From a virus: DNA of 64,000 bases. The stretch is taken from positions 248,001 through 312,000 of the IMG/VR virus record IMGVR_UViG_3300023202_000247. The stretch is one strand, 5' to 3'. Positions 1-64,000 of the stretch are shown here, piece after piece. The notes beneath the pieces were generated by a model. The model was not told the DNA's origin and searched no databases. It saw only the letters and a list, made by a program, of their open reading frames with translations. The position numbers and the translations under genes are program-made. Within the stretch, counting starts at the first letter, position 1, and every line of letters starts with the position of its first letter.

Positions 1-405
1 CCAATAACTGTTGAGAATATCACAGCAGCTGGAATTACTTTGCTACAACCGGTAATTGGTGGTGGTAGGGTTATCTGGGGCAAGACAACTACAACAAGTG
101 GTTTTGCGGAAGAAGAGGAAATTAGTGTTGTATTTATCAGAGACGCCATTGCTCGAGACCTGAGAAATACATTTAGAGGGTTCATTGGTCAACCTGAGAG
201 TCCAACGTTCCAGTCAACGCTTTATGCACGTGCTGTTGATGCTATGCAAGCATTTCTCTCTAGGCGTTTGATTACAGATTATCGAGACTTGGTTGTTGTA
301 CAGGATTCATCTGAGCCTCGTCAATGGAACATTAGAGTTGGTGTACAGCCGGTGTTCCCAGTGAACTGGATTTATATCCGCGTTGATTTTGGATTCTTCG
401 GATAA
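1..405 (+). CDS. Tail sheath protein, C-terminal part (gene enters from the left)
   Basis: The open frame runs in from the window edge, so only about 134 C-terminal residues are visible and the start is outside. The visible part reads like the C-terminal domain of contractile tail sheath proteins: a segment with VIWGKTT, then the motif around FIRDAIARDLR, a helix with the AVDAMQAFLSRR pattern, and a final strand ending in a phenylalanine-rich tail. In this family the C-terminal domain forms the interlocking mesh of the contractile sheath around the tube. It is followed after 17 bases by a tube-like gene and then chaperones and tape measure, the standard myovirus order. The assignment rests on pattern and context; no alignment was run. 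Confidence 0.8.
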   Translation, partial: PITVENITAAGITLLQPVIGGGRVIWGKTTTTSGFAEEEEISVVFIRDAIARDLRNTFRGFIGQPESPTFQSTLYARAVDAMQAFLSRRLITDYRDLVVVQDSSEPRQWNIRVGVQPVFPVNWIYIRVDFGFFG

Positions 406-422
406 GGATAAAAAGGTAACAA

Positions 423-1046
423 ATGGTAGCACCAAATACACAATCAATTATTGAGGATCAGGACGGTAGAAACCGCACTGGTACTTCTGTCAGCACTAAT
501 ATAATCATCGAGGTTGATGGTAATCCCGTTGGAGCAATCAAATCATTGAGTGTTGATGAAAGTCGAACGATTACTCAAATAGATGAGGTTAGTACTGACG
601 GCCATATTGACTCCGTACCAAGTAAATCTACAAATATAGGTGGAAGTTGTCAACGTGTTAGATATGATAACTTGAGAATTGCTGCGGCATTTAGCAGACC
701 ATTCATTCATGTTGCTGCCCAAAGAATACCATTTAATATCGTAATTAAAGATATTTTTGCGTCGAGTGATCCTAACACAGTTTTGATAACTACTATTAAA
801 AATGTATGGATTAGTAAAATAAGTTATACATATAGCGCAGATGATTTTGTAATTATCGAAAATATGGATTGGGAAGCAGAAACTATTTACTCTCAAATTA
901 ACAACAACAACGCAGTTACCAACGTTAATGGTGCTCGTAACCTACCGCTTCAGACAGTCAACCCATTCGAGTTGGCAGCTGACCGTGGAGACCGTCGTGG
1001 TGCTTTGGATGCTGCTGGTCTGTTGGTTGCAATTAACGAAGCATAA
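423..1046 (+). CDS. Tail tube protein, putative
   Basis: This 207-residue protein lies directly after the sheath gene and before the tail assembly chaperone and tape measure genes, the place of the tube monomer in contractile phages. The sequence alternates short beta strands typical of tube proteins, for example TNIIIEVDGNPVGAIKSLSV near the N-terminus and a central strand-rich region around residues 85-150, and has no membrane segment or enzyme motif. The start ATG has a purine-rich AAGGTAAC upstream. Tube monomers stack as hexameric rings inside the sheath and conduct DNA. Function is inferred from size, strand pattern and position. Confidence 0.65.
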   Translation: MVAPNTQSIIEDQDGRNRTGTSVSTNIIIEVDGNPVGAIKSLSVDESRTITQIDEVSTDGHIDSVPSKSTNIGGSCQRVRYDNLRIAAAFSRPFIHVAAQRIPFNIVIKDIFASSDPNTVLITTIKNVWISKISYTYSADDFVIIENMDWEAETIYSQINNNNAVTNVNGARNLPLQTVNPFELAADRGDRRGALDAAGLLVAINEA

Positions 1047-1068
1047 TCTAGTTGATATATAGTTTAAT

Positions 1069-1752
1069 ATGGGAAAAATAGAAAGTGATATTGGTGGCCG
1101 CTCTTTCGAGGGCGGCGGCCAGAGAACATTTACTGTAAGCGATGAAACTGAAATTTCGGATGCTGAGTTGAAACAAATGATTGCTGATCGTCATGCAGCG
1201 CGTGCTGTACATGCTCAGCAACAAGCTTCTATTCCAGAAGGTGCAGTTGAACATACACCGGAAGAATTCAATGCGATGAGACGCAACAAGGTGATGCAAG
1301 ATAAAGTTGCGACACCTGATGTTAAACAACGTATTGAGATGTTGACTGGTATCGGTCGTATGACGAAGAATGTTCCAGTTAATACTGGGGATCAAGTAAT
1401 AACATTTACTTTGAAGACTTTAAAAAGTAAAGAGTCAAAAGCATTGGCTAAAAAATCAACAGAGATTGCTAACAGCGGAGATGCTTCTCAAATTTATGAT
1501 ATTCGCGCTCTTGCACTTGCATTTTCTATAGAAAAGATAGATGGTGTAGACGTTGATGATGTTTTAGGCATTGGTGATGTTCAAGACACATTCAATGCTC
1601 GCTTCATGTTTATCAATGAATTAGATGAAACCGTTTGTACTTATTTGATGAATGAGTATCAAAAAATGGTAAGTGATAATAAAAAACGTTTCGGAATTGA
1701 AACGGCTGAGGATGCCAAGGAGGTTGCTCAGCAGATGAACAAAAGTAGCTAA
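1069..1752 (+). CDS. Tail assembly chaperone, short form (gpG-like)
   Basis: This 227-residue protein starts at an ATG with no Shine-Dalgarno sequence but with TGATATATA 16 bases upstream. It sits between tube and tape measure, where long-tailed phages encode the tail assembly chaperones that bind the tape measure during assembly. The N-terminal 85 residues are polar and probably disordered; residues 85-215 hold a compact domain with LKTLKSKESKALAKK. The frame ends at TAA 1750-1752 after codons AAC AAA AGT AGC. A second frame with continuous, natural-looking protein sequence opens only after a TGA at 1736-1738, so the short and long products probably share this N-terminus (see the frameshift feature). 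Confidence 0.65.
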   Translation: MGKIESDIGGRSFEGGGQRTFTVSDETEISDAELKQMIADRHAARAVHAQQQASIPEGAVEHTPEEFNAMRRNKVMQDKVATPDVKQRIEMLTGIGRMTKNVPVNTGDQVITFTLKTLKSKESKALAKKSTEIANSGDASQIYDIRALALAFSIEKIDGVDVDDVLGIGDVQDTFNARFMFINELDETVCTYLMNEYQKMVSDNKKRFGIETAEDAKEVAQQMNKSS

Positions 1753-2104
1753 CGATCCTGAGCATCAGTTTTTATATCATTTATGTGAAAAATGGAATGT
1801 ATTGCCGGATGATCCATTGTTTGAGGAAATGGATCCATTCATAAAACTATGGCTTTATGAAGGATGGCTAAATAAAGAAAAAAGACATCATGAAGCTTTG
1901 AGACATCAAGCAATCTTGATTGGTTCGTTTACCAATCCAGAAATGGCAAATAAGATGGTCAAACGTGAAAATCCTGACCATTATTCTACAGACGAAGAGT
2001 TTGAGCAATCATATGAATATGTCAAGAAGTTCAATCGTGAAAATCCAAGCATAAATACGAATAAACATAGGAGAAAGAGAAGGCAGCGCCGTATCATAAA
2101 ATGA
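1069..2104 (+). CDS. Tail assembly chaperone, long form made by +1 frameshift (gpGT-like)
   Basis: The downstream frame (1739-2104) reads without a stop through KVANDPEHQFLYHLCEKW, before any plausible start, and continues into PDDPLFEEMDPFIKLWLY. That acidic, aromatic-rich sequence looks like an authentic chaperone extension. The only in-frame candidate start is a TTG at 1802 with no ribosome binding site. The switch must occur in the 14 bases between the TGA of the second frame (1736-1738) and the TAA of the first (1750-1752), which contain AAC AAA AGT. A +1 slip of the AAA codon on AAAA would give a product of about 344 residues. Frameshifted chaperones are well known in lambda-like and Mu-like phages, usually by -1 or -2 shifts. 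The basic tail RRKRRQRRIIK closes the protein 8 bases before the tape measure gene. Confidence 0.65.
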
Positions 2105-2112
2105 GTTATTAA

Positions 2113-4341
2113 ATGGCACTTACGATTGAAGAACTAAAACAAGTCTTGGAAACCGCTGGTGTTTCAGAGGACGTAGCTGATAAAATTCTGAATGTTGCCA
2201 ATAACATCAGAAATTTGGGCGCTTCTGCAATCGATGCTGCTGGTTCAATAACCAGTATGACAGGTTCGTTTGATAATTTTTTATCAAATATTTCAAAATC
2301 TATAAATACTGCATCATCCAGTTTTGAAAAGCTTCAAAGTTTTTTAACAGAAGATTCGCTTGATTCTTTCGGACTTCGTGGCGCTCTCATGCTCGAGCGT
2401 TTTGCCAAAATATTACCACGCAATATATCGTTGTTTGGTGATTTGGGTTCAGCGGGATCTGATGCAGGTCTAAGTATATCTGATAGTTTTTCAACCGCTA
2501 CAACCATATTAGAAAAATTTGGTGCAACACGCTGGATTGCAGATTTTATCAATGATGCCGCTAAGTCTGCTGATCAGGCTCAAAACCTCGAACAAACATT
2601 GTTCATGGCTAGTGCACAAGCTGGTCAATTTAGCGAGCTATTGGGTGCGGCCGGTGATGATTTACGCCGTGGTATGTTTGACCAAATGGCAGCATACAAT
2701 AGAATCATAGAAGACGTATCCGTATCTACTGGTAAATTGAGTACAACGACGGCGAGTTGGGCAAGTCAGCTTTTAAACATCCCAGGTTTCTTGTCAAAAA
2801 CTATTGATGTTGGCGGTGGCGCAGCAACCACCATGCGCGACTTGGACGCTGTCATGACTGTTGCAACTGGAACCGGCCAGTCTCAACGAGATGTTGTTGA
2901 GATGTTGAATTTTGCATATCGTCAGTTGGGTGTAACTGGAAAAGGAGCTGTTGAATTTTTAGCAGAGGTTGGTGTTGCGGCTGATGAAGCAGATGTTCCT
3001 TTGGATATCATGAGACAAAGTGTAACGTCAATTGCTGAAAGTTTCAAGGTATTTGGAGATAATACTCGTGCAGCAACCGTATTGATGGGAGACTTTTCTA
3101 GAGCTTTTGACGGTAGCGGACTCGGACCTCAAGCTGTTGCTGAAATGGTTCAGGGAATTACACGTGGCATTGAAAGAATGGATATTGCTAGGAAAGCATT
3201 TATTAGTGGTGCATCTGGTGGTCCGGGTGGTTTGGCTGGTGGTTTTCAATTAGATTTGATGTTGCAGCAAGGAAAATTAGATGAGGTTTATGCTCGTGTT
3301 GAAGAGGCAATGAAGAGTAGGTTTGGTGGACCAGTTTTAACACTCGATCAGGCGGCAGAAAGCCCTGATCTTGCTGGCGAGTTCATGAAACAAGTTACAT
3401 TTTTAAAAGATGTTGCAGGAATTGCCTCAACAGATCAAGAGGCTTATAGAATATTAGAGGCGATGCAGCGTGGTGAAACAGCGCCGATGGAAGAAGTTAA
3501 AACTGGCGACGAAGCAATTCAAACGGCAATCGAGCAAGGAGATAAGGTTCAACATTCTCAGATGAATGAGTCAATTAGATTGCAAAATCTAGCATTGAAA
3601 GAGGCAAGAATTCAGTCCGAGATTGCGCTGCAAGACTTGCGTACGGGGCTCGGTACAGCGGGCAGGGGTGAGATTGCGGCTAGTATCGAGCAGAGAATGA
3701 TGGCTGGCAGAGAAGACGCGGCAGGTGAAGGCATTGGTGAGTTTAGAGTTGAGGGTGGGGCATCCGGTACGGCTGGTCAAAGATTAGCAACGGCTCCAAG
3801 CGCTAAAGATATTTTAGAAGAGTCAAAGAAATTTGCAAAAATGATTGGCTCTGATCTATTGGCAAATTCTAAACTTTTTAGATCATTCATGAAAAATGTT
3901 TATGAACCTGCACACGAAGAATTAGAAAAGATAAATCTGGAAATACAAAAGCTTTCAAGTAGTGGTAAGGATGTTCCAAAAGAACTTGTAGATAAAAGAA
4001 GCAAGTTGATGGAAAGTGTTTCATTCATGGATGAAACCTTGAAAAAAGCACATGAAAAACGTGATAAACCAACGTCAGAGCCAGGTGGTGTTGTTGAGCC
4101 ACCACGATTGCGTCCAGCTGGAAAGCCAACTGCGCCGGGCAAAACATTTGCACCACGCCCTCTCGAAGCTGAGCGTGAACAAGCCGCTCGTGGAACAACA
4201 GCGGCTGGACAGGAAGAAGTTTTTTTGAATATGAAAGTGACAATAGACGCAGAAGGTGTTGGAAAGATTGCAGATGCAAGGGCAAGAAAAGCTTTATCAG
4301 AATACTTTAGTAGAAACCCCGGTGCCGGCGCTCCACGCTGA
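2113..4341 (+). CDS. Tail tape measure protein, putative
   Basis: This 742-residue protein follows the chaperone pair, which is the diagnostic place for the tape measure. It is mostly predicted helix: an N-terminal amphipathic region with heptad-like spacing (residues 1-80), a glycine and alanine rich middle with several hydrophobic helices (for example around residues 215-330), and a Glu/Lys-rich coiled-coil-like region about residues 560-650, followed by a proline-rich linker and a short beta-type end. Tape measures set tail length at roughly 1.5 angstrom per residue, so a tail near 110 nm would be expected if the whole protein counts. No lysozyme or peptidase motif was seen. It is short for a phage with a 1653-residue hub protein. 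Confidence 0.7.
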   Translation: MALTIEELKQVLETAGVSEDVADKILNVANNIRNLGASAIDAAGSITSMTGSFDNFLSNISKSINTASSSFEKLQSFLTEDSLDSFGLRGALMLERFAKILPRNISLFGDLGSAGSDAGLSISDSFSTATTILEKFGATRWIADFINDAAKSADQAQNLEQTLFMASAQAGQFSELLGAAGDDLRRGMFDQMAAYNRIIEDVSVSTGKLSTTTASWASQLLNIPGFLSKTIDVGGGAATTMRDLDAVMTVATGTGQSQRDVVEMLNFAYRQLGVTGKGAVEFLAEVGVAADEADVPLDIMRQSVTSIAESFKVFGDNTRAATVLMGDFSRAFDGSGLGPQAVAEMVQGITRGIERMDIARKAFISGASGGPGGLAGGFQLDLMLQQGKLDEVYARVEEAMKSRFGGPVLTLDQAAESPDLAGEFMKQVTFLKDVAGIASTDQEAYRILEAMQRGETAPMEEVKTGDEAIQTAIEQGDKVQHSQMNESIRLQNLALKEARIQSEIALQDLRTGLGTAGRGEIAASIEQRMMAGREDAAGEGIGEFRVEGGASGTAGQRLATAPSAKDILEESKKFAKMIGSDLLANSKLFRSFMKNVYEPAHEELEKINLEIQKLSSSGKDVPKELVDKRSKLMESVSFMDETLKKAHEKRDKPTSEPGGVVEPPRLRPAGKPTAPGKTFAPRPLEAEREQAARGTTAAGQEEVFLNMKVTIDAEGVGKIADARARKALSEYFSRNPGAGAPR

Positions 4342-4364
4342 TGGGCTGATTTTCGTATAGTATT

Positions 4365-5330
4365 ATGGTATCTTTTCCAACAGAACCTGGCGATTTATTT
4401 GATTTTGCAGGAAGCGTAGTAAAGGGAACGTCAAATCGTGGTTCCAGCGGTTTTGGTGCGCCCGTATTGCCGGCTCAGAACGGTAACTCTACGAGACAGG
4501 CTCAGATTCCAAATGAGCGAGCGGGTATTTATAAAAGAAATATGATGAGGTGGTTCGTTCCAGAGACGGGCATCGTTGAAATGTTTATCAACCCTCAAAA
4601 TGTAACATATCAATTAAAAAAAGATTTATCAGAACAACGTACAAAAGGCGGATACGTTGTTCAGTATTGGGGCGAAGCGTTGACCAACTTATCCATTCGC
4701 GGTACTACCGGTAGTAGTAGTATTGAAGGCATAAATGTTCTGGAGGATATTTATAGAGCCGAGCAAATTGCATATGATCCGTATGCGTTGGCATTGGCAT
4801 CTCAAAGAGATCGAGAAGTTAATGATCAATTTTCTGTTTTTGGAAGTTCTGATCTTGGTGGTTTGTTGAACGATGCTGGAAATACGTTTACTGATTTGGT
4901 TGGAAATGCGATTGAAACCGGTTCGTCAGCCTTAACAAGACAGCAACCAACTTTAGCATCTCTTGCTTTTAGTGTTGAATTATACTGGTCTGGTTGGGTA
5001 TTTAGAGGATTTTTTACAGATTTTACTGTCGAGGAGAGCGCAGAAAAGATAGGTTTATTTGATTATACTATGAATTTTAGAGTAACGCAGCGTCGTGGTT
5101 TGAGACTCAACTTCTTTCCATGGCACAGAAGTGCGGTCAATGGTCCAAGCAATTCGGATCCATCATTCGGAGTTCCTTATAGTTATGTTGATGAGGGTAG
5201 AAATGGTCCAGTGGTCTCGCCACCATCTCAAGAAAATGATGGTATATCATTAAGAGATACCTTTGATACAGGTACTGATTTTATCAAAGACCCGTTTGGA
5301 GCCGGTAGTGTAATCAGTTCCATTTTCTAA
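4365..5330 (+). CDS. Tail tube initiator or baseplate hub-proximal protein, putative
   Basis: This 321-residue protein follows the tape measure gene. Residues 60-130 hold the segment FINPQNVTYQLKKDLSEQR and then KGGYVVQYWGEALTNLSIRG. This resembles the small proteins between tape measure and hub in contractile phages (T4 gp53/gp54 or XkdP-type place), which join the tube to the baseplate hub. A second strand-rich block lies around residues 195-265 (LAFSVELYWSGWVFRGFF). The N- and C-termini are Gly/Ser/Asn-rich. No C-terminal LysM repeat is obvious. The start has no Shine-Dalgarno sequence. Its role is inferred mainly from gene order. Confidence 0.5.
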   Translation: MVSFPTEPGDLFDFAGSVVKGTSNRGSSGFGAPVLPAQNGNSTRQAQIPNERAGIYKRNMMRWFVPETGIVEMFINPQNVTYQLKKDLSEQRTKGGYVVQYWGEALTNLSIRGTTGSSSIEGINVLEDIYRAEQIAYDPYALALASQRDREVNDQFSVFGSSDLGGLLNDAGNTFTDLVGNAIETGSSALTRQQPTLASLAFSVELYWSGWVFRGFFTDFTVEESAEKIGLFDYTMNFRVTQRRGLRLNFFPWHRSAVNGPSNSDPSFGVPYSYVDEGRNGPVVSPPSQENDGISLRDTFDTGTDFIKDPFGAGSVISSIF

Positions 5331-5344
5331 TATAAGTTATAAAC

Positions 5345-8300
5345 ATGAGTTTTTTAAATGATCTTGGAAATATAGTAAATGAGCAGTTGGGGTTTGGAGA
5401 GAATACAACTTCATCTTTAAATACAACTGATGATGGTAGAACGGTAAATTTTGGTTTACTGGGTGATTTTGCTAACAAATTTGATCAATCTGCTCATAGA
5501 TCATATGTTATAGATGGTTTCGTAAGAAACGTCCGCCCACGTTTCAGGGAAATTTTATGGCAAAATCCAGACATGACTGTTGTGATAAAGAAGAGAATGT
5601 TCTCATCTTTAATTGAAAACTTTAGATTGGATTTGCTTAGCGATGACGAGCAGTTATTTTACAGAGCTGCAAAAAGGTTATTTCAAAATAAATGTAGAGC
5701 TTTAAATATTTATGAAAAACTAACAAAAATAGAACATGTTGCTAAAGAAACCGGACAGGTCAATTCTTATTTGTTTCCAGAACTTTTATCTGGTATTGCT
5801 CAATTAGAGCAGATACCAGCGCTGAGCAATTTACTTTCACCAGAAACGCGCTCCAATATTCAACGAATTAGACAAGTAACTAGATTTTCAACCGCATCTG
5901 AACAGACTAATTGGGTTATTGATGACCAAACACCGTTTATGAGTGAAACGGGCGAGGGTACGGGAGTTATCGAGTTGACATTAGTTACCAACGTCAGCAC
6001 GAAAGCGTCTACGGAATTTGGCGCAGGAACCGCTTCTTTTTCAATAGAAGACCCATATAAAATCCTTTCAATAACAGATGATGATATTGATATTGCGATA
6101 AATGATGCAACGAATTTTTTTGAGAATAGTGCATTTGGTAGATTCACCGAACAAGAAACACAGAGGCTAATAGACAGACTAAAAAATCGTCTAAATACTG
6201 AAAGACAAAATCGGGGTGCAAGTCCTGTTAGATTTGTTGTAAGTCCTAAAACTTTGATTTCAAAAAGAGTGCGTGCAATTGTTGAAGCCGAAGGACGCGA
6301 GATACGTTTTCAATATAATTCTGGTTTGGTTGGGTTGGGAAGCAGTGTTGAAATTGACTCCGCTGATGTTTCACCAAGTGAACGTTTAGGAAACGAAGCT
6401 TTGTCTTCGTCTGAAGCTCGTCTATTTAAAGACATCATAAGCAATTTGTTTTTAATTTTAGGTTTTAGAGAGACTAGCGACACTCAAATAAAAGAGTTCA
6501 AAGGTGAAACCAATCATGTTCGTCAAAAGCTTAGACTGCACTTTTCTGGTAAAAGGGCGATACAGCCGATGGATATCGTCAATATATTCATCAGCACAAA
6601 AAGTCAGCCGGATGATAAGATAACACGCGGCTTCGAGTTTGAAAGTCGTGGCCAAAGTCTTGGAAACAAACTTGATAGTTTGGTCAACAACATCAACACA
6701 AGTTTACAAAATCTTAGTGGAGCTAGTGATAATGGTGGTAATAGCTATGAAGATATAGAACGAACGCTGTTAGCCGGAGCTGACTTTCCACCTTGGTTGT
6801 GGAGATTGTTTAGAAACGATTTTACCAAGCAACCAGCTGGGACGGCTGTATTTGTTGGCTTGGTAAAAAGTGCTTCTGGTGGTTATGATGATGGCAAGTA
6901 TATGGTTAATATATCCTGTGAAGATAACTCTGGGTATTTGAATAAAAGTCAAATCAACATACGTCCAGCTTTAGATGTGTTTAATGGAACATTATATGAT
7001 CCTTTGACACCATTTAAACTATCTTTTGATGCGGCAACGGGTTCAGTTGTAACTGATATTCAACAGGGTCAATTCCCAGAGCTTTTGGATGAAAACAAAA
7101 TATTATTAAATAGTGAAGCTGTAAGGTTCAAGACAACTAGATTGCGAGGCAATCGTATTAGTGATGCAGCATATCGTACTCAAAATGTCGAACTAGAAAG
7201 CGGTGGCAAATTTAGAAACATAATTGCCAATCCAGATGGATTGGTTTATAGATGGAAAGAGGGTATTCAGGCTATAACCAAAACAGATCGTGTATCACCG
7301 GATAGTAGTGTGCTGGATGAGAGAACACCTTTGCTTACTGACAGTCCATTTGCAGGACAAGATGTAATCAATGTTTTGAGTTTGCTCATTACAGGACAGC
7401 CATATAATTTCAACTCATTTTTGAAATCAGCCATTGCAAATGTAAATGGGCCACTTGCATCGGGAGCCAGTGGCGATGATCTTTCCAGAACATATTTAGA
7501 TGCGTTGACCGATGACTTGACGAGAAGAAATGCAATTTGGGGTAACTTTGTACCATTCAAAAAAATGGTATTGGATTCAGCAGCAGAGAAGTTTTTGAGA
7601 TATGAACAAGCTGATTTTGTAAACAAGAATACAAGAATAAAACAACTTCAGTTAGAAAGAGCTAAACTGATGGATCAGCTTGCTTTGCGAAATTTTTCTT
7701 TTGCTAGAGATAATCCAGCAGCTCCTCGCGACTCGAATAACCAAGTACAGCCTCAACCCGATGGTACGACCGTTAGCACTGATGATATCAATATACGTAA
7801 TAGAATCAATGAGTTACACATAGAAATCGAGCTTTCTCGATCCGATTTACAGATTCAATCGGATAACATTCTTGCATCAAAACCAGAAGGTCAGATATCT
7901 CTCATTGGTGATGATATTTCGCTCAACCCAAGTTTCACTGATGGAAATGAAAATAGTACGAGTGAGGAACAAAGAAGAAAAGATAAAAAAGAATTCAGAG
8001 ATAAGATTGATGGTTTGACCAGAAGAAGGTTGTGGCAAACAAAGGCAAATATAGATCAAAACTTTTTGATCATTGATGACCAGTATGATAACAATGGTGA
8101 TATACAGGCGTTTAGTCGTGGACTATCCAACGCTCTAAAATTGTTTGAAAGTGATTACACAACACCATCTGCTCAGATACAACAGGTAGCGGATATTTTG
8201 GGTCTCGAGGTATTTGCCAATACACAGGGTCATATAGAGGTTCGTCCACCTCAGTATAATAGAATGCCGAGTAGCGTTTTCTATAACATGTTTCAACAAA

Positions 8301-10306
8301 AGGCTCAGTCTGGCGTTCAAGTATTTCCACAATTTTTAGAAAGTCTATTTTTCAATCAGCTTCAAGGTGTAACAAATCAAATTGAAATTGTTGAAGATGA
8401 GATAAGACTTAGGGCAACCGTGCTTGGCATAATAGGTGATTCAGCGATAGAACAATTCATACGTGGTTCGGGACAAAACTCAGTTGGCTCTTTCAATTTT
8501 ACTACTGATGAGGCAACTGGGAGATTTGGTGAAAAGGGTTTCAAAAACATGTTGCAGCAATCCAAACCAGAGTTCAGTGAAGAGCTAGTAAATGGTCCGT
8601 TGAAAGCAGCTGCTACAACGATTAACAATGCATTGAGACCAAACTCTTTATTTACAACTGTTTCAAGAGAAAATGCATTAGCAAATGTCAATTTTCAAGC
8701 GGCTCGTTCTCAAAATGCTGAAAATAGAATTTATGATATTAGAAAGCGATTGGAAAGATTTAAAGGTGTAAGGGCAAAATCTGAGCGCGACCTCATATCA
8801 GATGATAGATTTAGAAGAATAAATCAAATAAGTCAATTAGATTCTTTGAAGTTGGTAAATGAAATTGCAAATTATATAGCTGAAAGACAAAAGCTTTTAT
8901 TAAGCGCATCGAATGCAATAAAAAACTTGAGCGAAGGGGTTCTTTTAAACGAGGGAAACAAGGGTGCGACAGCTGCATTGTTTCCAAACCTATTTCGTAA
9001 CAAGGAAATACCATCAATCATCGAACACATGATTGAGGATGAGGATATTGATGACCTGGGTCCTGGTAGTGGTCAACGCTATGTAATTAAAGATAGAGAT
9101 ATAGTTAGGTATCAAACTGAAGAGGTTGCGCCTCCGTTTACATTGGTTGAGGTTAATGGATTGTTTGGTGAAGGTTTCGTAGATGCACCAACCAACTTGA
9201 GATTGACAAATGGTGGAGGAAATGCAGTTGTAAGTGCATTTGCTGTTGATTATGATATGTGGCGCATGTATGGGTTTAGATCAGAGAAAAGCGTTGCTGC
9301 CCCGTTCTTCAACAACCCAGATACACAATGTGCACCATATGCTGTTTATCTGCTTAATTTAGCTAGAAAAAATGTTATACAGGGAAGCATAACAGTTGCT
9401 GGCAATGAATACTATCAGCCTGGAGATGTTGTTTATATAGAAGATGAAGATATGTTGTTCTATGTAACTGACGTTGCTCATAACTTTGGCTGGAATTCAT
9501 TTTATACAACAACATTGACACTAAAATATGGTCACAAACCTGGAATATATATTCCAACTATATTGGATATCGTTGGAAAAATATTGTATAATAGTAGAGA
9601 ATCTTTTGGATACTTTAGAAATTCTAGATTTGATCATGCAAATTGTGATATACCAATCGGATCTTTGATATTTGACAATCATCCAACACAAGATGCTGGT
9701 ATTGATCAGTTGCTCAATGGTACAGCTGGACAACAAAATCAAACTGTTTTAAACAATTTACTTCTTAGTGTTAGTGGCGCACTAAACCCTGTTGGTTTTA
9801 GAAATGTTCAACCAAAGTTGGAGTTGAGGGTTTATTATAGCGGAAATGTTACTGGAGTTTCAAATGATGCTTTGGTAGACACCGCTGAGTCAGTTATAGA
9901 GTGGTTGAAAAATCCTGAACAAAAAGCTATAAATCCTGGTATACAATTGATGCCGGAAAAGAAAGATGAGTCTCAAGGATCATTTGGAATCAACGATGGA
10001 GAGGCTTCTGTTGTTACTGTGAACATATCTGAAAATGGCGAAAGAAGTCCTTCGAGCACTGCTTGGAACTCTGTAAGAAAACTTTTACGATCGAACGCTG
10101 CCCCTGGTTCTTTTGATTTTCCTGGTCAACCATCCAGGGCTCAGGATGAAATTTTGTCGAGACATGTTATCGATTTATGGATTACATTTGAAAGTGTTAT
10201 AGATACTCCTGAGACACGTGCTCCGGGACAAAGCGCTTTGTCTGAATATGAGCAAGGCATTCAAGAGCAGATTGACGATGCTAGAAAGAATAGAGCTGAT
10301 ACATAA
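5345..10306 (+). CDS. Giant baseplate hub-like structural protein
   Basis: At 1653 residues this is far larger than typical hub proteins (T4 gp27 has about 390). The C-terminal third contains the segment GDVVYIEDEDMLFYVTDVAH followed by TTTLTLKYGHKPGIY (about residues 1360-1405). This resembles the closing domain of gp27, gpD and XkdQ-type hub proteins. The upstream parts are helix-rich, with predicted coiled coils around residues 760-860 and 1140-1200. Gene order (initiator, hub, spike) supports a hub role. Its end overlaps the spike start by one base (TAATG), so translation is probably coupled. The large insertions may form extra baseplate parts. No peptidase or lysozyme motif was recognised. 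Confidence 0.6.
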   Translation: MSFLNDLGNIVNEQLGFGENTTSSLNTTDDGRTVNFGLLGDFANKFDQSAHRSYVIDGFVRNVRPRFREILWQNPDMTVVIKKRMFSSLIENFRLDLLSDDEQLFYRAAKRLFQNKCRALNIYEKLTKIEHVAKETGQVNSYLFPELLSGIAQLEQIPALSNLLSPETRSNIQRIRQVTRFSTASEQTNWVIDDQTPFMSETGEGTGVIELTLVTNVSTKASTEFGAGTASFSIEDPYKILSITDDDIDIAINDATNFFENSAFGRFTEQETQRLIDRLKNRLNTERQNRGASPVRFVVSPKTLISKRVRAIVEAEGREIRFQYNSGLVGLGSSVEIDSADVSPSERLGNEALSSSEARLFKDIISNLFLILGFRETSDTQIKEFKGETNHVRQKLRLHFSGKRAIQPMDIVNIFISTKSQPDDKITRGFEFESRGQSLGNKLDSLVNNINTSLQNLSGASDNGGNSYEDIERTLLAGADFPPWLWRLFRNDFTKQPAGTAVFVGLVKSASGGYDDGKYMVNISCEDNSGYLNKSQINIRPALDVFNGTLYDPLTPFKLSFDAATGSVVTDIQQGQFPELLDENKILLNSEAVRFKTTRLRGNRISDAAYRTQNVELESGGKFRNIIANPDGLVYRWKEGIQAITKTDRVSPDSSVLDERTPLLTDSPFAGQDVINVLSLLITGQPYNFNSFLKSAIANVNGPLASGASGDDLSRTYLDALTDDLTRRNAIWGNFVPFKKMVLDSAAEKFLRYEQADFVNKNTRIKQLQLERAKLMDQLALRNFSFARDNPAAPRDSNNQVQPQPDGTTVSTDDINIRNRINELHIEIELSRSDLQIQSDNILASKPEGQISLIGDDISLNPSFTDGNENSTSEEQRRKDKKEFRDKIDGLTRRRLWQTKANIDQNFLIIDDQYDNNGDIQAFSRGLSNALKLFESDYTTPSAQIQQVADILGLEVFANTQGHIEVRPPQYNRMPSSVFYNMFQQKAQSGVQVFPQFLESLFFNQLQGVTNQIEIVEDEIRLRATVLGIIGDSAIEQFIRGSGQNSVGSFNFTTDEATGRFGEKGFKNMLQQSKPEFSEELVNGPLKAAATTINNALRPNSLFTTVSRENALANVNFQAARSQNAENRIYDIRKRLERFKGVRAKSERDLISDDRFRRINQISQLDSLKLVNEIANYIAERQKLLLSASNAIKNLSEGVLLNEGNKGATAALFPNLFRNKEIPSIIEHMIEDEDIDDLGPGSGQRYVIKDRDIVRYQTEEVAPPFTLVEVNGLFGEGFVDAPTNLRLTNGGGNAVVSAFAVDYDMWRMYGFRSEKSVAAPFFNNPDTQCAPYAVYLLNLARKNVIQGSITVAGNEYYQPGDVVYIEDEDMLFYVTDVAHNFGWNSFYTTTLTLKYGHKPGIYIPTILDIVGKILYNSRESFGYFRNSRFDHANCDIPIGSLIFDNHPTQDAGIDQLLNGTAGQQNQTVLNNLLLSVSGALNPVGFRNVQPKLELRVYYSGNVTGVSNDALVDTAESVIEWLKNPEQKAINPGIQLMPEKKDESQGSFGINDGEASVVTVNISENGERSPSSTAWNSVRKLLRSNAAPGSFDFPGQPSRAQDEILSRHVIDLWITFESVIDTPETRAPGQSALSEYEQGIQEQIDDARKNRADT

Positions 10307-12354
10307 TGGCATATGATTCTGACAGTTTTAGCGTCGGTCCCATTCCGGGATTTGCCCGCGAGGGCACCGTAACTGGTGTCAACCTCAATCGCGGCACGAT
10401 GAATATCAAACTCAATCTTGCAAAAAGTGATAAACAAACTTTTCGTGATATAGAGGTTGAAATTCCCGCGGCGTGGACGGGTCCAAATGGAGAATGGGCC
10501 GGCGGTTGTCCAGCTAGAGGAAGTACTGTTTGGGCTGTACTAGCTACGGGTGGCAGGTGGACTGTTTTAAATTATGTTCCAAGCGATGGTGCATTTGGAA
10601 ATCGTAACACACCAGATAGTGGTTTTTCAACATCTAAAAACATTTTATCCTCCCTGAAGCCTGGTAGATATGTTTCACAGGTAAAAAATAATGTAAGGCA
10701 TTTACTTGACCCCAACATTGGAATCCAGTTTGGGTCTCCTGTTGATTTCGTTCATGCTGATCCTACAACACCAGTTTCTAAACGTAGTATTTATTCATAC
10801 AAGTTCAAGCAAAGTTTTGCATTTACTGATGCATCTAGAAAAATTGAAGGACCGGTAAAAAGAGACAAAGGTTCCAATAGCCTAAGAGATATTTCAGGTT
10901 CAGCTCTTACATCACACTCTTATGATTCGTCTTTAACAACTATAGGGTTGGATCCTGTTACAGCAGCAGGACCAGCATTTATAAGAAACCCACCTTTCAT
11001 CGAAAGCAGAAAAGTTGTTTATGAGTACTCTTTTAGTTATGGCTATACAACCGATAGTGAAGAGGCAGTTGAATACGATACAAATATTCCACCAGATATA
11101 AGTGAAACGTTTAAAAGGCGTGATAGCAGGGCTGATGCTTTGAGTCTTTCTTTGGTTGAGCCAAATCAACTGATGGAAAGGATAGCTGGAACAGTTGTTG
11201 ATATTTATGGAAACATTTTGGATATCAACAGAAACAAACTGCCCAACGGTTTGATTGATGAATTGAATTTAAAGTCCAATGCTGAAAACCAATCGGCAAC
11301 ATTTGTCAATTTGCTTGCGCAAACGCGAAAGAGCATTGCTTATCATTTTGAATTGAATGCAAGAAAGAGCGAAGTTCCAAGCAGAGGAAGTTATTTCCCG
11401 GAATCAGACTCTCTGATAGATTACGCTAGAGACAGAAGTAGATTATCATTCGATGTAGATAAGGAAGGTCAGTTCAAGCTCAATGTTCCAGCGTCAAGCG
11501 AGACGGGCAATGTTGGTTTGTTAACACGTTATGAAAATTATAGTACGTTAAAAGCATTTGAAGATGATACAGACCCTAGAAATTTTGTTAGAAATAGTAC
11601 CGAAACTGATATTTTTTTGGAAAGTTATGGTGTTGGAGTTGTAAGTTTGACGGGCGATGATCAGGCTTTAGAAGGTTTTGCAGCTCCTGTTGATCGTATC
11701 ACGGATACACCAATAAAACTTGGTACTGCTTATCATAACTTACAAGATACTTTACAAATTCACAATAGAAGCTTGGAAGGTGATGATCTTCTACCTGTTC
11801 AGGTTTATGCAGATAGTTTGTTGAATGACACTTCATTGATTCCACCACCTGGAGACGTTGTAACTCCAAACATCACCGTCTCTGGTCCAAACGCAAATGC
11901 TGGTGGTAGAAGTGGAACAATTAATTTTGATGGAATGATTAGTTGTAATGTTGGTGCAAACACGGTTGATCGACAGTCTTTGTGGTTCGATACGGCTGGA
12001 GGTATCGTTGCAAACGTTGGCAGAGATGTTTTTGATAGAAGCTTGGCGGCTCGTTTTGATGGAGATATATTGGTTCAAATAGGTGGAACCACCGTATCAA
12101 ACGATTCCAGATTTCAGAATTTGAACAATGGTGTTAAAGATGGTGTTTTAGATATAAGAGTTGTAAATAATGCTCAGATGCACATTGTAAGAATAGATAA
12201 AACCGGAGTGTCTATAGCATCGTCTGGTCGTTTGGATATTTTCTCAGCACAGGATATGAAGTTTACAGCTTTGGGTGATATGATATTTGACGCTGAAGGT
12301 ATTTATATGTATGGCAAGAGATGGATTAAGCGTGAAGGAACGAAGACTATTTGA
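10306..12354 (+). CDS. Baseplate central spike protein (gpV/gp5-like)
   Basis: In this 682-residue protein, residues 10-100 look like the OB-fold collar of spike proteins: IPGFAREGTVTGVNLNRGTM, then EVEIPAAWTGPNGEWAGGCPAR and a GxTVWAVL strand. The C-terminal 120 residues are short repeated strands (ILVQIGGTTV, LDIRVVNNAQMHIVRIDKTG, FTALGDMIFDAEGIYMYGK), as in the trimeric beta-helix that forms the membrane-piercing needle. The middle (about 100-540) is an unusual insertion without a recognised domain; no lysozyme motif was seen. It directly follows the hub-like gene with a TAATG overlap. The stop TGA lies within the TGATATATT element before the HNH gene. Confidence 0.7.
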   Translation: MAYDSDSFSVGPIPGFAREGTVTGVNLNRGTMNIKLNLAKSDKQTFRDIEVEIPAAWTGPNGEWAGGCPARGSTVWAVLATGGRWTVLNYVPSDGAFGNRNTPDSGFSTSKNILSSLKPGRYVSQVKNNVRHLLDPNIGIQFGSPVDFVHADPTTPVSKRSIYSYKFKQSFAFTDASRKIEGPVKRDKGSNSLRDISGSALTSHSYDSSLTTIGLDPVTAAGPAFIRNPPFIESRKVVYEYSFSYGYTTDSEEAVEYDTNIPPDISETFKRRDSRADALSLSLVEPNQLMERIAGTVVDIYGNILDINRNKLPNGLIDELNLKSNAENQSATFVNLLAQTRKSIAYHFELNARKSEVPSRGSYFPESDSLIDYARDRSRLSFDVDKEGQFKLNVPASSETGNVGLLTRYENYSTLKAFEDDTDPRNFVRNSTETDIFLESYGVGVVSLTGDDQALEGFAAPVDRITDTPIKLGTAYHNLQDTLQIHNRSLEGDDLLPVQVYADSLLNDTSLIPPPGDVVTPNITVSGPNANAGGRSGTINFDGMISCNVGANTVDRQSLWFDTAGGIVANVGRDVFDRSLAARFDGDILVQIGGTTVSNDSRFQNLNNGVKDGVLDIRVVNNAQMHIVRIDKTGVSIASSGRLDIFSAQDMKFTALGDMIFDAEGIYMYGKRWIKREGTKTI

Positions 12355-12368
12355 TATATTGGTAATGT

Positions 12369-13283
12369 ATGAACCGAAATGAACGCAAAATTCGTCAACG
12401 TTTTCGTGAAGATTGTAAAAAGTTTAAACCAAACTATGTTCCATCAGATTATGATTATCTAAAGTTTAAGGTTTGTAATATTTGTTTTAATTTCTTTTCA
12501 AGAAAAAAATTAACATATAGATGCGATAGTTGCAGGTACAAAAAAAGAAAACATAATGAACGCATTGCTCACTTAAATAAGATGAAATTAAAATATAAAA
12601 AGCAATGCAAAAAGCTTTATGGAGAAAATTATATACCATCAGATGACGAATATCTATTTCATAAATTTTGTAAAAAATGTAATAGCATAAAAAACTTAAA
12701 ATGCTTTAGTTTTAAACGTGCAAACATGTGTTTAAATTGTAGCAACAAATCAAGACGTTTATCTCAAAAAAAATTTCATGAAAATAATCCAGATGCTTCT
12801 TCTATATATAGAAGAAAAACTTATTTAAAAAATAAGAAAAAAATTCTTGAAAAGCAAAGAAAAGACCGTAAAAAGCCAGAAAATTTAGTAAAAGAACGAG
12901 AGCGAAAAAGAAAATATAGAATGAGAAGACCGGACCCTCGCAAAACAAATATATGTTTGAGACTTCATCATAGTATTTCTGTTATAATACGTTCTGCTAT
13001 TAAAAAAGATAGAGAATCTATAAAACATAAACTTGATTATACTATATATGAACTTAAAAAGCATTTAGAAGCACAATTTGAACCATGGATGAGCTGGGAT
13101 AATTGGGGTATATATGATCCATCAACATGGACATGGCAAATTGATCATATTATACCACGGAGTAATCTACAATATAAAACAATGGATGATGAAAATTTTA
13201 AAAAATGCTGGGCCTTAGATAATTTACGACCTCTTAACTCTAAAGTTAATATAATGGATGGTGTAAATAGAAGGAGGCATTAA
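12369..13283 (+). CDS. Free-standing HNH homing-type endonuclease
   Basis: This 304-residue, very lysine-rich protein sits between the spike and a tail gene. The C-terminal part has an HNH-type core: WTWQIDHIIPRSNLQY, with the D-H pair near residues 259-260, and then CWALDNLRPLNSKVN. The N-terminus carries two related zinc modules, each starting with Y(V/I)PSDxxYLxxKxC and holding two CxxC pairs (CNIC and CDSC; CKKC and CLNC), so it looks internally duplicated. A basic helical linker (residues 135-200) joins the halves. By eye the gene is more A-rich than its neighbours, as expected for a recent mobile arrival. Such genes cut allelic sites and spread by copying. Its last codons contain the Shine-Dalgarno sequence of the next gene. 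Confidence 0.85.
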   Translation: MNRNERKIRQRFREDCKKFKPNYVPSDYDYLKFKVCNICFNFFSRKKLTYRCDSCRYKKRKHNERIAHLNKMKLKYKKQCKKLYGENYIPSDDEYLFHKFCKKCNSIKNLKCFSFKRANMCLNCSNKSRRLSQKKFHENNPDASSIYRRKTYLKNKKKILEKQRKDRKKPENLVKERERKRKYRMRRPDPRKTNICLRLHHSISVIIRSAIKKDRESIKHKLDYTIYELKKHLEAQFEPWMSWDNWGIYDPSTWTWQIDHIIPRSNLQYKTMDDENFKKCWALDNLRPLNSKVNIMDGVNRRRH

Positions 13284-13284
13284 A

Positions 13285-15366
13285 ATGCCGTGCGACCCCG
13301 GAGCTAACACCCTTAACCCTTTGGCGCTAGGCCCACCGCCCGCAGTGCCTGGGTTTGGTTTGCCTTTTGGACCCATTCAAATACCATTTCCCGACGTTCA
13401 GCTTCCGGATGGAATTCCCGAAGACCTCTTACAGCTCATAGAAGACTTCTTAACAAATTTCCCCGGTGGACCATTTCGTCCAAATTTTGATAATTTTGCA
13501 AAAGATGTACTCGACGCCTTGGCTAGTCTGTTCAATCAACTAGCGCCATACCTCGGTTTATACAGATTTCTTCAAGCATTACTAAATATCATTCTTTGTA
13601 TCATTGACATTCTTTGTGCAGCAACGAATCCATTTAGCATGTTACGTGCACTTCGTCGTTTGTTCAAACGATGCTTACCAGACTTTCTTAATCTTTTTCC
13701 ATGGTTAGCTTTGATAGCAATGATTATAGCATTGCTACTTTTGTTATTGGCACTCATACAATATCTCATAGAGCAAATCATTGCTTTGATTCAAGACATC
13801 ATTGAAAACTTGCTGTTGTTATCTGAAGCTGTTCTGTTTGATGACTCTGAGAGACAGCTTGCAGCTGCTAGAAAAATTGCACAAGTTCTTTGCATCATAG
13901 AGCAATTGTTTGCGATACTGATTGCGTTTCAAGCTATACTTGCAATTATTAGTGCACTTGCTGATCTCGGTGGACGTACTGTGTGTGGAAAGCAAGGTTC
14001 CACTGGCGGTGATGATTTCGAGTGTTGTCCAGATGATGTGTGTCCACCATTCATTTTTAACAATCCAGATGGTTTAACCGGTACACTTGGACAGCTTGTT
14101 TACTATCGAGAGATTGATAACAATGTATCACTGCTACCAGTTGGTATCGAACTGCCGCCAATACGAAACGAAAGTTGGCAATTCTTTGATGCTGAAACTC
14201 AAACGTATAACTTTAGTGACATCATAACAAAAATTGATGATAATATATTTTGGCCTGAAGGTCAAACTTATGATGCTGATGCAACTGTAAAGAGAATACC
14301 TTATATTTTGGATATGCGTCTAACAGTTGATCCGGCAACATTCAACCTGCCAGATCCGGTTGGTGGCAGTCGTGAGTTTTTCATCAAAGATGTTGTTGTT
14401 ATACGAAAACCAACACTTACTGTTACTGATTATGATGGCACCACCACTCCAGAAACAAACGGAGTATTGCGCTTGGAAGGTGGTCTCGTTTATGAAAGTG
14501 ATGAAACAACACCATTCGATGTAGGTGGCAGTCAAGCAACTCTAAATGATTTCATACATTTAACTTCAGGCATTGGATTGCCTTCTAGTGATGATGGTTA
14601 TGTTATCTCTAATATTTCTTATACATTGAGAATCAACCATCCGGTGCTCATACAAGAGGCATTGATTACGATGGGATGTGATCCTGATTTGCAAATCGAG
14701 ACCACTGCTCTCAATAGCACATTGGAAATTACTAGTGTGTTGAGCAGAATTGGAGAGTTGCCAGATGTAGCTGGCACAGTTGATTGTTTGAATGATACTA
14801 TCGCTTCTATTAGAAGTGATGTATCACCAACAAATGTTGCTACTCAAAGCGCAAACCTTCAAACATGTTTGAATGATTTGAGAGAACAAACGTTAACAAC
14901 ATATGAAAATGCAGTTACTGCTGGAACCAATGTCTACTCTAGCACGATTGAGTTGGATACCGATGTTCAATTCATCAACAATCCTATAAATGTTAAAGTT
15001 ACATTAAAAGATGCTGGTGGTACTACACTAAGCTTTAGAGTTCCAAATGACGTTGAAAACTCACTATCTTCTAAGATTGTAGGAGATCCATCTCTGGGAA
15101 CGATAACAAACTTTGCATTTGACGGCTATGAATCTTTTGTTGCAGAGCTTACATCGCCGACACCTGGCGATGGATATTTGGGAGTATCATTCGATAATCA
15201 GGTATTTAGTAGTATAATCAATCGAGATAACGATGATTTGCCAACAACTATAATAGAAAATAAGGTTCCATATACGTTTGTTGGCACTCCAGTATCTGCT
15301 GTTTCTGATGAAAATGGTCTGGAGCGTCGTGATGAGGTTGATATCGGAATTGATGGAAGCTCATAA
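13285..15366 (+). CDS. Hydrophobic tail or baseplate protein, unknown function
   Basis: This 693-residue protein is preceded by a strong AAGGAGG at 13271-13277. The N-terminus (1-75) is rich in proline, glycine and phenylalanine. Residues 85-190 are extremely hydrophobic, with at least three candidate membrane segments, including a run of Ile, Leu and Ala around FPWLALIAMIIALLLLLLAL. A cysteine cluster follows (CGKQG, then CCPDDVC, near residues 232-252). The rest is beta-strand rich, with DGY motifs at about 437, 613 and 627. It lies inside the baseplate operon, so it is probably virion-associated, but such a hydrophobic tail protein is unusual. It might contact the host membrane during injection. 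No family was recognised. Confidence 0.55.
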   Translation: MPCDPGANTLNPLALGPPPAVPGFGLPFGPIQIPFPDVQLPDGIPEDLLQLIEDFLTNFPGGPFRPNFDNFAKDVLDALASLFNQLAPYLGLYRFLQALLNIILCIIDILCAATNPFSMLRALRRLFKRCLPDFLNLFPWLALIAMIIALLLLLLALIQYLIEQIIALIQDIIENLLLLSEAVLFDDSERQLAAARKIAQVLCIIEQLFAILIAFQAILAIISALADLGGRTVCGKQGSTGGDDFECCPDDVCPPFIFNNPDGLTGTLGQLVYYREIDNNVSLLPVGIELPPIRNESWQFFDAETQTYNFSDIITKIDDNIFWPEGQTYDADATVKRIPYILDMRLTVDPATFNLPDPVGGSREFFIKDVVVIRKPTLTVTDYDGTTTPETNGVLRLEGGLVYESDETTPFDVGGSQATLNDFIHLTSGIGLPSSDDGYVISNISYTLRINHPVLIQEALITMGCDPDLQIETTALNSTLEITSVLSRIGELPDVAGTVDCLNDTIASIRSDVSPTNVATQSANLQTCLNDLREQTLTTYENAVTAGTNVYSSTIELDTDVQFINNPINVKVTLKDAGGTTLSFRVPNDVENSLSSKIVGDPSLGTITNFAFDGYESFVAELTSPTPGDGYLGVSFDNQVFSSIINRDNDDLPTTIIENKVPYTFVGTPVSAVSDENGLERRDEVDIGIDGSS

Positions 15367-17054
15367 TGGCCCTACCTGAAGAAATAAAAGAAAACGATAT
15401 AGAAGATATCCAAACAATTGAGCTCGATCTTCAAGCTCTCGTGGACAAGTATGTCAAACCCATTGAGCAATTCAGGAGTGCTGCGGCACCAGCTCAATTG
15501 TTAGCTCGTTCCGTACGCAGGAATGACTTTACTGTCACCGGGATAACTCAGGCTTTGAGTGATGAGTTGAACAGAGCAAGTTTTGATCCATCAGAGGCTC
15601 AAGAAAGCCGAGCGCATTGTTTTTATAGAATGATTGGCTTGCCAGTAATGGATAGTAATGGTCTTTTTTACAATCCGGGTTTCAATCCGAGACAGACTGA
15701 CAAAGAACTAATAGCAAATGCTAGAATTGCTAATGGTGTGCCAACAGCTGTAACTGAGTTACAAACACGAAGAGAGTTTAGCGCTAGAAATAGAAAGGCT
15801 TATTTCAAAAGGGCCGGTCTTGACGCTTCAATTTTCGCAGTTGCGATGTCTCTCATTCCAAAAACTACATTTCAAATCATAGATACGGCTTTGGGACCTC
15901 AAGATTTGGATCCTCAGACGTATACTTTAACCGACAGAAAACAGATTCAAACCAGATATACTGATTTGAATGGTAATGAATTGACAAAGTTTTTCGAAAG
16001 TGGAACTCATATATTGAGACCATTTTTAGTTGATCCAACTATTGCTGAAACTGTGATGCCAGAGCAACGACTTATCTGTCAACCATTTTTGAATGAAGCG
16101 GCTACCAGAATAGAGAAAAATAAAGAACTTCTCAGGCCGGTAATTGAATTCGTATTAAGGCTTAGACTGAGACAATCTCCAACAGATGCTAGCAATATTG
16201 CTGGGCAAGTTATTTTAAGCCTTGATAATAATGCTGATATTACCGGTTTGTCACAAGCAGAGTTAAAGCAATTATCGTTAGCTTTGCTAGATGAAAACAA
16301 GGTTGATGGGCAACAGGTAAACAGACTGTACACTACGCCGTTTGACATCGTTCAGTTGAATAAATTTGTTAAAACTATAAAAGGTTTAATTAAAAAACTG
16401 GTTGATGCTGTTGAAGAAATTTTTGATATAAGCAGAAACATACCTTGGACACCATTGCCTGGCGATCGTGGGCCCGAGTTTCCATCTGATTTGACATTTA
16501 ACGGATTGCTCATTGATAAGGTAAAAAATTCTGAATTAGAAAAAAGAATTCAAAGTTTGACAATCAAAGCGCAAAACTCTGAAAGACAGGGAAATGCTCG
16601 TATTGCAACTGAAAAATTTGCTCTAAGCATGTATGAAAACGTAGAAAAAAACTTTCAGGCGGATTTAGATGAGGCAAAAGATCAAAGAAATGACTTCGTG
16701 ACGAGAGGTGCGCAGGCTCTTGCCACGATTGAATACATTACAGGCGAGGTAAGTGGACTAGGATTGATAGACATTTTGTCAATTTATACTGCATTGTGGG
16801 CCATAGATTTGAACGTTTTGATTAGTTTATTAGATAATTCTGCTTTTGAAAGGCTATATGAGTTTAATCCTGATTTGAGAAATACTCAGGTACAAATTCG
16901 AAGAGATGGTGGTCCAGCATTTGGCGGTCTTGATGCCTTAGATCGTTTCGAATCACAAGTTATCAGCATACTATCTTTTGCAGAAAGTGAATTCGAAAAA
17001 CAGCTATCCAACCCAGTTGTTGGTGAGGGTGGCGAGCCTCCGAGGGAACAATGA
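15366..17054 (+). CDS. Baseplate or tail structural protein, unknown
   Basis: This 562-residue protein starts at an ATG overlapping the previous stop (TAATG), and its end overlaps the gp25-like gene by four bases, so it is part of a tightly coupled baseplate operon. It is mostly helical and charged, with a coiled-coil-like stretch around residues 395-465. A hydrophobic helix lies near residues 470-500 (IEYITGEVSGLGLIDILSIY). No signal peptide, enzyme motif or known domain was recognised. Position between the hydrophobic tail protein and the wedge genes suggests a baseplate component or chaperone. Confidence 0.5.
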   Translation: MALPEEIKENDIEDIQTIELDLQALVDKYVKPIEQFRSAAAPAQLLARSVRRNDFTVTGITQALSDELNRASFDPSEAQESRAHCFYRMIGLPVMDSNGLFYNPGFNPRQTDKELIANARIANGVPTAVTELQTRREFSARNRKAYFKRAGLDASIFAVAMSLIPKTTFQIIDTALGPQDLDPQTYTLTDRKQIQTRYTDLNGNELTKFFESGTHILRPFLVDPTIAETVMPEQRLICQPFLNEAATRIEKNKELLRPVIEFVLRLRLRQSPTDASNIAGQVILSLDNNADITGLSQAELKQLSLALLDENKVDGQQVNRLYTTPFDIVQLNKFVKTIKGLIKKLVDAVEEIFDISRNIPWTPLPGDRGPEFPSDLTFNGLLIDKVKNSELEKRIQSLTIKAQNSERQGNARIATEKFALSMYENVEKNFQADLDEAKDQRNDFVTRGAQALATIEYITGEVSGLGLIDILSIYTALWAIDLNVLISLLDNSAFERLYEFNPDLRNTQVQIRRDGGPAFGGLDALDRFESQVISILSFAESEFEKQLSNPVVGEGGEPPREQ

Positions 17055-17482
17055 GTTTTGATTTGAAATTGAAACAGGGTGATTTAGCTATAGGTTCAGA
17101 TGGTGATTTAGCCATAGTTGAAAATTCAGAGAAATTGACACAAGAGGTTTTGAAGATATTAACAACTAGAATAGGAGCCAATCCATTTTTTCCATGGTAT
17201 GGTTCACCCATTGATAAATCTTTAATTGGAAATGCGTTCGAGGAACGTTTCGTGGCGGCAGTTGCCTCCAATCAAGTTCGAGGCTCTTTAGAAAATTTGC
17301 AACGTCTTCAAGAAGAAGAGTTAAAAAAAGGTGTTCTAATAACACCTCAAGAGCAAATAGCTGCGATACAAGACATAGATGTTAGAAGAAATACCGTAGA
17401 CCCTCGTTTTTATTCACTCACACTAACCGTACTTAGCAAAGCATTTACCAGGGTAAATACCAATCTTACAGTTTCTCTTTGA
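17051..17482 (+). CDS. Baseplate wedge protein, gp25/gpW-like
   Basis: This 143-residue protein has the size and pattern of the gp25 (GPW/gp25, XkdS-like) family. It has an N-terminal strand pair (DLAIGSDGDLAIVENSEKL), the central helix QEVLKILTTRIGANPFFPWYG with the family-typical R-x-G-x-x-P-F/W-x-x-x-G pattern, and a C-terminal strand (FYSLTLTVLSKA). In contractile tails this protein nucleates sheath assembly and joins the wedge. The baseplate J-like gene follows, the usual partner. ATG overlaps the previous stop, so translation is probably coupled. A 77-base gap with a promoter element follows. Confidence 0.85.
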   Translation: MSFDLKLKQGDLAIGSDGDLAIVENSEKLTQEVLKILTTRIGANPFFPWYGSPIDKSLIGNAFEERFVAAVASNQVRGSLENLQRLQEEELKKGVLITPQEQIAAIQDIDVRRNTVDPRFYSLTLTVLSKAFTRVNTNLTVSL

Positions 17483-17491
17483 TTATCGACA

Positions 17492-17557
17492 AAAGCCTTG
17501 TGGTATGCATTGTTTTGCATATCGATGATATATAAATACCTGGATTAACAAGGCTTT
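17492..17557. repeat. Inverted repeat enclosing a late-type promoter
   Basis: The perfect 10-base arms AAAGCCTTGT (17492-17501) and ACAAGGCTTT (17548-17557) are separated by 46 bases. They fill most of the 77-base gap between the gp25-like and baseplate J-like genes. The loop contains a smaller pair (ATGCA and TGCAT around 17505-17520) and the TGATATATAAATA element. The right arm ends two bases before the start codon at 17560 and covers its weak ribosome binding site (AAGG). A transcript crossing the gap could pair and hide that site, while one starting inside the loop could not. Confidence 0.6.
17526..17538 (+). promoter_or_regulatory. T4-late-like promoter element TGATATATAAATA
   Basis: TATAAATA (17531-17538) equals the T4 late promoter -10 consensus, recognised there by the gp55 sigma factor. 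The full 13-mer recurs at 50272-50284, also just upstream of a gene. With T4 spacing, transcription would begin near 17544 and give a leader of about 16 bases before the ATG at 17560. A candidate sigma factor lies at 61353-62027. Confidence 0.65.
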
Positions 17558-17559
17558 AA

Positions 17560-20500
17560 ATGGTTCGCATACGCAAAGTAAATGATATTATATTAAGCTC
17601 TCTAGATTTCTATCGTTCAGCTCAACCGCGCCTAGATACGAAGCCTGGAACCATATCCAGAGATATTCTGGTGGATGGCCCATCTGCGCAAATAGCTAGA
17701 TTGTATGAAGAGTTGGCGCGCATCAAAGATTCTCAGTCAATTAGAACGGCTCTCGGTGTCGATCTTGATAGGCTTGGAGCAAACTTTGGCAAGAGTAGAA
17801 AACAGGGTAGCAAGGCTAGCGGGCAAGCTTTAGTTACTTTCAACGAGATAGATGCTGATATTCCAATTAGTCGTGGTGATATCGTAACAGCAAATAATGG
17901 TGCAACATTTACAGTAACAACAAATACGACTGTTGCGGCAAATAATATAAATGTTTATAGAGCTACTGCCTCTAAGTTTAGAAGCGATTTAGATTTTGTT
18001 GGAATAACGGATCAATATGCTGTTGAGGTTTCGGTTGAGGCAACAGCCATCGGTCGATTGGGAAATGTTAGCAAATATTCCCTTGCTACCATCAGCACCC
18101 CTGGAGCCAGCAATGTTACAAATGCATCTTCTTTTGGTGGTGGCACTGATGCTCAAGACGATGCAGCTTTCCGTAGTAATATTTTAGGCGTTTTTGGTGG
18201 TGCTGCGGCAGGAACAGAAGAGGGTTATCGACAAAAGGCCAGAGAAGACAATGCTGTTCTGGACGCAATAGTTGTTGGTCCTGGTAATCCTTTGATGACT
18301 CGTGATGGTACACAGGTATTTACGGCCGAAGACGGAACTCAAACCATCATAAGTGAAGGTACTGGTGGAAAAGTAGATATTTATATTTTTGGTATCAGGC
18401 TTGTTGAAATATTAGACAGTTATATTTACAGAGATCAAAGTAACACTGGTGATCCAACTAATACAGCAAACGATTTTGTATTGGGACAAATAGAAGCTGA
18501 TGAGGGTAAAACTGTTGCTCGCAAGCGTTTGGATGATTTGCAAACTGGAGTTTTACCAAATCAACCGGCTAACGACATCATTGAGGTTAGTGGGTCCAGC
18601 AGCGGCTCTAATTTCACAGCAAAGAGCACTGATATTTTGGGAAGAGTGACGGGAAACTACGAATTGGTTCGTGATACCGGTGCGTTTGCAGGAAGCCCAT
18701 GGGGCTTTGACAAGCTCAGGTGGATTGATGATAGAATAAGAGATTTTAATGAATCACAAACAAAGGGTAGATTCAACGGACAAGACGCCTTGTCTTTCTC
18801 TGATGTCACGAGAGTTGGAGCTATAACTCAAGATATTACTGTTGTAAATGAAAATAGCAGGGTTTCTAGTAGTGACAGAACAAGCATACAATTGAGCCAT
18901 TCTCCAGTAGTTACAGTTAGTCGTGTTTTCAACCTAACAACTGGTGAGCGTTATGTTGTCTCCAGCCAAAATCCCGATGGTGATGGCAGTTTGAATGAAA
19001 CTGGTCGTATTACCATAAGCGGCAATACATTACCAGCAACTAGTGATACATTGCAGGTTGATTATACTTGGCGCTTGGAATATGATCCTAACTTTGATTA
19101 TGATAATATAGACAAAAGCTCCAACCCGAGAAGCGCCGTTGATAGTGTTGATTGGGGATTCAACAATGCTGTTCGCAGAGAGCAACAAAATGTTGTTGTT
19201 AATGGTAGTCAAAAAACAGTTACTGTTACACATCCAATTACATCTGTAATAAGCGTAAACACATTTGTAAGTGAGGCGAGCACTGTAACGTTGGTACAGG
19301 GTCGTTTGGCTGTCGTTGTATCAAATACAGTTGCGAATGTTGTTAGTATAGAAAAAGTGTCTGATGGTGCAGAACTATTTGATACCAGCAATGATGATGG
19401 AAGTATCAGTGGTCTAACCATATTTTTGCCAACAGACACAGTCGGCGTAGTTGGAAATTCAGTTACAGTAATTTATAATGCCGAAGACGTTTATACTTCT
19501 GATGGTATTAGTGGAAGTTTTAATGGTAACGTTATAACATTGAGTCAATCAGCATCAGTTACTGCTGGCACCATTGTAGAATGTAATTATATAGCAAATG
19601 TAAGAACAATTTTGAGCACCACTCTTTTGCCTGCGTTGCCAGCAGTGCGAAACGGTAACGCATTCAATACAACGTCACAAAACAATATCGGTACACAACC
19701 ATATACTTTCGTGTTCAGTGGCAATGTCGTTGAACAAAACTTGAGATTGTCACCGTCCAGACTCGGATTAACGATTGCTGGTAACATTTCTGCCGGTGTA
19801 ATTACCGTCTCTGGAACGACGTTTAGCGGTGTATTTGACGGTGTGTTTACTGTTGGAACCGCCGGTTTAACGCAAAACCTATCTTCACTCGTCAAAAATG
19901 CAATAGGCATAAGTAGCTCTTCTTCAATATCATCCAACTATGAAGTTGTTAGAGTAATAAGCTGTAGTAAAGTTACAGCAACTGATTCTAACGATGTTTT
20001 GAGCGTAGATCATGACTATGACATCAAAGGTTATGAGCTTAGAAACAATACGTTTGTTAAAGAGGAAGCTATTGTTGATTCAACATTATCAACAACAGAG
20101 TTTACACTTCCATCAACTGAAGGTAATATAGATGAAACACCAGAGGTTGGTGACAAGTTACAAGTAACTTTTTACATAGCAAATACAGATGCCAGTGAAA
20201 ACGTTTCATTTAGCAAATCTGGAACATTGTACACTGACAATATATTTGCAATTGTGGACACTATTGCAATTTCTAGTGGATTTACGAGTGGCGATTCACA
20301 AACAGCAAGTTTGTCCGTTACAGCTCAGAACCAGCCACAGGCTGGAACGAGGTATAATGTTGCATATGATTACATTGCTCCAAAAAGCAATGAGCGTATA
20401 TCTATCAGATATAACGAAAACAAGTTGGTAGCGGATACTACTTTAAATATTGAAAATGTTAGAACAATAAGTTCTGATGTTTTGGTTAAATCTGCATCTC

Positions 20501-20799
20501 CAATTTTAGTAGACGCAACTCTCAATATAGTTGTTTCACAGGGATTTGAAAGCTCTTCTACTTTGGTACAACAAAATGTGCAAGATGCTGTTACTAGTGC
20601 TTTGAATGCAACTAATCTTGGAACTATAGTTGATGCATCTGATTTGATAGAAGTTGCATATACTGTAGATGGTGTTGATCGTATAAGGGTTATATATTTT
20701 AATATCAATGGTCTAAATGGTAGTGCACTAAGTATAGAGGCAGAAGACAATGAATATTTGCAAGCAAATATTGTAACAGTTAATGTAGAGACTAGATAA
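17560..20799 (+). CDS. Baseplate J-like wedge protein (gp47-like)
   Basis: This 1079-residue protein follows the gp25-like gene, as gpJ and gp47 do. The N-terminal third has the baseplate J pattern: an LDRLGANFG segment near residue 66, the strand block GDIVTANNGATFTV, and AIGRLGNVSKYSLATISTPG followed by GGTDAQDDAAFRSNILGVFGG (about residues 165-215). This corresponds to the family core around G-x-x-G-N and E-D-D-x-x-R-x-R. The middle (about 430-950) is strand-rich and probably an insertion of repeated beta domains. The end (SSTLVQQNVQDAVTSALNAT) resembles the closing domain. It is over twice the size of T4 gp47. In the wedge this protein carries the sheath-contraction signal. Confidence 0.75.
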   Translation: MVRIRKVNDIILSSLDFYRSAQPRLDTKPGTISRDILVDGPSAQIARLYEELARIKDSQSIRTALGVDLDRLGANFGKSRKQGSKASGQALVTFNEIDADIPISRGDIVTANNGATFTVTTNTTVAANNINVYRATASKFRSDLDFVGITDQYAVEVSVEATAIGRLGNVSKYSLATISTPGASNVTNASSFGGGTDAQDDAAFRSNILGVFGGAAAGTEEGYRQKAREDNAVLDAIVVGPGNPLMTRDGTQVFTAEDGTQTIISEGTGGKVDIYIFGIRLVEILDSYIYRDQSNTGDPTNTANDFVLGQIEADEGKTVARKRLDDLQTGVLPNQPANDIIEVSGSSSGSNFTAKSTDILGRVTGNYELVRDTGAFAGSPWGFDKLRWIDDRIRDFNESQTKGRFNGQDALSFSDVTRVGAITQDITVVNENSRVSSSDRTSIQLSHSPVVTVSRVFNLTTGERYVVSSQNPDGDGSLNETGRITISGNTLPATSDTLQVDYTWRLEYDPNFDYDNIDKSSNPRSAVDSVDWGFNNAVRREQQNVVVNGSQKTVTVTHPITSVISVNTFVSEASTVTLVQGRLAVVVSNTVANVVSIEKVSDGAELFDTSNDDGSISGLTIFLPTDTVGVVGNSVTVIYNAEDVYTSDGISGSFNGNVITLSQSASVTAGTIVECNYIANVRTILSTTLLPALPAVRNGNAFNTTSQNNIGTQPYTFVFSGNVVEQNLRLSPSRLGLTIAGNISAGVITVSGTTFSGVFDGVFTVGTAGLTQNLSSLVKNAIGISSSSSISSNYEVVRVISCSKVTATDSNDVLSVDHDYDIKGYELRNNTFVKEEAIVDSTLSTTEFTLPSTEGNIDETPEVGDKLQVTFYIANTDASENVSFSKSGTLYTDNIFAIVDTIAISSGFTSGDSQTASLSVTAQNQPQAGTRYNVAYDYIAPKSNERISIRYNENKLVADTTLNIENVRTISSDVLVKSASPILVDATLNIVVSQGFESSSTLVQQNVQDAVTSALNATNLGTIVDASDLIEVAYTVDGVDRIRVIYFNINGLNGSALSIEAEDNEYLQANIVTVNVETR

Positions 20800-23700
20800 T
20801 GGCTAATTTGCGTGTCATAAAAGTAGGTGCATCGGACTCCAGAACTATTTTTGCGTCATTTACAGACGATCTTGATCCGTTTCTAACCAAAAGTAATGTG
20901 ACTGTGGAGTCACAAACTGTTGGTGTACCTGATGCTGCGGTTATCTCTCTGGATATCCAAGAAAACATCATGCGTATAACTACGCAACCAATGACACCAA
21001 ATGCAGCGTATTTGCTCAAATTTCAAAGCACAGATGGTTCACCGTTCAGAAATGTAAATGGCACTTCAACACTGTTTCAAGATGGAAAGACAAATGTCTT
21101 TTTCATAAGAGGACCGGAAGAGCCTGAGAACTCTATTAGAAACACTCTCATCACATATCTTTCTCCCAATGAGACTCCATATAACCCAGCGCGTGGAACG
21201 CTCATTCGAACTGTTTTGAATGTTTTGAGCACGAATTTTTCACGTGCATTGTTTGATATTCGTCAAACAAAGAATGAAAGCTATCTCAACGCACGTGTTA
21301 CTGATGAAAGAAAGGTTCGTGGAAGAGGCCCAACGGATCGTTTGAATCAAGAGGGTGCATTTGATGTTATTCGTGTGGGCAAAACTCAAACTGATGCAAC
21401 TATTGATGGAATTTTACAATTTGACAGTTTCCCATTCGATCCGATTACATTGCAGACGGTGTCCATATCAGCGGAAGATTTGGAGGCCGGTGCCGATGGT
21501 GATGCTGGAACTTTTGATCGTTTTGTTTTAACAGTAGATAACGGTCCGATTACCAAGTTAAAATCTCTTCAAATAGAATACTCTGATGGATATGTTTATC
21601 AATATGACATAACTACACTTGGTTATCAGCTAAAAAACCCAAGATATGATACAAAATTTGCTTCAACATTTGTATTGCTTGATGACAATCAGATAAAGAT
21701 AAATGAAGATATTTTAGACGATCCTGGTTTCCCACGCATACCCGTGGCTGGCGATACTATGACTGTATCGTATGAATACAAAAATCTTGGTATTATTGTT
21801 GATGAAGACAGTGTTTCAGTTACAAAGGTTTTGGAGGCCATACGTGAGCCAACACCTGCTTTGCTAAATGTTTTTAGCTTGGAATTTGCACCAGTGGTAA
21901 CAAGTTCTGGCAACGTTGCAACTTCTGGCGGCGTTGAATTTTTAGATCCAAATAGCACCACGCCATTTTTAACAACTCATCCAGCATTTACAAAAGAAAT
22001 ACCATTTAAGCTCGAAGGGTTACCAAAAGCTATTGGTGAATATGCTGTTGATTATGATAACGGTCGTGTATATGTTTACGGAGCAACTTCTGAAAAAGAA
22101 GGAACTGGAAACTATCCGCCTGCGGCAACATATAAATACCGAAAGTCTTTTGTTGCAAATTTAGACTACACGTATGACCCCGAAAGCTTCGAGCTTGTTT
22201 CTAGCCCTTTGCGTGATCTAAGCACACAAACGGCTAATATCAACTATGAATATGAAAATACGTTAGTTCCTGGAACTGATTTTGAGCCAAAAGTTCATAA
22301 AGAAATATTGAATGAAAGAATTGAAAATAGACTTTTAGGAACAAACTCTCTTCAAACCTTGAATGGTCCAATCACAAATGCATTCAAGGTGTTTAATGAA
22401 ACAACCAGCGAAGAGTATGGAATTACTAGGTTTAATGATAATAAGGTTTATTTCACATCAAATAACTCTCCAAAAATTGTTGATAAGACAGCTGAACGTG
22501 TAAACTTTACCAATGTTACAAATGAATCTTTGATTGTCAATAGTGAGTTTAGAAACTCTTCGAATGTTCGCATTCTAGAAATTCAGCTGCTGAACAACAG
22601 GGTAATGTCAATTACGGATGACGTTATAGGAAGCAGCTATAATAGTAGTGTTAGTTTTAGCAGGAGTGGCATATTCGAACAAGAACTATATTATGATTGG
22701 CAGTTATTAACCGTAACTACAAATACTGATAGGTTGACTGTTGGAAAATACCAAGTTGATTACAGAAATGGAATAGTATATGTAGGCGTTTCAGAATCCC
22801 AAAATTTTGACGTTGGAACTGTCAACTATAAAAAACCTGTAATAAATCCAGTCAATCCTCATGTACTTGCTGTAAGTGATATTTATTATAGCACAAATCT
22901 AAACCTTGGTCCGACTTTGAGACTAAACTATATCAGCTTTGGTGAAGATGAAATTACACCATCGTCATTCAACCTTTCAAATGAAAGATTTTTGAACGGT
23001 GATGAAACGATGCAGTATCAAGTTATATCAGATCAAATAACTGTAACTAATGATATACTTGTTCTTCGTCATCTATACGATGCGTATGATTTAAACAACA
23101 ATATTGAGCCGGTTAATTTCGCTGATGTTACAACAACCAGTGGCAATGTAATTACTTTGGACGGAACTGGTGTTCAAAGGCAAGAAACGTTGGTTGTTGG
23201 CGCTGGACTGACGCTGACCACTAGCTTTATAAGTCCTGGAATAAAAATTGGAATGGCGATAAGTGCCATTAGGGTTTCTGATGGTGCAGAGTTGATTGAT
23301 GGTTATGAAACTGTAGTTGACAATACCATTACTTTATCTGGAGCAAGTGGCGCTGCTCCTGGTGATGTTGTAGATTTAATTTACACCGTCATATTGACGG
23401 GTGCTGCTACGCCAGTGGTTGATTATGACCGTGGTGGATATTATATAGACTACACGTATCTTGCAGATGAGATACTGATAACATATGAGTATGGTGACAA
23501 CTCACTAGATTTTAGTCAAAGTTCTAGTGTAGAAGAGGGTGATGAATACTTTGTTACTTACAGATTTGGTGCGCTACGTGATACACTTTTACCAAACTTT
23601 GGAAGTTATACTGGTATTCCAGAGGTGTTGGCTTTTGATACCAACCTCAATAGAGAGCGTTACAGAGATGCATTGATAGGTATTTTACAATCATTTATCA

Positions 23701-26700
23701 ATGGTCCAACGATTCCATCAATGGAAACACTTGTAAGCAGTATAACTAAAATTGAACCAGAGATTTTAGAGAGCATATTTGAGGTATGGTCTCTTGGTAT
23801 CAGCTATCTTTATAGAGAGCCAATTCGTGTCATAGGCGACCCGGCGTTAGTTCCTGGTAAGTTTGACAATGGTTTATTGATTAAAGAAGATGGATATGGA
23901 GTCACATTCCCGGTTTCTAGCAATTTGAGATTGGAAGAAGGAACGCTTGAATTCTGGGTCATTCCTGAGTGGAATGGTTTGGATAATGATGCTACTTTGA
24001 CATTTAGCAATTTAAAGAAAGATGGCTATGCTGTTTCAGCATCAAATATTTTCATCGGATCTGGAAGCTATAATCCAACGCTGTCTGATGGTAAGTTTTC
24101 GATAAACAGAACGGATGAGTTGAGCCCGGTGGGACTTCCATCTAAGATATTTACAGAAACAGGATTTTTTATTTATTATGATAGTGATGTTTCTGAGTGG
24201 AAAGTCTTAGCAAAAGATAAACCAGATGGCTATACATATAGTGGTCAAATTCTTTCCAGTGGAGAGGTTTATCATGTTCGCTCTATAGATGGTTTAACTG
24301 AGCTTGGTGATGTCATCAGATCCGGTGTAGATAAGATTGATTTTTCTTTTAGTATCGATGCGTCTGATGCAAGCAGTCCTGATGGATACAAAACTGGAGA
24401 TGGCTATGTGCCGGGTTACTCATTTGATGGTCTTCAGTTCATGGCAGATGATGTTCACTACTTGTTTGATTTTGCGGATAAATCCGACAAAAATAGGTTC
24501 AGTGTATTTAAAGATGGCCGCGGTTATATAAATTTCAGAGTTTGGGATCGTGGCGGTGGTTACGTTCAAAAAGACACCCGACGTACAGACTACATGGTTA
24601 GCGCCGATATTCAAGATTGGCTTGCTGGACAAAAACATCACGTTGCCGTCTCTTGGTCACTCAACAGCAAAGATCGTAGAGATGAAATGCATCTTTACAT
24701 AGACGGTTTCGAAGTTCCAAACATATTGTTTTATGGAGGTAGGCCGATTGGTACTACATCTGATAGGTTCAGAACTGTAAAGCCTGAAATAGTTGCTGGT
24801 ACTGTTCCAAAAAATGCTGTTACTGGAGATGCTTTGAGTACAACTCAAGGTTCAGCCGTTGTCTCTACCAATGAATTCAATTTTTCTTCTTTGGGCGTAT
24901 CGCCCGGAGATACAATTTTAATATTGGAAACAGGATTTACATCTTATACTATTTTGAGCGTAAGTGGAGGAACATTGACTCTTGATACATCAATGCCTGC
25001 AACGCTTGGAGACGCTAGGTTTAGTGTAAATCCATTTACATCAATTGTTTCAACAAACATGGATATGTTTACCAATGTTGCAGTCTCATACCTGAGAGGT
25101 GGGGAAGAGACGGAACTGCCTGGATTGCGGGCTGAACTACCCGGATATTCCATAAACAGAAATGCATTGAACCAAAATGTATTAACCATTTTGGGTGATG
25201 TTGAAACCGGAGATCAGATTCTCATTCGCACGCTAGGTTTGAATCATCGCAGATGCAGAGAAGATGTATACATATGGGGCAATACGCAGTCCGTATTGAA
25301 AACAGCATTGCCTCCGCCGATAAACTTAGACGAAGTTTCTATCAAGAAGATTGTTTTTCCACTTACATCAATTGGACCAGCAAACTCTTCAATTATCGCT
25401 GGAGAGTTCGTTGCTACTGGTTTGAGCGCAACTCAACCAACAAACTCGACTGAAGGGCGACAGCTTACCGTTAGAGTTACTGGTGGAAATGTAGACTTTA
25501 CAACTCCTACATCAGTAACAATAAATGGTACGACGGCTGGTGGACCAACGAGTGAGACGTTGACGTTCTCATCAGCTGAATCTCAAACTACCACTGAAAA
25601 ATTTCTAACTATTAGTGGTGTTGATGTAACAACTAAGCCGTTGTCAACTTCCAGTGTTGGTTTGGCAGTAGAAATTAAAGAGACTTATAGTATAACTATG
25701 CCAAATGGTAATAGTTCATATCCAGTTATTCGTTTTGCATACAAGACACAGCAAGGTGTTTCTCTGGAGGGCAACGGTGGTGTGGTAGTTAGCGACCCGA
25801 ACGGATTTTTCCCGTTGAGCGAAGTTGGTAATTTGATGGTTATCACTTCGCCGCCGGCTGTCACTGGAACTTATACCATACAAGATAGGCTTGATAATAC
25901 AACGGTTAGAATATCACCAGCACCGGGCGTGGCATTTAGTGGAGCAGCCTATGAGCTTTATAATATAAACATTGGGCGCAGCGGGTTCCAAAACGGATTC
26001 TTTTTCCTCAACGAAGCTGGTACGACAAATGATCCATATCCGTTAAGTGAGGGCTTTTATGAGTTTGATTACCAAGCATACTTGGAAGTTCCATTTGATC
26101 CAATTAACCAAGATGCGTATGTTGGAACAGATTTTACCATGTCTCATCCTTCTAAAGCTGTTATTGATGAATTGAGAATATCAAATTATCAGTTAACAGA
26201 TACGAGAGTTGGTGAGACTCTTAGCGTTAATGAAGAAAGTGTTACCACTAGCTACCAGTCTCTAAATCCATTTGTTAAAAATCAAAATACATTGATGTTG
26301 CTTCATTTTGATGAATATCCTCTAGAAAATGATAGTGATTTTTACAAGTTTGCAAATCGCGAATATGTTCAAAGTGGCACGAGTGTAAATGCTAACTTTG
26401 ATCAATCCATATGTTTTGTTAATAGAGGATTATCATTTGATAATAAGGGGACGCTAACAACACGTAGTGAGGGAACGATAGAATTCTGGGTTAGTCCTCG
26501 ATTTGATACGTATAACGATCCCGTTCCTCGATTCTACTTTGACGCTATAGCTTCGGTATTGGAAGAGGTTGTAAGTACTACGACAGGAATGGTAAAAGTT
26601 TCTGGTAGAATCGGAGAAGTTTTAAGTGTTCGATTGCAGTCTGACGAACAAAATCAGGGCGAGGAATACTTTGATGGCGGCAGTGTTGTTGATGATAGAC

Positions 26701-27479
26701 AAACGATAATATTGAAGCGAGCATTGCCTTATCAAAGAACACCTGTAAAAGTTGCGTATGTTCCAACCGGTGTAAAGGGAGACAGGATTAGTATACTGAA
26801 AGATTCGTCTGGTTTCATTGCATTCAACGTTCGCGCCAACGAACAAGAGTTTCAGGTTAGAACACCTGTGTTTTGGCCACGTGATACGTGGCACAGAGTA
26901 CGTGCCACTTTCAAATTCAATAGACCAGACAATTTGGATCAGATTAGATTGTTTGTTGATGGAGAAGAGCGCGGAATATTAACATTTGGAAGCGGAATTC
27001 TTTTCGGCGGGGGCGCTATTTTTGGACAAACAACCGTTGGAGTTACCAATCAAATCTTGATAACTAATATTGATTTTACGGATACTATGACTAGATATCA
27101 CATTGGTCAAGATTTCACCGGATCGAATGTCGCTGAAGCTAGAATGGATAATTTCCGTCTCAGCAACATATCCAGGGATCCGATTACAATTGCTGGTCAA
27201 CCATTTGATACAAATTACTCTTCCAATAACAATGTAGTATTTCCTGTCATAGAGGATGCTTTTACGACATTTTTGCTCAATTTTGATAGATTGATTGAAA
27301 AAGTTGATGATTTTGCTATATTAAGAGATGAGAACTTTGGTATATTCAACTTCACTTTAAATATCATTGATTCTTTCCGCATACTTCTAGATAACCCGCG
27401 TTCAGAAGAAATATTGCGTTCAGCTATAAATAGGTTGAAACCAGCAAATGCAAAGGTCGAAATCAACATAGTTAGATAA
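20799..27479 (+). CDS. Giant tail protein with two LamG/ConA-like domains
   Basis: This 2226-residue protein starts one base inside the previous stop (TAATG). It is dominated by beta strands. Two segments have the signature of concanavalin/LamG-like jelly rolls: LEEGTLEFWVIPEW (about residue 1046) and SEGTIEFWVSPRF (about 1888). Each is followed by a strand with HHVAVSW or WHRVRATF and a DGxE(V/R) turn, as in carbohydrate-binding laminin G folds. Seven DGY motifs occur. The final part (about 2170-2226) is helical and may anchor the protein to the baseplate. The N-terminal 200 residues also look like an attachment domain. A role as a baseplate-attached adhesin or fibre binding a host glycan is inferred from the domains and position. 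Confidence 0.7.
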   Translation: MANLRVIKVGASDSRTIFASFTDDLDPFLTKSNVTVESQTVGVPDAAVISLDIQENIMRITTQPMTPNAAYLLKFQSTDGSPFRNVNGTSTLFQDGKTNVFFIRGPEEPENSIRNTLITYLSPNETPYNPARGTLIRTVLNVLSTNFSRALFDIRQTKNESYLNARVTDERKVRGRGPTDRLNQEGAFDVIRVGKTQTDATIDGILQFDSFPFDPITLQTVSISAEDLEAGADGDAGTFDRFVLTVDNGPITKLKSLQIEYSDGYVYQYDITTLGYQLKNPRYDTKFASTFVLLDDNQIKINEDILDDPGFPRIPVAGDTMTVSYEYKNLGIIVDEDSVSVTKVLEAIREPTPALLNVFSLEFAPVVTSSGNVATSGGVEFLDPNSTTPFLTTHPAFTKEIPFKLEGLPKAIGEYAVDYDNGRVYVYGATSEKEGTGNYPPAATYKYRKSFVANLDYTYDPESFELVSSPLRDLSTQTANINYEYENTLVPGTDFEPKVHKEILNERIENRLLGTNSLQTLNGPITNAFKVFNETTSEEYGITRFNDNKVYFTSNNSPKIVDKTAERVNFTNVTNESLIVNSEFRNSSNVRILEIQLLNNRVMSITDDVIGSSYNSSVSFSRSGIFEQELYYDWQLLTVTTNTDRLTVGKYQVDYRNGIVYVGVSESQNFDVGTVNYKKPVINPVNPHVLAVSDIYYSTNLNLGPTLRLNYISFGEDEITPSSFNLSNERFLNGDETMQYQVISDQITVTNDILVLRHLYDAYDLNNNIEPVNFADVTTTSGNVITLDGTGVQRQETLVVGAGLTLTTSFISPGIKIGMAISAIRVSDGAELIDGYETVVDNTITLSGASGAAPGDVVDLIYTVILTGAATPVVDYDRGGYYIDYTYLADEILITYEYGDNSLDFSQSSSVEEGDEYFVTYRFGALRDTLLPNFGSYTGIPEVLAFDTNLNRERYRDALIGILQSFINGPTIPSMETLVSSITKIEPEILESIFEVWSLGISYLYREPIRVIGDPALVPGKFDNGLLIKEDGYGVTFPVSSNLRLEEGTLEFWVIPEWNGLDNDATLTFSNLKKDGYAVSASNIFIGSGSYNPTLSDGKFSINRTDELSPVGLPSKIFTETGFFIYYDSDVSEWKVLAKDKPDGYTYSGQILSSGEVYHVRSIDGLTELGDVIRSGVDKIDFSFSIDASDASSPDGYKTGDGYVPGYSFDGLQFMADDVHYLFDFADKSDKNRFSVFKDGRGYINFRVWDRGGGYVQKDTRRTDYMVSADIQDWLAGQKHHVAVSWSLNSKDRRDEMHLYIDGFEVPNILFYGGRPIGTTSDRFRTVKPEIVAGTVPKNAVTGDALSTTQGSAVVSTNEFNFSSLGVSPGDTILILETGFTSYTILSVSGGTLTLDTSMPATLGDARFSVNPFTSIVSTNMDMFTNVAVSYLRGGEETELPGLRAELPGYSINRNALNQNVLTILGDVETGDQILIRTLGLNHRRCREDVYIWGNTQSVLKTALPPPINLDEVSIKKIVFPLTSIGPANSSIIAGEFVATGLSATQPTNSTEGRQLTVRVTGGNVDFTTPTSVTINGTTAGGPTSETLTFSSAESQTTTEKFLTISGVDVTTKPLSTSSVGLAVEIKETYSITMPNGNSSYPVIRFAYKTQQGVSLEGNGGVVVSDPNGFFPLSEVGNLMVITSPPAVTGTYTIQDRLDNTTVRISPAPGVAFSGAAYELYNINIGRSGFQNGFFFLNEAGTTNDPYPLSEGFYEFDYQAYLEVPFDPINQDAYVGTDFTMSHPSKAVIDELRISNYQLTDTRVGETLSVNEESVTTSYQSLNPFVKNQNTLMLLHFDEYPLENDSDFYKFANREYVQSGTSVNANFDQSICFVNRGLSFDNKGTLTTRSEGTIEFWVSPRFDTYNDPVPRFYFDAIASVLEEVVSTTTGMVKVSGRIGEVLSVRLQSDEQNQGEEYFDGGSVVDDRQTIILKRALPYQRTPVKVAYVPTGVKGDRISILKDSSGFIAFNVRANEQEFQVRTPVFWPRDTWHRVRATFKFNRPDNLDQIRLFVDGEERGILTFGSGILFGGGAIFGQTTVGVTNQILITNIDFTDTMTRYHIGQDFTGSNVAEARMDNFRLSNISRDPITIAGQPFDTNYSSNNNVVFPVIEDAFTTFLLNFDRLIEKVDDFAILRDENFGIFNFTLNIIDSFRILLDNPRSEEILRSAINRLKPANAKVEINIVR

Positions 27480-27481
27480 TT

Positions 27482-30406
27482 ATGACTAAAAGAATACCAG
27501 TATCAACAACAGAAGTTTTGTGGCACGATGCTCAGCGCGTTGATCGCGGTGACATGAATACCGAGCAACTAAGCAAAAACCAAAATGACGCATCTATAAT
27601 CAATAATCATTTTGGCTCAGGGGTATTGCCTTCAACTCCCATACAAACAGTTTTATTCGATTCTGATAATTTAAGCCAAATTCAAGCAGCAACTCTTGCC
27701 GCTGGTGATTTTGATGGTACCGGCTTTCAACCGGCCCAACAGCCAAGTGATAACAGTCTTGGCAATCAGCTAGAGGTTGAGCTTACGGGAAGTAGTGTTT
27801 TTGGAAGGCTTAGTGTAAAAGTTTTAATAGTTGGTGTAGACTTTGATGGTAATCCCCAATATGATAGATTTGTTTTTCATAGAAATGAAAAGCAAGTTAC
27901 TGGAAAACACTATGCAAGAATTTTAGGATTGTTTTTCAATGACTTTAAAGGAAACAATAATTGTTCTCGTAATCAAGGTGGTCGAATAGTCATTCGTGAA
28001 GCTGCAAGTTTTCAGCTGAGCAGAGACCCGATAATGGTAGCTCAAGATGTGGAGCCAAACCTTTTCTTTAGAGATTTCAAGGTTCCGAATCCATCGGTAA
28101 CGTTGTATAATACCATTCAAACTGGTATAGGTTCTGAATACAGTGTTGACTCTCTTGATATAAATACTACAGTTAAAGTAAATAGAATTTTATCAGCTGG
28201 AGATGTAACAACTAAAATTGGACAAAAATTTCAAGCTGTTACAAACAACATTCAAAAAATCACGCTGTTGTTGGGTGCTCAAAGAGATGATGCTGCTAGT
28301 GTAGAAAACCGTTATAATTGGGCCGGGCAGCTTGTAATTAGTGTTTATGAGTTACAAACCAGTGTTAGTTGTCCAACAGATATAAGCCCAGAGTTACAAA
28401 TAGAATTTGATCCAACTGCAAACCCAATTGCACAGATAAGTGTAAGTCAATCGGAGTTACGTGCACTTGGGTATGTTTTAACTGATGTTCTACAACCAGT
28501 AGATTTCGTTTTCAGTGATACGCAACTGGGTTCAACAACAAATCCGATAATAGTTCCAAATAGATATTACGCTGTTACCATAAACCGAGCCGGGGCGGCA
28601 TCATCGGGAGCGGTATTTACCGGTGTTGGAAACGATGTATTAGACAATAGTAGACTTACGACATATTCTGGTACATGGGTTGATGTTGTTGAAGAAGATA
28701 TGTGGTTCCAGGTTTGGGATGACGCTGCTAAGGTGGCTGATGGTCAAGCTTATGATTGTGGTAATGGTATGGAAATTTCCAAGACCATTGAAAACGATCT
28801 TGGTGCCGAGATAGATTATTCGTTTGATGATAACGCTTTTGTTGATAGCGGTGAAGGCATCTTAAATATAGCAGTTGTTGAGGCTATACAAGAAGAAAGT
28901 GTTGAAGAGCAAGACGAACGTACTGGAAATCCAGTTAACTCTAGGCAAAAATTCGAACCAAGCTTTAGCTTTGTAACTGAGTCTGGTTTAGCTACGTTGC
29001 GAGAAACCACCGAACCGTTGATTATCGGGTGTGGTGAAGACATCAATCCAAAGCAAAATACTGATTTGGAAAAGATGCAACTTTTGCCAGGTCTTGCAAA
29101 GGGAGATACGTTTACAGTAGTTAATCCTGATGCTGATTTATTGTCTAACAACTTGGTTGGAAGCAAGCTCATTCCGAACAACGGCTGTGCTGCAAAAGAA
29201 TACAGGATATTCAAAGTCATATCTTGTACGGATGGATATGGTGATGTAAATGGTGATGGATACATTAACGACGCAGATATATCTAGAGTGGCAGAGCTTA
29301 TTGGAGAAAGCGTATATTCAGCATCAACTCAACAAAAGATAGTTGACGGTTACATCAGCACACTAGAGTTGTTGAGGGCCGATGTAGATGGTGATGGATA
29401 CATTACATCAACAGATGTATCTTTGATTACACAATATGTAAATAGAGATATCAATGCGTTTCCAGTTGGTTCTACGTTCCAACACATGGATATTCGTGTC
29501 CAGCAATCAATTGGAAGAAATGATGGTTATTTTGATTGTGATGGATACATAAGACTTGACGGTTATCTTGGTCAAAATATCGTTTCGCCAAGCTCTTTGG
29601 ATCCATATGAGTTGATTTATGATGGATACATAACTACACCAAGTATCGACGGTGATGATCCTATATTTAGCACAGTGCCATTTCCAGGTGTAACATATGA
29701 AATTCTAGCACAACCATTTTGGCAAGATTACTTTTTGCCGTTTAGTAGTGATGTTCGAGTTGTACCAGCGGCGTTTACGTTTGACGAATCAGTTGTGATA
29801 CCAGACTGCTCTCCACCCTCATTCTTCTCTTGTTTTGACAGGGCGAGTGTGGATCTGGACTGTGAGCCTGGACGAAATGACATTCTCATACCAGACAATT
29901 TGATAATGCGTCGAGGGCAAATTCTCAACCCTGATGGAACACATTACAAAGTCGATTTCGAGTTAAAGACAATAATATTGCAATTGCCAGAAGTACCATT
30001 TGAAGAGCAGAGTATAAATGTGTTTGGCAAGTTGGTTGCTGATGCTGGTGACGGCAGAACGTCCGCCGGTTATGATGCTGCAAGATTTGCCGACTGTACG
30101 ACGGTAAAACCTGATGCATTAGCAAAAAATCAGGTAAGGTTTGGCGTCTCGGTTCAAGCTTTCGTACCGAATCTTGATGGATACGATTCGGATGGGTATG
30201 GTGTTATCGTAGATGACATAATCGGCGTTTACATGGATCAGGTAAATGGAATTTTGACACTGTCAATTCAAGATTTAGAAGTTGATGATATTTACAGAAC
30301 TCTTGTTACAAAGATTGAAATTCAAGTATTTTTGAAAAAGGCTGGCTGGAATAACAGCGTGCTCACCATCGAGCCGAGCCAGGTGCCTGGATTGTTGAGT
30401 ACATAG
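27482..30406 (+). CDS. Tail fibre or adhesin-like protein with dockerin-like repeats
   Basis: This 974-residue protein is the last of the tail operon. Residues about 580-655 hold two dockerin-type calcium loops: DVNGDGYINDADISRVAELI and DVDGDGYITSTDVSLITQYV, with D/N at loop positions 1, 3, 5, 9 and 12 and a short helix after each. Within and beyond this region the tripeptide DGY occurs eight times, and twice more near residue 900 (LDGYDSDGYG). Dockerins normally bind cohesins in bacterial and archaeal surface complexes; here the pair may be a calcium-rigidified linker or a docking module. The N-terminal 130 residues may attach to the giant LamG protein. No chaperone or peptidase motif was seen. 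Confidence 0.65.
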   Translation: MTKRIPVSTTEVLWHDAQRVDRGDMNTEQLSKNQNDASIINNHFGSGVLPSTPIQTVLFDSDNLSQIQAATLAAGDFDGTGFQPAQQPSDNSLGNQLEVELTGSSVFGRLSVKVLIVGVDFDGNPQYDRFVFHRNEKQVTGKHYARILGLFFNDFKGNNNCSRNQGGRIVIREAASFQLSRDPIMVAQDVEPNLFFRDFKVPNPSVTLYNTIQTGIGSEYSVDSLDINTTVKVNRILSAGDVTTKIGQKFQAVTNNIQKITLLLGAQRDDAASVENRYNWAGQLVISVYELQTSVSCPTDISPELQIEFDPTANPIAQISVSQSELRALGYVLTDVLQPVDFVFSDTQLGSTTNPIIVPNRYYAVTINRAGAASSGAVFTGVGNDVLDNSRLTTYSGTWVDVVEEDMWFQVWDDAAKVADGQAYDCGNGMEISKTIENDLGAEIDYSFDDNAFVDSGEGILNIAVVEAIQEESVEEQDERTGNPVNSRQKFEPSFSFVTESGLATLRETTEPLIIGCGEDINPKQNTDLEKMQLLPGLAKGDTFTVVNPDADLLSNNLVGSKLIPNNGCAAKEYRIFKVISCTDGYGDVNGDGYINDADISRVAELIGESVYSASTQQKIVDGYISTLELLRADVDGDGYITSTDVSLITQYVNRDINAFPVGSTFQHMDIRVQQSIGRNDGYFDCDGYIRLDGYLGQNIVSPSSLDPYELIYDGYITTPSIDGDDPIFSTVPFPGVTYEILAQPFWQDYFLPFSSDVRVVPAAFTFDESVVIPDCSPPSFFSCFDRASVDLDCEPGRNDILIPDNLIMRRGQILNPDGTHYKVDFELKTIILQLPEVPFEEQSINVFGKLVADAGDGRTSAGYDAARFADCTTVKPDALAKNQVRFGVSVQAFVPNLDGYDSDGYGVIVDDIIGVYMDQVNGILTLSIQDLEVDDIYRTLVTKIEIQVFLKKAGWNNSVLTIEPSQVPGLLST

Positions 30407-30966
30407 TGGCAATGATATCAATACCGGTTTCTAGCGATGTTGGAAAATTGTTTAGAGGATTGGATGTTCCCGGTAATCGGGATCCATCTGATCACATCAC
30501 GATGTTCTATTTTGACAAAGAGCTTCCGATAAAAAAGTTAGTAAAAGCAGTATCAATAATTTATGAAGTTTTATTGGAACAAGAGCCATTTTCTGTTTGT
30601 ACCAAAAAAGTAAAATCTTTTCCAAAAGGAAAAGATGGGTATCCAATCATAGTAGAAATAGACTCTAAAGAGCTGGTAAAATTAAGAAACAAAATGGCAA
30701 AAGCTTTAGATGCTAACAAAATTAGATACTCTAAAAAGTTTCCTGTATATTCTCCACATTTAACTTTGAGCTATAGTAAAGAAGACATCAAAAGTTTTGA
30801 TTTAGATGTTAGCTGGCTCGTTAATGAAATTAAACTATATGGTGGCGATAGATACCGTGAAAGATTGTTGGTTAGTTTTCCCTTGATAATAAAAAGTATG
30901 GAAAAAAAGGCAGCATATGCAAATATGTTAGCTGACATTTGGATTAATGAAATCAATCGAGTTTGA
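30406..30966 (+). CDS. 2H phosphoesterase-like protein
   Basis: This 186-residue protein carries the two H-x-T motifs that define the 2H fold: HIT at residues 30-32 and HLT at 118-120, the second in the typical context FPVYSPHLTLSYS. The family (LigT, 2',5' RNA ligase, cyclic phosphodiesterase, T4 Acb1) opens or forms 2',3' or 2',5' phosphodiester bonds. It lies alone between the tail and sugar clusters. The listed start is GTG overlapping the previous TAG; an ATG two codons later (30412) is equally good. T4 Acb1, of similar size and fold, destroys cyclic nucleotides of CBASS defence, so a counter-defence role is possible. RNA end processing is the alternative. Confidence 0.7.
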   Translation: MAMISIPVSSDVGKLFRGLDVPGNRDPSDHITMFYFDKELPIKKLVKAVSIIYEVLLEQEPFSVCTKKVKSFPKGKDGYPIIVEIDSKELVKLRNKMAKALDANKIRYSKKFPVYSPHLTLSYSKEDIKSFDLDVSWLVNEIKLYGGDRYRERLLVSFPLIIKSMEKKAAYANMLADIWINEINRV

Positions 30967-30990
30967 CTTGCTGTTATATATTTCATGTAA

Positions 30991-32145
30991 ATGAAAGTCA
31001 AAATACAAGGATTTCTTGGTACCAATCATAGTTGGAGTATAGTTCAGCAAAATATAGCTCGTGGTTTGCTAGCTAATGGCCATGATGTACATTTACAGTC
31101 AACTAATGGTTATGATAAATTTCCAAAAGATTTAGAGCCATATAAAAGGCGTGTCTTAGAAAAAGAATATGATATGCAGTTATCTTATACTGCAATGAAA
31201 AACTTTCACGCCTATTTGAGTAATGGTCAAAAAAATCGTTTTGGCATTTGGAATTTTGAGAGCACGGTATTACCAAAAGGTTTTGCCAAGTATCATAAGT
31301 TTGCAGATAAAATGTTGCCATCATCTGAGTTTGCAAAGAGTGTTTTTGTCAGAAATGGTGTTCCAGATGATAAGTTGGTTGTTATTCCGCATGGTATCAA
31401 TGTAGAAGAGTATTCTACTGATGATGTTTATCAGTTGCAAACTGATAAGAAAACAAAGATACTTACTAACATAGCTCAACCACATGTTCGCAAAAACCTT
31501 CCTGGTTTGTTTGAAGCTTATGGTATGGCATTTGATAAAAACGATGATGTATGCTTAGTTGCAAAAGTATCGGTGAAAAATTTTGATAATAACCATCAAA
31601 AGTCATTCAAAAACAGACGCGCTCAAAAAAGAGCGCAGCCAAAAGATAAAAATGATATTCAATACTTTGATGTTGACTTTTGGAAAATATATAAGTCTTT
31701 CAAAAACAAATTTCCTAATCATGCTGAAGTTGAAATCATAACGGATTTTTTACCAACTATGGCTCCATTGTATAATGCAACCGACATAGTTTATTCCATG
31801 ACGCATGCTGAATGCTTTTGGCTTCCTGGTTTAGAGGCTCTTGCAACGGATAATTTAGTAATTGCTCCTCGTTATGGTGGGCAGCTTGACTTTTTGAACG
31901 ATGAAAATTCTCTTTTAGTCGAGGGGAAGATTGTTCGAGCACCTAGAAACATGCAGTATTGGGTACCAAGCCCTTACGCTGAAATGTTCGAACCATCACT
32001 TGATGATGCCGCTGATAAGCTAAAACAAGCAGTATCACAATATGATGTTCTCATGAAAGACTTTCGCCCAAAAATGAAGGAACAAACTGATAGGTTGACA
32101 TGGAAAAATGTTGCTCGTATGATATTGGATTTGTGTGATGAGTAA
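30991..32145 (+). CDS. Glycosyltransferase, GT4-like (GT-B fold)
   Basis: This 384-residue protein opens the sugar cluster. The N-terminal strand-turn (VKIQGFLGTNHSWSIVQQN) replaces the usual glycine-rich loop. A mid segment, VVIPHGINVEEY (about residue 130), is the classic GT4 motif before the second Rossmann domain. The C-terminal half has HAECFWLPGLEAL (about 270-283), matching the E-x7-E nucleotide-sugar motif, and then APRYGGQLDFL. Retaining sugar transfer from an NDP-sugar is expected; donor and acceptor cannot be read. A TGTTATATATTT element lies 19 bases before the ATG, and there is no clear Shine-Dalgarno sequence. A short GC-rich hairpin at 31619-31636 sits within the coding sequence. 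Confidence 0.8.
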   Translation: MKVKIQGFLGTNHSWSIVQQNIARGLLANGHDVHLQSTNGYDKFPKDLEPYKRRVLEKEYDMQLSYTAMKNFHAYLSNGQKNRFGIWNFESTVLPKGFAKYHKFADKMLPSSEFAKSVFVRNGVPDDKLVVIPHGINVEEYSTDDVYQLQTDKKTKILTNIAQPHVRKNLPGLFEAYGMAFDKNDDVCLVAKVSVKNFDNNHQKSFKNRRAQKRAQPKDKNDIQYFDVDFWKIYKSFKNKFPNHAEVEIITDFLPTMAPLYNATDIVYSMTHAECFWLPGLEALATDNLVIAPRYGGQLDFLNDENSLLVEGKIVRAPRNMQYWVPSPYAEMFEPSLDDAADKLKQAVSQYDVLMKDFRPKMKEQTDRLTWKNVARMILDLCDE

Positions 32146-32416
32146 AAAGAAATCAAAAGTTTTACAAAAGCAAGAGTTACTGTATTATGCTTTGGAATCG
32201 GAAACGGGATACTCTTCTAATACACGTGAAATTTTCAAATCCATTGACTCTAGCTTTTTGGAGCGAAAATTGAAGGAAGGAAGTTGCCTTCTCGTTCCTG
32301 CCATGGAAGAGGTTTTTGACAAGAAAATACCATATGAGCGTGGCAATTTTGAAGAAGGTCGATTAAAATGGGTGGAGTATCTGAATGATATCAATAGTAA
32401 TACCAGTTCTAAATAA
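32138..32416 (+). CDS. Small hypothetical protein
   Basis: This protein of about 92 residues starts at ATG 32138 inside the end of the GT4-like gene and ends 32 bases inside the following GT2 gene. It is charged and mostly helical (ETGYSSNTREIFKSIDSSFL), with no membrane segment or known motif. The overlaps on both sides suggest translational coupling with the two glycosyltransferases. No function was recognised. Confidence 0.5.
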   Translation: MSKKKSKVLQKQELLYYALESETGYSSNTREIFKSIDSSFLERKLKEGSCLLVPAMEEVFDKKIPYERGNFEEGRLKWVEYLNDINSNTSSK

Positions 32417-33086
32417 TTGGAATTTTACCAAAGCTTGCTTGCAAGACCTTCAAAAATTAACGGTTCCAAATGAAATCATTGTTGTTGACAATGGTAGTGA
32501 TGATAAAACTACACAGGAAATTGTGAATTTTGAAGGTATAATACATCATCGTTTTGAAGAAAACACTGGGTTTGCTCATGCTTGCAACAAAGGATTTACG
32601 ATTACCAAAGGTAAATATGTGTTGTTTTTAAACAATGATGTTCGTGTTCGTTCTCAACATTCCAACTGGGTTGAGCCGCTGATGAAAGCAGCTGATGGGC
32701 GAAAGCTCGTGGGTCCGACAGTTGGCGTCCTTACCAATGACTTCAATTTTGTCAAAGAAAGTGATTGTTTCATTGGTGATGACTATCAGTATTATATGAG
32801 TGGTTGGAATTTGACTGCTCTACGCTCTGTATTTGAAGACTTAACCTTGGAAGAATATGATGGGCCTTTTACCGAGGAGATGGGCAAGGCTTATTTTGAG
32901 GATACTGATTTGGGTTTTCGAGCGCGAGAACGAGGCATTGGTTTCGAGATTGTGAACGTACCCGTTCACCACTTTGGCAAAATGACCAGTAAAAAGCTAA
33001 ATACTTTATCATTGTATCAACCTGCAAAAATGAAATTCATACAAAAATGGAAAAACCGAGCTGGAAATATTACCTTAAAACACTGA
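32385..33086 (+). CDS. Glycosyltransferase family 2
   Basis: This 233-residue GT-A enzyme begins with the family opening ISIVIPVLNNWNFTKACLQ. The nucleotide-binding IIVVDNGSDDKT follows at about residues 35-46, the acceptor-loop motif NTGFAHACNKG near 61-71, and the metal-binding LFLNNDVR near 82-89. The ED of AYFEDTDLGFRARERG near residue 170 is the likely catalytic base region. This pattern matches rhamnosyl- or WbbL-like inverting enzymes. The start overlaps the previous small gene by 32 bases. The donor sugar cannot be read from sequence. Confidence 0.85.
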   Translation: MISIVIPVLNNWNFTKACLQDLQKLTVPNEIIVVDNGSDDKTTQEIVNFEGIIHHRFEENTGFAHACNKGFTITKGKYVLFLNNDVRVRSQHSNWVEPLMKAADGRKLVGPTVGVLTNDFNFVKESDCFIGDDYQYYMSGWNLTALRSVFEDLTLEEYDGPFTEEMGKAYFEDTDLGFRARERGIGFEIVNVPVHHFGKMTSKKLNTLSLYQPAKMKFIQKWKNRAGNITLKH

Positions 33087-33253
33087 TAGTAGTAGCCATA
33101 GTATTGATTCTACCATACATATCAGTGTTATTTACTTTTGCCATTACAACATTTTTTGGTGCTAGTGCCATTGTTTGCATCAAACTTTCGTTATTTGTCG
33201 GTATTACAGTTGCAATATTGCTTGGATTTTTAATCATAAAAGGACAATTATGA
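33047..33253 (+). CDS. Small membrane protein between two glycosyltransferases
   Basis: This 68-residue ORF starts 40 bases before the end of the upstream GT2 gene and ends four bases into the next (TTATGA). It has a basic N-terminus (MEKPSWKYYLK) and two hydrophobic segments (about residues 12-35 and 41-65), with a single Lys between them, so it reads as a two-helix inner-membrane protein. The only non-overlapping bases between the two GT genes are filled by this frame, which supports it being real. It may hold the glycosyltransferases at the membrane, or it could be a holin-like protein. No family was recognised. Confidence 0.55.
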   Translation: MEKPSWKYYLKTLIVVAIVLILPYISVLFTFAITTFFGASAIVCIKLSLFVGITVAILLGFLIIKGQL

Positions 33254-34041
33254 AGATTCATGTGTTAACACTAACCTGGAATGCTCTTAATAAATTGCGT
33301 GCAAATAGCGAACACTTGTTTATCGCCATGAATGATTTTGATTGGACATGGCATTTGAGAGATAATGGTTCCAAGGATGAAACCGTGGCTGAATTCTCTG
33401 ATAAGCAAAACGTATGTTTATACGATATTGGACATAATCGTGATACGTTTGCAATGGGCATGAATTATCTATTTAAAAAAGCATCGCCGGCTAAAGATGA
33501 TGTGCTATTACTATTGAACAATGATGTTTCTGTTGGACGAGAAAGTATCAAGCAAATGCATTCTCTCATGACAAAAACAAAAGCAGATGTTGTTGGTTGT
33601 CGTTTGTTGTATAATGGTACAAACAAACTTCAACATGCTGGAGTTATCTTTGGACCCAGGTATAACAATTTACCATTTCATTTTCGGCCAGGAGAAGTTT
33701 CCGACTCGAATGCTGAAAAGGACCGTTATTTTCAAGCCGTTACAGCTGCTTGTTGTTTGGTAAAGGCATCTGCGTGGGAAGCAGTTGGAGGTATGGATGA
33801 AGATTTCAAATGGGCTTTTGATGACGTAACACTTTGTTTGAGTATAAAAAACAATGGAGGTAAAATTGCCTATTGTGGCAAAACCAAGTCATTCCATGAA
33901 GAGAGCGCATCTTTAAAGAAAAATCCCGTAAATAAGATGTTCATTCAGCATAATGTATCAAAGTTTAAAGAAAAATGGTCTGGTCGTTATGATATAGATC
34001 ATGATAAATATCTAAAAGATTCTAACTATAATGTAATATGA
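33250..34041 (+). CDS. Glycosyltransferase family 2 (rhamnosyltransferase-like)
   Basis: The start is taken at ATG 33250, with AGGA seven bases upstream and an ATGA overlap with the previous gene; the frame is open further up, but that extension lacks GT features. The 263-residue product opens with MKIHVLTLTWNALNKLRAN. It has LRDNGSKDETV (about residues 34-44), the DXD-like LLLLNNDVSVGRESI (about 93-107), a cysteine pair in TAACCLVKASAWEAVGGMDE, and the aspartate-rich FDDVTLCLSIKNNGG that replaces the usual ED base motif. It belongs to the same broad GT2 group as the gene at 32385 but is clearly distinct. Confidence 0.82.
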   Translation: MKIHVLTLTWNALNKLRANSEHLFIAMNDFDWTWHLRDNGSKDETVAEFSDKQNVCLYDIGHNRDTFAMGMNYLFKKASPAKDDVLLLLNNDVSVGRESIKQMHSLMTKTKADVVGCRLLYNGTNKLQHAGVIFGPRYNNLPFHFRPGEVSDSNAEKDRYFQAVTAACCLVKASAWEAVGGMDEDFKWAFDDVTLCLSIKNNGGKIAYCGKTKSFHEESASLKKNPVNKMFIQHNVSKFKEKWSGRYDIDHDKYLKDSNYNVI

Positions 34042-34949
34042 TTATCAGTACTAAATACTTTCCATTTTCTCCAGGAATACCGTGGAAGATGCGTAAAGGA
34101 AAGTATTTGATTCCAGAAATTGAACAGGGTGTTTGGGAACGTGCTGTTAAAAATAAAGATGGAGTTGTGCTTTGCTATGGTGGCTTTCTAGAGAGTTTAT
34201 TTTCTTTAGCATATGGTGAGATGCTGGTGCGCGTAAAGCCTCAGATGAAACTGTTTTGGGCCGGCAATCCAGCATTTCATGCAATGATAAAAGAGCATGG
34301 GTTATTCAAACCAATAGATTTTCCAAATATTAGTCATAAATATCCCGTGCCTTTATTTATGAATGATCATTTTGTGTATTTTAACTGCTTGAATAATTAT
34401 TTGATTAGGTCACCATGGTATGGTGAGCCGAAAAAAATTAATAGAAACTTGATATCCAAACAGTTATTTTGCAATTCATTGGTTGAATGGTCGTCACGAT
34501 ATGTTCCAAATATTCGTCATGGCTCTGATAAAACTGGAAAGTATGTACTCATAATACTAAATGAGCACAATCACGATTTTGACACATTAAATTGGGATTG
34601 GCAATATGTTAGAGAATTTGCATCCATGATGCATGGCTCGATACCAGTTGTTGTAATGGCTGAAAAAGATATGCCTCACTACTCTAAACATTATGAGTTT
34701 CAAAAATTGCAACAGCATCATATAACACTCAACATGTTAAATAATGCTTGGATGGTTTTGTCAAACGATGTGCATTTTTTAATAGCTGCAATACTATTAC
34801 AACGCCCACATATACTATCTTTACCGTTTAAAGATAACAGATTTCACTTGTTAAAAAATGCAGAATTTTTGGACAATGAGAGCGTTATATTAGTAACTGA
34901 AGATTTAAAACCATACTACGTATATCAAATTTGTGAAGGAATGAAATGA
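34038..34949 (+). CDS. Glycosyltransferase-like protein, unassigned (possible GT-B)
   Basis: This 303-residue protein overlaps both neighbours by four bases (ATGA). It starts with an aromatic, proline-rich stretch (STKYFPFSPGIPWKMRKGKY), then a Rossmann-like segment VVLCYGGFLESLFSLAYGE, and a second strand-helix region after residue 165 (KYVLIILNEHNHDFDTLNW). The pattern ADIAR-like is absent, but the sequence VVMAEKDMPHY followed by LSNDVHFLIAAILLQRPHIL resembles the end of heptosyltransferase-type GT-B enzymes. It may use an NDP-sugar, but no catalytic residue is assignable. Assignment rests on fold-like pattern and location within the GT cluster. Confidence 0.5.
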   Translation: MIISTKYFPFSPGIPWKMRKGKYLIPEIEQGVWERAVKNKDGVVLCYGGFLESLFSLAYGEMLVRVKPQMKLFWAGNPAFHAMIKEHGLFKPIDFPNISHKYPVPLFMNDHFVYFNCLNNYLIRSPWYGEPKKINRNLISKQLFCNSLVEWSSRYVPNIRHGSDKTGKYVLIILNEHNHDFDTLNWDWQYVREFASMMHGSIPVVVMAEKDMPHYSKHYEFQKLQQHHITLNMLNNAWMVLSNDVHFLIAAILLQRPHILSLPFKDNRFHLLKNAEFLDNESVILVTEDLKPYYVYQICEGMK

Positions 34950-35704
34950 GTCAAGAAGAAGCAACAATAATGATGGTAACATATAATCGATTAGAACTTA
35001 CTAAAAGGATGTTGGATTCATTGTTTCAAAAAACAAAATATCCATTTAACATTGTTATCGTTGATAATGGTTCTACAGATGGAACCGTTGAATTTTTAAC
35101 TGATTATTTTGAAAACAGCAAAGCTGATGTTGTTGCAGCTACACTCTTCTTTAATAATAAAAACAAAGGAATAGCTGTTGGTCGTAATCAAGCTATGAAA
35201 ATTGCTGATGAAAATTTTCCAAACACAAAGTGGTATTGTACGATAGACAATGATGTAGAGTTACCATCTGGTTGGCTTACCGAATGTATAGACATCATGT
35301 CGAAAAATCCAAAGTATGGAATGATTGGTGTCAATATGGAGACCAAACCATACCCACTCGTTACTAAAAATGGAAAGACATTTCAAAATAAACCAGCGGG
35401 AAACCTGGGAACAGCATGCATGGTATTTCCAAAATCCATACACCAAATGCTCGGGTTTTTCAATACAGAATATGGTTTGTATGGAGAAGAAGATGCTGAT
35501 TGGGGTATGAGGGGACGAGTGCTCGGAATTTCCATGGGTTATGTTGAAGAGATGGGAAATCATTTTGGCGTAGGAGAAAATGATCAGGGTGAATATCGAG
35601 AGTGGAAGACTGAAAAACATAGTGAAAACTTAACGCAGTTTAATCAAAATTGCGCGGCATACGCTTCCAAGCACAAGCAACTTTACATTCCATACAAGGA
35701 GTAA
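34946..35704 (+). CDS. Glycosyltransferase family 2
   Basis: This 252-residue GT-A enzyme shows TIMMVTYNRLELTKRMLDSL at the N-terminus, IVIVDNGSTDGTVEFL near residues 36-51, GIAVGRNQAMKIA near 74-86, and the metal-binding TIDNDVELPSGW near 99-110. A GEEDADWGMRGRVLG segment near 180-194 supplies the acidic pair expected of the catalytic base. It is a textbook inverting GT2 layout. The start overlaps the previous gene (ATGA), and the next gene begins one base after its stop with its own strong ribosome binding site AAGGAG. Confidence 0.87.
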   Translation: MSQEEATIMMVTYNRLELTKRMLDSLFQKTKYPFNIVIVDNGSTDGTVEFLTDYFENSKADVVAATLFFNNKNKGIAVGRNQAMKIADENFPNTKWYCTIDNDVELPSGWLTECIDIMSKNPKYGMIGVNMETKPYPLVTKNGKTFQNKPAGNLGTACMVFPKSIHQMLGFFNTEYGLYGEEDADWGMRGRVLGISMGYVEEMGNHFGVGENDQGEYREWKTEKHSENLTQFNQNCAAYASKHKQLYIPYKE

Positions 35705-35705
35705 C

Positions 35706-37808
35706 GTGGGATCAAATCTCATAAAAGAGATTCCTGGGAAGGAGCTGCGAGACTATGTAAAATCTTCTCGTGCATGTAACTTTACCAATGCTGGTGCGGC
35801 TTTGGAAGCAAAATTTGGACTATTGGATTTGGAGTTTGATAGCGTTGAAGGAGCAGAGCGCGTTGCTTTGAAATTACGTCGTCAAGGTGGTAATGGTAAA
35901 GTAGCAATAGTTTGTGGCTCAAATGTGGTTGAACAAAATGTTATAAGCAATAAAAGCCAATTTCTATCTATAGAGTTGGATAAAAGTTTTGTTAGTATAA
36001 AACGCCCAGTTAAAAGCTCTGGAGTTTTAGAAGTCTTATCTGTTTTAGTTTATTCAGATAAAGACATTGGTATCGTTGAACAAAAAAACTGGAAGTCTAT
36101 TTTAAGTGGTTGTAAGTACCGTAATATGAAGATAGTAGGCAATAGGTTGCTTGCATCAGAAGGGGCAAAAATAGAATCGAAAGGTATTGATTTTATCGAT
36201 ACCAACCCTCCCAATTGTGCGCGTATTGATGAATCCGGGGCACAATTTGTATCCAGTTGTGAAATTTTTGATATCGGAATTTCTAGAATTGGAGGTAAAA
36301 AGAAGTCCATTAACATTCCACATTTTGATGCTCCCCTTGATATCGGACCTCCGGTTGAGACGATGGATGCGGAACCCAAAGTTATACCAAGCAAGATAAA
36401 TATCAAAGCACCGGTTAAAAACCCCACTCCTTCATCCAAAGGCGCTAGTGTTTTGTTTGATTCCGGTAAAACTGGTTTCTCTATGGAGGCTGTCAAAACA
36501 GCTGGTGGTGCAAGTATACTAAACTCTAAATCTATAAAAATTGGTCATCGAGGATGTATATCTCTTCCTGTTAGTACTATAGAGGCCAATACACCTTATA
36601 TAATTATCGCCGAGGCTGTAAGTTCCCGTGGCAATGGTAAGATGATTGCTTATATAGGTGAAGAAGCTTATAAGGCTGCATTTGGAGTTGCCAATGCAAT
36701 GAAGAGAAATGTCCACTTCAATGTAAAAAGCGGTGCGCCTCCGGCTCAGGGTTCGTTTCGTTTGTTTATAGAAAGGCCACAGTCTTCAACTGGAGAAATA
36801 ATTATAACAAGAATAATGTTGATAAATGCTCCGGCAACTGAGGAGAAGACAACTCAAATCCTTAGAAGAACTTTGCCACAAAACAACATAAATCTAAATC
36901 GTTCTTCGCGGAGTTTGTATACTGATGATATTGCTGACAAAACCATGGCGGCTTTGAAGAGGTATGCTAGGTTTGCCAATGATGTAAACCCACCAGCAAA
37001 ATTTGGTGTGTCTGGAACAATTGACATTTCAACAGCTTGTGGAATGAGTTGGTTTAGCAAAGTGAAAACATTTTTTCCGGACATCAAGCACATTCAAGGC
37101 GGCAAACCCGATTTGTTCATAGGAAGACCGGGCGCTTTGCGCCCAGCAAAAAACCTTCTCGTGGAAGAATTTTTCGGTGAGCTTTCAGATGAAGATATAA
37201 AACATGTAAAAAATGCTAATCATGTTTTTACTACATCAGAAAGTAATATTATGTTTTTATCAAAACATAATAAAAATGTAGAGATTATTAGCAAAGTGTG
37301 GCCGGTTATTACTGCTCAAAGGGTTCTTCCAGTAAACTTTAAATATGTTTTAGTTTTCAACAGAAGTTTCAAGAACACCGGCATTGTAGTGAAGTCACAT
37401 ATAGATGGAATGCCTAAATTTGTTGTTGCTGGCGCACGAGGTGTACTTCCACCATTTTGTTTTTTAACCAACGAATATCTCAACTATTCTAATCTGATAG
37501 ATTTAATTGGGCGCGCTTCTTGTATCGTTGATTTACCACAAATGAATGATTACAACAGCGCTGTGTTGAATTTGGCACATAATATCGGTGTACCCATAGT
37601 TACTACAAATTGGTGGGGTATGCACAAAGATAATGTTCAATATATTTCCTCTGAAGTGCATAAAGGAATAGCATGCCCAAATCCAAAAGAGTTGAGGGAA
37701 GCCATTGAAAAAGCTTTAACTCAAGAGAAAAAACCTACTGCTTTGATTGCAAATCAAAACAAATTATTGCATCAAACCATGGCTAAGCTTCTAAAAACTC
37801 AACTATAA
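35706..37808 (+). CDS. Large glycosyltransferase-like protein with beta-sandwich N-terminus
   Basis: This 700-residue product starts at GTG 35706, with AAGGAG at 35696-35701. Residues 1-215 and 240-385 are strand-rich, like carbohydrate-binding modules (the second begins VLFDSGKTGFSMEAV). A low-complexity proline/lysine linker lies between them (about 215-240). The last 290 residues look like a GT-B enzyme: PDLFIGRPGALRPAKNLLVEEFFGEL, ANHVFTTSESNIMFLSKHNK, then YVLVFNRSFKNTGIVVKS and a final Rossmann-type helix set (LNLAHNIGVPIVTTNWWG). The fusion suggests an enzyme that binds its glycan product or acceptor. It ends 10 bases inside the convergent GT10-like gene. Confidence 0.55.
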   Translation: MGSNLIKEIPGKELRDYVKSSRACNFTNAGAALEAKFGLLDLEFDSVEGAERVALKLRRQGGNGKVAIVCGSNVVEQNVISNKSQFLSIELDKSFVSIKRPVKSSGVLEVLSVLVYSDKDIGIVEQKNWKSILSGCKYRNMKIVGNRLLASEGAKIESKGIDFIDTNPPNCARIDESGAQFVSSCEIFDIGISRIGGKKKSINIPHFDAPLDIGPPVETMDAEPKVIPSKINIKAPVKNPTPSSKGASVLFDSGKTGFSMEAVKTAGGASILNSKSIKIGHRGCISLPVSTIEANTPYIIIAEAVSSRGNGKMIAYIGEEAYKAAFGVANAMKRNVHFNVKSGAPPAQGSFRLFIERPQSSTGEIIITRIMLINAPATEEKTTQILRRTLPQNNINLNRSSRSLYTDDIADKTMAALKRYARFANDVNPPAKFGVSGTIDISTACGMSWFSKVKTFFPDIKHIQGGKPDLFIGRPGALRPAKNLLVEEFFGELSDEDIKHVKNANHVFTTSESNIMFLSKHNKNVEIISKVWPVITAQRVLPVNFKYVLVFNRSFKNTGIVVKSHIDGMPKFVVAGARGVLPPFCFLTNEYLNYSNLIDLIGRASCIVDLPQMNDYNSAVLNLAHNIGVPIVTTNWWGMHKDNVQYISSEVHKGIACPNPKELREAIEKALTQEKKPTALIANQNKLLHQTMAKLLKTQL

Positions 37809-38734
37809 GCTTCTATCATTTTGCGATACATTCTGTCGTAAGATATGACATGGAAAAGACCGTCAGGTTTTTCTAGATTTTCCAATACAGATGTTTTCAT
37901 GGCCTCATATTTTTGGCCGTTGAACTCATTCATTACTTTTGTTAAAGCATGCCAATTAACCTTGATATTTTTGCCATTCTTTTGAACGAATTGTCGTAAG
38001 TCAATGTATGAGTTTGGAGCAAAGCCTAAGTCGTTTATATTGTAACAGCCGATGTATAAAGGGCAAGCCCCTCCAAACCAAGCCTCTGGCAGTTTCTCTG
38101 TAAAGTAGTTATGAGAAAATTGTTGATGATAACAGTTTTCAGTACATATGGTAAATTTGGCATCTTTCAATATTGACATTTTGTTTGGTACGGAACCTTT
38201 ATAATAAGGTTTTTTCATGGGAATTTGTCCATACCATGACACATTCCAATCTTTGTGGCGATGAAACATGTCCGCAAGCATGGTTCTCAGCGTGTATATT
38301 TCCGAGATGTGCTTGGATGATTTTCTGCTTGCTATAAATACTATTTCATTTTTTCGTTGATTCCAGGGCTTGGACCAATTTTGAGCTATAGCATCCTTAG
38401 ATGGTGGAAATTTACAACTTGGATGATTAATTTCAATAACTTTTTGTTTTATGCTGTGGCTTGTAATAGCTTTTGACGCCCATGTGAATATGTATTTGAA
38501 TCGTTTCAAATATTCTACACGGTAATCTGGTTCATGAACACAGCGCGGCTCTATTACCAACGCAGAGTCATCAGGTTGAGGATTCCGCAAATAATACCAA
38601 CTCATTGTAATATTGTGTTTTTTACCATCACGTCTATTTGATAACCACACGATGCCATTTTCATCTTCATAATGGACTACTGGAGATTTTTTGTGGGGCC
38701 CGTAAATAAGGTTAATCTCTACTTTTTTGCTCAT
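37799..38734 (-). CDS. Fucosyltransferase, GT10-like (alpha-1,3/4 type)
   Basis: This 311-residue protein on the minus strand has the GT10 hallmark near residues 194-229: FTICTENCYHQQ followed by YFTEKLPEAW and GGACPLYIG, matching the family motif with a conserved EN, a (F/Y)xTEKL helix and a G-x-x-P strand. E199, N200 and K214 are the likely GDP-fucose contacts. The N-terminal half (residues 1-120) would carry the acceptor domain. No membrane anchor is visible, as in bacterial family members. A GDP-L-fucose pathway is encoded at 50288-52206. Its start lies 21 bases from the divergent GT2 gene, with a shared TATATA box between them. Confidence 0.75.
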   Translation of the reverse strand: MSKKVEINLIYGPHKKSPVVHYEDENGIVWLSNRRDGKKHNITMSWYYLRNPQPDDSALVIEPRCVHEPDYRVEYLKRFKYIFTWASKAITSHSIKQKVIEINHPSCKFPPSKDAIAQNWSKPWNQRKNEIVFIASRKSSKHISEIYTLRTMLADMFHRHKDWNVSWYGQIPMKKPYYKGSVPNKMSILKDAKFTICTENCYHQQFSHNYFTEKLPEAWFGGACPLYIGCYNINDLGFAPNSYIDLRQFVQKNGKNIKVNWHALTKVMNEFNGQKYEAMKTSVLENLEKPDGLFHVISYDRMYRKMIEAYS

Positions 38735-38739
38735 CTATT

Positions 38740-38749
38740 TGATATATAA
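38740..38749. promoter_or_regulatory. AT-box between divergent genes (TGATATATAA)
   Basis: The 21-base gap between the GT10-like gene (minus) and the GT2 gene (plus) holds TGATATATAACTA, a 12 of 13 match to the element at 17526 and 50272. The plus-strand ATG lies 16 bases from its first T. On the other strand the same bases read TTATATATC, about 14 bases before that ATG. Neither gene has a Shine-Dalgarno sequence. Confidence 0.5.
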
Positions 38750-38755
38750 CTAGTT

Positions 38756-39508
38756 ATGGTATCTGGTGCAAAAATTGTTGTCATGATTCCAAGTTACAAC
38801 AATTGTAAATGGTATGACAAAAATCTGATGTCGGTTTTGTCTCAAGATTATGACAACTTTCGTATTATTTATACTGACGATTGCTCGACAGATAAAACCG
38901 GTGAGTTGGTTAAGAGTTTTCTGGAAAAGAAAAACTATTTTGATAAAGTAACTTTTATTCAAAATACTGAACGTTTGGGGGCATTGGCTAATCAATATAA
39001 TATGGTTCATTCTTGTGATGATGATGAGATAGTTATTACTTTAGATGGTGATGATTGGTTTGCCAACGCACAAGTTTTACGTCGAGTTGAACAAGCTTAT
39101 GCAGATGGCAAAACTTGGATCACATATGGGCAATACAAAGATTGGCCGTCTGGAGGGCGCGGATGTTCCAGGCCCATACCAAAAGAGATAATTGATAAAA
39201 ATTGTTATCGTACATCACCATGGTGTACTTCTCACTTGAGAACATTTTACGCATGGCTGTTCAAGAAAATCAAGCGAGAAGATTTGATGGATGGCAATGG
39301 TCAGTTTTACCAAATGACTGGTGACTTGTTTACAATGTTTCCCATGATTGAAATGGCTGGGTATCATTCTAAATACATTGATGATATTTTGTATATTTAC
39401 AATGTGTCAAATCCTATAAATGATAGTAAAGTTAATAGGACGAGGCAGATAGATTTAGAACGAATTGCTCGTTACAAACCACGTTATACACCTCTAAAAG
39501 AAAAATGA
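38756..39508 (+). CDS. Glycosyltransferase family 2
   Basis: This 250-residue GT-A enzyme begins with KIVVMIPSYNNCKWYDKNLM. It has IIYTDDCSTDKTGEL near residues 38-52, LGALANQYNMVHSC near 76-89, and a clear DXD-type ITLDGDDWFAN near 94-104, with GD-D for metal and nucleotide binding. A later segment, GQFYQMTGDLFTMFPMIEMAG, matches the acceptor region of family members that act on capsule-like glycans. It has no Shine-Dalgarno sequence but carries the TGATATATA box 16 bases before the ATG. The end overlaps the fucosyltransferase gene (ATGA), so both are likely co-translated. Confidence 0.87.
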   Translation: MVSGAKIVVMIPSYNNCKWYDKNLMSVLSQDYDNFRIIYTDDCSTDKTGELVKSFLEKKNYFDKVTFIQNTERLGALANQYNMVHSCDDDEIVITLDGDDWFANAQVLRRVEQAYADGKTWITYGQYKDWPSGGRGCSRPIPKEIIDKNCYRTSPWCTSHLRTFYAWLFKKIKREDLMDGNGQFYQMTGDLFTMFPMIEMAGYHSKYIDDILYIYNVSNPINDSKVNRTRQIDLERIARYKPRYTPLKEK

Positions 39509-40218
39509 TCACATTTTTGGAATTGGGAAAATATGGACGTATGGGAAATGCCATGTTTCAAATGGCCGCAGCTATTGGCTTAGCTACGAAACATAATGAT
39601 TCATATATATTTCCCAAATGGGAATATGAAAATTTTTTCAACATAAATTCTTTTGATGACAATGTTCGTGCAAGGGTACGTTCAAAATATGAAGAGTCAC
39701 ATTATGTTTACAAAGAGATACCTTACAAAGAAAACTTGAATATTCATGGTTATTTTCAAAGTTATAAATATTTTAATCACTGTGAAGGTGTTATCAAAAA
39801 AGAACTTTCTCCAAATTTGACTTTTCCAAAATTTGAGCGTGTTTGCAGCGTTCATGTTAGAAGAGGTGACTACTTAAAATTTCCACGGCATCATCCATTA
39901 TGTTCAATTGATTATTACAAAAAAGCTATGCAACAAATGGATGTAGAAAAGTTCATGATTTTCAGTGATGATATTCCGTGGTGCAAACAACATTTTCATG
40001 GAAACGTGGAATTTGTTGAGGGAAATCCGTGTTACACCGATCTTGCCCTCATGATGAGTTGTGATCATCACATCATTGCAAACTCATCATTTTCGTGGTG
40101 GGGTGCATGGCTTGCTGGTTCGAAAAAAGTTATTGCTCCTGCCAGATGGTTTGGAGTTGCATTGGAACGTACACACCCAACTCATGATTTGATTCCTTCA
40201 AAGTGGGTGAGACTATGA
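39505..40218 (+). CDS. Alpha-1,2-fucosyltransferase, GT11
   Basis: This 237-residue protein shows the GT11 signatures. The N-terminal GRMGNAMFQMAAAIGLA (residues 11-27) corresponds to the glycine-rich opening of the family. HVRRGDYL (117-124) is the invariant H-x-R-R-x-D motif that binds GDP-fucose. NSSFSWWGAWLA (193-204) is the third conserved motif. Length is a little short for the family (about 280). It is expected to transfer L-fucose from GDP-fucose in an alpha-1,2 linkage. The donor can be made by the Gmd and Fcl enzymes at 50288-52206. The stop is followed, with an ATGA overlap, by the homing endonuclease remnant. Confidence 0.88.
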   Translation: MITFLELGKYGRMGNAMFQMAAAIGLATKHNDSYIFPKWEYENFFNINSFDDNVRARVRSKYEESHYVYKEIPYKENLNIHGYFQSYKYFNHCEGVIKKELSPNLTFPKFERVCSVHVRRGDYLKFPRHHPLCSIDYYKKAMQQMDVEKFMIFSDDIPWCKQHFHGNVEFVEGNPCYTDLALMMSCDHHIIANSSFSWWGAWLAGSKKVIAPARWFGVALERTHPTHDLIPSKWVRL

Positions 40219-40598
40219 CAAACGTTAAATATAGCATTAATGAAACTTTTTTTAGTGAAATTAATTCAAAAGATAAAGCATATATTCTTGGTTTTATATG
40301 GGGCGACGGTTGCATTACTACTAAGCTGTATAGGTTAAGTATTGAACTAGCCTCTTCTGATCTTGAAATATTATATTGCAAAAAACATAAAAATAGCACT
40401 AAGAAAAAGCTTAGGGAGGCGAATTTAGGTGAAAAATGCGGCAATTCAAAGCTTAAAGATAAAGATGTTGGCTTTATCAAAAGACATCCTAATCATAAAG
40501 CATCAGAGTTGGCCAAAATGTTTAATATCTCTCCAGGAACTGTCAGATCCATAAGACGGGGAGACACATGGTCTCATGTGAAAGTTAAGGAGGTTTAA
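40215..40598 (+). CDS. LAGLIDADG endonuclease remnant fused to a helix-turn-helix tail
   Basis: The frame is also open upstream, but ATG 40215 (ATGA overlap with the GT11 stop) is the natural start, giving 127 residues. Residues 18-49 contain one LAGLIDADG-type helix: KDKAYILGFIWGDGCITTK, with the catalytic acid in GDG. The rest of the nuclease core is missing. It is replaced by a short NUMOD-like linker (LREANLGEKCGNSKL) and a helix-turn-helix (ASELAKMFNISPGTVRSIRR), typical DNA-binding parts of other homing nucleases. It thus looks like a deletion fusion of a mobile nuclease, probably no longer cutting. Its last codons (AAG GAG GTT TAA) carry the ribosome binding site of the next gene. Confidence 0.7.
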   Translation: MTNVKYSINETFFSEINSKDKAYILGFIWGDGCITTKLYRLSIELASSDLEILYCKKHKNSTKKKLREANLGEKCGNSKLKDKDVGFIKRHPNHKASELAKMFNISPGTVRSIRRGDTWSHVKVKEV

Positions 40599-40599
40599 A

Positions 40600-40638
40600 A
40601 TGGTTAAGGTTTTGTTTTTGCCCCTTAACTATGGTTAG
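40600..40638 (+). pseudogene. Displaced N-terminus of the next glycosyltransferase (12 codons)
   Basis: An ATG at 40600 with a strong AAGGAGG upstream encodes MVKVLFLPLNYG and then meets TAG at 40636-40638. This looks like the first strand of the GT-B enzyme that continues in the next frame from ATG 40631. Dropping one T from GGTTAGC would join the two into LNYGSDVVQQGVYDAF. ATG 40631 lies just upstream of the TAG, so ribosomes could restart there. Confidence 0.6.
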
Positions 40639-41578
40639 CGATGTTGTCCAACAAGGCGTTTACGATGCTTTTGAAGAGGCTGGATGTGCACTAGAGGTGT
40701 TTGATTATTTCAAAAAATATCATCAAACTAAAAACATTCAAACAACACGCCAATCATTAATTAACATTGCAAAACGATTCAAGCCTCACTTGATTCATTT
40801 GCAAATACAGCATACATCAATCATAGATTATAAAACCATTCAAAGATTGAAAGCTGAGAACCCACGCACAATTGTTACAAATTGGACGGGTGATGTGCGC
40901 AACTACGTCCCCCCAACTTACAAGAAAATATCTGAAGTTGCTGATTTTAATTTAATATCATCTACTGGGCAAATCTCTATGTTTGAAAACTCTCTTGGTA
41001 AGAGGGTTAACTATTGGCAAATTGGATTCAATCCAAAGTTGTATTTTCCCAAAAACAAAGGTGGTCAATTCAAGCACGATTGTGTATTCATAGGACATCA
41101 CAATTCACGCGAAAACTATCCCGGTGCAGCTCAGCGTTTGAAGGCATGTACGCTTTTACGTCGTGCATTCAATGATAGGTTTTTATTGCATGGCTCTCAT
41201 TGGCCAAAAAGCCTGAGAAGCCGTGGTGCATTGGATCAAAGAAAAGTTAATGAGGCGTATTCCAACTCTCTTTGTAATATAAGCATCAGCCATTATAATG
41301 ATTTAGAAAACTATTTTTCTGATAGACTTTTGATGTGTATGGCTTCTGGAAGGCCAACCATTGCATTGAAATTTCCAGGCTGGCAATCTTTTTTCGCAGA
41401 TATGGGAGATATAGTTATTGCACGAAGTATAGATGAAATTCCAAACAAAGTGCGTATGTTGGTAGACAATCCCGATCTGGCTAATTACATCGGTCAAAAC
41501 GGGGCTGCCAAGGTTATGGCAGAGCATACATACTATAGTCGCATAATAGAACTTTTAGAAATGGTCAACTTGAGATAA
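40631..41578 (+). CDS. GT-B glycosyltransferase, CgeB-like, N-terminus frame-shifted
   Basis: This 315-residue protein resembles the CgeB/DUF3880-type GT-B enzymes: the acceptor half ends in NWTGDVRNYVPPTYK; NYWQIGFNPKLYFP precedes the second domain; and then come HDCVFIGHHNSRENYPGAAQR and the closing DRLLMCMASGRPTIALKFPG (about residues 230-250). The first strand is missing because of a +1 frame change between 40631 and 40638; the missing residues are encoded just upstream. The restart ATG 40631 has no own ribosome binding site, but it overlaps the short upstream frame, so reinitiation is possible. A sequencing or assembly error must be excluded. It ends 14 bases inside a convergent sulfotransferase-like gene. 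Confidence 0.65.
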   Translation: MVSDVVQQGVYDAFEEAGCALEVFDYFKKYHQTKNIQTTRQSLINIAKRFKPHLIHLQIQHTSIIDYKTIQRLKAENPRTIVTNWTGDVRNYVPPTYKKISEVADFNLISSTGQISMFENSLGKRVNYWQIGFNPKLYFPKNKGGQFKHDCVFIGHHNSRENYPGAAQRLKACTLLRRAFNDRFLLHGSHWPKSLRSRGALDQRKVNEAYSNSLCNISISHYNDLENYFSDRLLMCMASGRPTIALKFPGWQSFFADMGDIVIARSIDEIPNKVRMLVDNPDLANYIGQNGAAKVMAEHTYYSRIIELLEMVNLR

Positions 41579-42308
41579 TAGCCTCAAACTCATCTTTTAG
41601 CTTTTCGTTCAAAGTCTTTTTCTCATCCCTGGTGAGCAAAGACATATCCATATTTGCTTTAGCTATCTTTGTGCTGTTGTTTGCTTGTGGATTGCCATAT
41701 TTAAAGTTTGGCTTTCTCAAAACAAAATCACCTTTGATACGCCACATATCTTTTGCTCTTTCATTAAAATAAGCAATCGATTTGGCGTTGCCAGCATTGC
41801 ATAGCTTTTCTAGACCAAGAACTATTTTATCTTTATTCGTATTTTTAACAGCATTAAGTAGCTGGTTATAATCCGCTAGAAACTTGTCCATTGGCATAAA
41901 GTTTCTATTATGTTGTTTGCTTAACAATTTGTAACTGTTGTATAAAGCTTTTGGTTCTCTAAATACAAATACCAATACGTTAGATTTATTCATCATTTTG
42001 CTGATGTATGGTTTCATCTTTCCATCATCTGGACGAAATGTCTCTTTAATACCACCAATGCTAAATGTATCATCATTGTTTAGCCTTTGTCGAGTTGCTC
42101 TAAAAACACTATCTGCATTGTTACAGTTTAAGTTTTTTAATTTATCAAATGTTATAGATTTGGGATTTGTTAAGTATATCCATTGTGGTTCACACAGGCA
42201 AAATCCATTGTCGAGTGAGTTCAAAATGTTACACACTATAGTTGTACCACCACGTGGTAAACCGAGTACTGAAAAAAGTTGCTTGTTTTTTTGAGTTTCA
42301 ATCTTCAT
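41565..42308 (-). CDS. Sulfotransferase-like protein
   Basis: The minus-strand start is taken at 42308 (a further ATG at 42326 is possible). The 247-residue product shows the 5'-phosphosulfate loop of PAPS-dependent sulfotransferases, FSVLGLPRGGTTIVCNILNS near residues 11-30. A helix with the 3'-phosphate motif VLVFVFREPKALYNSYKLLS follows near residues 115-135, with its conserved R and S. Sulfate would be moved from PAPS to a glycan or other acceptor; PAPS itself must come from the host. No membrane segment is seen. The gene lies among fucosyl- and other glycosyltransferases, so a sugar acceptor is likely. P-loop kinases are the alternative fold. Confidence 0.65.
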   Translation of the reverse strand: MKIETQKNKQLFSVLGLPRGGTTIVCNILNSLDNGFCLCEPQWIYLTNPKSITFDKLKNLNCNNADSVFRATRQRLNNDDTFSIGGIKETFRPDDGKMKPYISKMMNKSNVLVFVFREPKALYNSYKLLSKQHNRNFMPMDKFLADYNQLLNAVKNTNKDKIVLGLEKLCNAGNAKSIAYFNERAKDMWRIKGDFVLRKPNFKYGNPQANNSTKIAKANMDMSLLTRDEKKTLNEKLKDEFEAIISS

Positions 42309-42310
42309 AT

Positions 42311-42324
42311 TGAGTATATATACC
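42311..42324. promoter_or_regulatory. TATA-type box between divergent genes
   Basis: The 16-base gap between the sulfotransferase-like gene (minus) and the methyltransferase gene (plus) is almost wholly TGAGTATATATACC. TATATATA (42315-42322) is palindromic, so it can face both ways. Neither start has a Shine-Dalgarno sequence. The layout copies the gap at 38735-38755. Confidence 0.4.
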
Positions 42325-42966
42325 ATGGATAAATATAAGATAATAGCAGATCACTATGACGAATGCTTTAAAAAACACGGTGATACGGCTCAGGGGGCTG
42401 ACTGGCCCAATGAAGAAGACCTGCAAGAGCGTTTTAAGGTTTTATCAGCAAATGTAAAACAACAGTCAAGTTTAACAACGATATTAGACTTTGGGTGCGG
42501 CACTGGCCGTCTGTTATCTTATCTTTTGAATAATAAAAACTTTTTGTTTTTATATTATGGTGTTGATATAAATCAAGCAGTCATTGACGCTGCTGAGAAA
42601 AAATTTGATAATATAAATTTAGTAAAGTTTTATTGTCACGATTTAAGAGAAGATAATTTATCATTGGCGCAAGATGCATCAACGACATTTGGTCATGTTA
42701 TAGCCAATGGTGTTTTTACTGAAAAGCTTTCATTATCTGAAGATGACATGTGGGATTTTTTCACACAAAAAGTCGGTCTTCTTTGGAAACTTACCAAAAA
42801 CTCTTTAGCATTCAATGTCATGAGTAAACACGTTGATTATGAACGAGATGACTTGTTTCACGTGTCTTATGATAAAATGGCTTCTTTTGTTAGAACCATG
42901 ACTAATGAATATGCATTTCGTTGTGATTATGGTTTATATGAATACACTGTGTACATGTATAGGTAA
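42325..42966 (+). CDS. SAM-dependent methyltransferase, class I
   Basis: This 213-residue protein has the class I motif I ILDFGCGTGRLLSYLL (DFGCGTG at 55-61) and the motif II region YYGVDINQAVIDAAEKKF with the SAM-binding acidic D. A motif IV-like FGHVIANGVFTEKLSLSED follows. The second half (from about 140) is a helical lid with no target clue. The start is taken at ATG 42325, the first Met that fits the usual MxxYxxxAxxYD opening; the frame is open upstream to a TTG. Given its place it may O- or N-methylate a sugar of the glycan, but small molecules or proteins are possible. Confidence 0.8.
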   Translation: MDKYKIIADHYDECFKKHGDTAQGADWPNEEDLQERFKVLSANVKQQSSLTTILDFGCGTGRLLSYLLNNKNFLFLYYGVDINQAVIDAAEKKFDNINLVKFYCHDLREDNLSLAQDASTTFGHVIANGVFTEKLSLSEDDMWDFFTQKVGLLWKLTKNSLAFNVMSKHVDYERDDLFHVSYDKMASFVRTMTNEYAFRCDYGLYEYTVYMYR

Positions 42967-42968
42967 AA

Positions 42969-43649
42969 ATGAATAAAGGTATTGTTATATTTGGAAACAA
43001 AGATTTTGCAGAATTAGCAAAGTTTTACATTGAAAATGATCCACCACATTATCATCATGTATTTTATAATTCGCGAGTTTGTGCTTTTACAGTTGATGAT
43101 GAATATGTGACAGAAAATTCGTTCAATGGTCTTCCAGTAATTCCGCTGAGTGAACTGGAAAAGCACCATCCGCCTGATGAATATCATATGTTTGCACCAA
43201 TGAGCCATTCTAACATGAATGGTGACCGAAAATCAGTTGTTGAACGTTTGGAGAGCAAAAACTATAAGATGATTAACTATGTTAGTTCTAAAGCAACTGT
43301 TCTATCCAAACTTCCATCGTTTTCCAATCTATTCATTTTAGAAGATAACACCATTCAGCCATTTGTTAAAGTTGGAAAGAATATTGTTATGTGGAGTGGT
43401 AATCATATTGGACATCATAGTACAATAGGTGACGACGTTTTTTTCACATCACATGTTGTTTTGAGTGGTCATTGTAAAGTTGGCAACGGATCGTTTTTTG
43501 GCGTCAACTCTACGATTCGAGATGGTGTGAAAATTGGAGAAAAATCCTTGGTATCTATGGGGGCTTTAATTACCAAAGATACGGATTCTTGTGGTGTTTA
43601 TATGGGAGTTCCAGCTAAGAAAATAAAAACTATCGATGAAGTGGGTTAA
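42969..43649 (+). CDS. Sugar O/N-acetyltransferase, left-handed beta-helix (PglD/NeuD-like)
   Basis: This 226-residue protein starts with a Rossmann-like half (IVIFGNKDFAELAKFYIEND, residues 5-24), as in PglD and NeuD enzymes that bind an NDP-sugar. The C-terminal half (about 115-215) has hexapeptide repeats of the left-handed beta-helix: the steps VKVGKNIVMWSG, NHIGHHSTIGDDVFFTSH, HCKVGNGSFFGVNSTI and VKIGEKSLVSMGALITKD. H148 and H149 in IGHHSTIG are candidates for the catalytic base. Acetyl-CoA is the expected donor. The DegT aminotransferase and WbqC genes nearby suggest that a 4-amino-6-deoxy sugar could be the acceptor. The end overlaps the next gene by 14 bases. Confidence 0.78.
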   Translation: MNKGIVIFGNKDFAELAKFYIENDPPHYHHVFYNSRVCAFTVDDEYVTENSFNGLPVIPLSELEKHHPPDEYHMFAPMSHSNMNGDRKSVVERLESKNYKMINYVSSKATVLSKLPSFSNLFILEDNTIQPFVKVGKNIVMWSGNHIGHHSTIGDDVFFTSHVVLSGHCKVGNGSFFGVNSTIRDGVKIGEKSLVSMGALITKDTDSCGVYMGVPAKKIKTIDEVG

Positions 43650-44556
43650 GCAAGGAAATATATTTTCGCGTCGACATGCACAAGTTCCAACGGTTGATGT
43701 GCTCGGAAAGACTTGGCGTGTGTACTATGCTTCTAGAGATTCTAGAAATAGAAGTTATACTACATTTGTAGATTTAGATGCTGAGAACCCAAGACTCGTT
43801 TTGAATGATTTCAAAAAACCAATTTTGGATCTTGGAGCACCTGGGTGTTTTGATGACTGTGGTATAATGCCGAGTCATGTTATAAACATTGGTTCAGTTA
43901 AAAGAATGTATTATGTTGGATGGACCAAAAGACAGACGGTACCATATCACAATGGTATTGGTGTTGCCGAAAGTTATGACAATGGACTTACATATCACAA
44001 ACTTTTTGATGGTCCTATCCTAACAACTACGGCGGAAGAACCATATTTTTGCGGAACATCATGGGTAATTTTCGATGAAGAAGATGTGACATTTAAAATG
44101 TATTACATGTCTACTACTGAGTGGAGAGAAGTGGATGGTAAAATGGAGCCTCGATATCATATTAAATATGCTGAAAGTATGGATGGTATCAAATGGGTTA
44201 GGGCTGGACACATTGCTGTCGATTATGCCAATGAAAATGAAGGTGGTCTGGTAAAGGCGACCATCTTACGCAAAAAACACTATCACATGTGGTTTTCTCA
44301 TAGAAGCATAAACGATTATAGACGCAATAAAGATAATACATATAAGATAGGTTACGCTACTAGTGAGACGGGGTTTTACTGGGAACGTAACGACGCGCAG
44401 GCAGGAATATCTCTTGGAGAAAATTCCTGGGATGATGAAATGATTTGCTACCCACATGTATTTGAGCACAAAGGTAAAATACATATGTTGTATAATGGTA
44501 ATGGTTTTGGAGCCACAGGTTTTGGCTGGGCTACGTTGGAGGACTTTAATGTCTGA
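43636..44556 (+). CDS. Five-bladed beta-propeller, glycoside hydrolase-like
   Basis: This 306-residue protein overlaps both neighbours, with an ATG inside the previous gene. It has the repeated blade pattern of GH43/GH130-type propellers: RVYYASRDSRNRSYT, GCFDDCGIMPSHV, KRMYYVGWTKRQTVPY, VTFKMYYMSTTEWREV and KIHMLYNGNGFG. Acidic residues in the GCFDDCGI turn and in the GGLVKATI region line the place where GH43-type enzymes keep their catalytic acids, but the key triad cannot be assigned. Such proteins are common in polysaccharide clusters, where they may be phosphorylases, hydrolases or non-catalytic. Here it could trim or transfer sugars. Confidence 0.65.
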   Translation: MKWVKQGNIFSRRHAQVPTVDVLGKTWRVYYASRDSRNRSYTTFVDLDAENPRLVLNDFKKPILDLGAPGCFDDCGIMPSHVINIGSVKRMYYVGWTKRQTVPYHNGIGVAESYDNGLTYHKLFDGPILTTTAEEPYFCGTSWVIFDEEDVTFKMYYMSTTEWREVDGKMEPRYHIKYAESMDGIKWVRAGHIAVDYANENEGGLVKATILRKKHYHMWFSHRSINDYRRNKDNTYKIGYATSETGFYWERNDAQAGISLGENSWDDEMICYPHVFEHKGKIHMLYNGNGFGATGFGWATLEDFNV

Positions 44557-45427
44557 TTTTGTTAATGATTTTTTTAACTTTGTTGATGTTCATTCGGATG
44601 AATTTTGTGAAAATGGTTACGTGTTATTAAAACAAGTAATTGATGAAACAATATTAGATATAATACGTACAGATGCTCAAACAGTATTTATAAATGCAGC
44701 ACAGCATTCTGATATCATAGATACTGAAGAGCTATGGGATGACTCTGAAAAATTTGAAGAAAACGTTACGAGTTGGATGACACAACTCTTTCAAAAAGAT
44801 TTTGAGTATTTTCTCAATTGTGGAAAGCTTGTTCAAAATTTACCAGAGCTGCACAAATTGGGATCATCTGATGCGCTAACGAATGCGATGCTTTCAATTG
44901 GAAATTATTTTCCTGTCATTTGTACTAGACCAGTTCTATATTTCAATATGAAACAGTTAGCTAAGGATGAGGTGTTTTATAAAAGCCCACCACATCAAGA
45001 TTGGAGAAGCATGCAGGGAAGTTTGAATTCAGCAATTGCCTGGGTTCCTCTTTGCAACATCGATGATGATATGGGACCACTAGAAATTATTCCAAAGAGT
45101 CACAAGTGGGGATTACAAGAGACAGTTGAAGACAAGTGGTTCCGACACATTGATGGACTGGACGATGATCAATTTGAAAAAGTTAATGTAGAAAAAGGCG
45201 ATCTTCTTCTCTTCTCATCATTTTTGATTCATCGAAGCGGTAATAACACGTCCGACAAAATTAGGTGGTCCTGTCATTTTCGTTACAATGATGCAAGTGA
45301 ACCAACATTCATGGAACGAAAGCTTCCAACTCCTTATGTTTATAAACCACAACAAGAGTTGATTACACCTGAGTTTCCTTCAGGTGAAGATATTAAAAGA
45401 ATATTCACTCCAAGTAAAAAGAATTAA
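44549..45427 (+). CDS. Phytanoyl-CoA dioxygenase (PhyH)-like iron/2-oxoglutarate oxygenase
   Basis: The start is taken at ATG 44549, with GGAGG seven bases upstream. The 292-residue product has the iron-binding facial triad in the usual order: H149-x-D151 in PPHQDWRSMQGS, then H228 in FLIHRSGNNTS. R239 (KIRWSCHFRY) is placed to bind 2-oxoglutarate. The conserved strand AIAWVPLCNIDDDMGPLEII and the SHKWG turn match the family. These enzymes hydroxylate or halogenate substrates, or modify sugars. Here a hydroxylation of a glycan unit or lipid is possible, but no substrate can be read. Its end overlaps the convergent WbqC gene by 23 bases. Confidence 0.8.
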   Translation: MSDFVNDFFNFVDVHSDEFCENGYVLLKQVIDETILDIIRTDAQTVFINAAQHSDIIDTEELWDDSEKFEENVTSWMTQLFQKDFEYFLNCGKLVQNLPELHKLGSSDALTNAMLSIGNYFPVICTRPVLYFNMKQLAKDEVFYKSPPHQDWRSMQGSLNSAIAWVPLCNIDDDMGPLEIIPKSHKWGLQETVEDKWFRHIDGLDDDQFEKVNVEKGDLLLFSSFLIHRSGNNTSDKIRWSCHFRYNDASEPTFMERKLPTPYVYKPQQELITPEFPSGEDIKRIFTPSKKN

Positions 45428-46076
45428 GCCATCCATATATATCTGATTTACTATAAGTCATCATTTGATGGATTATAGAAAGATAAGGAAAGTTTGATGG
45501 TATTTGTTTCATGTGAATAAATTTCAAGTCTATGTCGCCGAAATTTTTTTGGTCATATAAATGTTTTCCGCCGGGTGCATTGATGTAACATTTGGCGGAT
45601 TTCTTTTTGCAAATGTCTATAATGCGTTTACTCCCATGTAAATCACTTGTTTCCAACTCTGAAGACTTTGTAATTTTAGTTGTGATATCTAGATAATCAC
45701 AAATCATTTTGATGCCCAACTCATTGAGCTGGGCAATTGTTTTGCTATCTGAGTTCAAACAATCTGCCACCAAACTAAAAACTTTTACAAAGTATGGTGA
45801 TCTTTTATAATTTAGGTCTATTGTTTTTAGTATTGAATTTTTCCATTTCCTGTCAGAATGAATATAAGTTTCATTTATTTTTTTGTTTTGACTTGGTTTG
45901 TTAATAGAACATGAAATGTATTTCGGTTCATTACCGATCAATATTTGATTTCGATGCACCCAGCCACGTTTGATATAGTTGACATCATCGTATAAAACAA
46001 ATTCATCAACTGCGTTTATCATTTGAAAATACCCAATATATGGAAAGAAATATGGTTGCATTATAGCAAGTTTCAA
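45405..46076 (-). CDS. WbqC-like protein
   Basis: This 223-residue protein has the WbqC opening KLAIMQPYFFPYIGYFQMI and the following VLYDDVNYIKRGWVHRNQI, with its conserved K-R-G-W-x-x-R-N motif. Start is TTG at 46076, whose TTGA overlaps the stop of the aminotransferase gene upstream, so the two are co-translated. WbqC proteins occur next to DegT-type aminotransferases in O-antigen and capsule clusters; they are thought to acylate or otherwise modify the amino sugar. The exact reaction is uncertain. Middle residues (about 100-180) contain an SKRIIDICKKKSAKCYINAPG segment typical of the family. Confidence 0.8.
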   Translation of the reverse strand: MKLAIMQPYFFPYIGYFQMINAVDEFVLYDDVNYIKRGWVHRNQILIGNEPKYISCSINKPSQNKKINETYIHSDRKWKNSILKTIDLNYKRSPYFVKVFSLVADCLNSDSKTIAQLNELGIKMICDYLDITTKITKSSELETSDLHGSKRIIDICKKKSAKCYINAPGGKHLYDQKNFGDIDLKFIHMKQIPSNFPYLSIIHQMMTYSKSDIYGWLNSFYLE

Positions 46077-47089
46077 TTTATCCTCGCGAATTCTTTTATT
46101 GCGTTTATTATAGTTTCAATTTGATTTTTTGTCATAGAATCATTTAACGGAAAGTTTACTATTCTGTTGTAGATATCGTTTGCGATGATATCATCTTCCA
46201 ATAGCGGTTTATAGTATTTGCCGGTTATTATTCCAAGATTAGTAAAATACATATTATCAACATTATTGTTGAATAATACTGGTAGGTTGCCATATACTAT
46301 TCCATCACTATAATTAAATAAATTTATGTTATCAGGTATGTTGTTTATTATTTGACTCTGATTATAAATGTGCTTATCTTTGTTATATTTTTCGAGATGG
46401 GACAATATGTATGCGGCAGTTATATCGCTCATCTTGAAATTTGAAGACATAACATTAAAGTCTCTACTATGACGAAATCCGAAATTAGTTATCGACTCAA
46501 CCGCTTCGTATTCATCTTTTGGTACAACTATGAAGCCACCTTCTCCGACACCAAGGTATTTGGTATGATGTAAGCTACCAAAACTATACTTTCCATAGTT
46601 ACACATATTTCTACCATTTATGATAGATAGCGGTGAACTAGCATTATCAAATATGACAACTTTGTTTTTTAATGATGACCAATGTTCTATATTTGCATTT
46701 GACCCAAATGTATTTGTTATAATGATACCGTCATAATGATTACCAATATCAACAGGCAGTGTTTTCGTATCCGGATCTATTTTCTCGATGGAAACATCAA
46801 ATGAATTTGATACAACTGATGATGGGAATGTGAACGATGGAGTAACCCATCGTAACTTACGTGCAGCATTTTGCTCTGCTAAAAACATCAAAACGTGTAA
46901 TGCAGCTGTTCCGTTGGAAACGCATAGTATATCCTTATGATCGGAAAGTTCCAAAACATTACGAAGTTCATTTTCTAGCATCCGTTTTACCGGACCACCA
47001 TTAGTAAAATGATTCAGTTTGTTAGAGATGGAAAGCAGTTTACTAACCCGTTGGTTTTTCCAATGTTTTTTAGCTACAAAGTTAATCAT
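46073..47089 (-). CDS. DegT/DnrJ/EryC1-type sugar aminotransferase
   Basis: This 338-residue protein has the PLP-enzyme layout of sugar aminotransferases: VSNGTAALHVLMFLA (58-72), VTPSFTFPSSVVS (82-94), ITNTFGSNANIEHW (124-137), the acidic FDNASSP (147-153), and the Schiff-base lysine in GSLHHTKYLGVGEGG (K177). DegT family members usually transfer an amino group to the 3- or 4-keto group of an NDP-6-deoxyhexose, giving products such as perosamine, Qui3N or Qui4N. Substrate could come from Gmd (50288) or the 4,6-dehydratase (53719). It is slightly short for the family (about 370). WbqC follows with a TTGA overlap. Confidence 0.85.
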   Translation of the reverse strand: MINFVAKKHWKNQRVSKLLSISNKLNHFTNGGPVKRMLENELRNVLELSDHKDILCVSNGTAALHVLMFLAEQNAARKLRWVTPSFTFPSSVVSNSFDVSIEKIDPDTKTLPVDIGNHYDGIIITNTFGSNANIEHWSSLKNKVVIFDNASSPLSIINGRNMCNYGKYSFGSLHHTKYLGVGEGGFIVVPKDEYEAVESITNFGFRHSRDFNVMSSNFKMSDITAAYILSHLEKYNKDKHIYNQSQIINNIPDNINLFNYSDGIVYGNLPVLFNNNVDNMYFTNLGIITGKYYKPLLEDDIIANDIYNRIVNFPLNDSMTKNQIETIINAIKEFARIN

Positions 47090-47100
47090 GTTCTACAAAT

Positions 47101-48030
47101 ATGCATTCTGTGCCATATATTTTGATGTTTCCAATTGTTTTAGCTAGTCATTTGGTAAGGTCTTCTAAGCCGGGGGAAATCCATGGTGGATTGTATCTTG
47201 CCAATTTTAACAATAAAAAATACGAATGTGTCATGGATTGGAGCGATCCAATAAATTGGCAAGGTCGTGGAGCAGATAGAGGTCTTCGCGGTGTATCTGT
47301 CGTTGATAAAAACACAATTTATGTACTTACATCACGCTCATTGCTTTTATTAGATGGCAAATTTAGAGTTGTTAAAAGATTTGAAAATGAATATCTTTTG
47401 TTTTGTCATGAAACTTGTAGATTCAATAACAAGTTATTTATAGCTTCTACAGGATATGACTCGATTATTTCATTCAATTTAAATACTAAGAAGTTTGATG
47501 AGGGGTTTTGTGTTCGTGGTAAACGATTGAAAATATTCAATCCAAATCAAAAGGGACAATTGAAAGATAATGACACGATGCATATCAACAACGTTTATGC
47601 TGATGAGCGAGGTATTTTCTTTTGTGGGACAAGTTTGGACAAGTTGTATCGTATAAAAAACAACAATGTTGAAATATACTGTAATTCTCCAAAAGGTACT
47701 CACAATTGTAGACCATTTAATAGTAGTGAGATAATATATAATGATACTAAAAGAAACTGTACCGTAATTCGTAAAAACGGTGGGGGCGGTGAGTTCAAAT
47801 TTCCAATAAAAGCAATTCCTCGTCAAAACATGACTAGTCTTCAAGGTAATGATGCCATTGCAAAACAGCCATTTGCTCGCGGATTAGTTGTTGACAAAGG
47901 TTACATCATAAATGGTTCATCTCCAGCATTACTTTCTTGTTATGACATATCTAGCAAGAAAAAGGTTAAAGAGATAAAAATGTCTAACGACATTAGGGTT
48001 ACCATTCATGGTATGGCGGTGTATGAGTGA
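47101..48030 (+). CDS. Beta-propeller-like protein, DUF4915-type
   Basis: This 309-residue protein starts 11 bases from the divergent aminotransferase gene. A hydrophobic N-terminus (residues 4-18, YILMFPIVLASHLV) could be a first blade strand or a weak signal. Later segments repeat the blade pattern: GVSVVDKNTIYVLTSRSLLLLD, ETCRFNNKLFIASTGYDSIIS, MHINNVYADERGIFFCGTSLDKL. HINNVYAD is reminiscent of DUF4915/TIGR03032 proteins in glycan clusters. Its role is unknown; lyase, lactonase or binding functions are possible. An alternative start is ATG 47125. The end overlaps the next gene by four bases. Confidence 0.55.
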   Translation: MHSVPYILMFPIVLASHLVRSSKPGEIHGGLYLANFNNKKYECVMDWSDPINWQGRGADRGLRGVSVVDKNTIYVLTSRSLLLLDGKFRVVKRFENEYLLFCHETCRFNNKLFIASTGYDSIISFNLNTKKFDEGFCVRGKRLKIFNPNQKGQLKDNDTMHINNVYADERGIFFCGTSLDKLYRIKNNNVEIYCNSPKGTHNCRPFNSSEIIYNDTKRNCTVIRKNGGGGEFKFPIKAIPRQNMTSLQGNDAIAKQPFARGLVVDKGYIINGSSPALLSCYDISSKKKVKEIKMSNDIRVTIHGMAVYE

Positions 48031-48785
48031 AAGCTTTGATTCTCACATATGATCGTCAAATTTCTTTTGCAAATTTGGTAATAGAATCTTACAATCATTT
48101 ATGGCCCGACAATGGTTTTGAGTGGATAGTACCATTCAATAATAAAAAACCAAACTTTACAACAACCAAAAATATAAATTTTATTCAATCTCCAAGTATG
48201 ATTCGTTCCACCGTAGAACGATTGCTTCACGGTTTGCCAAATGATGAATTTGTATTTTGGGCTTTTGACGATGTATATCCTCGCAAAATTGCCGACATAG
48301 ATACGTTAAAAGCATCTAGAGATTTGATATACAATGGTAAACCAAACAGGTTTGATTCTATTAGAATAGCTCATAGTATAGCAAACCCAAATGCTTGGAA
48401 AGGTGAAAAGGTTGATATCAATGGTACGAAGTACATTCATAAGAATGGTTTTGGTTCATTTTGGTTTCACCAATTCATAAATGTAAAAACACTGAAAAAG
48501 ATATTTTTAAATAACAGGCTGAAACATAATTATTCTATTAGGCAGGTTAATTCGTTCCCACCACATAAAGTGTTCATGCCCACCAAAAAGATTTGTTTCT
48601 TTGGTGAGACAGCTAGACACTCAGCAATGACGAAAAACGCTTACGATGATTTGAAGAAATATGGTATAAAAATACCAAAAATACCATTTATGAAAACTGT
48701 AGTAATAGTTGACAATCATACTAAAGCTGGAAAAAACGAGCTACGTCTCGTAGCTCGTGGTCATAAACCACCGGTGATATCATGA
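48027..48785 (+). CDS. Glycosyltransferase-like protein, unassigned
   Basis: This 252-residue product starts at GTG 48027 overlapping the previous TGA. It opens with a Rossmann-like strand KALILTYDRQISFANLVIESY and has VERLLHGLPNDEFVFWAFDDVYP near residues 63-85, where the FDD fits a DXD-type metal site of a GT-A fold. It also resembles proteins that build capsule glycans, but no family was recognised. Near the C-terminus a perfect inverted repeat encodes KNELRLVARGHK. The stop overlaps the next gene by four bases. Confidence 0.5.
   Translation: MKALILTYDRQISFANLVIESYNHLWPDNGFEWIVPFNNKKPNFTTTKNINFIQSPSMIRSTVERLLHGLPNDEFVFWAFDDVYPRKIADIDTLKASRDLIYNGKPNRFDSIRIAHSIANPNAWKGEKVDINGTKYIHKNGFGSFWFHQFINVKTLKKIFLNNRLKHNYSIRQVNSFPPHKVFMPTKKICFFGETARHSAMTKNAYDDLKKYGIKIPKIPFMKTVVIVDNHTKAGKNELRLVARGHKPPVIS
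48731..48758 (-). terminator. Intrinsic terminator facing leftward, inside a coding region
   Basis: On the plus strand the arms ACGAGCTACG (48736-48745) and CGTAGCTCGT (48749-48758) are separated by TCT. They are perfect inverted repeats and are preceded by six As. Read on the minus strand this is a 10-base-pair hairpin followed by TTTTTT, the classic factor-independent terminator. On the plus strand no T run follows. It lies within the last codons of the gene at 48027 and would stop antisense transcription coming from the right. Confidence 0.65.
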
Positions 48786-49705
48786 CAAATTTGAGAAAAA
48801 TGAAGCTGCATATGCAAAGCCCGGTACAAATGTATTACCCAGAACCGGAGTTTTTTATAGAAAAGATAAAGAATAAAGAGAGTTTTTATTTCATTCGTTT
48901 TCAAATTGAATGGTGGTTGATATTGCGTTTTGGTCTCTGGGCCATGGGGTACAAGGACAAACCCGTTCCGAGGCATCTGTTCAAAGACAAACAGTTTCTA
49001 AAACGTTGGGGTAAAGAAGTTGTTAGGGCTTGGGATACAAAACGCAAGGGTAAAAAACGAAAATACAAATTTGATCCCAATGTATTTGCTGACTTGATTG
49101 AAATATCAGTTTCACCCAAACCTAAGGATTTTTACTTTGCATATAGTGATCGTGCATTTAGCAAGCACTTGCCGCCAAAAGCTTGGGATCATAGATGGAA
49201 GTGGACATCTGAATTTTTTCAACAATTGTTCCCGCCAGGTGAGATCAATTACTGTTCTTTAATATTTAGAAACTGGGCACAATCTGGCAAAATTCATAAA
49301 ATAATGGAAAGTGTGAAAAATGAAAACGTCTTAATCATCGGACCTTATTATTATAAAAATTTTGCTAATAAACTCGGCTTCAAGAATGCTAAATACATAG
49401 AGATACATCATACACATGCTACTATAAATATAGATAAAAAACTAAAAGAGATTCGGCGTAAGCGTCAAGAATGGTTTGGCGATGAATATGTATTTGGATT
49501 GGTGGTTGGCGGGGCTGCTGGCGCATGGCTAATTCGAAACATGTATGGAATGAAAAATACATCTTTCATAGAGTTTGGCAGAGCTTTAGATGTTTACTAC
49601 TATTATGATAAAGTTTATAAACAAATTCCACAATGGATTTGGGGAACATGGATGGAAAACCACAAACCCAAATGGGTTGCAGAGCACAAGGAGTTGATAC
49701 GATGA
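48782..49705 (+). CDS. Hypothetical protein in the sugar cluster
   Basis: This 307-residue, basic and aromatic-rich protein overlaps both neighbours by four bases. After a short N-terminus it has FFIEKIKNKESFYFIRFQIEW, reminiscent of the opening of GT-D-fold enzymes, but without the DGE acid motif. Later FGLVVGGAAGAWLIRNMYGMK and SFIEFGRALDVYYYY resemble the nucleotide-binding end of that fold, which in relatives reads G-x-x-A ... D-x-G. It could thus be a distant GT-D glycosyltransferase, but no catalytic residue is assigned. No signal peptide or membrane helix was seen. Confidence 0.45.
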   Translation: MTNLRKMKLHMQSPVQMYYPEPEFFIEKIKNKESFYFIRFQIEWWLILRFGLWAMGYKDKPVPRHLFKDKQFLKRWGKEVVRAWDTKRKGKKRKYKFDPNVFADLIEISVSPKPKDFYFAYSDRAFSKHLPPKAWDHRWKWTSEFFQQLFPPGEINYCSLIFRNWAQSGKIHKIMESVKNENVLIIGPYYYKNFANKLGFKNAKYIEIHHTHATINIDKKLKEIRRKRQEWFGDEYVFGLVVGGAAGAWLIRNMYGMKNTSFIEFGRALDVYYYYDKVYKQIPQWIWGTWMENHKPKWVAEHKELIR

Positions 49706-50268
49706 GTTTAGTTATTGCTGCTATGGGTAGATGTGGTTCTACCATGCTTTTTTCTACACTAAAGAGAAAGTTTTACAAAGCCATATTTGAAAAAGATTTA
49801 GCATCATCGTATGCTGATGGTTTAATCATCAAGACTCACGACTTTGCACCTAAACAATTGAAAAACTGTAAAGTTATTTATCTATTTGGAGATCCTAGAA
49901 ATATAGTTCTTTCAGCTCATACTAAAGGTAAAATTGATAGGAGAAGACATTATAGAAACATGCATGCTCCTTTCAAAGAAGAATTTTTGCAGAATGATAC
50001 ATTTGTAATTAAAGATACTTTGAGGCTGGAAGATAATTTTGATTCATGGTATAAAAAACAATCATTTCCTTTGTTGACTCTTAGATACGAAACTCTTTAT
50101 GATAATCGAGACGTGTTGAAACAATTTTTGGGATTTCCTCCTATGTTGCCAAAACCCAGAAACAGAACGACGAACTGGGAAAAGTTTCCCAGAGCTAACA
50201 GGTTGGACAAAACATATGCAGGTCTTTTGAAAAAAATAGAAGAGGCTGAAGATGCAAAAATTTGGTAA
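49702..50268 (+). CDS. Sulfotransferase-like protein, short
   Basis: The start is taken at ATG 49702 (ATGA overlap with the previous stop), giving 188 residues. The N-terminus is a nucleotide-binding loop of the sulfotransferase type: LVIAAMGRCGSTMLFSTLK (3-21). The 3'-phosphate motif VIYLFGDPRNIVLSAHTKG lies near 57-75, with its conserved R and S. Cys12 in GRCGS is typical of this subgroup. It is shorter than the gene at 41565 and clearly different in sequence. A sugar or protein could be sulfated using host PAPS. A small P-loop kinase is the alternative. Twenty bases with a promoter element separate it from Gmd. Confidence 0.6.
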   Translation: MSLVIAAMGRCGSTMLFSTLKRKFYKAIFEKDLASSYADGLIIKTHDFAPKQLKNCKVIYLFGDPRNIVLSAHTKGKIDRRRHYRNMHAPFKEEFLQNDTFVIKDTLRLEDNFDSWYKKQSFPLLTLRYETLYDNRDVLKQFLGFPPMLPKPRNRTTNWEKFPRANRLDKTYAGLLKKIEEAEDAKIW

Positions 50269-50271
50269 CGC

Positions 50272-50284
50272 TGATATATAAATA
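50272..50284 (+). promoter_or_regulatory. T4-late-like promoter element TGATATATAAATA
   Basis: This is the exact 13-mer also found at 17526. TATAAATA is at 50277-50284. With T4 spacing, transcription would begin near 50290, at the ATG of Gmd (50288) rather than before it. No Shine-Dalgarno sequence lies upstream of that ATG, so the message would be leaderless or the initiation point must shift upstream. Confidence 0.55.
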
Positions 50285-50287
50285 AGC

Positions 50288-51286
50288 ATGCAAAATGCTA
50301 TTATCACTGGTATAACTGGGCAAACCGGTTCATACCTAGCCAAAATTTTATTAGATAAAAATTACAAAGTGTATGGTGTTGTTAGAAGAAGTAGTAACTT
50401 CAATACTCAACGCATAGACGATGTCTATGACCACCATAATTTAGAGTTGGTATATGGAGACCTAGCTGATTATTCTTCGATTACCAGTATAGTAAATGAT
50501 GTTAAACCGGATTTATTTTTCAACATGGCGGCAATGAGCCATGTGAGAGTATCATTCGACATTCCAGAATACACAATGGATGTTACTGGAACTGGTGTGA
50601 TTAGATGTTTGGAAGCGATACGTCGCAATAGTCCTAATACACGTTTTTTGCAGGCATCATCATCCGAAATGTTTGGTAGCTCTCCACCTCCTCAAAATGA
50701 AGAAACTCCTTTTCATCCTCGTTCACCGTACGCCGTTGCAAAAGTTGCTGGATATCATGCTACTGTAAATTATAGAGAAGCATATGATATGTTTGCAAGC
50801 AATGCAATAAGTTACAATCATGAGAGTCCATTTCGAGGGGAGACATTTGTAACTCGTAAAATAACAAGAGCCGCTACTAGAATAAAATGTGGGTTACAAG
50901 ATAAATTGTATCTTGGAAACTTATCGGCAAAAAGAGATTGGTCTCATGCTAAAGATGTTGCAAATGCCATGTATATGATTTTAACTTCTGATAAGCCAGA
51001 TGATTATTGTATAGCTTCTGGTTATATGTACAGCGTCGAGGAATTTGTCGAGAAGGTATTTTCTAGTTTAGAGTTAAATTGGAAAGATTATGTAGAAATT
51101 GATCCTCGTTATTTTCGCCCGACTGAGGTTGATGCTTTGTGTGGAGATTCCAGTAAATTGCGAAAAAATCTAGGATGGGAACTGGAGTATGATTTTGATT
51201 CTCTGGTCAAAGAGATGGTTGATGAGGATATGAAATCTGCACAGAAAGAAAAACTCGTATTAGATTATGAGAAAGGTGACGGTTGA
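50288..51286 (+). CDS. gmd: GDP-mannose 4,6-dehydratase
   Basis: This 332-residue short-chain dehydrogenase/reductase has the NAD(P) loop GITGQTGSYLAKILL (8-22). VYGVVRRSSNFNTQRID follows, with the Gmd-type R-R-S-S-N-F-N-T-x-R-I. The catalytic region has SSEMFGSSPPPQ and PRSPYAVAKVAGY (Y-x3-K). The Gmd fingerprint FRGETFVTRKITRA is near 180-193. It converts GDP-D-mannose to GDP-4-keto-6-deoxymannose, the start of GDP-L-fucose and GDP-perosamine synthesis. It is somewhat shorter than the E. coli enzyme (373). The fucose synthase follows, with an overlapping TTGA. GDP-mannose must come from the host. Confidence 0.93.
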   Translation: MQNAIITGITGQTGSYLAKILLDKNYKVYGVVRRSSNFNTQRIDDVYDHHNLELVYGDLADYSSITSIVNDVKPDLFFNMAAMSHVRVSFDIPEYTMDVTGTGVIRCLEAIRRNSPNTRFLQASSSEMFGSSPPPQNEETPFHPRSPYAVAKVAGYHATVNYREAYDMFASNAISYNHESPFRGETFVTRKITRAATRIKCGLQDKLYLGNLSAKRDWSHAKDVANAMYMILTSDKPDDYCIASGYMYSVEEFVEKVFSSLELNWKDYVEIDPRYFRPTEVDALCGDSSKLRKNLGWELEYDFDSLVKEMVDEDMKSAQKEKLVLDYEKGDG

Positions 51287-52206
51287 GATTACTGATAACT
51301 GGAAGTGGCGGATTTCTTGGTAAAAATGTCGTACCAAAATTTGCCAAAGAACAAAGTGTAACGCTATTGACACCTCGTAGCCGGGAACTCGATCTTCTCG
51401 ACCAAAGCTCTACGATGGTGTATTTCGAGCGTGAGCGGCCTGATGTAGTTTTGCACATGGCGGCTGTTTGCGGTGGTATCAAAGCAAATATGAAAGCGCC
51501 CGCGGACTTCATTCATCTCAATTCAGAGATGACTATAAATATATTTAACGCAATTAAAAAATTTGATGTAAAATCTCTCTACACTTTAGGTTCAGTTTGC
51601 TCTTATCCTTGTCATACACCGGTTCCATTTAAAGAGAAAAACATTTGGAATGGTTATCCTGAAGCAACAAATGCTCCATATGGAATTGCAAAGAGATTGC
51701 AAATGGAGATGCAAAAGCAGTATGCAGATCAATATGGGTTGAAAGGTGCACATCTCATACCTGTTAACTTGTTTGGGCCTCAGGACCTATTCGATTTAGA
51801 AAATAGTCACGTTATTCCAGCTTTGATAAACAAATTCGTTACAGCTGTTAAAAATAACAAACAGTCTGTAGAGTTGTGGGGTAGTGGGCAGGCGACTAGA
51901 GAGTTTTTGTATGTCGAAGATTGTGCACATGCGCTTCATAAAGCTGTCATGCTAGAATTAGATTATCCAGAACCAATAAACCTCGGAACTGGAGAATCAA
52001 TAAAAATAATTGATCTGGCAAATATAATAGCTGATATAGTAAAATATAGGGGTAATATAGTTACTACTGGTGATGTTAATGACGGGCAGCCTTTGAGGCA
52101 GCTCGACGTTTCACGTGCATATGAAACATTTGGTTTTCGTGCGCGAACCAGTTTGAGAGAAGGTTTGGAAAAAACCATAAAATGGTATGAGGAAAATTAT
52201 GAGTGA
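51283..52206 (+). CDS. fcl: GDP-L-fucose synthase
   Basis: This 307-residue SDR enzyme starts at TTG 51283, where TTGA overlaps the Gmd stop. It has LLITGSGGFLGKNVV (3-17) for NADPH binding and TPRSRELDLLD near 29-39. The Fcl-type HMAAVCGGIKANMK follows (about 63-76). The catalytic stretch has SVCSYPCHTPVPFKE and then APYGIAKRLQMEM with Y-x3-K. NLFGPQDLFD and GSGQATREFLYVED complete the GDP-fucose synthase pattern. It epimerises and reduces GDP-4-keto-6-deoxymannose to GDP-L-fucose, the donor for the GT10-like and GT11 enzymes in this window. The next gene starts inside its end. Confidence 0.93.
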   Translation: MRLLITGSGGFLGKNVVPKFAKEQSVTLLTPRSRELDLLDQSSTMVYFERERPDVVLHMAAVCGGIKANMKAPADFIHLNSEMTINIFNAIKKFDVKSLYTLGSVCSYPCHTPVPFKEKNIWNGYPEATNAPYGIAKRLQMEMQKQYADQYGLKGAHLIPVNLFGPQDLFDLENSHVIPALINKFVTAVKNNKQSVELWGSGQATREFLYVEDCAHALHKAVMLELDYPEPINLGTGESIKIIDLANIIADIVKYRGNIVTTGDVNDGQPLRQLDVSRAYETFGFRARTSLREGLEKTIKWYEENYE

Positions 52207-53698
52207 TGATAAAAATAAGACCTTGGCGGATAAATTGGCAGCTAAGATGCTTGAAAAGGACATTATAACAAAGTCAAAGTTTGAAGAGCAGGTTGTTGCT
52301 TTTTCTAGTTGGCCAAAAGAAACGTTGCAAAAAATTGAATCTTTTTTGTTTGACGGTAAGTCTAGTGATACCGGTGGAGTGGTAATCAATACAGGAACAG
52401 ATGATAAAGATAAAGCATCTTTAAAAGTTTCTGATTCTGGTGCCACTGTAGAGGCCGACAAAATTGATTTTTTTACCATCAAATTTGATTCGGATGGAAA
52501 CATAGTATCTAAATTTCCAGTTATGAGCAGGGAACAAGAATACAAGCTCATAGAGCGTTTCAAAAATGCATTAAGAGAACAACAAGAGTTACATTATGGT
52601 TCATCGGTTGAAGATGGCAGTTCTTTAAAAGATGTAGATATTCCAAAGCGTATAAAAAATTTGGTAAAAGATTCTTCTAGGAAGGCTGAGTTTAAAAATG
52701 ATGACGAACTATATGATAAGTTTTCTTTAGCTGAGTTGAAAGATTTAAAAGAGAAACTTTCTTTAGCTGAGTTGAAAGGTTTAAAAGAGAAACTTTCTTT
52801 GAATGATTTGAAAGAGATGAAAGATCCTGAACTTACTGAAACGCCTCTTGGCGATGCTAAAAAATACTTGGGTGATAAATCTTATACGCTTAAAGATGTT
52901 GATGATGGTAGAGTTATCAAACGAACTCTCAATTGGGAGTCTGATGCCAAGTGGTTCAAAAATCAATACCCTGGAGCATTCAGACGTTCCGATAATGGTG
53001 TTGCAAAAACTAGTAGCGAAGCAGTTGCTGGTATCGCCATTAAACCCGGTGAGCCATCACGATATGTAGTTGTTAATGGTGAAAAGAAAAGGGAAATTAA
53101 ACTAACGCCTGATAAAATGAAAGAGTCAAAATCGAAAACAATTGGTAAAAGCCGTGGTAGTTTGAGAAATGTTCAATCTGAAAGCGAATATAAAAAACGT
53201 GAAAATGAGCTAAAACAATCACTATCACAATGTGACGTTAAAGAGGTACAAGACGCTATTGATGACTTAAACCAAGTCGACCCTGTTCAAAAACATATTC
53301 AATCAGTATCAAACGGAAATAATCTTACTGATATTCTAGAAAGTGATGAAGACTTTAAAGATTTGTTGAAAGATTATTCATTTTTAGATGAGCAGAAAAA
53401 TACAACTAATCTTTTAGAAAAGCTTGAAGAGAAGATTGTTGAAGCAACTCGTGTTGAACTAAAGGCGAAACGTGAGTTATTTTTGTTAAATCGTGCATTG
53501 GAAGCCTCTTATGTTGCGGCTGAAAAAGAACCAGTTACGCTTGAGTTGCCCAAGCCTGTTGAAGTAAAACCAACATCTAAACAGTTTTTGGATACTTTCA
53601 AAGACATAACTGAAAGCGTTTTGGGTAAAGAATATCATTCTGGAGATGATTGGGAAAAGATTTATAATAGAAACAGATTAAGGCATATCAGAAAATAA
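52199..53698 (+). CDS. Charged coiled-coil protein with internal repeats, unknown
   Basis: The start is taken at ATG 52199 (overlapping the fucose synthase end, with GAGG upstream), giving 499 residues. It is Lys/Glu/Asp/Ser-rich, with long predicted helices. Three tandem 12-residue units (about residues 175-210) read FSLAELKDLKEK, LSLAELKGLKEK and LSLNDLKEMKDP. No enzyme motif was seen. The helical C-terminal part (about 395-450) has a coiled-coil pattern. Head scaffolds and prohead core proteins have this composition, but the neighbours are sugar and FtsZ-like genes, so no function can be claimed. Confidence 0.5.
   Translation: MSDDKNKTLADKLAAKMLEKDIITKSKFEEQVVAFSSWPKETLQKIESFLFDGKSSDTGGVVINTGTDDKDKASLKVSDSGATVEADKIDFFTIKFDSDGNIVSKFPVMSREQEYKLIERFKNALREQQELHYGSSVEDGSSLKDVDIPKRIKNLVKDSSRKAEFKNDDELYDKFSLAELKDLKEKLSLAELKGLKEKLSLNDLKEMKDPELTETPLGDAKKYLGDKSYTLKDVDDGRVIKRTLNWESDAKWFKNQYPGAFRRSDNGVAKTSSEAVAGIAIKPGEPSRYVVVNGEKKREIKLTPDKMKESKSKTIGKSRGSLRNVQSESEYKKRENELKQSLSQCDVKEVQDAIDDLNQVDPVQKHIQSVSNGNNLTDILESDEDFKDLLKDYSFLDEQKNTTNLLEKLEEKIVEATRVELKAKRELFLLNRALEASYVAAEKEPVTLELPKPVEVKPTSKQFLDTFKDITESVLGKEYHSGDDWEKIYNRNRLRHIRK
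52721..52828 (+). repeat. Tandem 36-base coding repeat, three units
   Basis: Units lie at 52721-52756, 52757-52792 and 52793-52828. The first two differ at two of 36 positions, and the third is more diverged. Each encodes 12 residues of the pattern (F/L)SLxxLKxxKxx in the gene at 52199, consistent with recent duplication that keeps frame and helical phase. Confidence 0.8.
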
Positions 53699-53718
53699 TA
53701 GACTCAAGTAAATAATTA

Positions 53719-54687
53719 ATGAGTAAGAAAAAGAAAATACTAGTAACTGGTTCGTGTGGTTTCATATTTAGTAACTTTATGCGATATGCAATCACACAAC
53801 ATGATGTGAATTACAAATTCATAAGCGTTGACAAAGTTAAAAGTTCACGTGTGATGTACAATGTATTCTCAAATAAAAATCACACGTTCCACATTGGTGA
53901 TGTTGCGGATTCGCACTTCATGGATGTAGTATTTCAAGTTGAAGAACCTGATATAGTAATTCACGCGGCAGCTGAAAGTTTCGTGGATAGTTCTATAAAA
54001 AATGCGGACCCGTTTATTCATTCCAATGTTCGTGGAACACAAACTGTTATCGATGCTTGTGTAAAGTGGGGCGTGGAACGTTTAGTATATATTTCATCAG
54101 ATGAGATATATGGACAACTAACTAGTGAAGACGATCCTCCATGGCCCGAAACTGCACCAATGAATCCACGAAATCCATATAGTGCAACAAAAGCCGCAGG
54201 AGAGTTGTTGGTCAAAGCGGCTCATCAAACACATGGATTGAATTATAATATAACTCGTTGTTGTAATAATTATGGTCCAAGACAAGATCCTGAAAAGTTT
54301 CTTCCAAAGATAATTAAATGTGTTATCAACAATGAAAAGATACCAGTTTATGGTCAAGGTAGACAGGTAAGAGATTGGCTATATGTAAGTGATAATTGTA
54401 GGGCTGTTCTTGATATATTAGAAAAAGGAGCTATAAACGAAACTTATAATATTGCAGCTAATCAAGAATATTCTAATATAGAAATCTGTCAACTAGTATG
54501 CAATGCGCTTGGTAAAGGACATGATTTGATTGAATTTGTCGAGGATAGACCAGGACATGACTTTCGTTATAGTGTTGATTGTACAAAATTGAAAGGTATC
54601 GGTTGGGAGCCTGAATTCAAGTTCAAACAGGGATTGGAAGAGACTGCCAAGTGGTATATAAATAACAAAAGTTGGTTTTTGAAGTGA
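53719..54687 (+). CDS. NDP-sugar 4,6-dehydratase, RmlB-like
   Basis: This 322-residue SDR protein starts with ILVTGSCGFIFSNFMRYAI (7-25), in which the third glycine of the NAD loop is replaced by phenylalanine. It has IHAAAESFVDSSI (about 76-88) and the dehydratase signature ISSDEIYGQL (S-x-D-E-x-Y-G), in which D-E are the catalytic acid and base. NPYSATKAAGELL gives the Y-x3-K, and TRCCNNYGPRQDPEKFLPK is typical of dTDP-glucose 4,6-dehydratases. It is expected to make an NDP-4-keto-6-deoxy sugar; the nucleotide is not certain. It may feed the DegT aminotransferase. The start has no Shine-Dalgarno sequence. Confidence 0.85.
   Translation: MSKKKKILVTGSCGFIFSNFMRYAITQHDVNYKFISVDKVKSSRVMYNVFSNKNHTFHIGDVADSHFMDVVFQVEEPDIVIHAAAESFVDSSIKNADPFIHSNVRGTQTVIDACVKWGVERLVYISSDEIYGQLTSEDDPPWPETAPMNPRNPYSATKAAGELLVKAAHQTHGLNYNITRCCNNYGPRQDPEKFLPKIIKCVINNEKIPVYGQGRQVRDWLYVSDNCRAVLDILEKGAINETYNIAANQEYSNIEICQLVCNALGKGHDLIEFVEDRPGHDFRYSVDCTKLKGIGWEPEFKFKQGLEETAKWYINNKSWFLK
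54655..54664 (+). promoter_or_regulatory. Late-type promoter element TATATAAATA before the FtsZ-like gene
   Basis: TATATAAATA matches the core of the elements at 17526 and 50272. It lies in the last codons of the RmlB-like gene. With T4 spacing, transcription would begin near 54670 and give a leader of about 37 bases, which includes GGAG before ATG 54707. The core alone also occurs by chance inside genes, so support is moderate. Confidence 0.45.
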
Positions 54688-54706
54688 CCTTAAAAATGGA
54701 GAATGA

Positions 54707-56086
54707 ATGTCAACAAAAAGTGAAAAAGTAAAATCTGATGAGTCTTTGGTTGATGATGTTTCTGACGAGAACATCGAGGTCAGCGATGATGACTTAGAAC
54801 AGCAGAAAATGGAAAAGTTAAAAGCAAAATTAAAAGCAAAAGAAGACAGTGAAAAGAAAACAGAAGAGGGTACAGTGCCACCAAAAATAGTTGAGCCAAA
54901 AAAGCAAAGCATACGATTTGGAATTATCGGATCGGGTCAAGGTGGCTCCAGACTCGCAGAAGTATTTTATAAACTTGGTTATGATTCAATTGCTGTAAAC
55001 ACAGCTTCACAAGATTTACAAGGCATTGAAATGCCAGACTCCAATAAGCTTTTGCTTTCATATGGTCTGGGTGGTGCCGGCAAAGAGCTTGATATTGGAT
55101 ATGAGGCCGCTGAAGCTCATCGTGCGGCTATCAATGAGCTTGTCTATAACAAACTAAACGATGCAGAACTTTTGGTATTTTGCACCTCATTGGGTGGTGG
55201 TTCTGGTGCGGGTTCTGCTGAAGTTATCGTTGATATTTTATCCAAATTGGATCGTCCAGTTTGTGTAATTACCATTTTACCAATGAGCACGGATGACCCT
55301 CAAACTAAAGACAACGCAATCAAGACGTTGACAAAGTTTACAAATATGGTTAATTCTAGTGCAATTGATAATCTAATTGTTGTGGATAATGCAAGAATTG
55401 AAACTATATATAGTGATGTTGGTCCATTGAATTTCTTCAATGTTTCTAATAAAGCTATTGTTGAGCCAATTGATAAGTTCAATACCCTGTCTCACATGGC
55501 ATCTTCAGTAAAGCCATTGGATCCAACTGAGTTTGGAAAATTATTTACCGATGGTCGCGGGTTGACTATTTACGGTATGATGAAGGTTTATGATTTTGAA
55601 GAAGATACAGCTATTGCTGAGGCGGTGGTCGAAAACATGAGCGGAAGCTTACTGGCAAGTGGTTTTGATTTAAAGCAGGCTCGTTATGCTGGGGCAATTT
55701 TTACAGCACCGCGCAGAGTATGGGATAAGATTCCAAATGCTAGTGTTAACTATGCAAAAAGTATGGTTAATGATGTTTGCGGAAATCCAATTGGAACGTT
55801 CCATGGAATCTATGAGGTAGATGATGATGAAGATTGTGTCCGAGTATACTCTATGTTTTCGGGTCTCGGTCTGCCCGATGACCGTATCAAACAGCTTCGA
55901 GAAGATGCTAAAGAACGCATGGCTCAGGCAGCTGAAAAGGATGAGCATCGCAAGTTGACATTGAAAATTGATGCTCAAGAAGAAACTGTTAGTGCAGCAG
56001 ATGCTATAAAGAAAAAGATTGAGCGTAAAAAGAGCAAGTTTGGTAAGTTGCACAGTCGGGCTGTACAAGATAGACGAAAGAAGTAA
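54707..56086 (+). CDS. FtsZ/tubulin-like GTPase
   Basis: This 459-residue protein has the tubulin/FtsZ fold markers in order. T1 loop is GIIGSGQGGSRLAEVF (73-87). T3 is GLGGAGKELDIGYEAAEAH (120-138). The GTP signature CTSLGGGSGAGSAEV is at 159-173. T6-type VVDNARIETIY is near 225-235. A T7-like synergy loop lies near residue 270, where KPLDPTEFGKL replaces the usual N-x-D-x-x-D: the first Asn is Pro, and the acids are D and E. An acidic/charged 65-residue N-terminal extension and a basic C-terminal tail are added. At 459 residues it is larger than FtsZ (about 383) and PhuZ (about 315). It probably polymerises with GTP; the role (DNA centring, virion transport, blocking host division) is unknown. 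Confidence 0.88.
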   Translation: MSTKSEKVKSDESLVDDVSDENIEVSDDDLEQQKMEKLKAKLKAKEDSEKKTEEGTVPPKIVEPKKQSIRFGIIGSGQGGSRLAEVFYKLGYDSIAVNTASQDLQGIEMPDSNKLLLSYGLGGAGKELDIGYEAAEAHRAAINELVYNKLNDAELLVFCTSLGGGSGAGSAEVIVDILSKLDRPVCVITILPMSTDDPQTKDNAIKTLTKFTNMVNSSAIDNLIVVDNARIETIYSDVGPLNFFNVSNKAIVEPIDKFNTLSHMASSVKPLDPTEFGKLFTDGRGLTIYGMMKVYDFEEDTAIAEAVVENMSGSLLASGFDLKQARYAGAIFTAPRRVWDKIPNASVNYAKSMVNDVCGNPIGTFHGIYEVDDDEDCVRVYSMFSGLGLPDDRIKQLREDAKERMAQAAEKDEHRKLTLKIDAQEETVSAADAIKKKIERKKSKFGKLHSRAVQDRRKK

Positions 56087-56092
56087 TTTGTC

Positions 56093-57574
56093 ATGACTGT
56101 TACTATCATTCACGGTAGAAGCAGTTGCCAGGTGCGAGGGCTCGATGATTACGATATAATCAAAGAACTGGAAGAAGAGCTGTCGTTTGTGCTTCAAGGT
56201 GCTGAGCACATGAACCTTTTTAAAGGTTTTGAAAAGGACGGTAAATTCACGAAGTGGGACGGGGTTGTCAGCTTATTGAGCGGCAACCTTCGTTTTGCTC
56301 CGGGACTATTGTCACGAGTTGAAAGGTTTTTTCGAGAACGTGATATAGATTATGTCGTTGAGGACAACCGTCCGCGACTGACAACTGGACAAAGAATAGA
56401 CATATTACCGAAGCTGAAGGCTAGTGGTAAAACGCCTTATCCTTATCAATTAGATGCAGTAAAAAAAGCTGTCTCTGTTGAGCGTGGAATTATTCGTATC
56501 GGAACTGGGGGCGGCAAAACTGTCGTAGCCGCCCTTATCGTAGCGGAGATTGGTAAGCCGGCAGTTGTTTATGTTATTGGCAAAGATCTCTTATATCAAA
56601 TTCGATCTTTATTTCAGTCGTTGTTTGATGAGCCAATTGGAATCATTGGTGATGGCAAATGTGAGATTCACAGAATAAACATTGCAACGATTTGGTCGAT
56701 AGGCACCGCTCTCGGGTTGCGCAAACAAAAACGGGTCGAGGGCGAGGAAAAAGAGAAGCCTCCTCCGAAGGAGCATCATAAAGATATCAAGAAAATGTTG
56801 GCTCATACTGGCGTTCACATTCTAGATGAATGTCATCTTGCAGCTTGTGATACGGTACAGGGTATTTTTAAAACAGTTTGTACCGAACATATTTACGGTA
56901 TGAGCGCTTCTCCTTGGAGAGATGATGGTGCGGATCTCTTGATTGAGAATTATCTTGGGGAGAAGATTGTAGATATTGGGGCAAAATATCTTATAGATAA
57001 CGGGTATTTGGTTAAACCAACGATACGATTTCTCCCAGTAAAACCTCATCCATATAAATCAACCAAAAGTTACAAGAGGATATACTCGCAATATATCGTA
57101 AATAATCCTCATAGAAATGCGATGGTTATAAAGGCCGCTCAGAGGCTCGTAGAACAGGGTTTCAAGACTTTGGTACTCTTTCACACCATAAGCCACGGAA
57201 AAGCTTTATATAATGAACTGTCCAAGACTATACCGTGTGAAATTCTAAGTGGAAAAGATAATTCTGACGAACGTGAGCGTGTGAAGAAGCGTTTGGAAGA
57301 TGGGGAGATAAGTTTAGTACTTGCTTCTAAGATTTTCGATATTGGAGTTGATCTTCCCATCTTGAACGCACTCGTTACAGCTGGAGGCGGCAAGTCTTCC
57401 GTAAGAGCGCTTCAACGAATCGGTCGAGTAATCCGCCGCGCGCCGAATAAAGAAATGGCGGCTGTGATCGATTTTGCCGATCAAGCTCCATATTTGTTCT
57501 CGCATAGCGAGGCACGAAGAGATATTTACTCGCAGGAATTTGAAGTCAAATGGCCAAAAAAACAAGAACCTTAA
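56093..57574 (+). CDS. DEAD/H-box helicase, UvsW-like
   Basis: This 493-residue SF2 helicase has an N-terminal domain (1-100) like the UvsW nucleic acid binding part. Walker A is RIGTGGGKTVVAAL (135-148), the DECH box is VHILDECHLAA (241-251), and the SAS motif is GMSASPWRDDG. The second RecA domain has LVLFHTISHGKALY, SLVLASKIFDIGVDLP, and motif VI ALQRIGRVIRRAP. T4 UvsW is a recombination and fork-remodelling helicase of about 500 residues that switches replication mode. It starts seven bases after the FtsZ-like gene and its end overlaps the next gene by 25 bases. Confidence 0.88.
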   Translation: MTVTIIHGRSSCQVRGLDDYDIIKELEEELSFVLQGAEHMNLFKGFEKDGKFTKWDGVVSLLSGNLRFAPGLLSRVERFFRERDIDYVVEDNRPRLTTGQRIDILPKLKASGKTPYPYQLDAVKKAVSVERGIIRIGTGGGKTVVAALIVAEIGKPAVVYVIGKDLLYQIRSLFQSLFDEPIGIIGDGKCEIHRINIATIWSIGTALGLRKQKRVEGEEKEKPPPKEHHKDIKKMLAHTGVHILDECHLAACDTVQGIFKTVCTEHIYGMSASPWRDDGADLLIENYLGEKIVDIGAKYLIDNGYLVKPTIRFLPVKPHPYKSTKSYKRIYSQYIVNNPHRNAMVIKAAQRLVEQGFKTLVLFHTISHGKALYNELSKTIPCEILSGKDNSDERERVKKRLEDGEISLVLASKIFDIGVDLPILNALVTAGGGKSSVRALQRIGRVIRRAPNKEMAAVIDFADQAPYLFSHSEARRDIYSQEFEVKWPKKQEP

Positions 57575-58191
57575 CACTCGTCCCCGATAAAGTAAAAAGG
57601 CCCAGCGGGCTCAAAAAAGATGGTACACCAAACTTACATTGGAAAAAGTTTGAAAACCGATTGCGCACTTACTCTAAAGTTCCGCTAGAAGATTGGAAAG
57701 AGACAGAAGTACTAGCCTATATTCTTGATCGTTACGAAAAAGAATACGAAATTAATTTTACATTGTCATATAGCGGACCACCAACCAAATGTGGTGAAAT
57801 GTATTGCACACGGCGCATGATTGCAACTTTGGGAACTGAAGACCCAACCATTCTCAAAGAATACATAGATTGGGTCTATGATGATGTTATCAAAGTTCAA
57901 AAGTTACAACTTGAAAGTTTAGCCTTCTTTTTTACAGCTTCTCTTTGTAGAAAGTTCAAAACCGTTTACAGACAACGTAACAAGATTACAAAAGATACAA
58001 AGCTCAAAGATGAGTTTGTAAGTATCGTAACTGATAATGGTTTTGATGCCGAAACGTATGGAGACTTGGCATTTATGAAAATGGCCGTCGATACGGATTC
58101 AGAACGAGATGACGCTGAACAAATTACGATGTTACTCGATCAGCTGAAACAAAATGGATTGAATATAGATGTTTTAGATAGATTGGAATAA
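57550..58191 (+). CDS. Hypothetical replication-module protein
   Basis: This 213-residue protein starts at ATG 57550, 25 bases inside the helicase gene. It is basic at the N-terminus (AKKTRTLTLVPDKVKRPSG), then largely helical, with CGEMYCTRRM near residue 77 and a hydrophobic helix around 115-130. T4 gp59 (helicase loader) is of similar length, but no gp59 motif was recognised. Its place between a UvsW-like and a DnaC/DnaB-like set suggests a role in replication or recombination. No function is claimed. Confidence 0.5.
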   Translation: MAKKTRTLTLVPDKVKRPSGLKKDGTPNLHWKKFENRLRTYSKVPLEDWKETEVLAYILDRYEKEYEINFTLSYSGPPTKCGEMYCTRRMIATLGTEDPTILKEYIDWVYDDVIKVQKLQLESLAFFFTASLCRKFKTVYRQRNKITKDTKLKDEFVSIVTDNGFDAETYGDLAFMKMAVDTDSERDDAEQITMLLDQLKQNGLNIDVLDRLE

Positions 58192-58193
58192 TT

Positions 58194-58670
58194 ATGACAC
58201 CTAGTGAAAATGATCATGTAAAGATATTATTCAAAAATGGTGTAACATACAGCGGCATCGTTTTGTCCTGGTCGAAAGATGAAGCAGTTTTACGTGATTT
58301 TCACAGCAAGGATATTTCAATCATACACAATCCTCATATAAAAGCTCTTATTATAAAAATAGTAAGAGAAACGCCTGAAGAGGCAAAACAAATTTTTATC
58401 GATAAGCCGCTGGAGCTGGATGAACCAGAACGAGATCCTGGTCTTCGTGGAAAGAAATTGGCCGACTTGTATATGGCAAAGGCCGAAGCTGAGCGAGAAC
58501 GTTTTCGTAAAAAAATGAATTCGTTTGATAATACAGGAGCACAGGAAGTAAATTATGCAATACCAACAAGCCTTCAAAAACCCACTTTTGAACATTCCGA
58601 AGACCAAAACTACAGCAATGATTCAGAAGGTAATCAACTCTTTTCCGGAAGCGAATGGTTTAAAGATTAG
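58194..58670 (+). CDS. Hypothetical protein with possible LSm-like N-terminus
   Basis: In this 158-residue protein residues 8-53 read HVKILFKNGVTYSGIVLSWS, EAVLRDFHSKDISII and IKALIIKIV. The strand order and NG turn resemble an LSm/Hfq-like barrel. The rest is charged helix (about 60-110) and a polar tail. Overlap of 116 bases with the next gene is unusual and suggests regulated or coupled translation. The start lies two bases after the preceding stop. Fold assignment is a guess from pattern only. Confidence 0.5.
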   Translation: MTPSENDHVKILFKNGVTYSGIVLSWSKDEAVLRDFHSKDISIIHNPHIKALIIKIVRETPEEAKQIFIDKPLELDEPERDPGLRGKKLADLYMAKAEAERERFRKKMNSFDNTGAQEVNYAIPTSLQKPTFEHSEDQNYSNDSEGNQLFSGSEWFKD

Positions 58671-59277
58671 TGATGGATTGCCTGATGAGTGCCTTGTCGC
58701 AATTGATGGGTTGAATCGTTATGCTGAGGCAAACATACCCGTTGATTATTGGTTTTTGGATATGGAAGAGTTTAAGGGCGATTCCAATATAAAGAAGCAT
58801 TACGATAATATCACATCAGATTTTCGCAAGTCTTATGTTGATGGTATTCGCTACTGTTTCGCAGGTAAGCACGGGCGTGGTAAGACGATGGTTTGCGCGT
58901 GTGTTCTCAAAAAGGCTGTTGAAAAAGGTTACAGTGGACTTTACACAACTTTAAGTGACATAGTTGCTTTGATGGCATCACATGATGCTGATGGTAAGTA
59001 TACAGCAAGACAAGATTTATTGCAAGTAGACTTTCTCGTTATTGATGAATTCGACCCTCGTTTCATGGGTTCTACAAATTCTGCTGATTTGTTTGGTAGA
59101 ATTTTGGAATCAATTATCAGAGGTAGATTACAGAACAGAATGCCTACTATGCTTTGTACAAATAGTAAAGACGCAACATCAGCGTTTAGTGGTCCTCTCA
59201 AAGAGAGCATAGGAAGTTTGATGTATATGTTCAAAATAGTTCCGGTTCTAGGGAAGGATTTTAGAAAGGTTGATTGA
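58555..59277 (+). CDS. DnaC/IstB-like AAA+ ATPase, helicase loader candidate
   Basis: In this 240-residue protein Walker A is FAGKHGRGKTMVCACVL (102-118) and Walker B is DFLVIDEFDPRF (159-170). A sensor-like MLCTNSKDATSA follows near 200, as in DnaC and IstB proteins that load DnaB. The start ATG 58555 has AGGAAG upstream at optimal distance, so the long overlap with the previous gene seems real; a shorter start (58618) is possible. The C-terminus is adjacent, with overlap, to the DnaB-like helicase gene, which supports a loader role. T4 uses an unrelated loader (gp59), so this module differs from T4. Confidence 0.78.
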   Translation: MQYQQAFKNPLLNIPKTKTTAMIQKVINSFPEANGLKISDGLPDECLVAIDGLNRYAEANIPVDYWFLDMEEFKGDSNIKKHYDNITSDFRKSYVDGIRYCFAGKHGRGKTMVCACVLKKAVEKGYSGLYTTLSDIVALMASHDADGKYTARQDLLQVDFLVIDEFDPRFMGSTNSADLFGRILESIIRGRLQNRMPTMLCTNSKDATSAFSGPLKESIGSLMYMFKIVPVLGKDFRKVD

Positions 59278-60743
59278 TGAGCGATGAAATTGATTTGAGA
59301 ATATTCCGAACGATGATATCGGAGAGAAGCAAAGGGGTAGAGTTTGCTCTAACATATGATCATGACATGTTTTCTCCGGACTATCAACTCGTTGCAAAAA
59401 TGTGTATCGAGTATTTGAGAAAATATAGGGAAAGCCCTACTAAACGAACATTATCGGAATTTGCTGGAAGATCATATAAGCCGCGCATAGAGGAAGTTTG
59501 GGGAAAAGCAGAGGAAATTGATTATAGCGACAAAGAATTTGTATTCGATTTAAACAGACTCAAGTCCCGATATGAACAATTCATCATAAAAAAGATTTCG
59601 GATATAAGTGCTAACCCTGGAGAAAACGCAGAACGTGATATCAAGCTTTTGCTTCAAAAACTGAAAACTGTTAAAGATGGTCGCAAGTTTATTCAAAAAA
59701 CAGTTTCAGAAGGGTTGGACCAAGCTTCGCACGATTACGATCTCAAAAAGAAAAATCCGAAGTCAAACAAGAAAATACCTTGTGGCTTTTCGGCAATTGA
59801 CTTTGCCATGTCTGGCGGTCTTGCTCCGGGTGAGTTGTTTGTCGTTGGTGGAGAGACTGGTTCTGGTAAGTCCATGTTTCTGTTGAACATGGCAATTCAA
59901 ATATGGTTACAGGGAAACTCGATAGATACACCACCCGATGAAATGGTGGAGGGAAAGAATGTAACTTATTATAGTTTGGAAATGCCTTGGGAAGAATGTT
60001 TTGGAAGGCTCATTGCAAGATTGGCTCAAGTTCCAGAGGAAGATTATTCCAATGGTGATTTGAATATAGATCAAGAAATGCGCGTGGATAAAGCAAAGGC
60101 ATTTATTGAAAATTATCATTGGCAATTTGAAATTGTAGATATGCCACGAGGTATGACTCCTGATGAATTGGAATTGCGGCACGAGGATGCAAACTTGAAA
60201 TATGAGCCGCACGTCGTAGCTGTTGATTATCTGACCCTGATGAATTTGCCATCCAGCGAACAAGATTGGCTCAAAATGGGCACGTTGGCTGGAGCGTTGC
60301 ATGAATTTGCGCGCGCAAACAAGGTCATTGCCTTGAGTGGTGTTCAATTGAATGATGTTCAAAGAGGTGAAAAGAAAGATATCAAGAAAAAGGGAGAGAA
60401 GGGTGTGTTGGTTGGTGGTCATAGAATTGGACGTTCGAGTCAAATGCTTCACCATATCAACGCTTTCGTTCAAATAGAAACACGCCCTGATGAAGATATG
60501 TATGGAGATTTCAAATTTCACTACATCAAAAACCGTCGTGGTCCAAAACCACAGAACTGTACTTTGAAAAAGAATTTTACCAACAGTACTCTTACAGATA
60601 TTCCATATGTCTATAAAAAGCAAGAAACTAGCGATAATTCCGCATATAATGACGATCAAGATGATAATCTAAACAATGATATTTCTGAAAGTTTCAAAAA
60701 AGTAAAAGTAAAGATAGATAAAGATGAGCAAGAACCCGAATAA
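59277..60743 (+). CDS. DnaB-like replicative helicase
   Basis: The start is taken at ATG 59277 (the preceding TTG is open too), giving 488 residues. The N-terminal domain (1-140) is helical. The RecA-like core starts near 165 with KKIPCGFSAIDFAMSGGLAP and has Walker A VVGGETGSGKSMFLL (190-204). Walker B-like VVAVDYLTLMNLP is near 312-324. A DnaB-type motif (SGVQLNDVQRG) and RIGRSSQMLHHINAFVQIE follow. A T4 gp41-type phage enzyme has the same layout. The acidic C-terminus overlaps the next gene by 20 bases. It probably works with the DnaC-like protein upstream. No primase domain was seen. Confidence 0.87.
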   Translation: MSDEIDLRIFRTMISERSKGVEFALTYDHDMFSPDYQLVAKMCIEYLRKYRESPTKRTLSEFAGRSYKPRIEEVWGKAEEIDYSDKEFVFDLNRLKSRYEQFIIKKISDISANPGENAERDIKLLLQKLKTVKDGRKFIQKTVSEGLDQASHDYDLKKKNPKSNKKIPCGFSAIDFAMSGGLAPGELFVVGGETGSGKSMFLLNMAIQIWLQGNSIDTPPDEMVEGKNVTYYSLEMPWEECFGRLIARLAQVPEEDYSNGDLNIDQEMRVDKAKAFIENYHWQFEIVDMPRGMTPDELELRHEDANLKYEPHVVAVDYLTLMNLPSSEQDWLKMGTLAGALHEFARANKVIALSGVQLNDVQRGEKKDIKKKGEKGVLVGGHRIGRSSQMLHHINAFVQIETRPDEDMYGDFKFHYIKNRRGPKPQNCTLKKNFTNSTLTDIPYVYKKQETSDNSAYNDDQDDNLNNDISESFKKVKVKIDKDEQEPE

Positions 60744-60921
60744 CAAAGATGTTGCAGAAGCAATTAGGGTTGAAGTGAATGAGGAAACTGATGACATGTT
60801 CATAGTTTTTAAGGTTGTTGATAATCACTTCAAACAAAAAATACGAGATCACTGGTTGGATGATTCTATAGAGTTGAAAGTTACGGGAAGAAAAACTCTC
60901 GAAGAAATTGATTCTACCTAA
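60724..60921 (+). CDS. Small hypothetical protein
   Basis: This 65-residue acidic protein (AIRVEVNEETDDMFIVFKVV then HFKQKIRDHWLDD) starts at ATG 60724 inside the end of the helicase gene and ends eight bases before the next start. The composition and the coupled position argue that it is real. It has no recognised motif. It may belong to the replication operon. Confidence 0.55.
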   Translation: MSKNPNNKDVAEAIRVEVNEETDDMFIVFKVVDNHFKQKIRDHWLDDSIELKVTGRKTLEEIDST

Positions 60922-60929
60922 GGAGAAAC

Positions 60930-61223
60930 ATGCCCATATACGAACACGGTTGTAGCAAATGCAATTATACATGGGAAGACATTTATAAAATGTCTGACCC
61001 AGTTCCATCCAAGTGTCCAAAGTGCAAGAAAAACAATTGTGTCAAAAGACTGATTTCTGATTGTATAGTAAAGGTTGAACTTTCTGGTCGAGAGTTATTC
61101 AACAAAAACTGGCAAGAAGGAAAAAAGATGCTTAGAGATGCACAAAAAGATGAAAATCTTGCAGCCAATTTAGTTGGTGAAGAAAAGTATCACAAACAAG
61201 AATTGGCAAAAAATAAAAAGTGA
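60930..61223 (+). CDS. FmdB-type zinc ribbon protein
   Basis: This 97-residue protein starts with PIYEHGCSKCNYTWEDIYKM, and CPKCKKNNCVKRLI follows, so one zinc ribbon with C-x2-C pairs at about residues 8-11 and 30-33 is likely. This matches the FmdB regulatory family. The lysine/glutamate-rich second half is helical. A strong AAGGAG precedes the ATG. Such small ribbons often act in phage transcription or as partners of larger enzymes; no target can be assigned. Next gene starts at an overlapping GTGA. Confidence 0.75.
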   Translation: MPIYEHGCSKCNYTWEDIYKMSDPVPSKCPKCKKNNCVKRLISDCIVKVELSGRELFNKNWQEGKKMLRDAQKDENLAANLVGEEKYHKQELAKNKK

Positions 61224-61375
61224 CGAACTCTGAGAGAGACAGAATTATCAATATATTGCGTGAGATTTTATTCGTTGATGATATCGAAATAAAAGATTGT
61301 GCAATAGAATCTCTCATAGATATGTTACAAGATTTGGAAACTAAGGATATGAATGAAAAGATTGACGGAGACTGA
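61220..61375 (+). CDS. Very small acidic protein, 51 residues
   Basis: A GTG at 61220 overlapping the stop of the zinc ribbon gene (GTGA) opens 51 codons ending at TGA 61373-61375. The product is acidic and helical (NSERDRIINILREILFVDD; later ESLIDMLQDLETKDMNEK), a pattern consistent with a small coiled-coil or regulator. It covers the only gap between the zinc ribbon and sigma genes and overlaps the sigma start by 23 bases, which supports translation. No family was recognised. Confidence 0.5.
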   Translation: MTNSERDRIINILREILFVDDIEIKDCAIESLIDMLQDLETKDMNEKIDGD

Positions 61376-62027
61376 GGCGAATGAAATTCTACAGAAATTA
61401 GTTGATCTTCGCAATAAACGTGATAGCTGTAAACGTAAGACTTCCAATAAGTGGAAGTTGCTCAATGAACAATATACGAAATATGAAGGATATTGTTTAA
61501 AGAAGTTTGATTACTTGGTTGTAAGCAAAACAAAAAAATACTCTAGATTTGCTAATTATAAAGACTTACAACAGGATGGTCGGCTTGCATTGATGTTGGC
61601 ATTGAGAAGTTTCGATTTGGAAAAGGGAAGTTTCTTTTGGTGGGCGGAAAAATATATACAGACCAAAATCAGTCGAGAGGCCAATCGACACAGCACTATA
61701 AAGATCCCGATAAAGCAGACGAAAAATTTTCAACCGTTCAAAGTTAGCGATATGCCAGTCATCATAGATGATGAACCTGATGCTTTTGAAACAATTGAGA
61801 ATAATCAATTAAAAGAGTCTGTTAACAGGGCAATTGATAAGCTGCCAGAAGATCAAAGGCAAATTATCAAACTTAATGGCATAAAGTCATATTCGATAAG
61901 TAAAATTGCTCGAGAGATGAAAATTGCTCGTCCTACATGCATAAAATTGCTACAAGAAGCAAAACAAAATTTAAAGAACAACTTGGAAAATGCTCGCTAC
62001 TGCGAGATGGAAAACCAGAACATTTAA
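61353..62027 (+). CDS. Sigma-70-like factor, late-type (gp55-like place)
   Basis: This 224-residue protein has the sigma-70 region 2 pattern: FANYKDLQQDGRLALMLALR, then SFDLEKGSFFWWAEKYIQTK (about 67-110), with the acidic and aromatic residues that contact core polymerase and the -10 element. A region 4-like helix-turn-helix follows near 170-205 (LPEDQRQIIKLNGIKSYSIS, ARPTCIKLLQEAK). T4 gp55 is 185 residues and lacks much of region 4, so this is somewhat more complete. It is the natural reader of the TATAAATA-type elements at 17526 and 50272. It lies among replication genes, like gp55 in T4. Confidence 0.78.
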   Translation: MKRLTETEANEILQKLVDLRNKRDSCKRKTSNKWKLLNEQYTKYEGYCLKKFDYLVVSKTKKYSRFANYKDLQQDGRLALMLALRSFDLEKGSFFWWAEKYIQTKISREANRHSTIKIPIKQTKNFQPFKVSDMPVIIDDEPDAFETIENNQLKESVNRAIDKLPEDQRQIIKLNGIKSYSISKIAREMKIARPTCIKLLQEAKQNLKNNLENARYCEMENQNI

Positions 62028-62039
62028 TAGGAGTTTAGT

Positions 62040-64000
62040 ATGGGAACCGATGACGCTCGCGATCCTGAGGGACAGGTGTCCCCAAATTATTCATACTCAG
62101 AGGCTTATAATGCTTCACTTGAATATTTTCATGGTAATGATTTAGCTGCAAAAGTTTTTGTTGATAAGTATGCGGTTCGTGATAAAAACGATCGGTTCGT
62201 AGAGAAAACTCCCGATGATATGCATTTGAGACTTGCGCAAGAATTTGCACGAGTCGATGAGAGCTATGGTATGGATTATGAAAAAAGTTTTAATGATACC
62301 TATAACGCTATCAAAAACTTTTCCAGAATAGTTCCACAAGGTTCTCCCATGGCTGCCGTGGGTAACTCTCATCAACTGATGAGTGCAAGTAATTGTGTTG
62401 TTGTAGAGAGTCCAGATGATAGTATTGCTGGAATTTTTCGTACAGCTACAGAACTTGCTCAGCTTTACAAAAGACGTTGCGGAGTTGGAACGGACATCAG
62501 CACTTTACGTCCTGATGGAATGCAGGTAAACAACGCAGCGCGCACAACCAGTGGTGCATGGAGCTTTGCCGATTTTTTTAGTTATGTAACTAGAATGATT
62601 GGGCAGTGTATTGCGAAGGGGGAGCGTGTCCTAACCAAAGATGGTCTAAAAGCTATTGAAGATGTATCTTCCCAGGATTCAGTTTGGACCAAAAAAGGAT
62701 GGGTGAGTGTCACTCGTTTGGTGAATAATGGAACGAAAAACATACTGAAGCTCCAGACCTCGGAAGGGTTCTCCATTCGAGCATCCAAAGATCATGTTTT
62801 CTTGACAGAAGATGACGGAACTCTTCTTGAGAAGAAGTTGGGTGATTTTGAACCAGGGGATTCAATCGTTTTGATTCCTGGTAACTTTATTACAAAGCCC
62901 AATCAGGAATTGATTCCACCAAAATATATAAAGAAGTTACATAACAATTCCAACAAACTTAATGAAGATGTATTTACACCTCTGAAGCTAAATGATGATT
63001 TAGCATATCTTCTCGGACAAATGTATGGTGATGGTAGTGTTGAATATGATAAGTTTGGAGAACCAACTGTTATTTCAATTGCTTGTTCTCATGGTCACCC
63101 TCTGATTAGAGAGAAGGTGTGTAATATAGTCAGGTCTTTGTTTGGGTATGAACCGGTCGTAAAACCCGGCGATGGCGCAGTAGATAAGGTTGAAATTCAT
63201 AGCAAGGTAATCTGTCATTGGTTACAGCTCAATGGAATCCTAAAGAGTCTTTCTAGTGATATTCGCGTGCCATCTAGTATTATCTCTAGCCCATCATCTG
63301 TTCAGATGTCTTTTTTGGCTGGGTTTTTTGATGCAGATGGTACAAATGGAAGGTCTAAGAAGGGGTATGCTTTTAATACTACCTCATTGCCTTTTGCACG
63401 TGATCTGCAAGTTCTGTTAATGGCAAACGGGATTGTTAGTAAGCGACATGAAGAAGACAGATCCCATAACGGTTGGAAGACGCTTTATTCAGTTATGGTT
63501 ACCGGAACACATGCGCAAGAAGAGTTAATTCAACATCTTGAAGGTGGAGTATTTGGAGCTGTAAAGATATACGAGAAGTTTATTTCCAAGCGGGATAACT
63601 GCCTCACACCTTACAAGGCCAAAACACTTGGAGTTAGTCACAATAAGTATTCTTATATCCCGGATAACTCACAATATGTATCAGCTAGCGCATACAATAA
63701 GTTGAAAAAAGCGGAAGAGAACTGTGCAAATGATGAGTTGTTAATAACTGCTTCGATTCAATCAATTGTTGAGGATGGAGAAGAGGAGACGTTTGATCTT
63801 GTGCTTCCAGAAGAGCATCTCTTCTGGTGCGAAGGATTTTATGTTCATAACAGCGGCAGGCGTGGCGCTCTCATGATCACTATGGATGTACATCATCCAG
63901 ACATTGTCAAGTTTTCAACCATGAAACAAGACTTGACGAAAGTTACCGGCGCAAATGTTTCAGTTCGCTTGAGTAACGAATTCTTACAGGCTGTAGAAAA
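62040..64000 (+). CDS. Ribonucleotide reductase large subunit with intein (gene leaves at right edge)
   Basis: ATG 62040 has AGGAG upstream. The frame stays open to the window edge, so the stop is outside. Extein residues 1-189 have the reductase pattern: IVPQGSPMAAVGNSHQLMSA with SNCVVVESPDDS, then CGVGTDISTLRPDG and TTSGAWSFADFFSYVTRMIG. After a 415-residue intein the host protein resumes with SGRRGALMITMDVHHPD, the conserved R-R-G-A loop after the usual IGQ. It makes deoxyribonucleotides for phage DNA synthesis. Whether it is class I or B12-dependent class II cannot be decided without the C-terminal part and a partner gene. Confidence 0.88.
   Translation, partial: MGTDDARDPEGQVSPNYSYSEAYNASLEYFHGNDLAAKVFVDKYAVRDKNDRFVEKTPDDMHLRLAQEFARVDESYGMDYEKSFNDTYNAIKNFSRIVPQGSPMAAVGNSHQLMSASNCVVVESPDDSIAGIFRTATELAQLYKRRCGVGTDISTLRPDGMQVNNAARTTSGAWSFADFFSYVTRMIGQCIAKGERVLTKDGLKAIEDVSSQDSVWTKKGWVSVTRLVNNGTKNILKLQTSEGFSIRASKDHVFLTEDDGTLLEKKLGDFEPGDSIVLIPGNFITKPNQELIPPKYIKKLHNNSNKLNEDVFTPLKLNDDLAYLLGQMYGDGSVEYDKFGEPTVISIACSHGHPLIREKVCNIVRSLFGYEPVVKPGDGAVDKVEIHSKVICHWLQLNGILKSLSSDIRVPSSIISSPSSVQMSFLAGFFDADGTNGRSKKGYAFNTTSLPFARDLQVLLMANGIVSKRHEEDRSHNGWKTLYSVMVTGTHAQEELIQHLEGGVFGAVKIYEKFISKRDNCLTPYKAKTLGVSHNKYSYIPDNSQYVSASAYNKLKKAEENCANDELLITASIQSIVEDGEEETFDLVLPEEHLFWCEGFYVHNSGRRGALMITMDVHHPDIVKFSTMKQDLTKVTGANVSVRLSNEFLQAVE
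62607..63851 (+). mobile_element. Intein with LAGLIDADG homing endonuclease, in frame in the reductase gene
   Basis: The insert of 415 codons starts with Cys (CIAKGERVLTKDG, block A) and ends with VHN before Ser (WCEGFYVHN, then S), so it has the residues needed for splicing: C1, penultimate His, terminal Asn and Ser+1. Block B is GFSIRASKDHVF, with Ser in the place of the usual Thr (S-x-x-H). The two LAGLIDADG helices are LAYLLGQMYGDGS (about nucleotides 63000-63038) and FLAGFFDADGTNG (about 63312-63350), each with its catalytic aspartate. It interrupts the conserved IGQ/SGRRGA segment, so it must splice out for activity. The nuclease looks intact. Confidence 0.92.

Follow-up and report, generated by a model that had tools for sequence, protein, structure and literature searches.

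A TubZ-class tubulin homologue encoded beside the replication genes of a huge phage

The settings in which phage tubulins have been placed so far are plasmid-like partition, carried out by TubZ of phage c-st, and, in phages that form a nucleus, the spindle built by PhuZ. Reviews of jumbo-phage tubulins recognise two groups, TubZ (c-st) and PhuZ (PMC7950403, PMC7824862); a 2020 survey of huge phages assigned the tubulin homologues that it reported to PhuZ (PMC7162821), and a review from 2026 mentions PhuZ without TubZ (PMC13282480). The locus described here raises the question of which of these classes, if either, accounts for a tubulin-like gene found next to the replication genes of a huge phage, and what its product would do in the infected cell.

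The gene and its relatives

The window, that is, the whole stretch of 64,000 nt analysed here, covers bases 248001-312000 of a 321,461-bp IMG/VR virus record that derives from a metagenome and represents a huge phage; the whole record contains a single tubulin-family gene. This tubZ-like gene, whose product we denote P0001 (Table 1), is genuine: chance is ruled out as the source of the frame because full-length homologues with 37-52% identity are encoded in 8 other viral contigs (L033-L040). Two reverse-strand ORFs overlapping it (54493-54912 and 55670-56209) were rejected as mechanical and without support.

Judged by its sequence, P0001 belongs to the tubulin/FtsZ superfamily, and an earlier note, made from the nucleotide sequence alone, was correct in describing a GTP-binding protein of this kind. 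The Pfam family PF00091 (Tubulin) matches residues 82-235 (E=1e-15, 59 bits versus a cut-off of 33), and the glycine-rich T1 (G72..G80), T3 GGAGK (122-126), T4 and T6/H7 Asn248 motifs are all present, the T4 sequence GGGSGAG conforming to the GGGTGTG-like signature of TubZ. PF22453 (TubZ-like_C) matches residues 259-398 with a narrow pass (27.4 bits, cut-off 26) and is also matched by 10 of 13 relatives, at best with E=8e-12. The core of the protein, residues 68-400, is predicted with confidence in the AlphaFold model.

Table 1. Features of the tubZ-like locus (window coordinates)
Feature	Position	Strand	Basis
Nucleotide-sugar epimerase/dehydratase (GDP-mannose dehydratase/epimerase-type), last gene of sugar cluster	53719..54687	+	PF16363 E=2e-60
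Ribosome-binding site GGAGA, ATG 4 nt further on	54698..54702	+	sequence
tubZ-like gene (P0001), 459 aa / 459 codons	54707..56086	+	open frame with RBS, Pfam matches, homologues
N-terminal extension (residues 1-67), its first half acidic, with a charged helix at 27-52	54707..54907	+	alignments, model
GTPase domain, residues 68-235 (T1-T5)	54908..55411	+	PF00091; pLDDT >85 in nearly all model blocks
T4 signature 163-GGGSGAG-169	55193..55213	+	G164, G165, G167, G169 invariant in aligned TubZ and family
Helix H7 with T6 Asn248	55412..55492	+	N248 invariant in viral alignment A3; model helix 240-261
T7 loop P270-L-D272-P-T-E275	55514..55531	+	aligns with TubZ-Bt YDPSD, TubZ-Bc FDASE
C-terminal activation domain, residues 276-390	55532..55876	+	PF22453 match
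Helix H11 and basic tail, conserved tip residues 437-459 (SKFGKL...DRRKK)	55877..56083	+	alignment; model helix 391-425
SF2 helicase, UvsW-like	56093..57574	+	phrog_16 DNA helicase 2e-69; ResIII + Helicase_C
Conserved all-helical protein	57550..58191	+	7 relatives aligned; model pLDDT 85.5
DnaC-like helicase loader	58555..59277	+	phrog_50 E=1.5e-18
DnaB-like replicative helicase	59274..60743	+	phrog_19 E=4e-49

The viral contig search that gave the 8 homologues was queried with an alignment (A2) of P0001, gp138 of Bacillus phage G and two plasmid proteins; it additionally gave phage G, a contig whose protein is identical and two distant relatives at 30% identity (L041 and L042). An initial search of viral sequences queried only with P0001 gave no distant relatives, and neither did the search of genome contigs. 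The nine family sequences amount to about six independent lineages, L034/L035/L040 and L037/L038 being near-identical groups. The sole match in the public phage collection was gp138 of phage G (23.5%, 1e-18), and this collection held no isolate with a close family member. Plasmid matches were mostly to TubZ/RepX-type proteins, nearly all from Bacilli. UniProt contains one full-length relative with 52% identity, A0A6J5RW92 from an uncultured Caudovirales phage, annotated 'FtsZ Cell division GTPase', for which we found no study. The open-access literature (subscription journals were not covered) yielded no description of the family, and no experiments on its members were found in the literature.

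Two further loci were observed among the relatives of phage G tubZ. A 175-kb viral contig carries another tubZ of the phage G kind (L031:5698-7122, 66%), preceded by the small gene that also lies upstream of tubZ in phage G. The TubZ of an 898-kb Pontibacillus 'plasmid' (L020, NZ_CP062975) groups with that of phage G (100/99) and is encoded near SSB and ClpX genes; this replicon is possibly a phage-like megaplasmid, with a terminase-like match that is very weak (0.002).

Assignment to the TubZ class

By sequence, fold and profile comparison, P0001 is nearest to TubZ and not to FtsZ, PhuZ or CetZ. Compared with the PDB, the nine-member family profile matched TubZ of B. cereus best (4e-28, over the GTPase and C-terminal domains), with TubZ-Bt (2e-19), CetZ (3e-18) and FtsZ (2e-16) at lower ranks. 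Foldseek with the P0001 model placed TubZ protofilaments on top (3e-25; TM 0.67-0.68 by query and 0.73-0.77 by target) and CetZ below them. In profile-profile comparisons, the E values were 2e-35 for TubZ of the phage G/Pontibacillus type, 3e-30 for the TubZ-Bc type and 1e-28 for the Alicyclobacillus type, versus 3e-19 for CetZ, 7e-12 for FtsZ and 2e-11 for PhuZ, the last aligned on the GTPase half only. A phmmer search with phiKZ PhuZ gave no match in the phage genome. The earlier note had proposed structure prediction and phylogeny as a check: the predicted fold is nearest TubZ, and the P0001 family forms one clade (82/84; nine-member core, 99/98) in a 33-sequence tree, where PhuZ is set apart by a 100/100 branch but the backbone does not resolve the order of TubZ, CetZ and FtsZ.

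These comparisons bear on the idea, put forward in the same note, that the protein co-assembles with host FtsZ and blocks it. An antagonist that co-assembled with FtsZ or blocked it would stop division. Phage-encoded division inhibitors exist, and P0001 shares its superfamily with FtsZ. However, the profile match to FtsZ is weak when set against that to phage G type TubZ, the FtsZ-type N-x-D-x-x-D loop is replaced by PLDPTE, the catalytic motifs are kept, and neither an FtsZ-like C-terminal peptide nor an FtsZ-like binding feature was seen. We therefore regard an FtsZ antagonist as very unlikely.

The PLDPTE sequence had also been taken for an altered T7 synergy loop that may slow hydrolysis, a view that does not survive comparison. 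All the TubZ, FtsZ and CetZ sequences compared have the pattern D-x-x-[DE], D272 is invariant, and Glu occupies the last position in B. cereus TubZ (FDASEF), in CetZ (VDSSEI) and in alpha-tubulin as well. Because the pattern is superfamily-wide, an altered loop is ruled out, and with it the grounds for expecting hydrolysis to be slow. A non-polymerising or non-hydrolysing GTPase, to which the supposed T7 alteration had pointed without support from sequence comparison, is scarcely probable, given that the T7 residues are conserved and that both domains are conserved and predicted with confidence.

Gene order and the search for partner genes

The location of tubZ between a sugar cluster and replication genes, as previously noted, is confirmed by the flanking matches: the GDP-mannose-type gene ends 19 bp before tubZ, the UvsW-like helicase gene begins 6 bp after it, and genes for the DnaC-like loader and DnaB follow. 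This order is conserved. Each of the 8 relatives has the UvsW-like helicase gene after tubZ, directly or past a few variable genes, and a homologue of the all-helical protein is encoded downstream in 7 of the 8 (the stretch of L035 ends near there). Within the contig stretches examined, the DnaC-like loader was recognised in 5 and DnaB in 3 of the 8 relatives. A close homologue of the sugar gene (53-59%) is found upstream of tubZ in five of them, and L036-L038, in which another gene takes its place or it can hardly be recognised, still keep the order of tubZ and replication genes. Since the order survives this change, it is replication, and not sugar synthesis, with which tubZ is associated. 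By itself, being encoded within a replication operon points to no more than co-expression and does not identify a cargo.

Further upstream, a 36-nt tandem repeat (2.6 copies, window 52710-52817) lies in frame within the ORF 52187-53698.

In phage G and most of the plasmid tubZ loci compared, a small gene is located directly upstream of tubZ, the Pontibacillus locus being without one; in phage G and L031, its product has a winged-helix appearance, as read from the sequence, and weak PHROG matches. No TubR-like gene adjoins tubZ in the window or in the 8 relatives, among which L033 has a 161-aa ORF at the upstream position. Thus, with no adjacent TubR adaptor or centromere, the link from P0001 to DNA is missing. 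The family of the phage G upstream protein, phrog_7494, for which phage G and L031 served as positive controls, is absent from this record and from eight other tubZ-bearing records, all possibly incomplete. For TubR, which is highly divergent, phmmer searches of the genome with 8 TubR-position proteins from plasmids and phage G gave chance-level matches only (E at least 0.06). A candidate, g124524_124856, was rejected as bearing no resemblance to TubR by eye. No iteron array was found near tubZ, and the one strong non-coding array in a genome-wide scan looks CRISPR-like rather than like a centromere. Because neither TubR nor tubC iterons adjoin the gene, we class P0001 as a TubZ-like protein and not as a component of a TubZ-TubR-tubC partition system.

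Such a system is nevertheless the main alternative to a role in moving replicating DNA: classical partition would keep the phage extrachromosomal in pseudolysogeny, with TubR and the centromere located elsewhere and too divergent to recognise. The TubZ-class sequence of P0001, the partitioning of a plasmid prophage by phage c-st TubZ (PMC7950403) and the winged-helix-like small protein encoded upstream of tubZ in phage G and L031 all speak for it. The results for phrog_7494, the TubR-position proteins and iterons speak against it, as do the absence of a tyrosine integrase from the record and the adjacency of replication genes in 8 of 8 close homologues. We consider partition unlikely.

A second alternative, suggested by the huge-phage setting, is a spindle that centres the phage compartment or carries capsids, as PhuZ does in nucleus-forming phages (PMC13282480). 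However, chimallin (phrog_4795) was matched neither in the present record nor in 9 further ones, all possibly incomplete, by a search that found the positive controls phiKZ, 201phi2-1 and Aphrodite1, and the centring of a nucleus is unlikely for this reason. RNA polymerase beta-prime likewise had no match in the record, the phiKZ control itself being weak, and the phage carries a sigma-factor-like gene that suggests use of the host RNA polymerase. With PhuZ also falling in a separate clade and aligning over the GTPase half only, we hold a PhuZ-like spindle to be decidedly improbable.

The CRISPR-like array lies outside the window (L006:4687-5386; G000:C1:44687-45386) and has about 10 copies of GTAACAAAGGATGCTACGCTCCTTAAAGTTGTAGAC, spacers that vary irregularly in length between 30 and 46 nt, and a block of 200 nt that is duplicated exactly. 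Upstream of it, the ORF L006:1906-3921 (671 aa) has a PDB match to Cas12m (1e-24). One 35-nt spacer, present at L006:4876-4910 and 5089-5123, matches window positions 12161-12195 (minus strand) exactly, inside the ORF 10306-12354. This self-matching spacer is self-directed, or was acquired against related phages, or else is a sign of a chimeric record; Cas12m effectors can silence without cutting, which bears on the first of these readings. GC along the first 80 kb changes from 0.56 to about 0.38 with no sharp break, and the record starts with 120-nt tandem repeat units (L004:1-640; G000:C1:1-640).

Conserved termini and a proposed role

An N-terminal extension is found in 9 of 9 close members and measures 65 to 93 residues, although start codons are uncertain in some relatives; the phage G protein and the majority of plasmid TubZ lack it. 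The 65-residue acidic N-terminus of the earlier note is thus real and conserved as an extension, but its acidic stretch comprises only the first ~33 residues, and its net charge (-4 over 70 residues in P0001, -4 to +4 in relatives) is not conserved. The AlphaFold model has a helix at residues 27-52, with block pLDDT of about 44-69. Every family member ends in a basic C-terminal tail; contrary to the earlier note, this does not distinguish the family from TubZ, since the phage G and Pontibacillus proteins are basic-ended too. Within the tail tip, S443, G446, D455 and R457 are invariant in 9 family members, and no homologues of the tail were found in the PDB. In phage c-st TubZ, filament shape depends on the flexible tail, to which TubR and TubY also bind (PMC5322520); by analogy, the conserved tip suggests a conserved partner for P0001. 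The all-helical protein encoded at 57550-58191, which is modelled with confidence and has no Pfam or PHROG match and no PDB fold match better than E=0.7, is a possible candidate for such an adaptor. The earlier note was silent on the TubZ class, the conserved N-terminal helix and C-terminal tip, the conserved gene order and the absence of an adjacent TubR or tubC.

On balance, we think it probable, if narrowly, that P0001 is a TubZ-class cytomotive GTPase whose filaments position or move replicating phage DNA or replication foci via a tail-bound phage partner. Polymerisation, hydrolysis, partner binding and a DNA cargo are what we infer for it, and the DNA-positioning polymer considered in the earlier note would be its most likely role. 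GTP-bound subunits would join head to tail, and the active site of each would be completed by the T7 loop (D272/E275) of the subunit before it, a contact that would trigger hydrolysis and give dynamic filaments that treadmill or are dynamically unstable. The basic tail with its conserved tip, perhaps together with the N-terminal helix, would bind the phage partner, and the filaments would then move or position the cargo in the infected cell; phage DNA or replication foci are the likeliest cargo because tubZ is encoded beside replication genes. More tentatively, filaments of this class may operate in huge phages that form no nucleus and lack TubR and a centromere, with the tail tip (and N-terminal helix) tied directly to a protein of the replication machinery and replication foci as the cargo. 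Positioning of replicating phage DNA by P0001 would probably proceed in a manner not previously described.

A TubZ-class family beside huge-phage replication genes, with no chimallin or TubR found, would be a third setting for phage tubulins. It would make DNA organisation in large nucleus-free phages testable, for which the conserved termini provide concrete baits for the missing adaptor.

Among known systems, TubZ of Bacillus plasmids (TubZ-Bc, 4ei7; TubZ-Bt, 3m8k/2xka) resembles P0001 in its GTPase domain, TubZ-like C-terminal domain, long H11, T7 D-x-x-[DE] and flexible C-terminal tail; P0001 differs in its ~20% identity, the ~65-residue N-terminal extension, its own conserved tail tip and the lack of a small gene at the TubR position upstream. 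PhuZ of phiKZ and 201phi2-1 is a jumbo-phage tubulin too, but forms a separate long clade, aligns over the GTPase half only and occurs with chimallin, which was not found here. CetZ and FtsZ have the superfamily and the T7 pattern in common with P0001, whereas their profile matches (3e-19 and 7e-12) are weaker. The nearest named phage homologue is gp138 of Bacillus phage G ('putative FtsZ-like'), which, with its L031 relative, gives the best profile match and has a basic tail; unlike P0001, it is without the N-terminal extension, is directly preceded by the gene of a small winged-helix-like protein and has no helicase genes adjacent. Finally, A0A6J5RW92 is alike over its full length (52%) and is a member of the P0001 family already deposited, under an FtsZ label.
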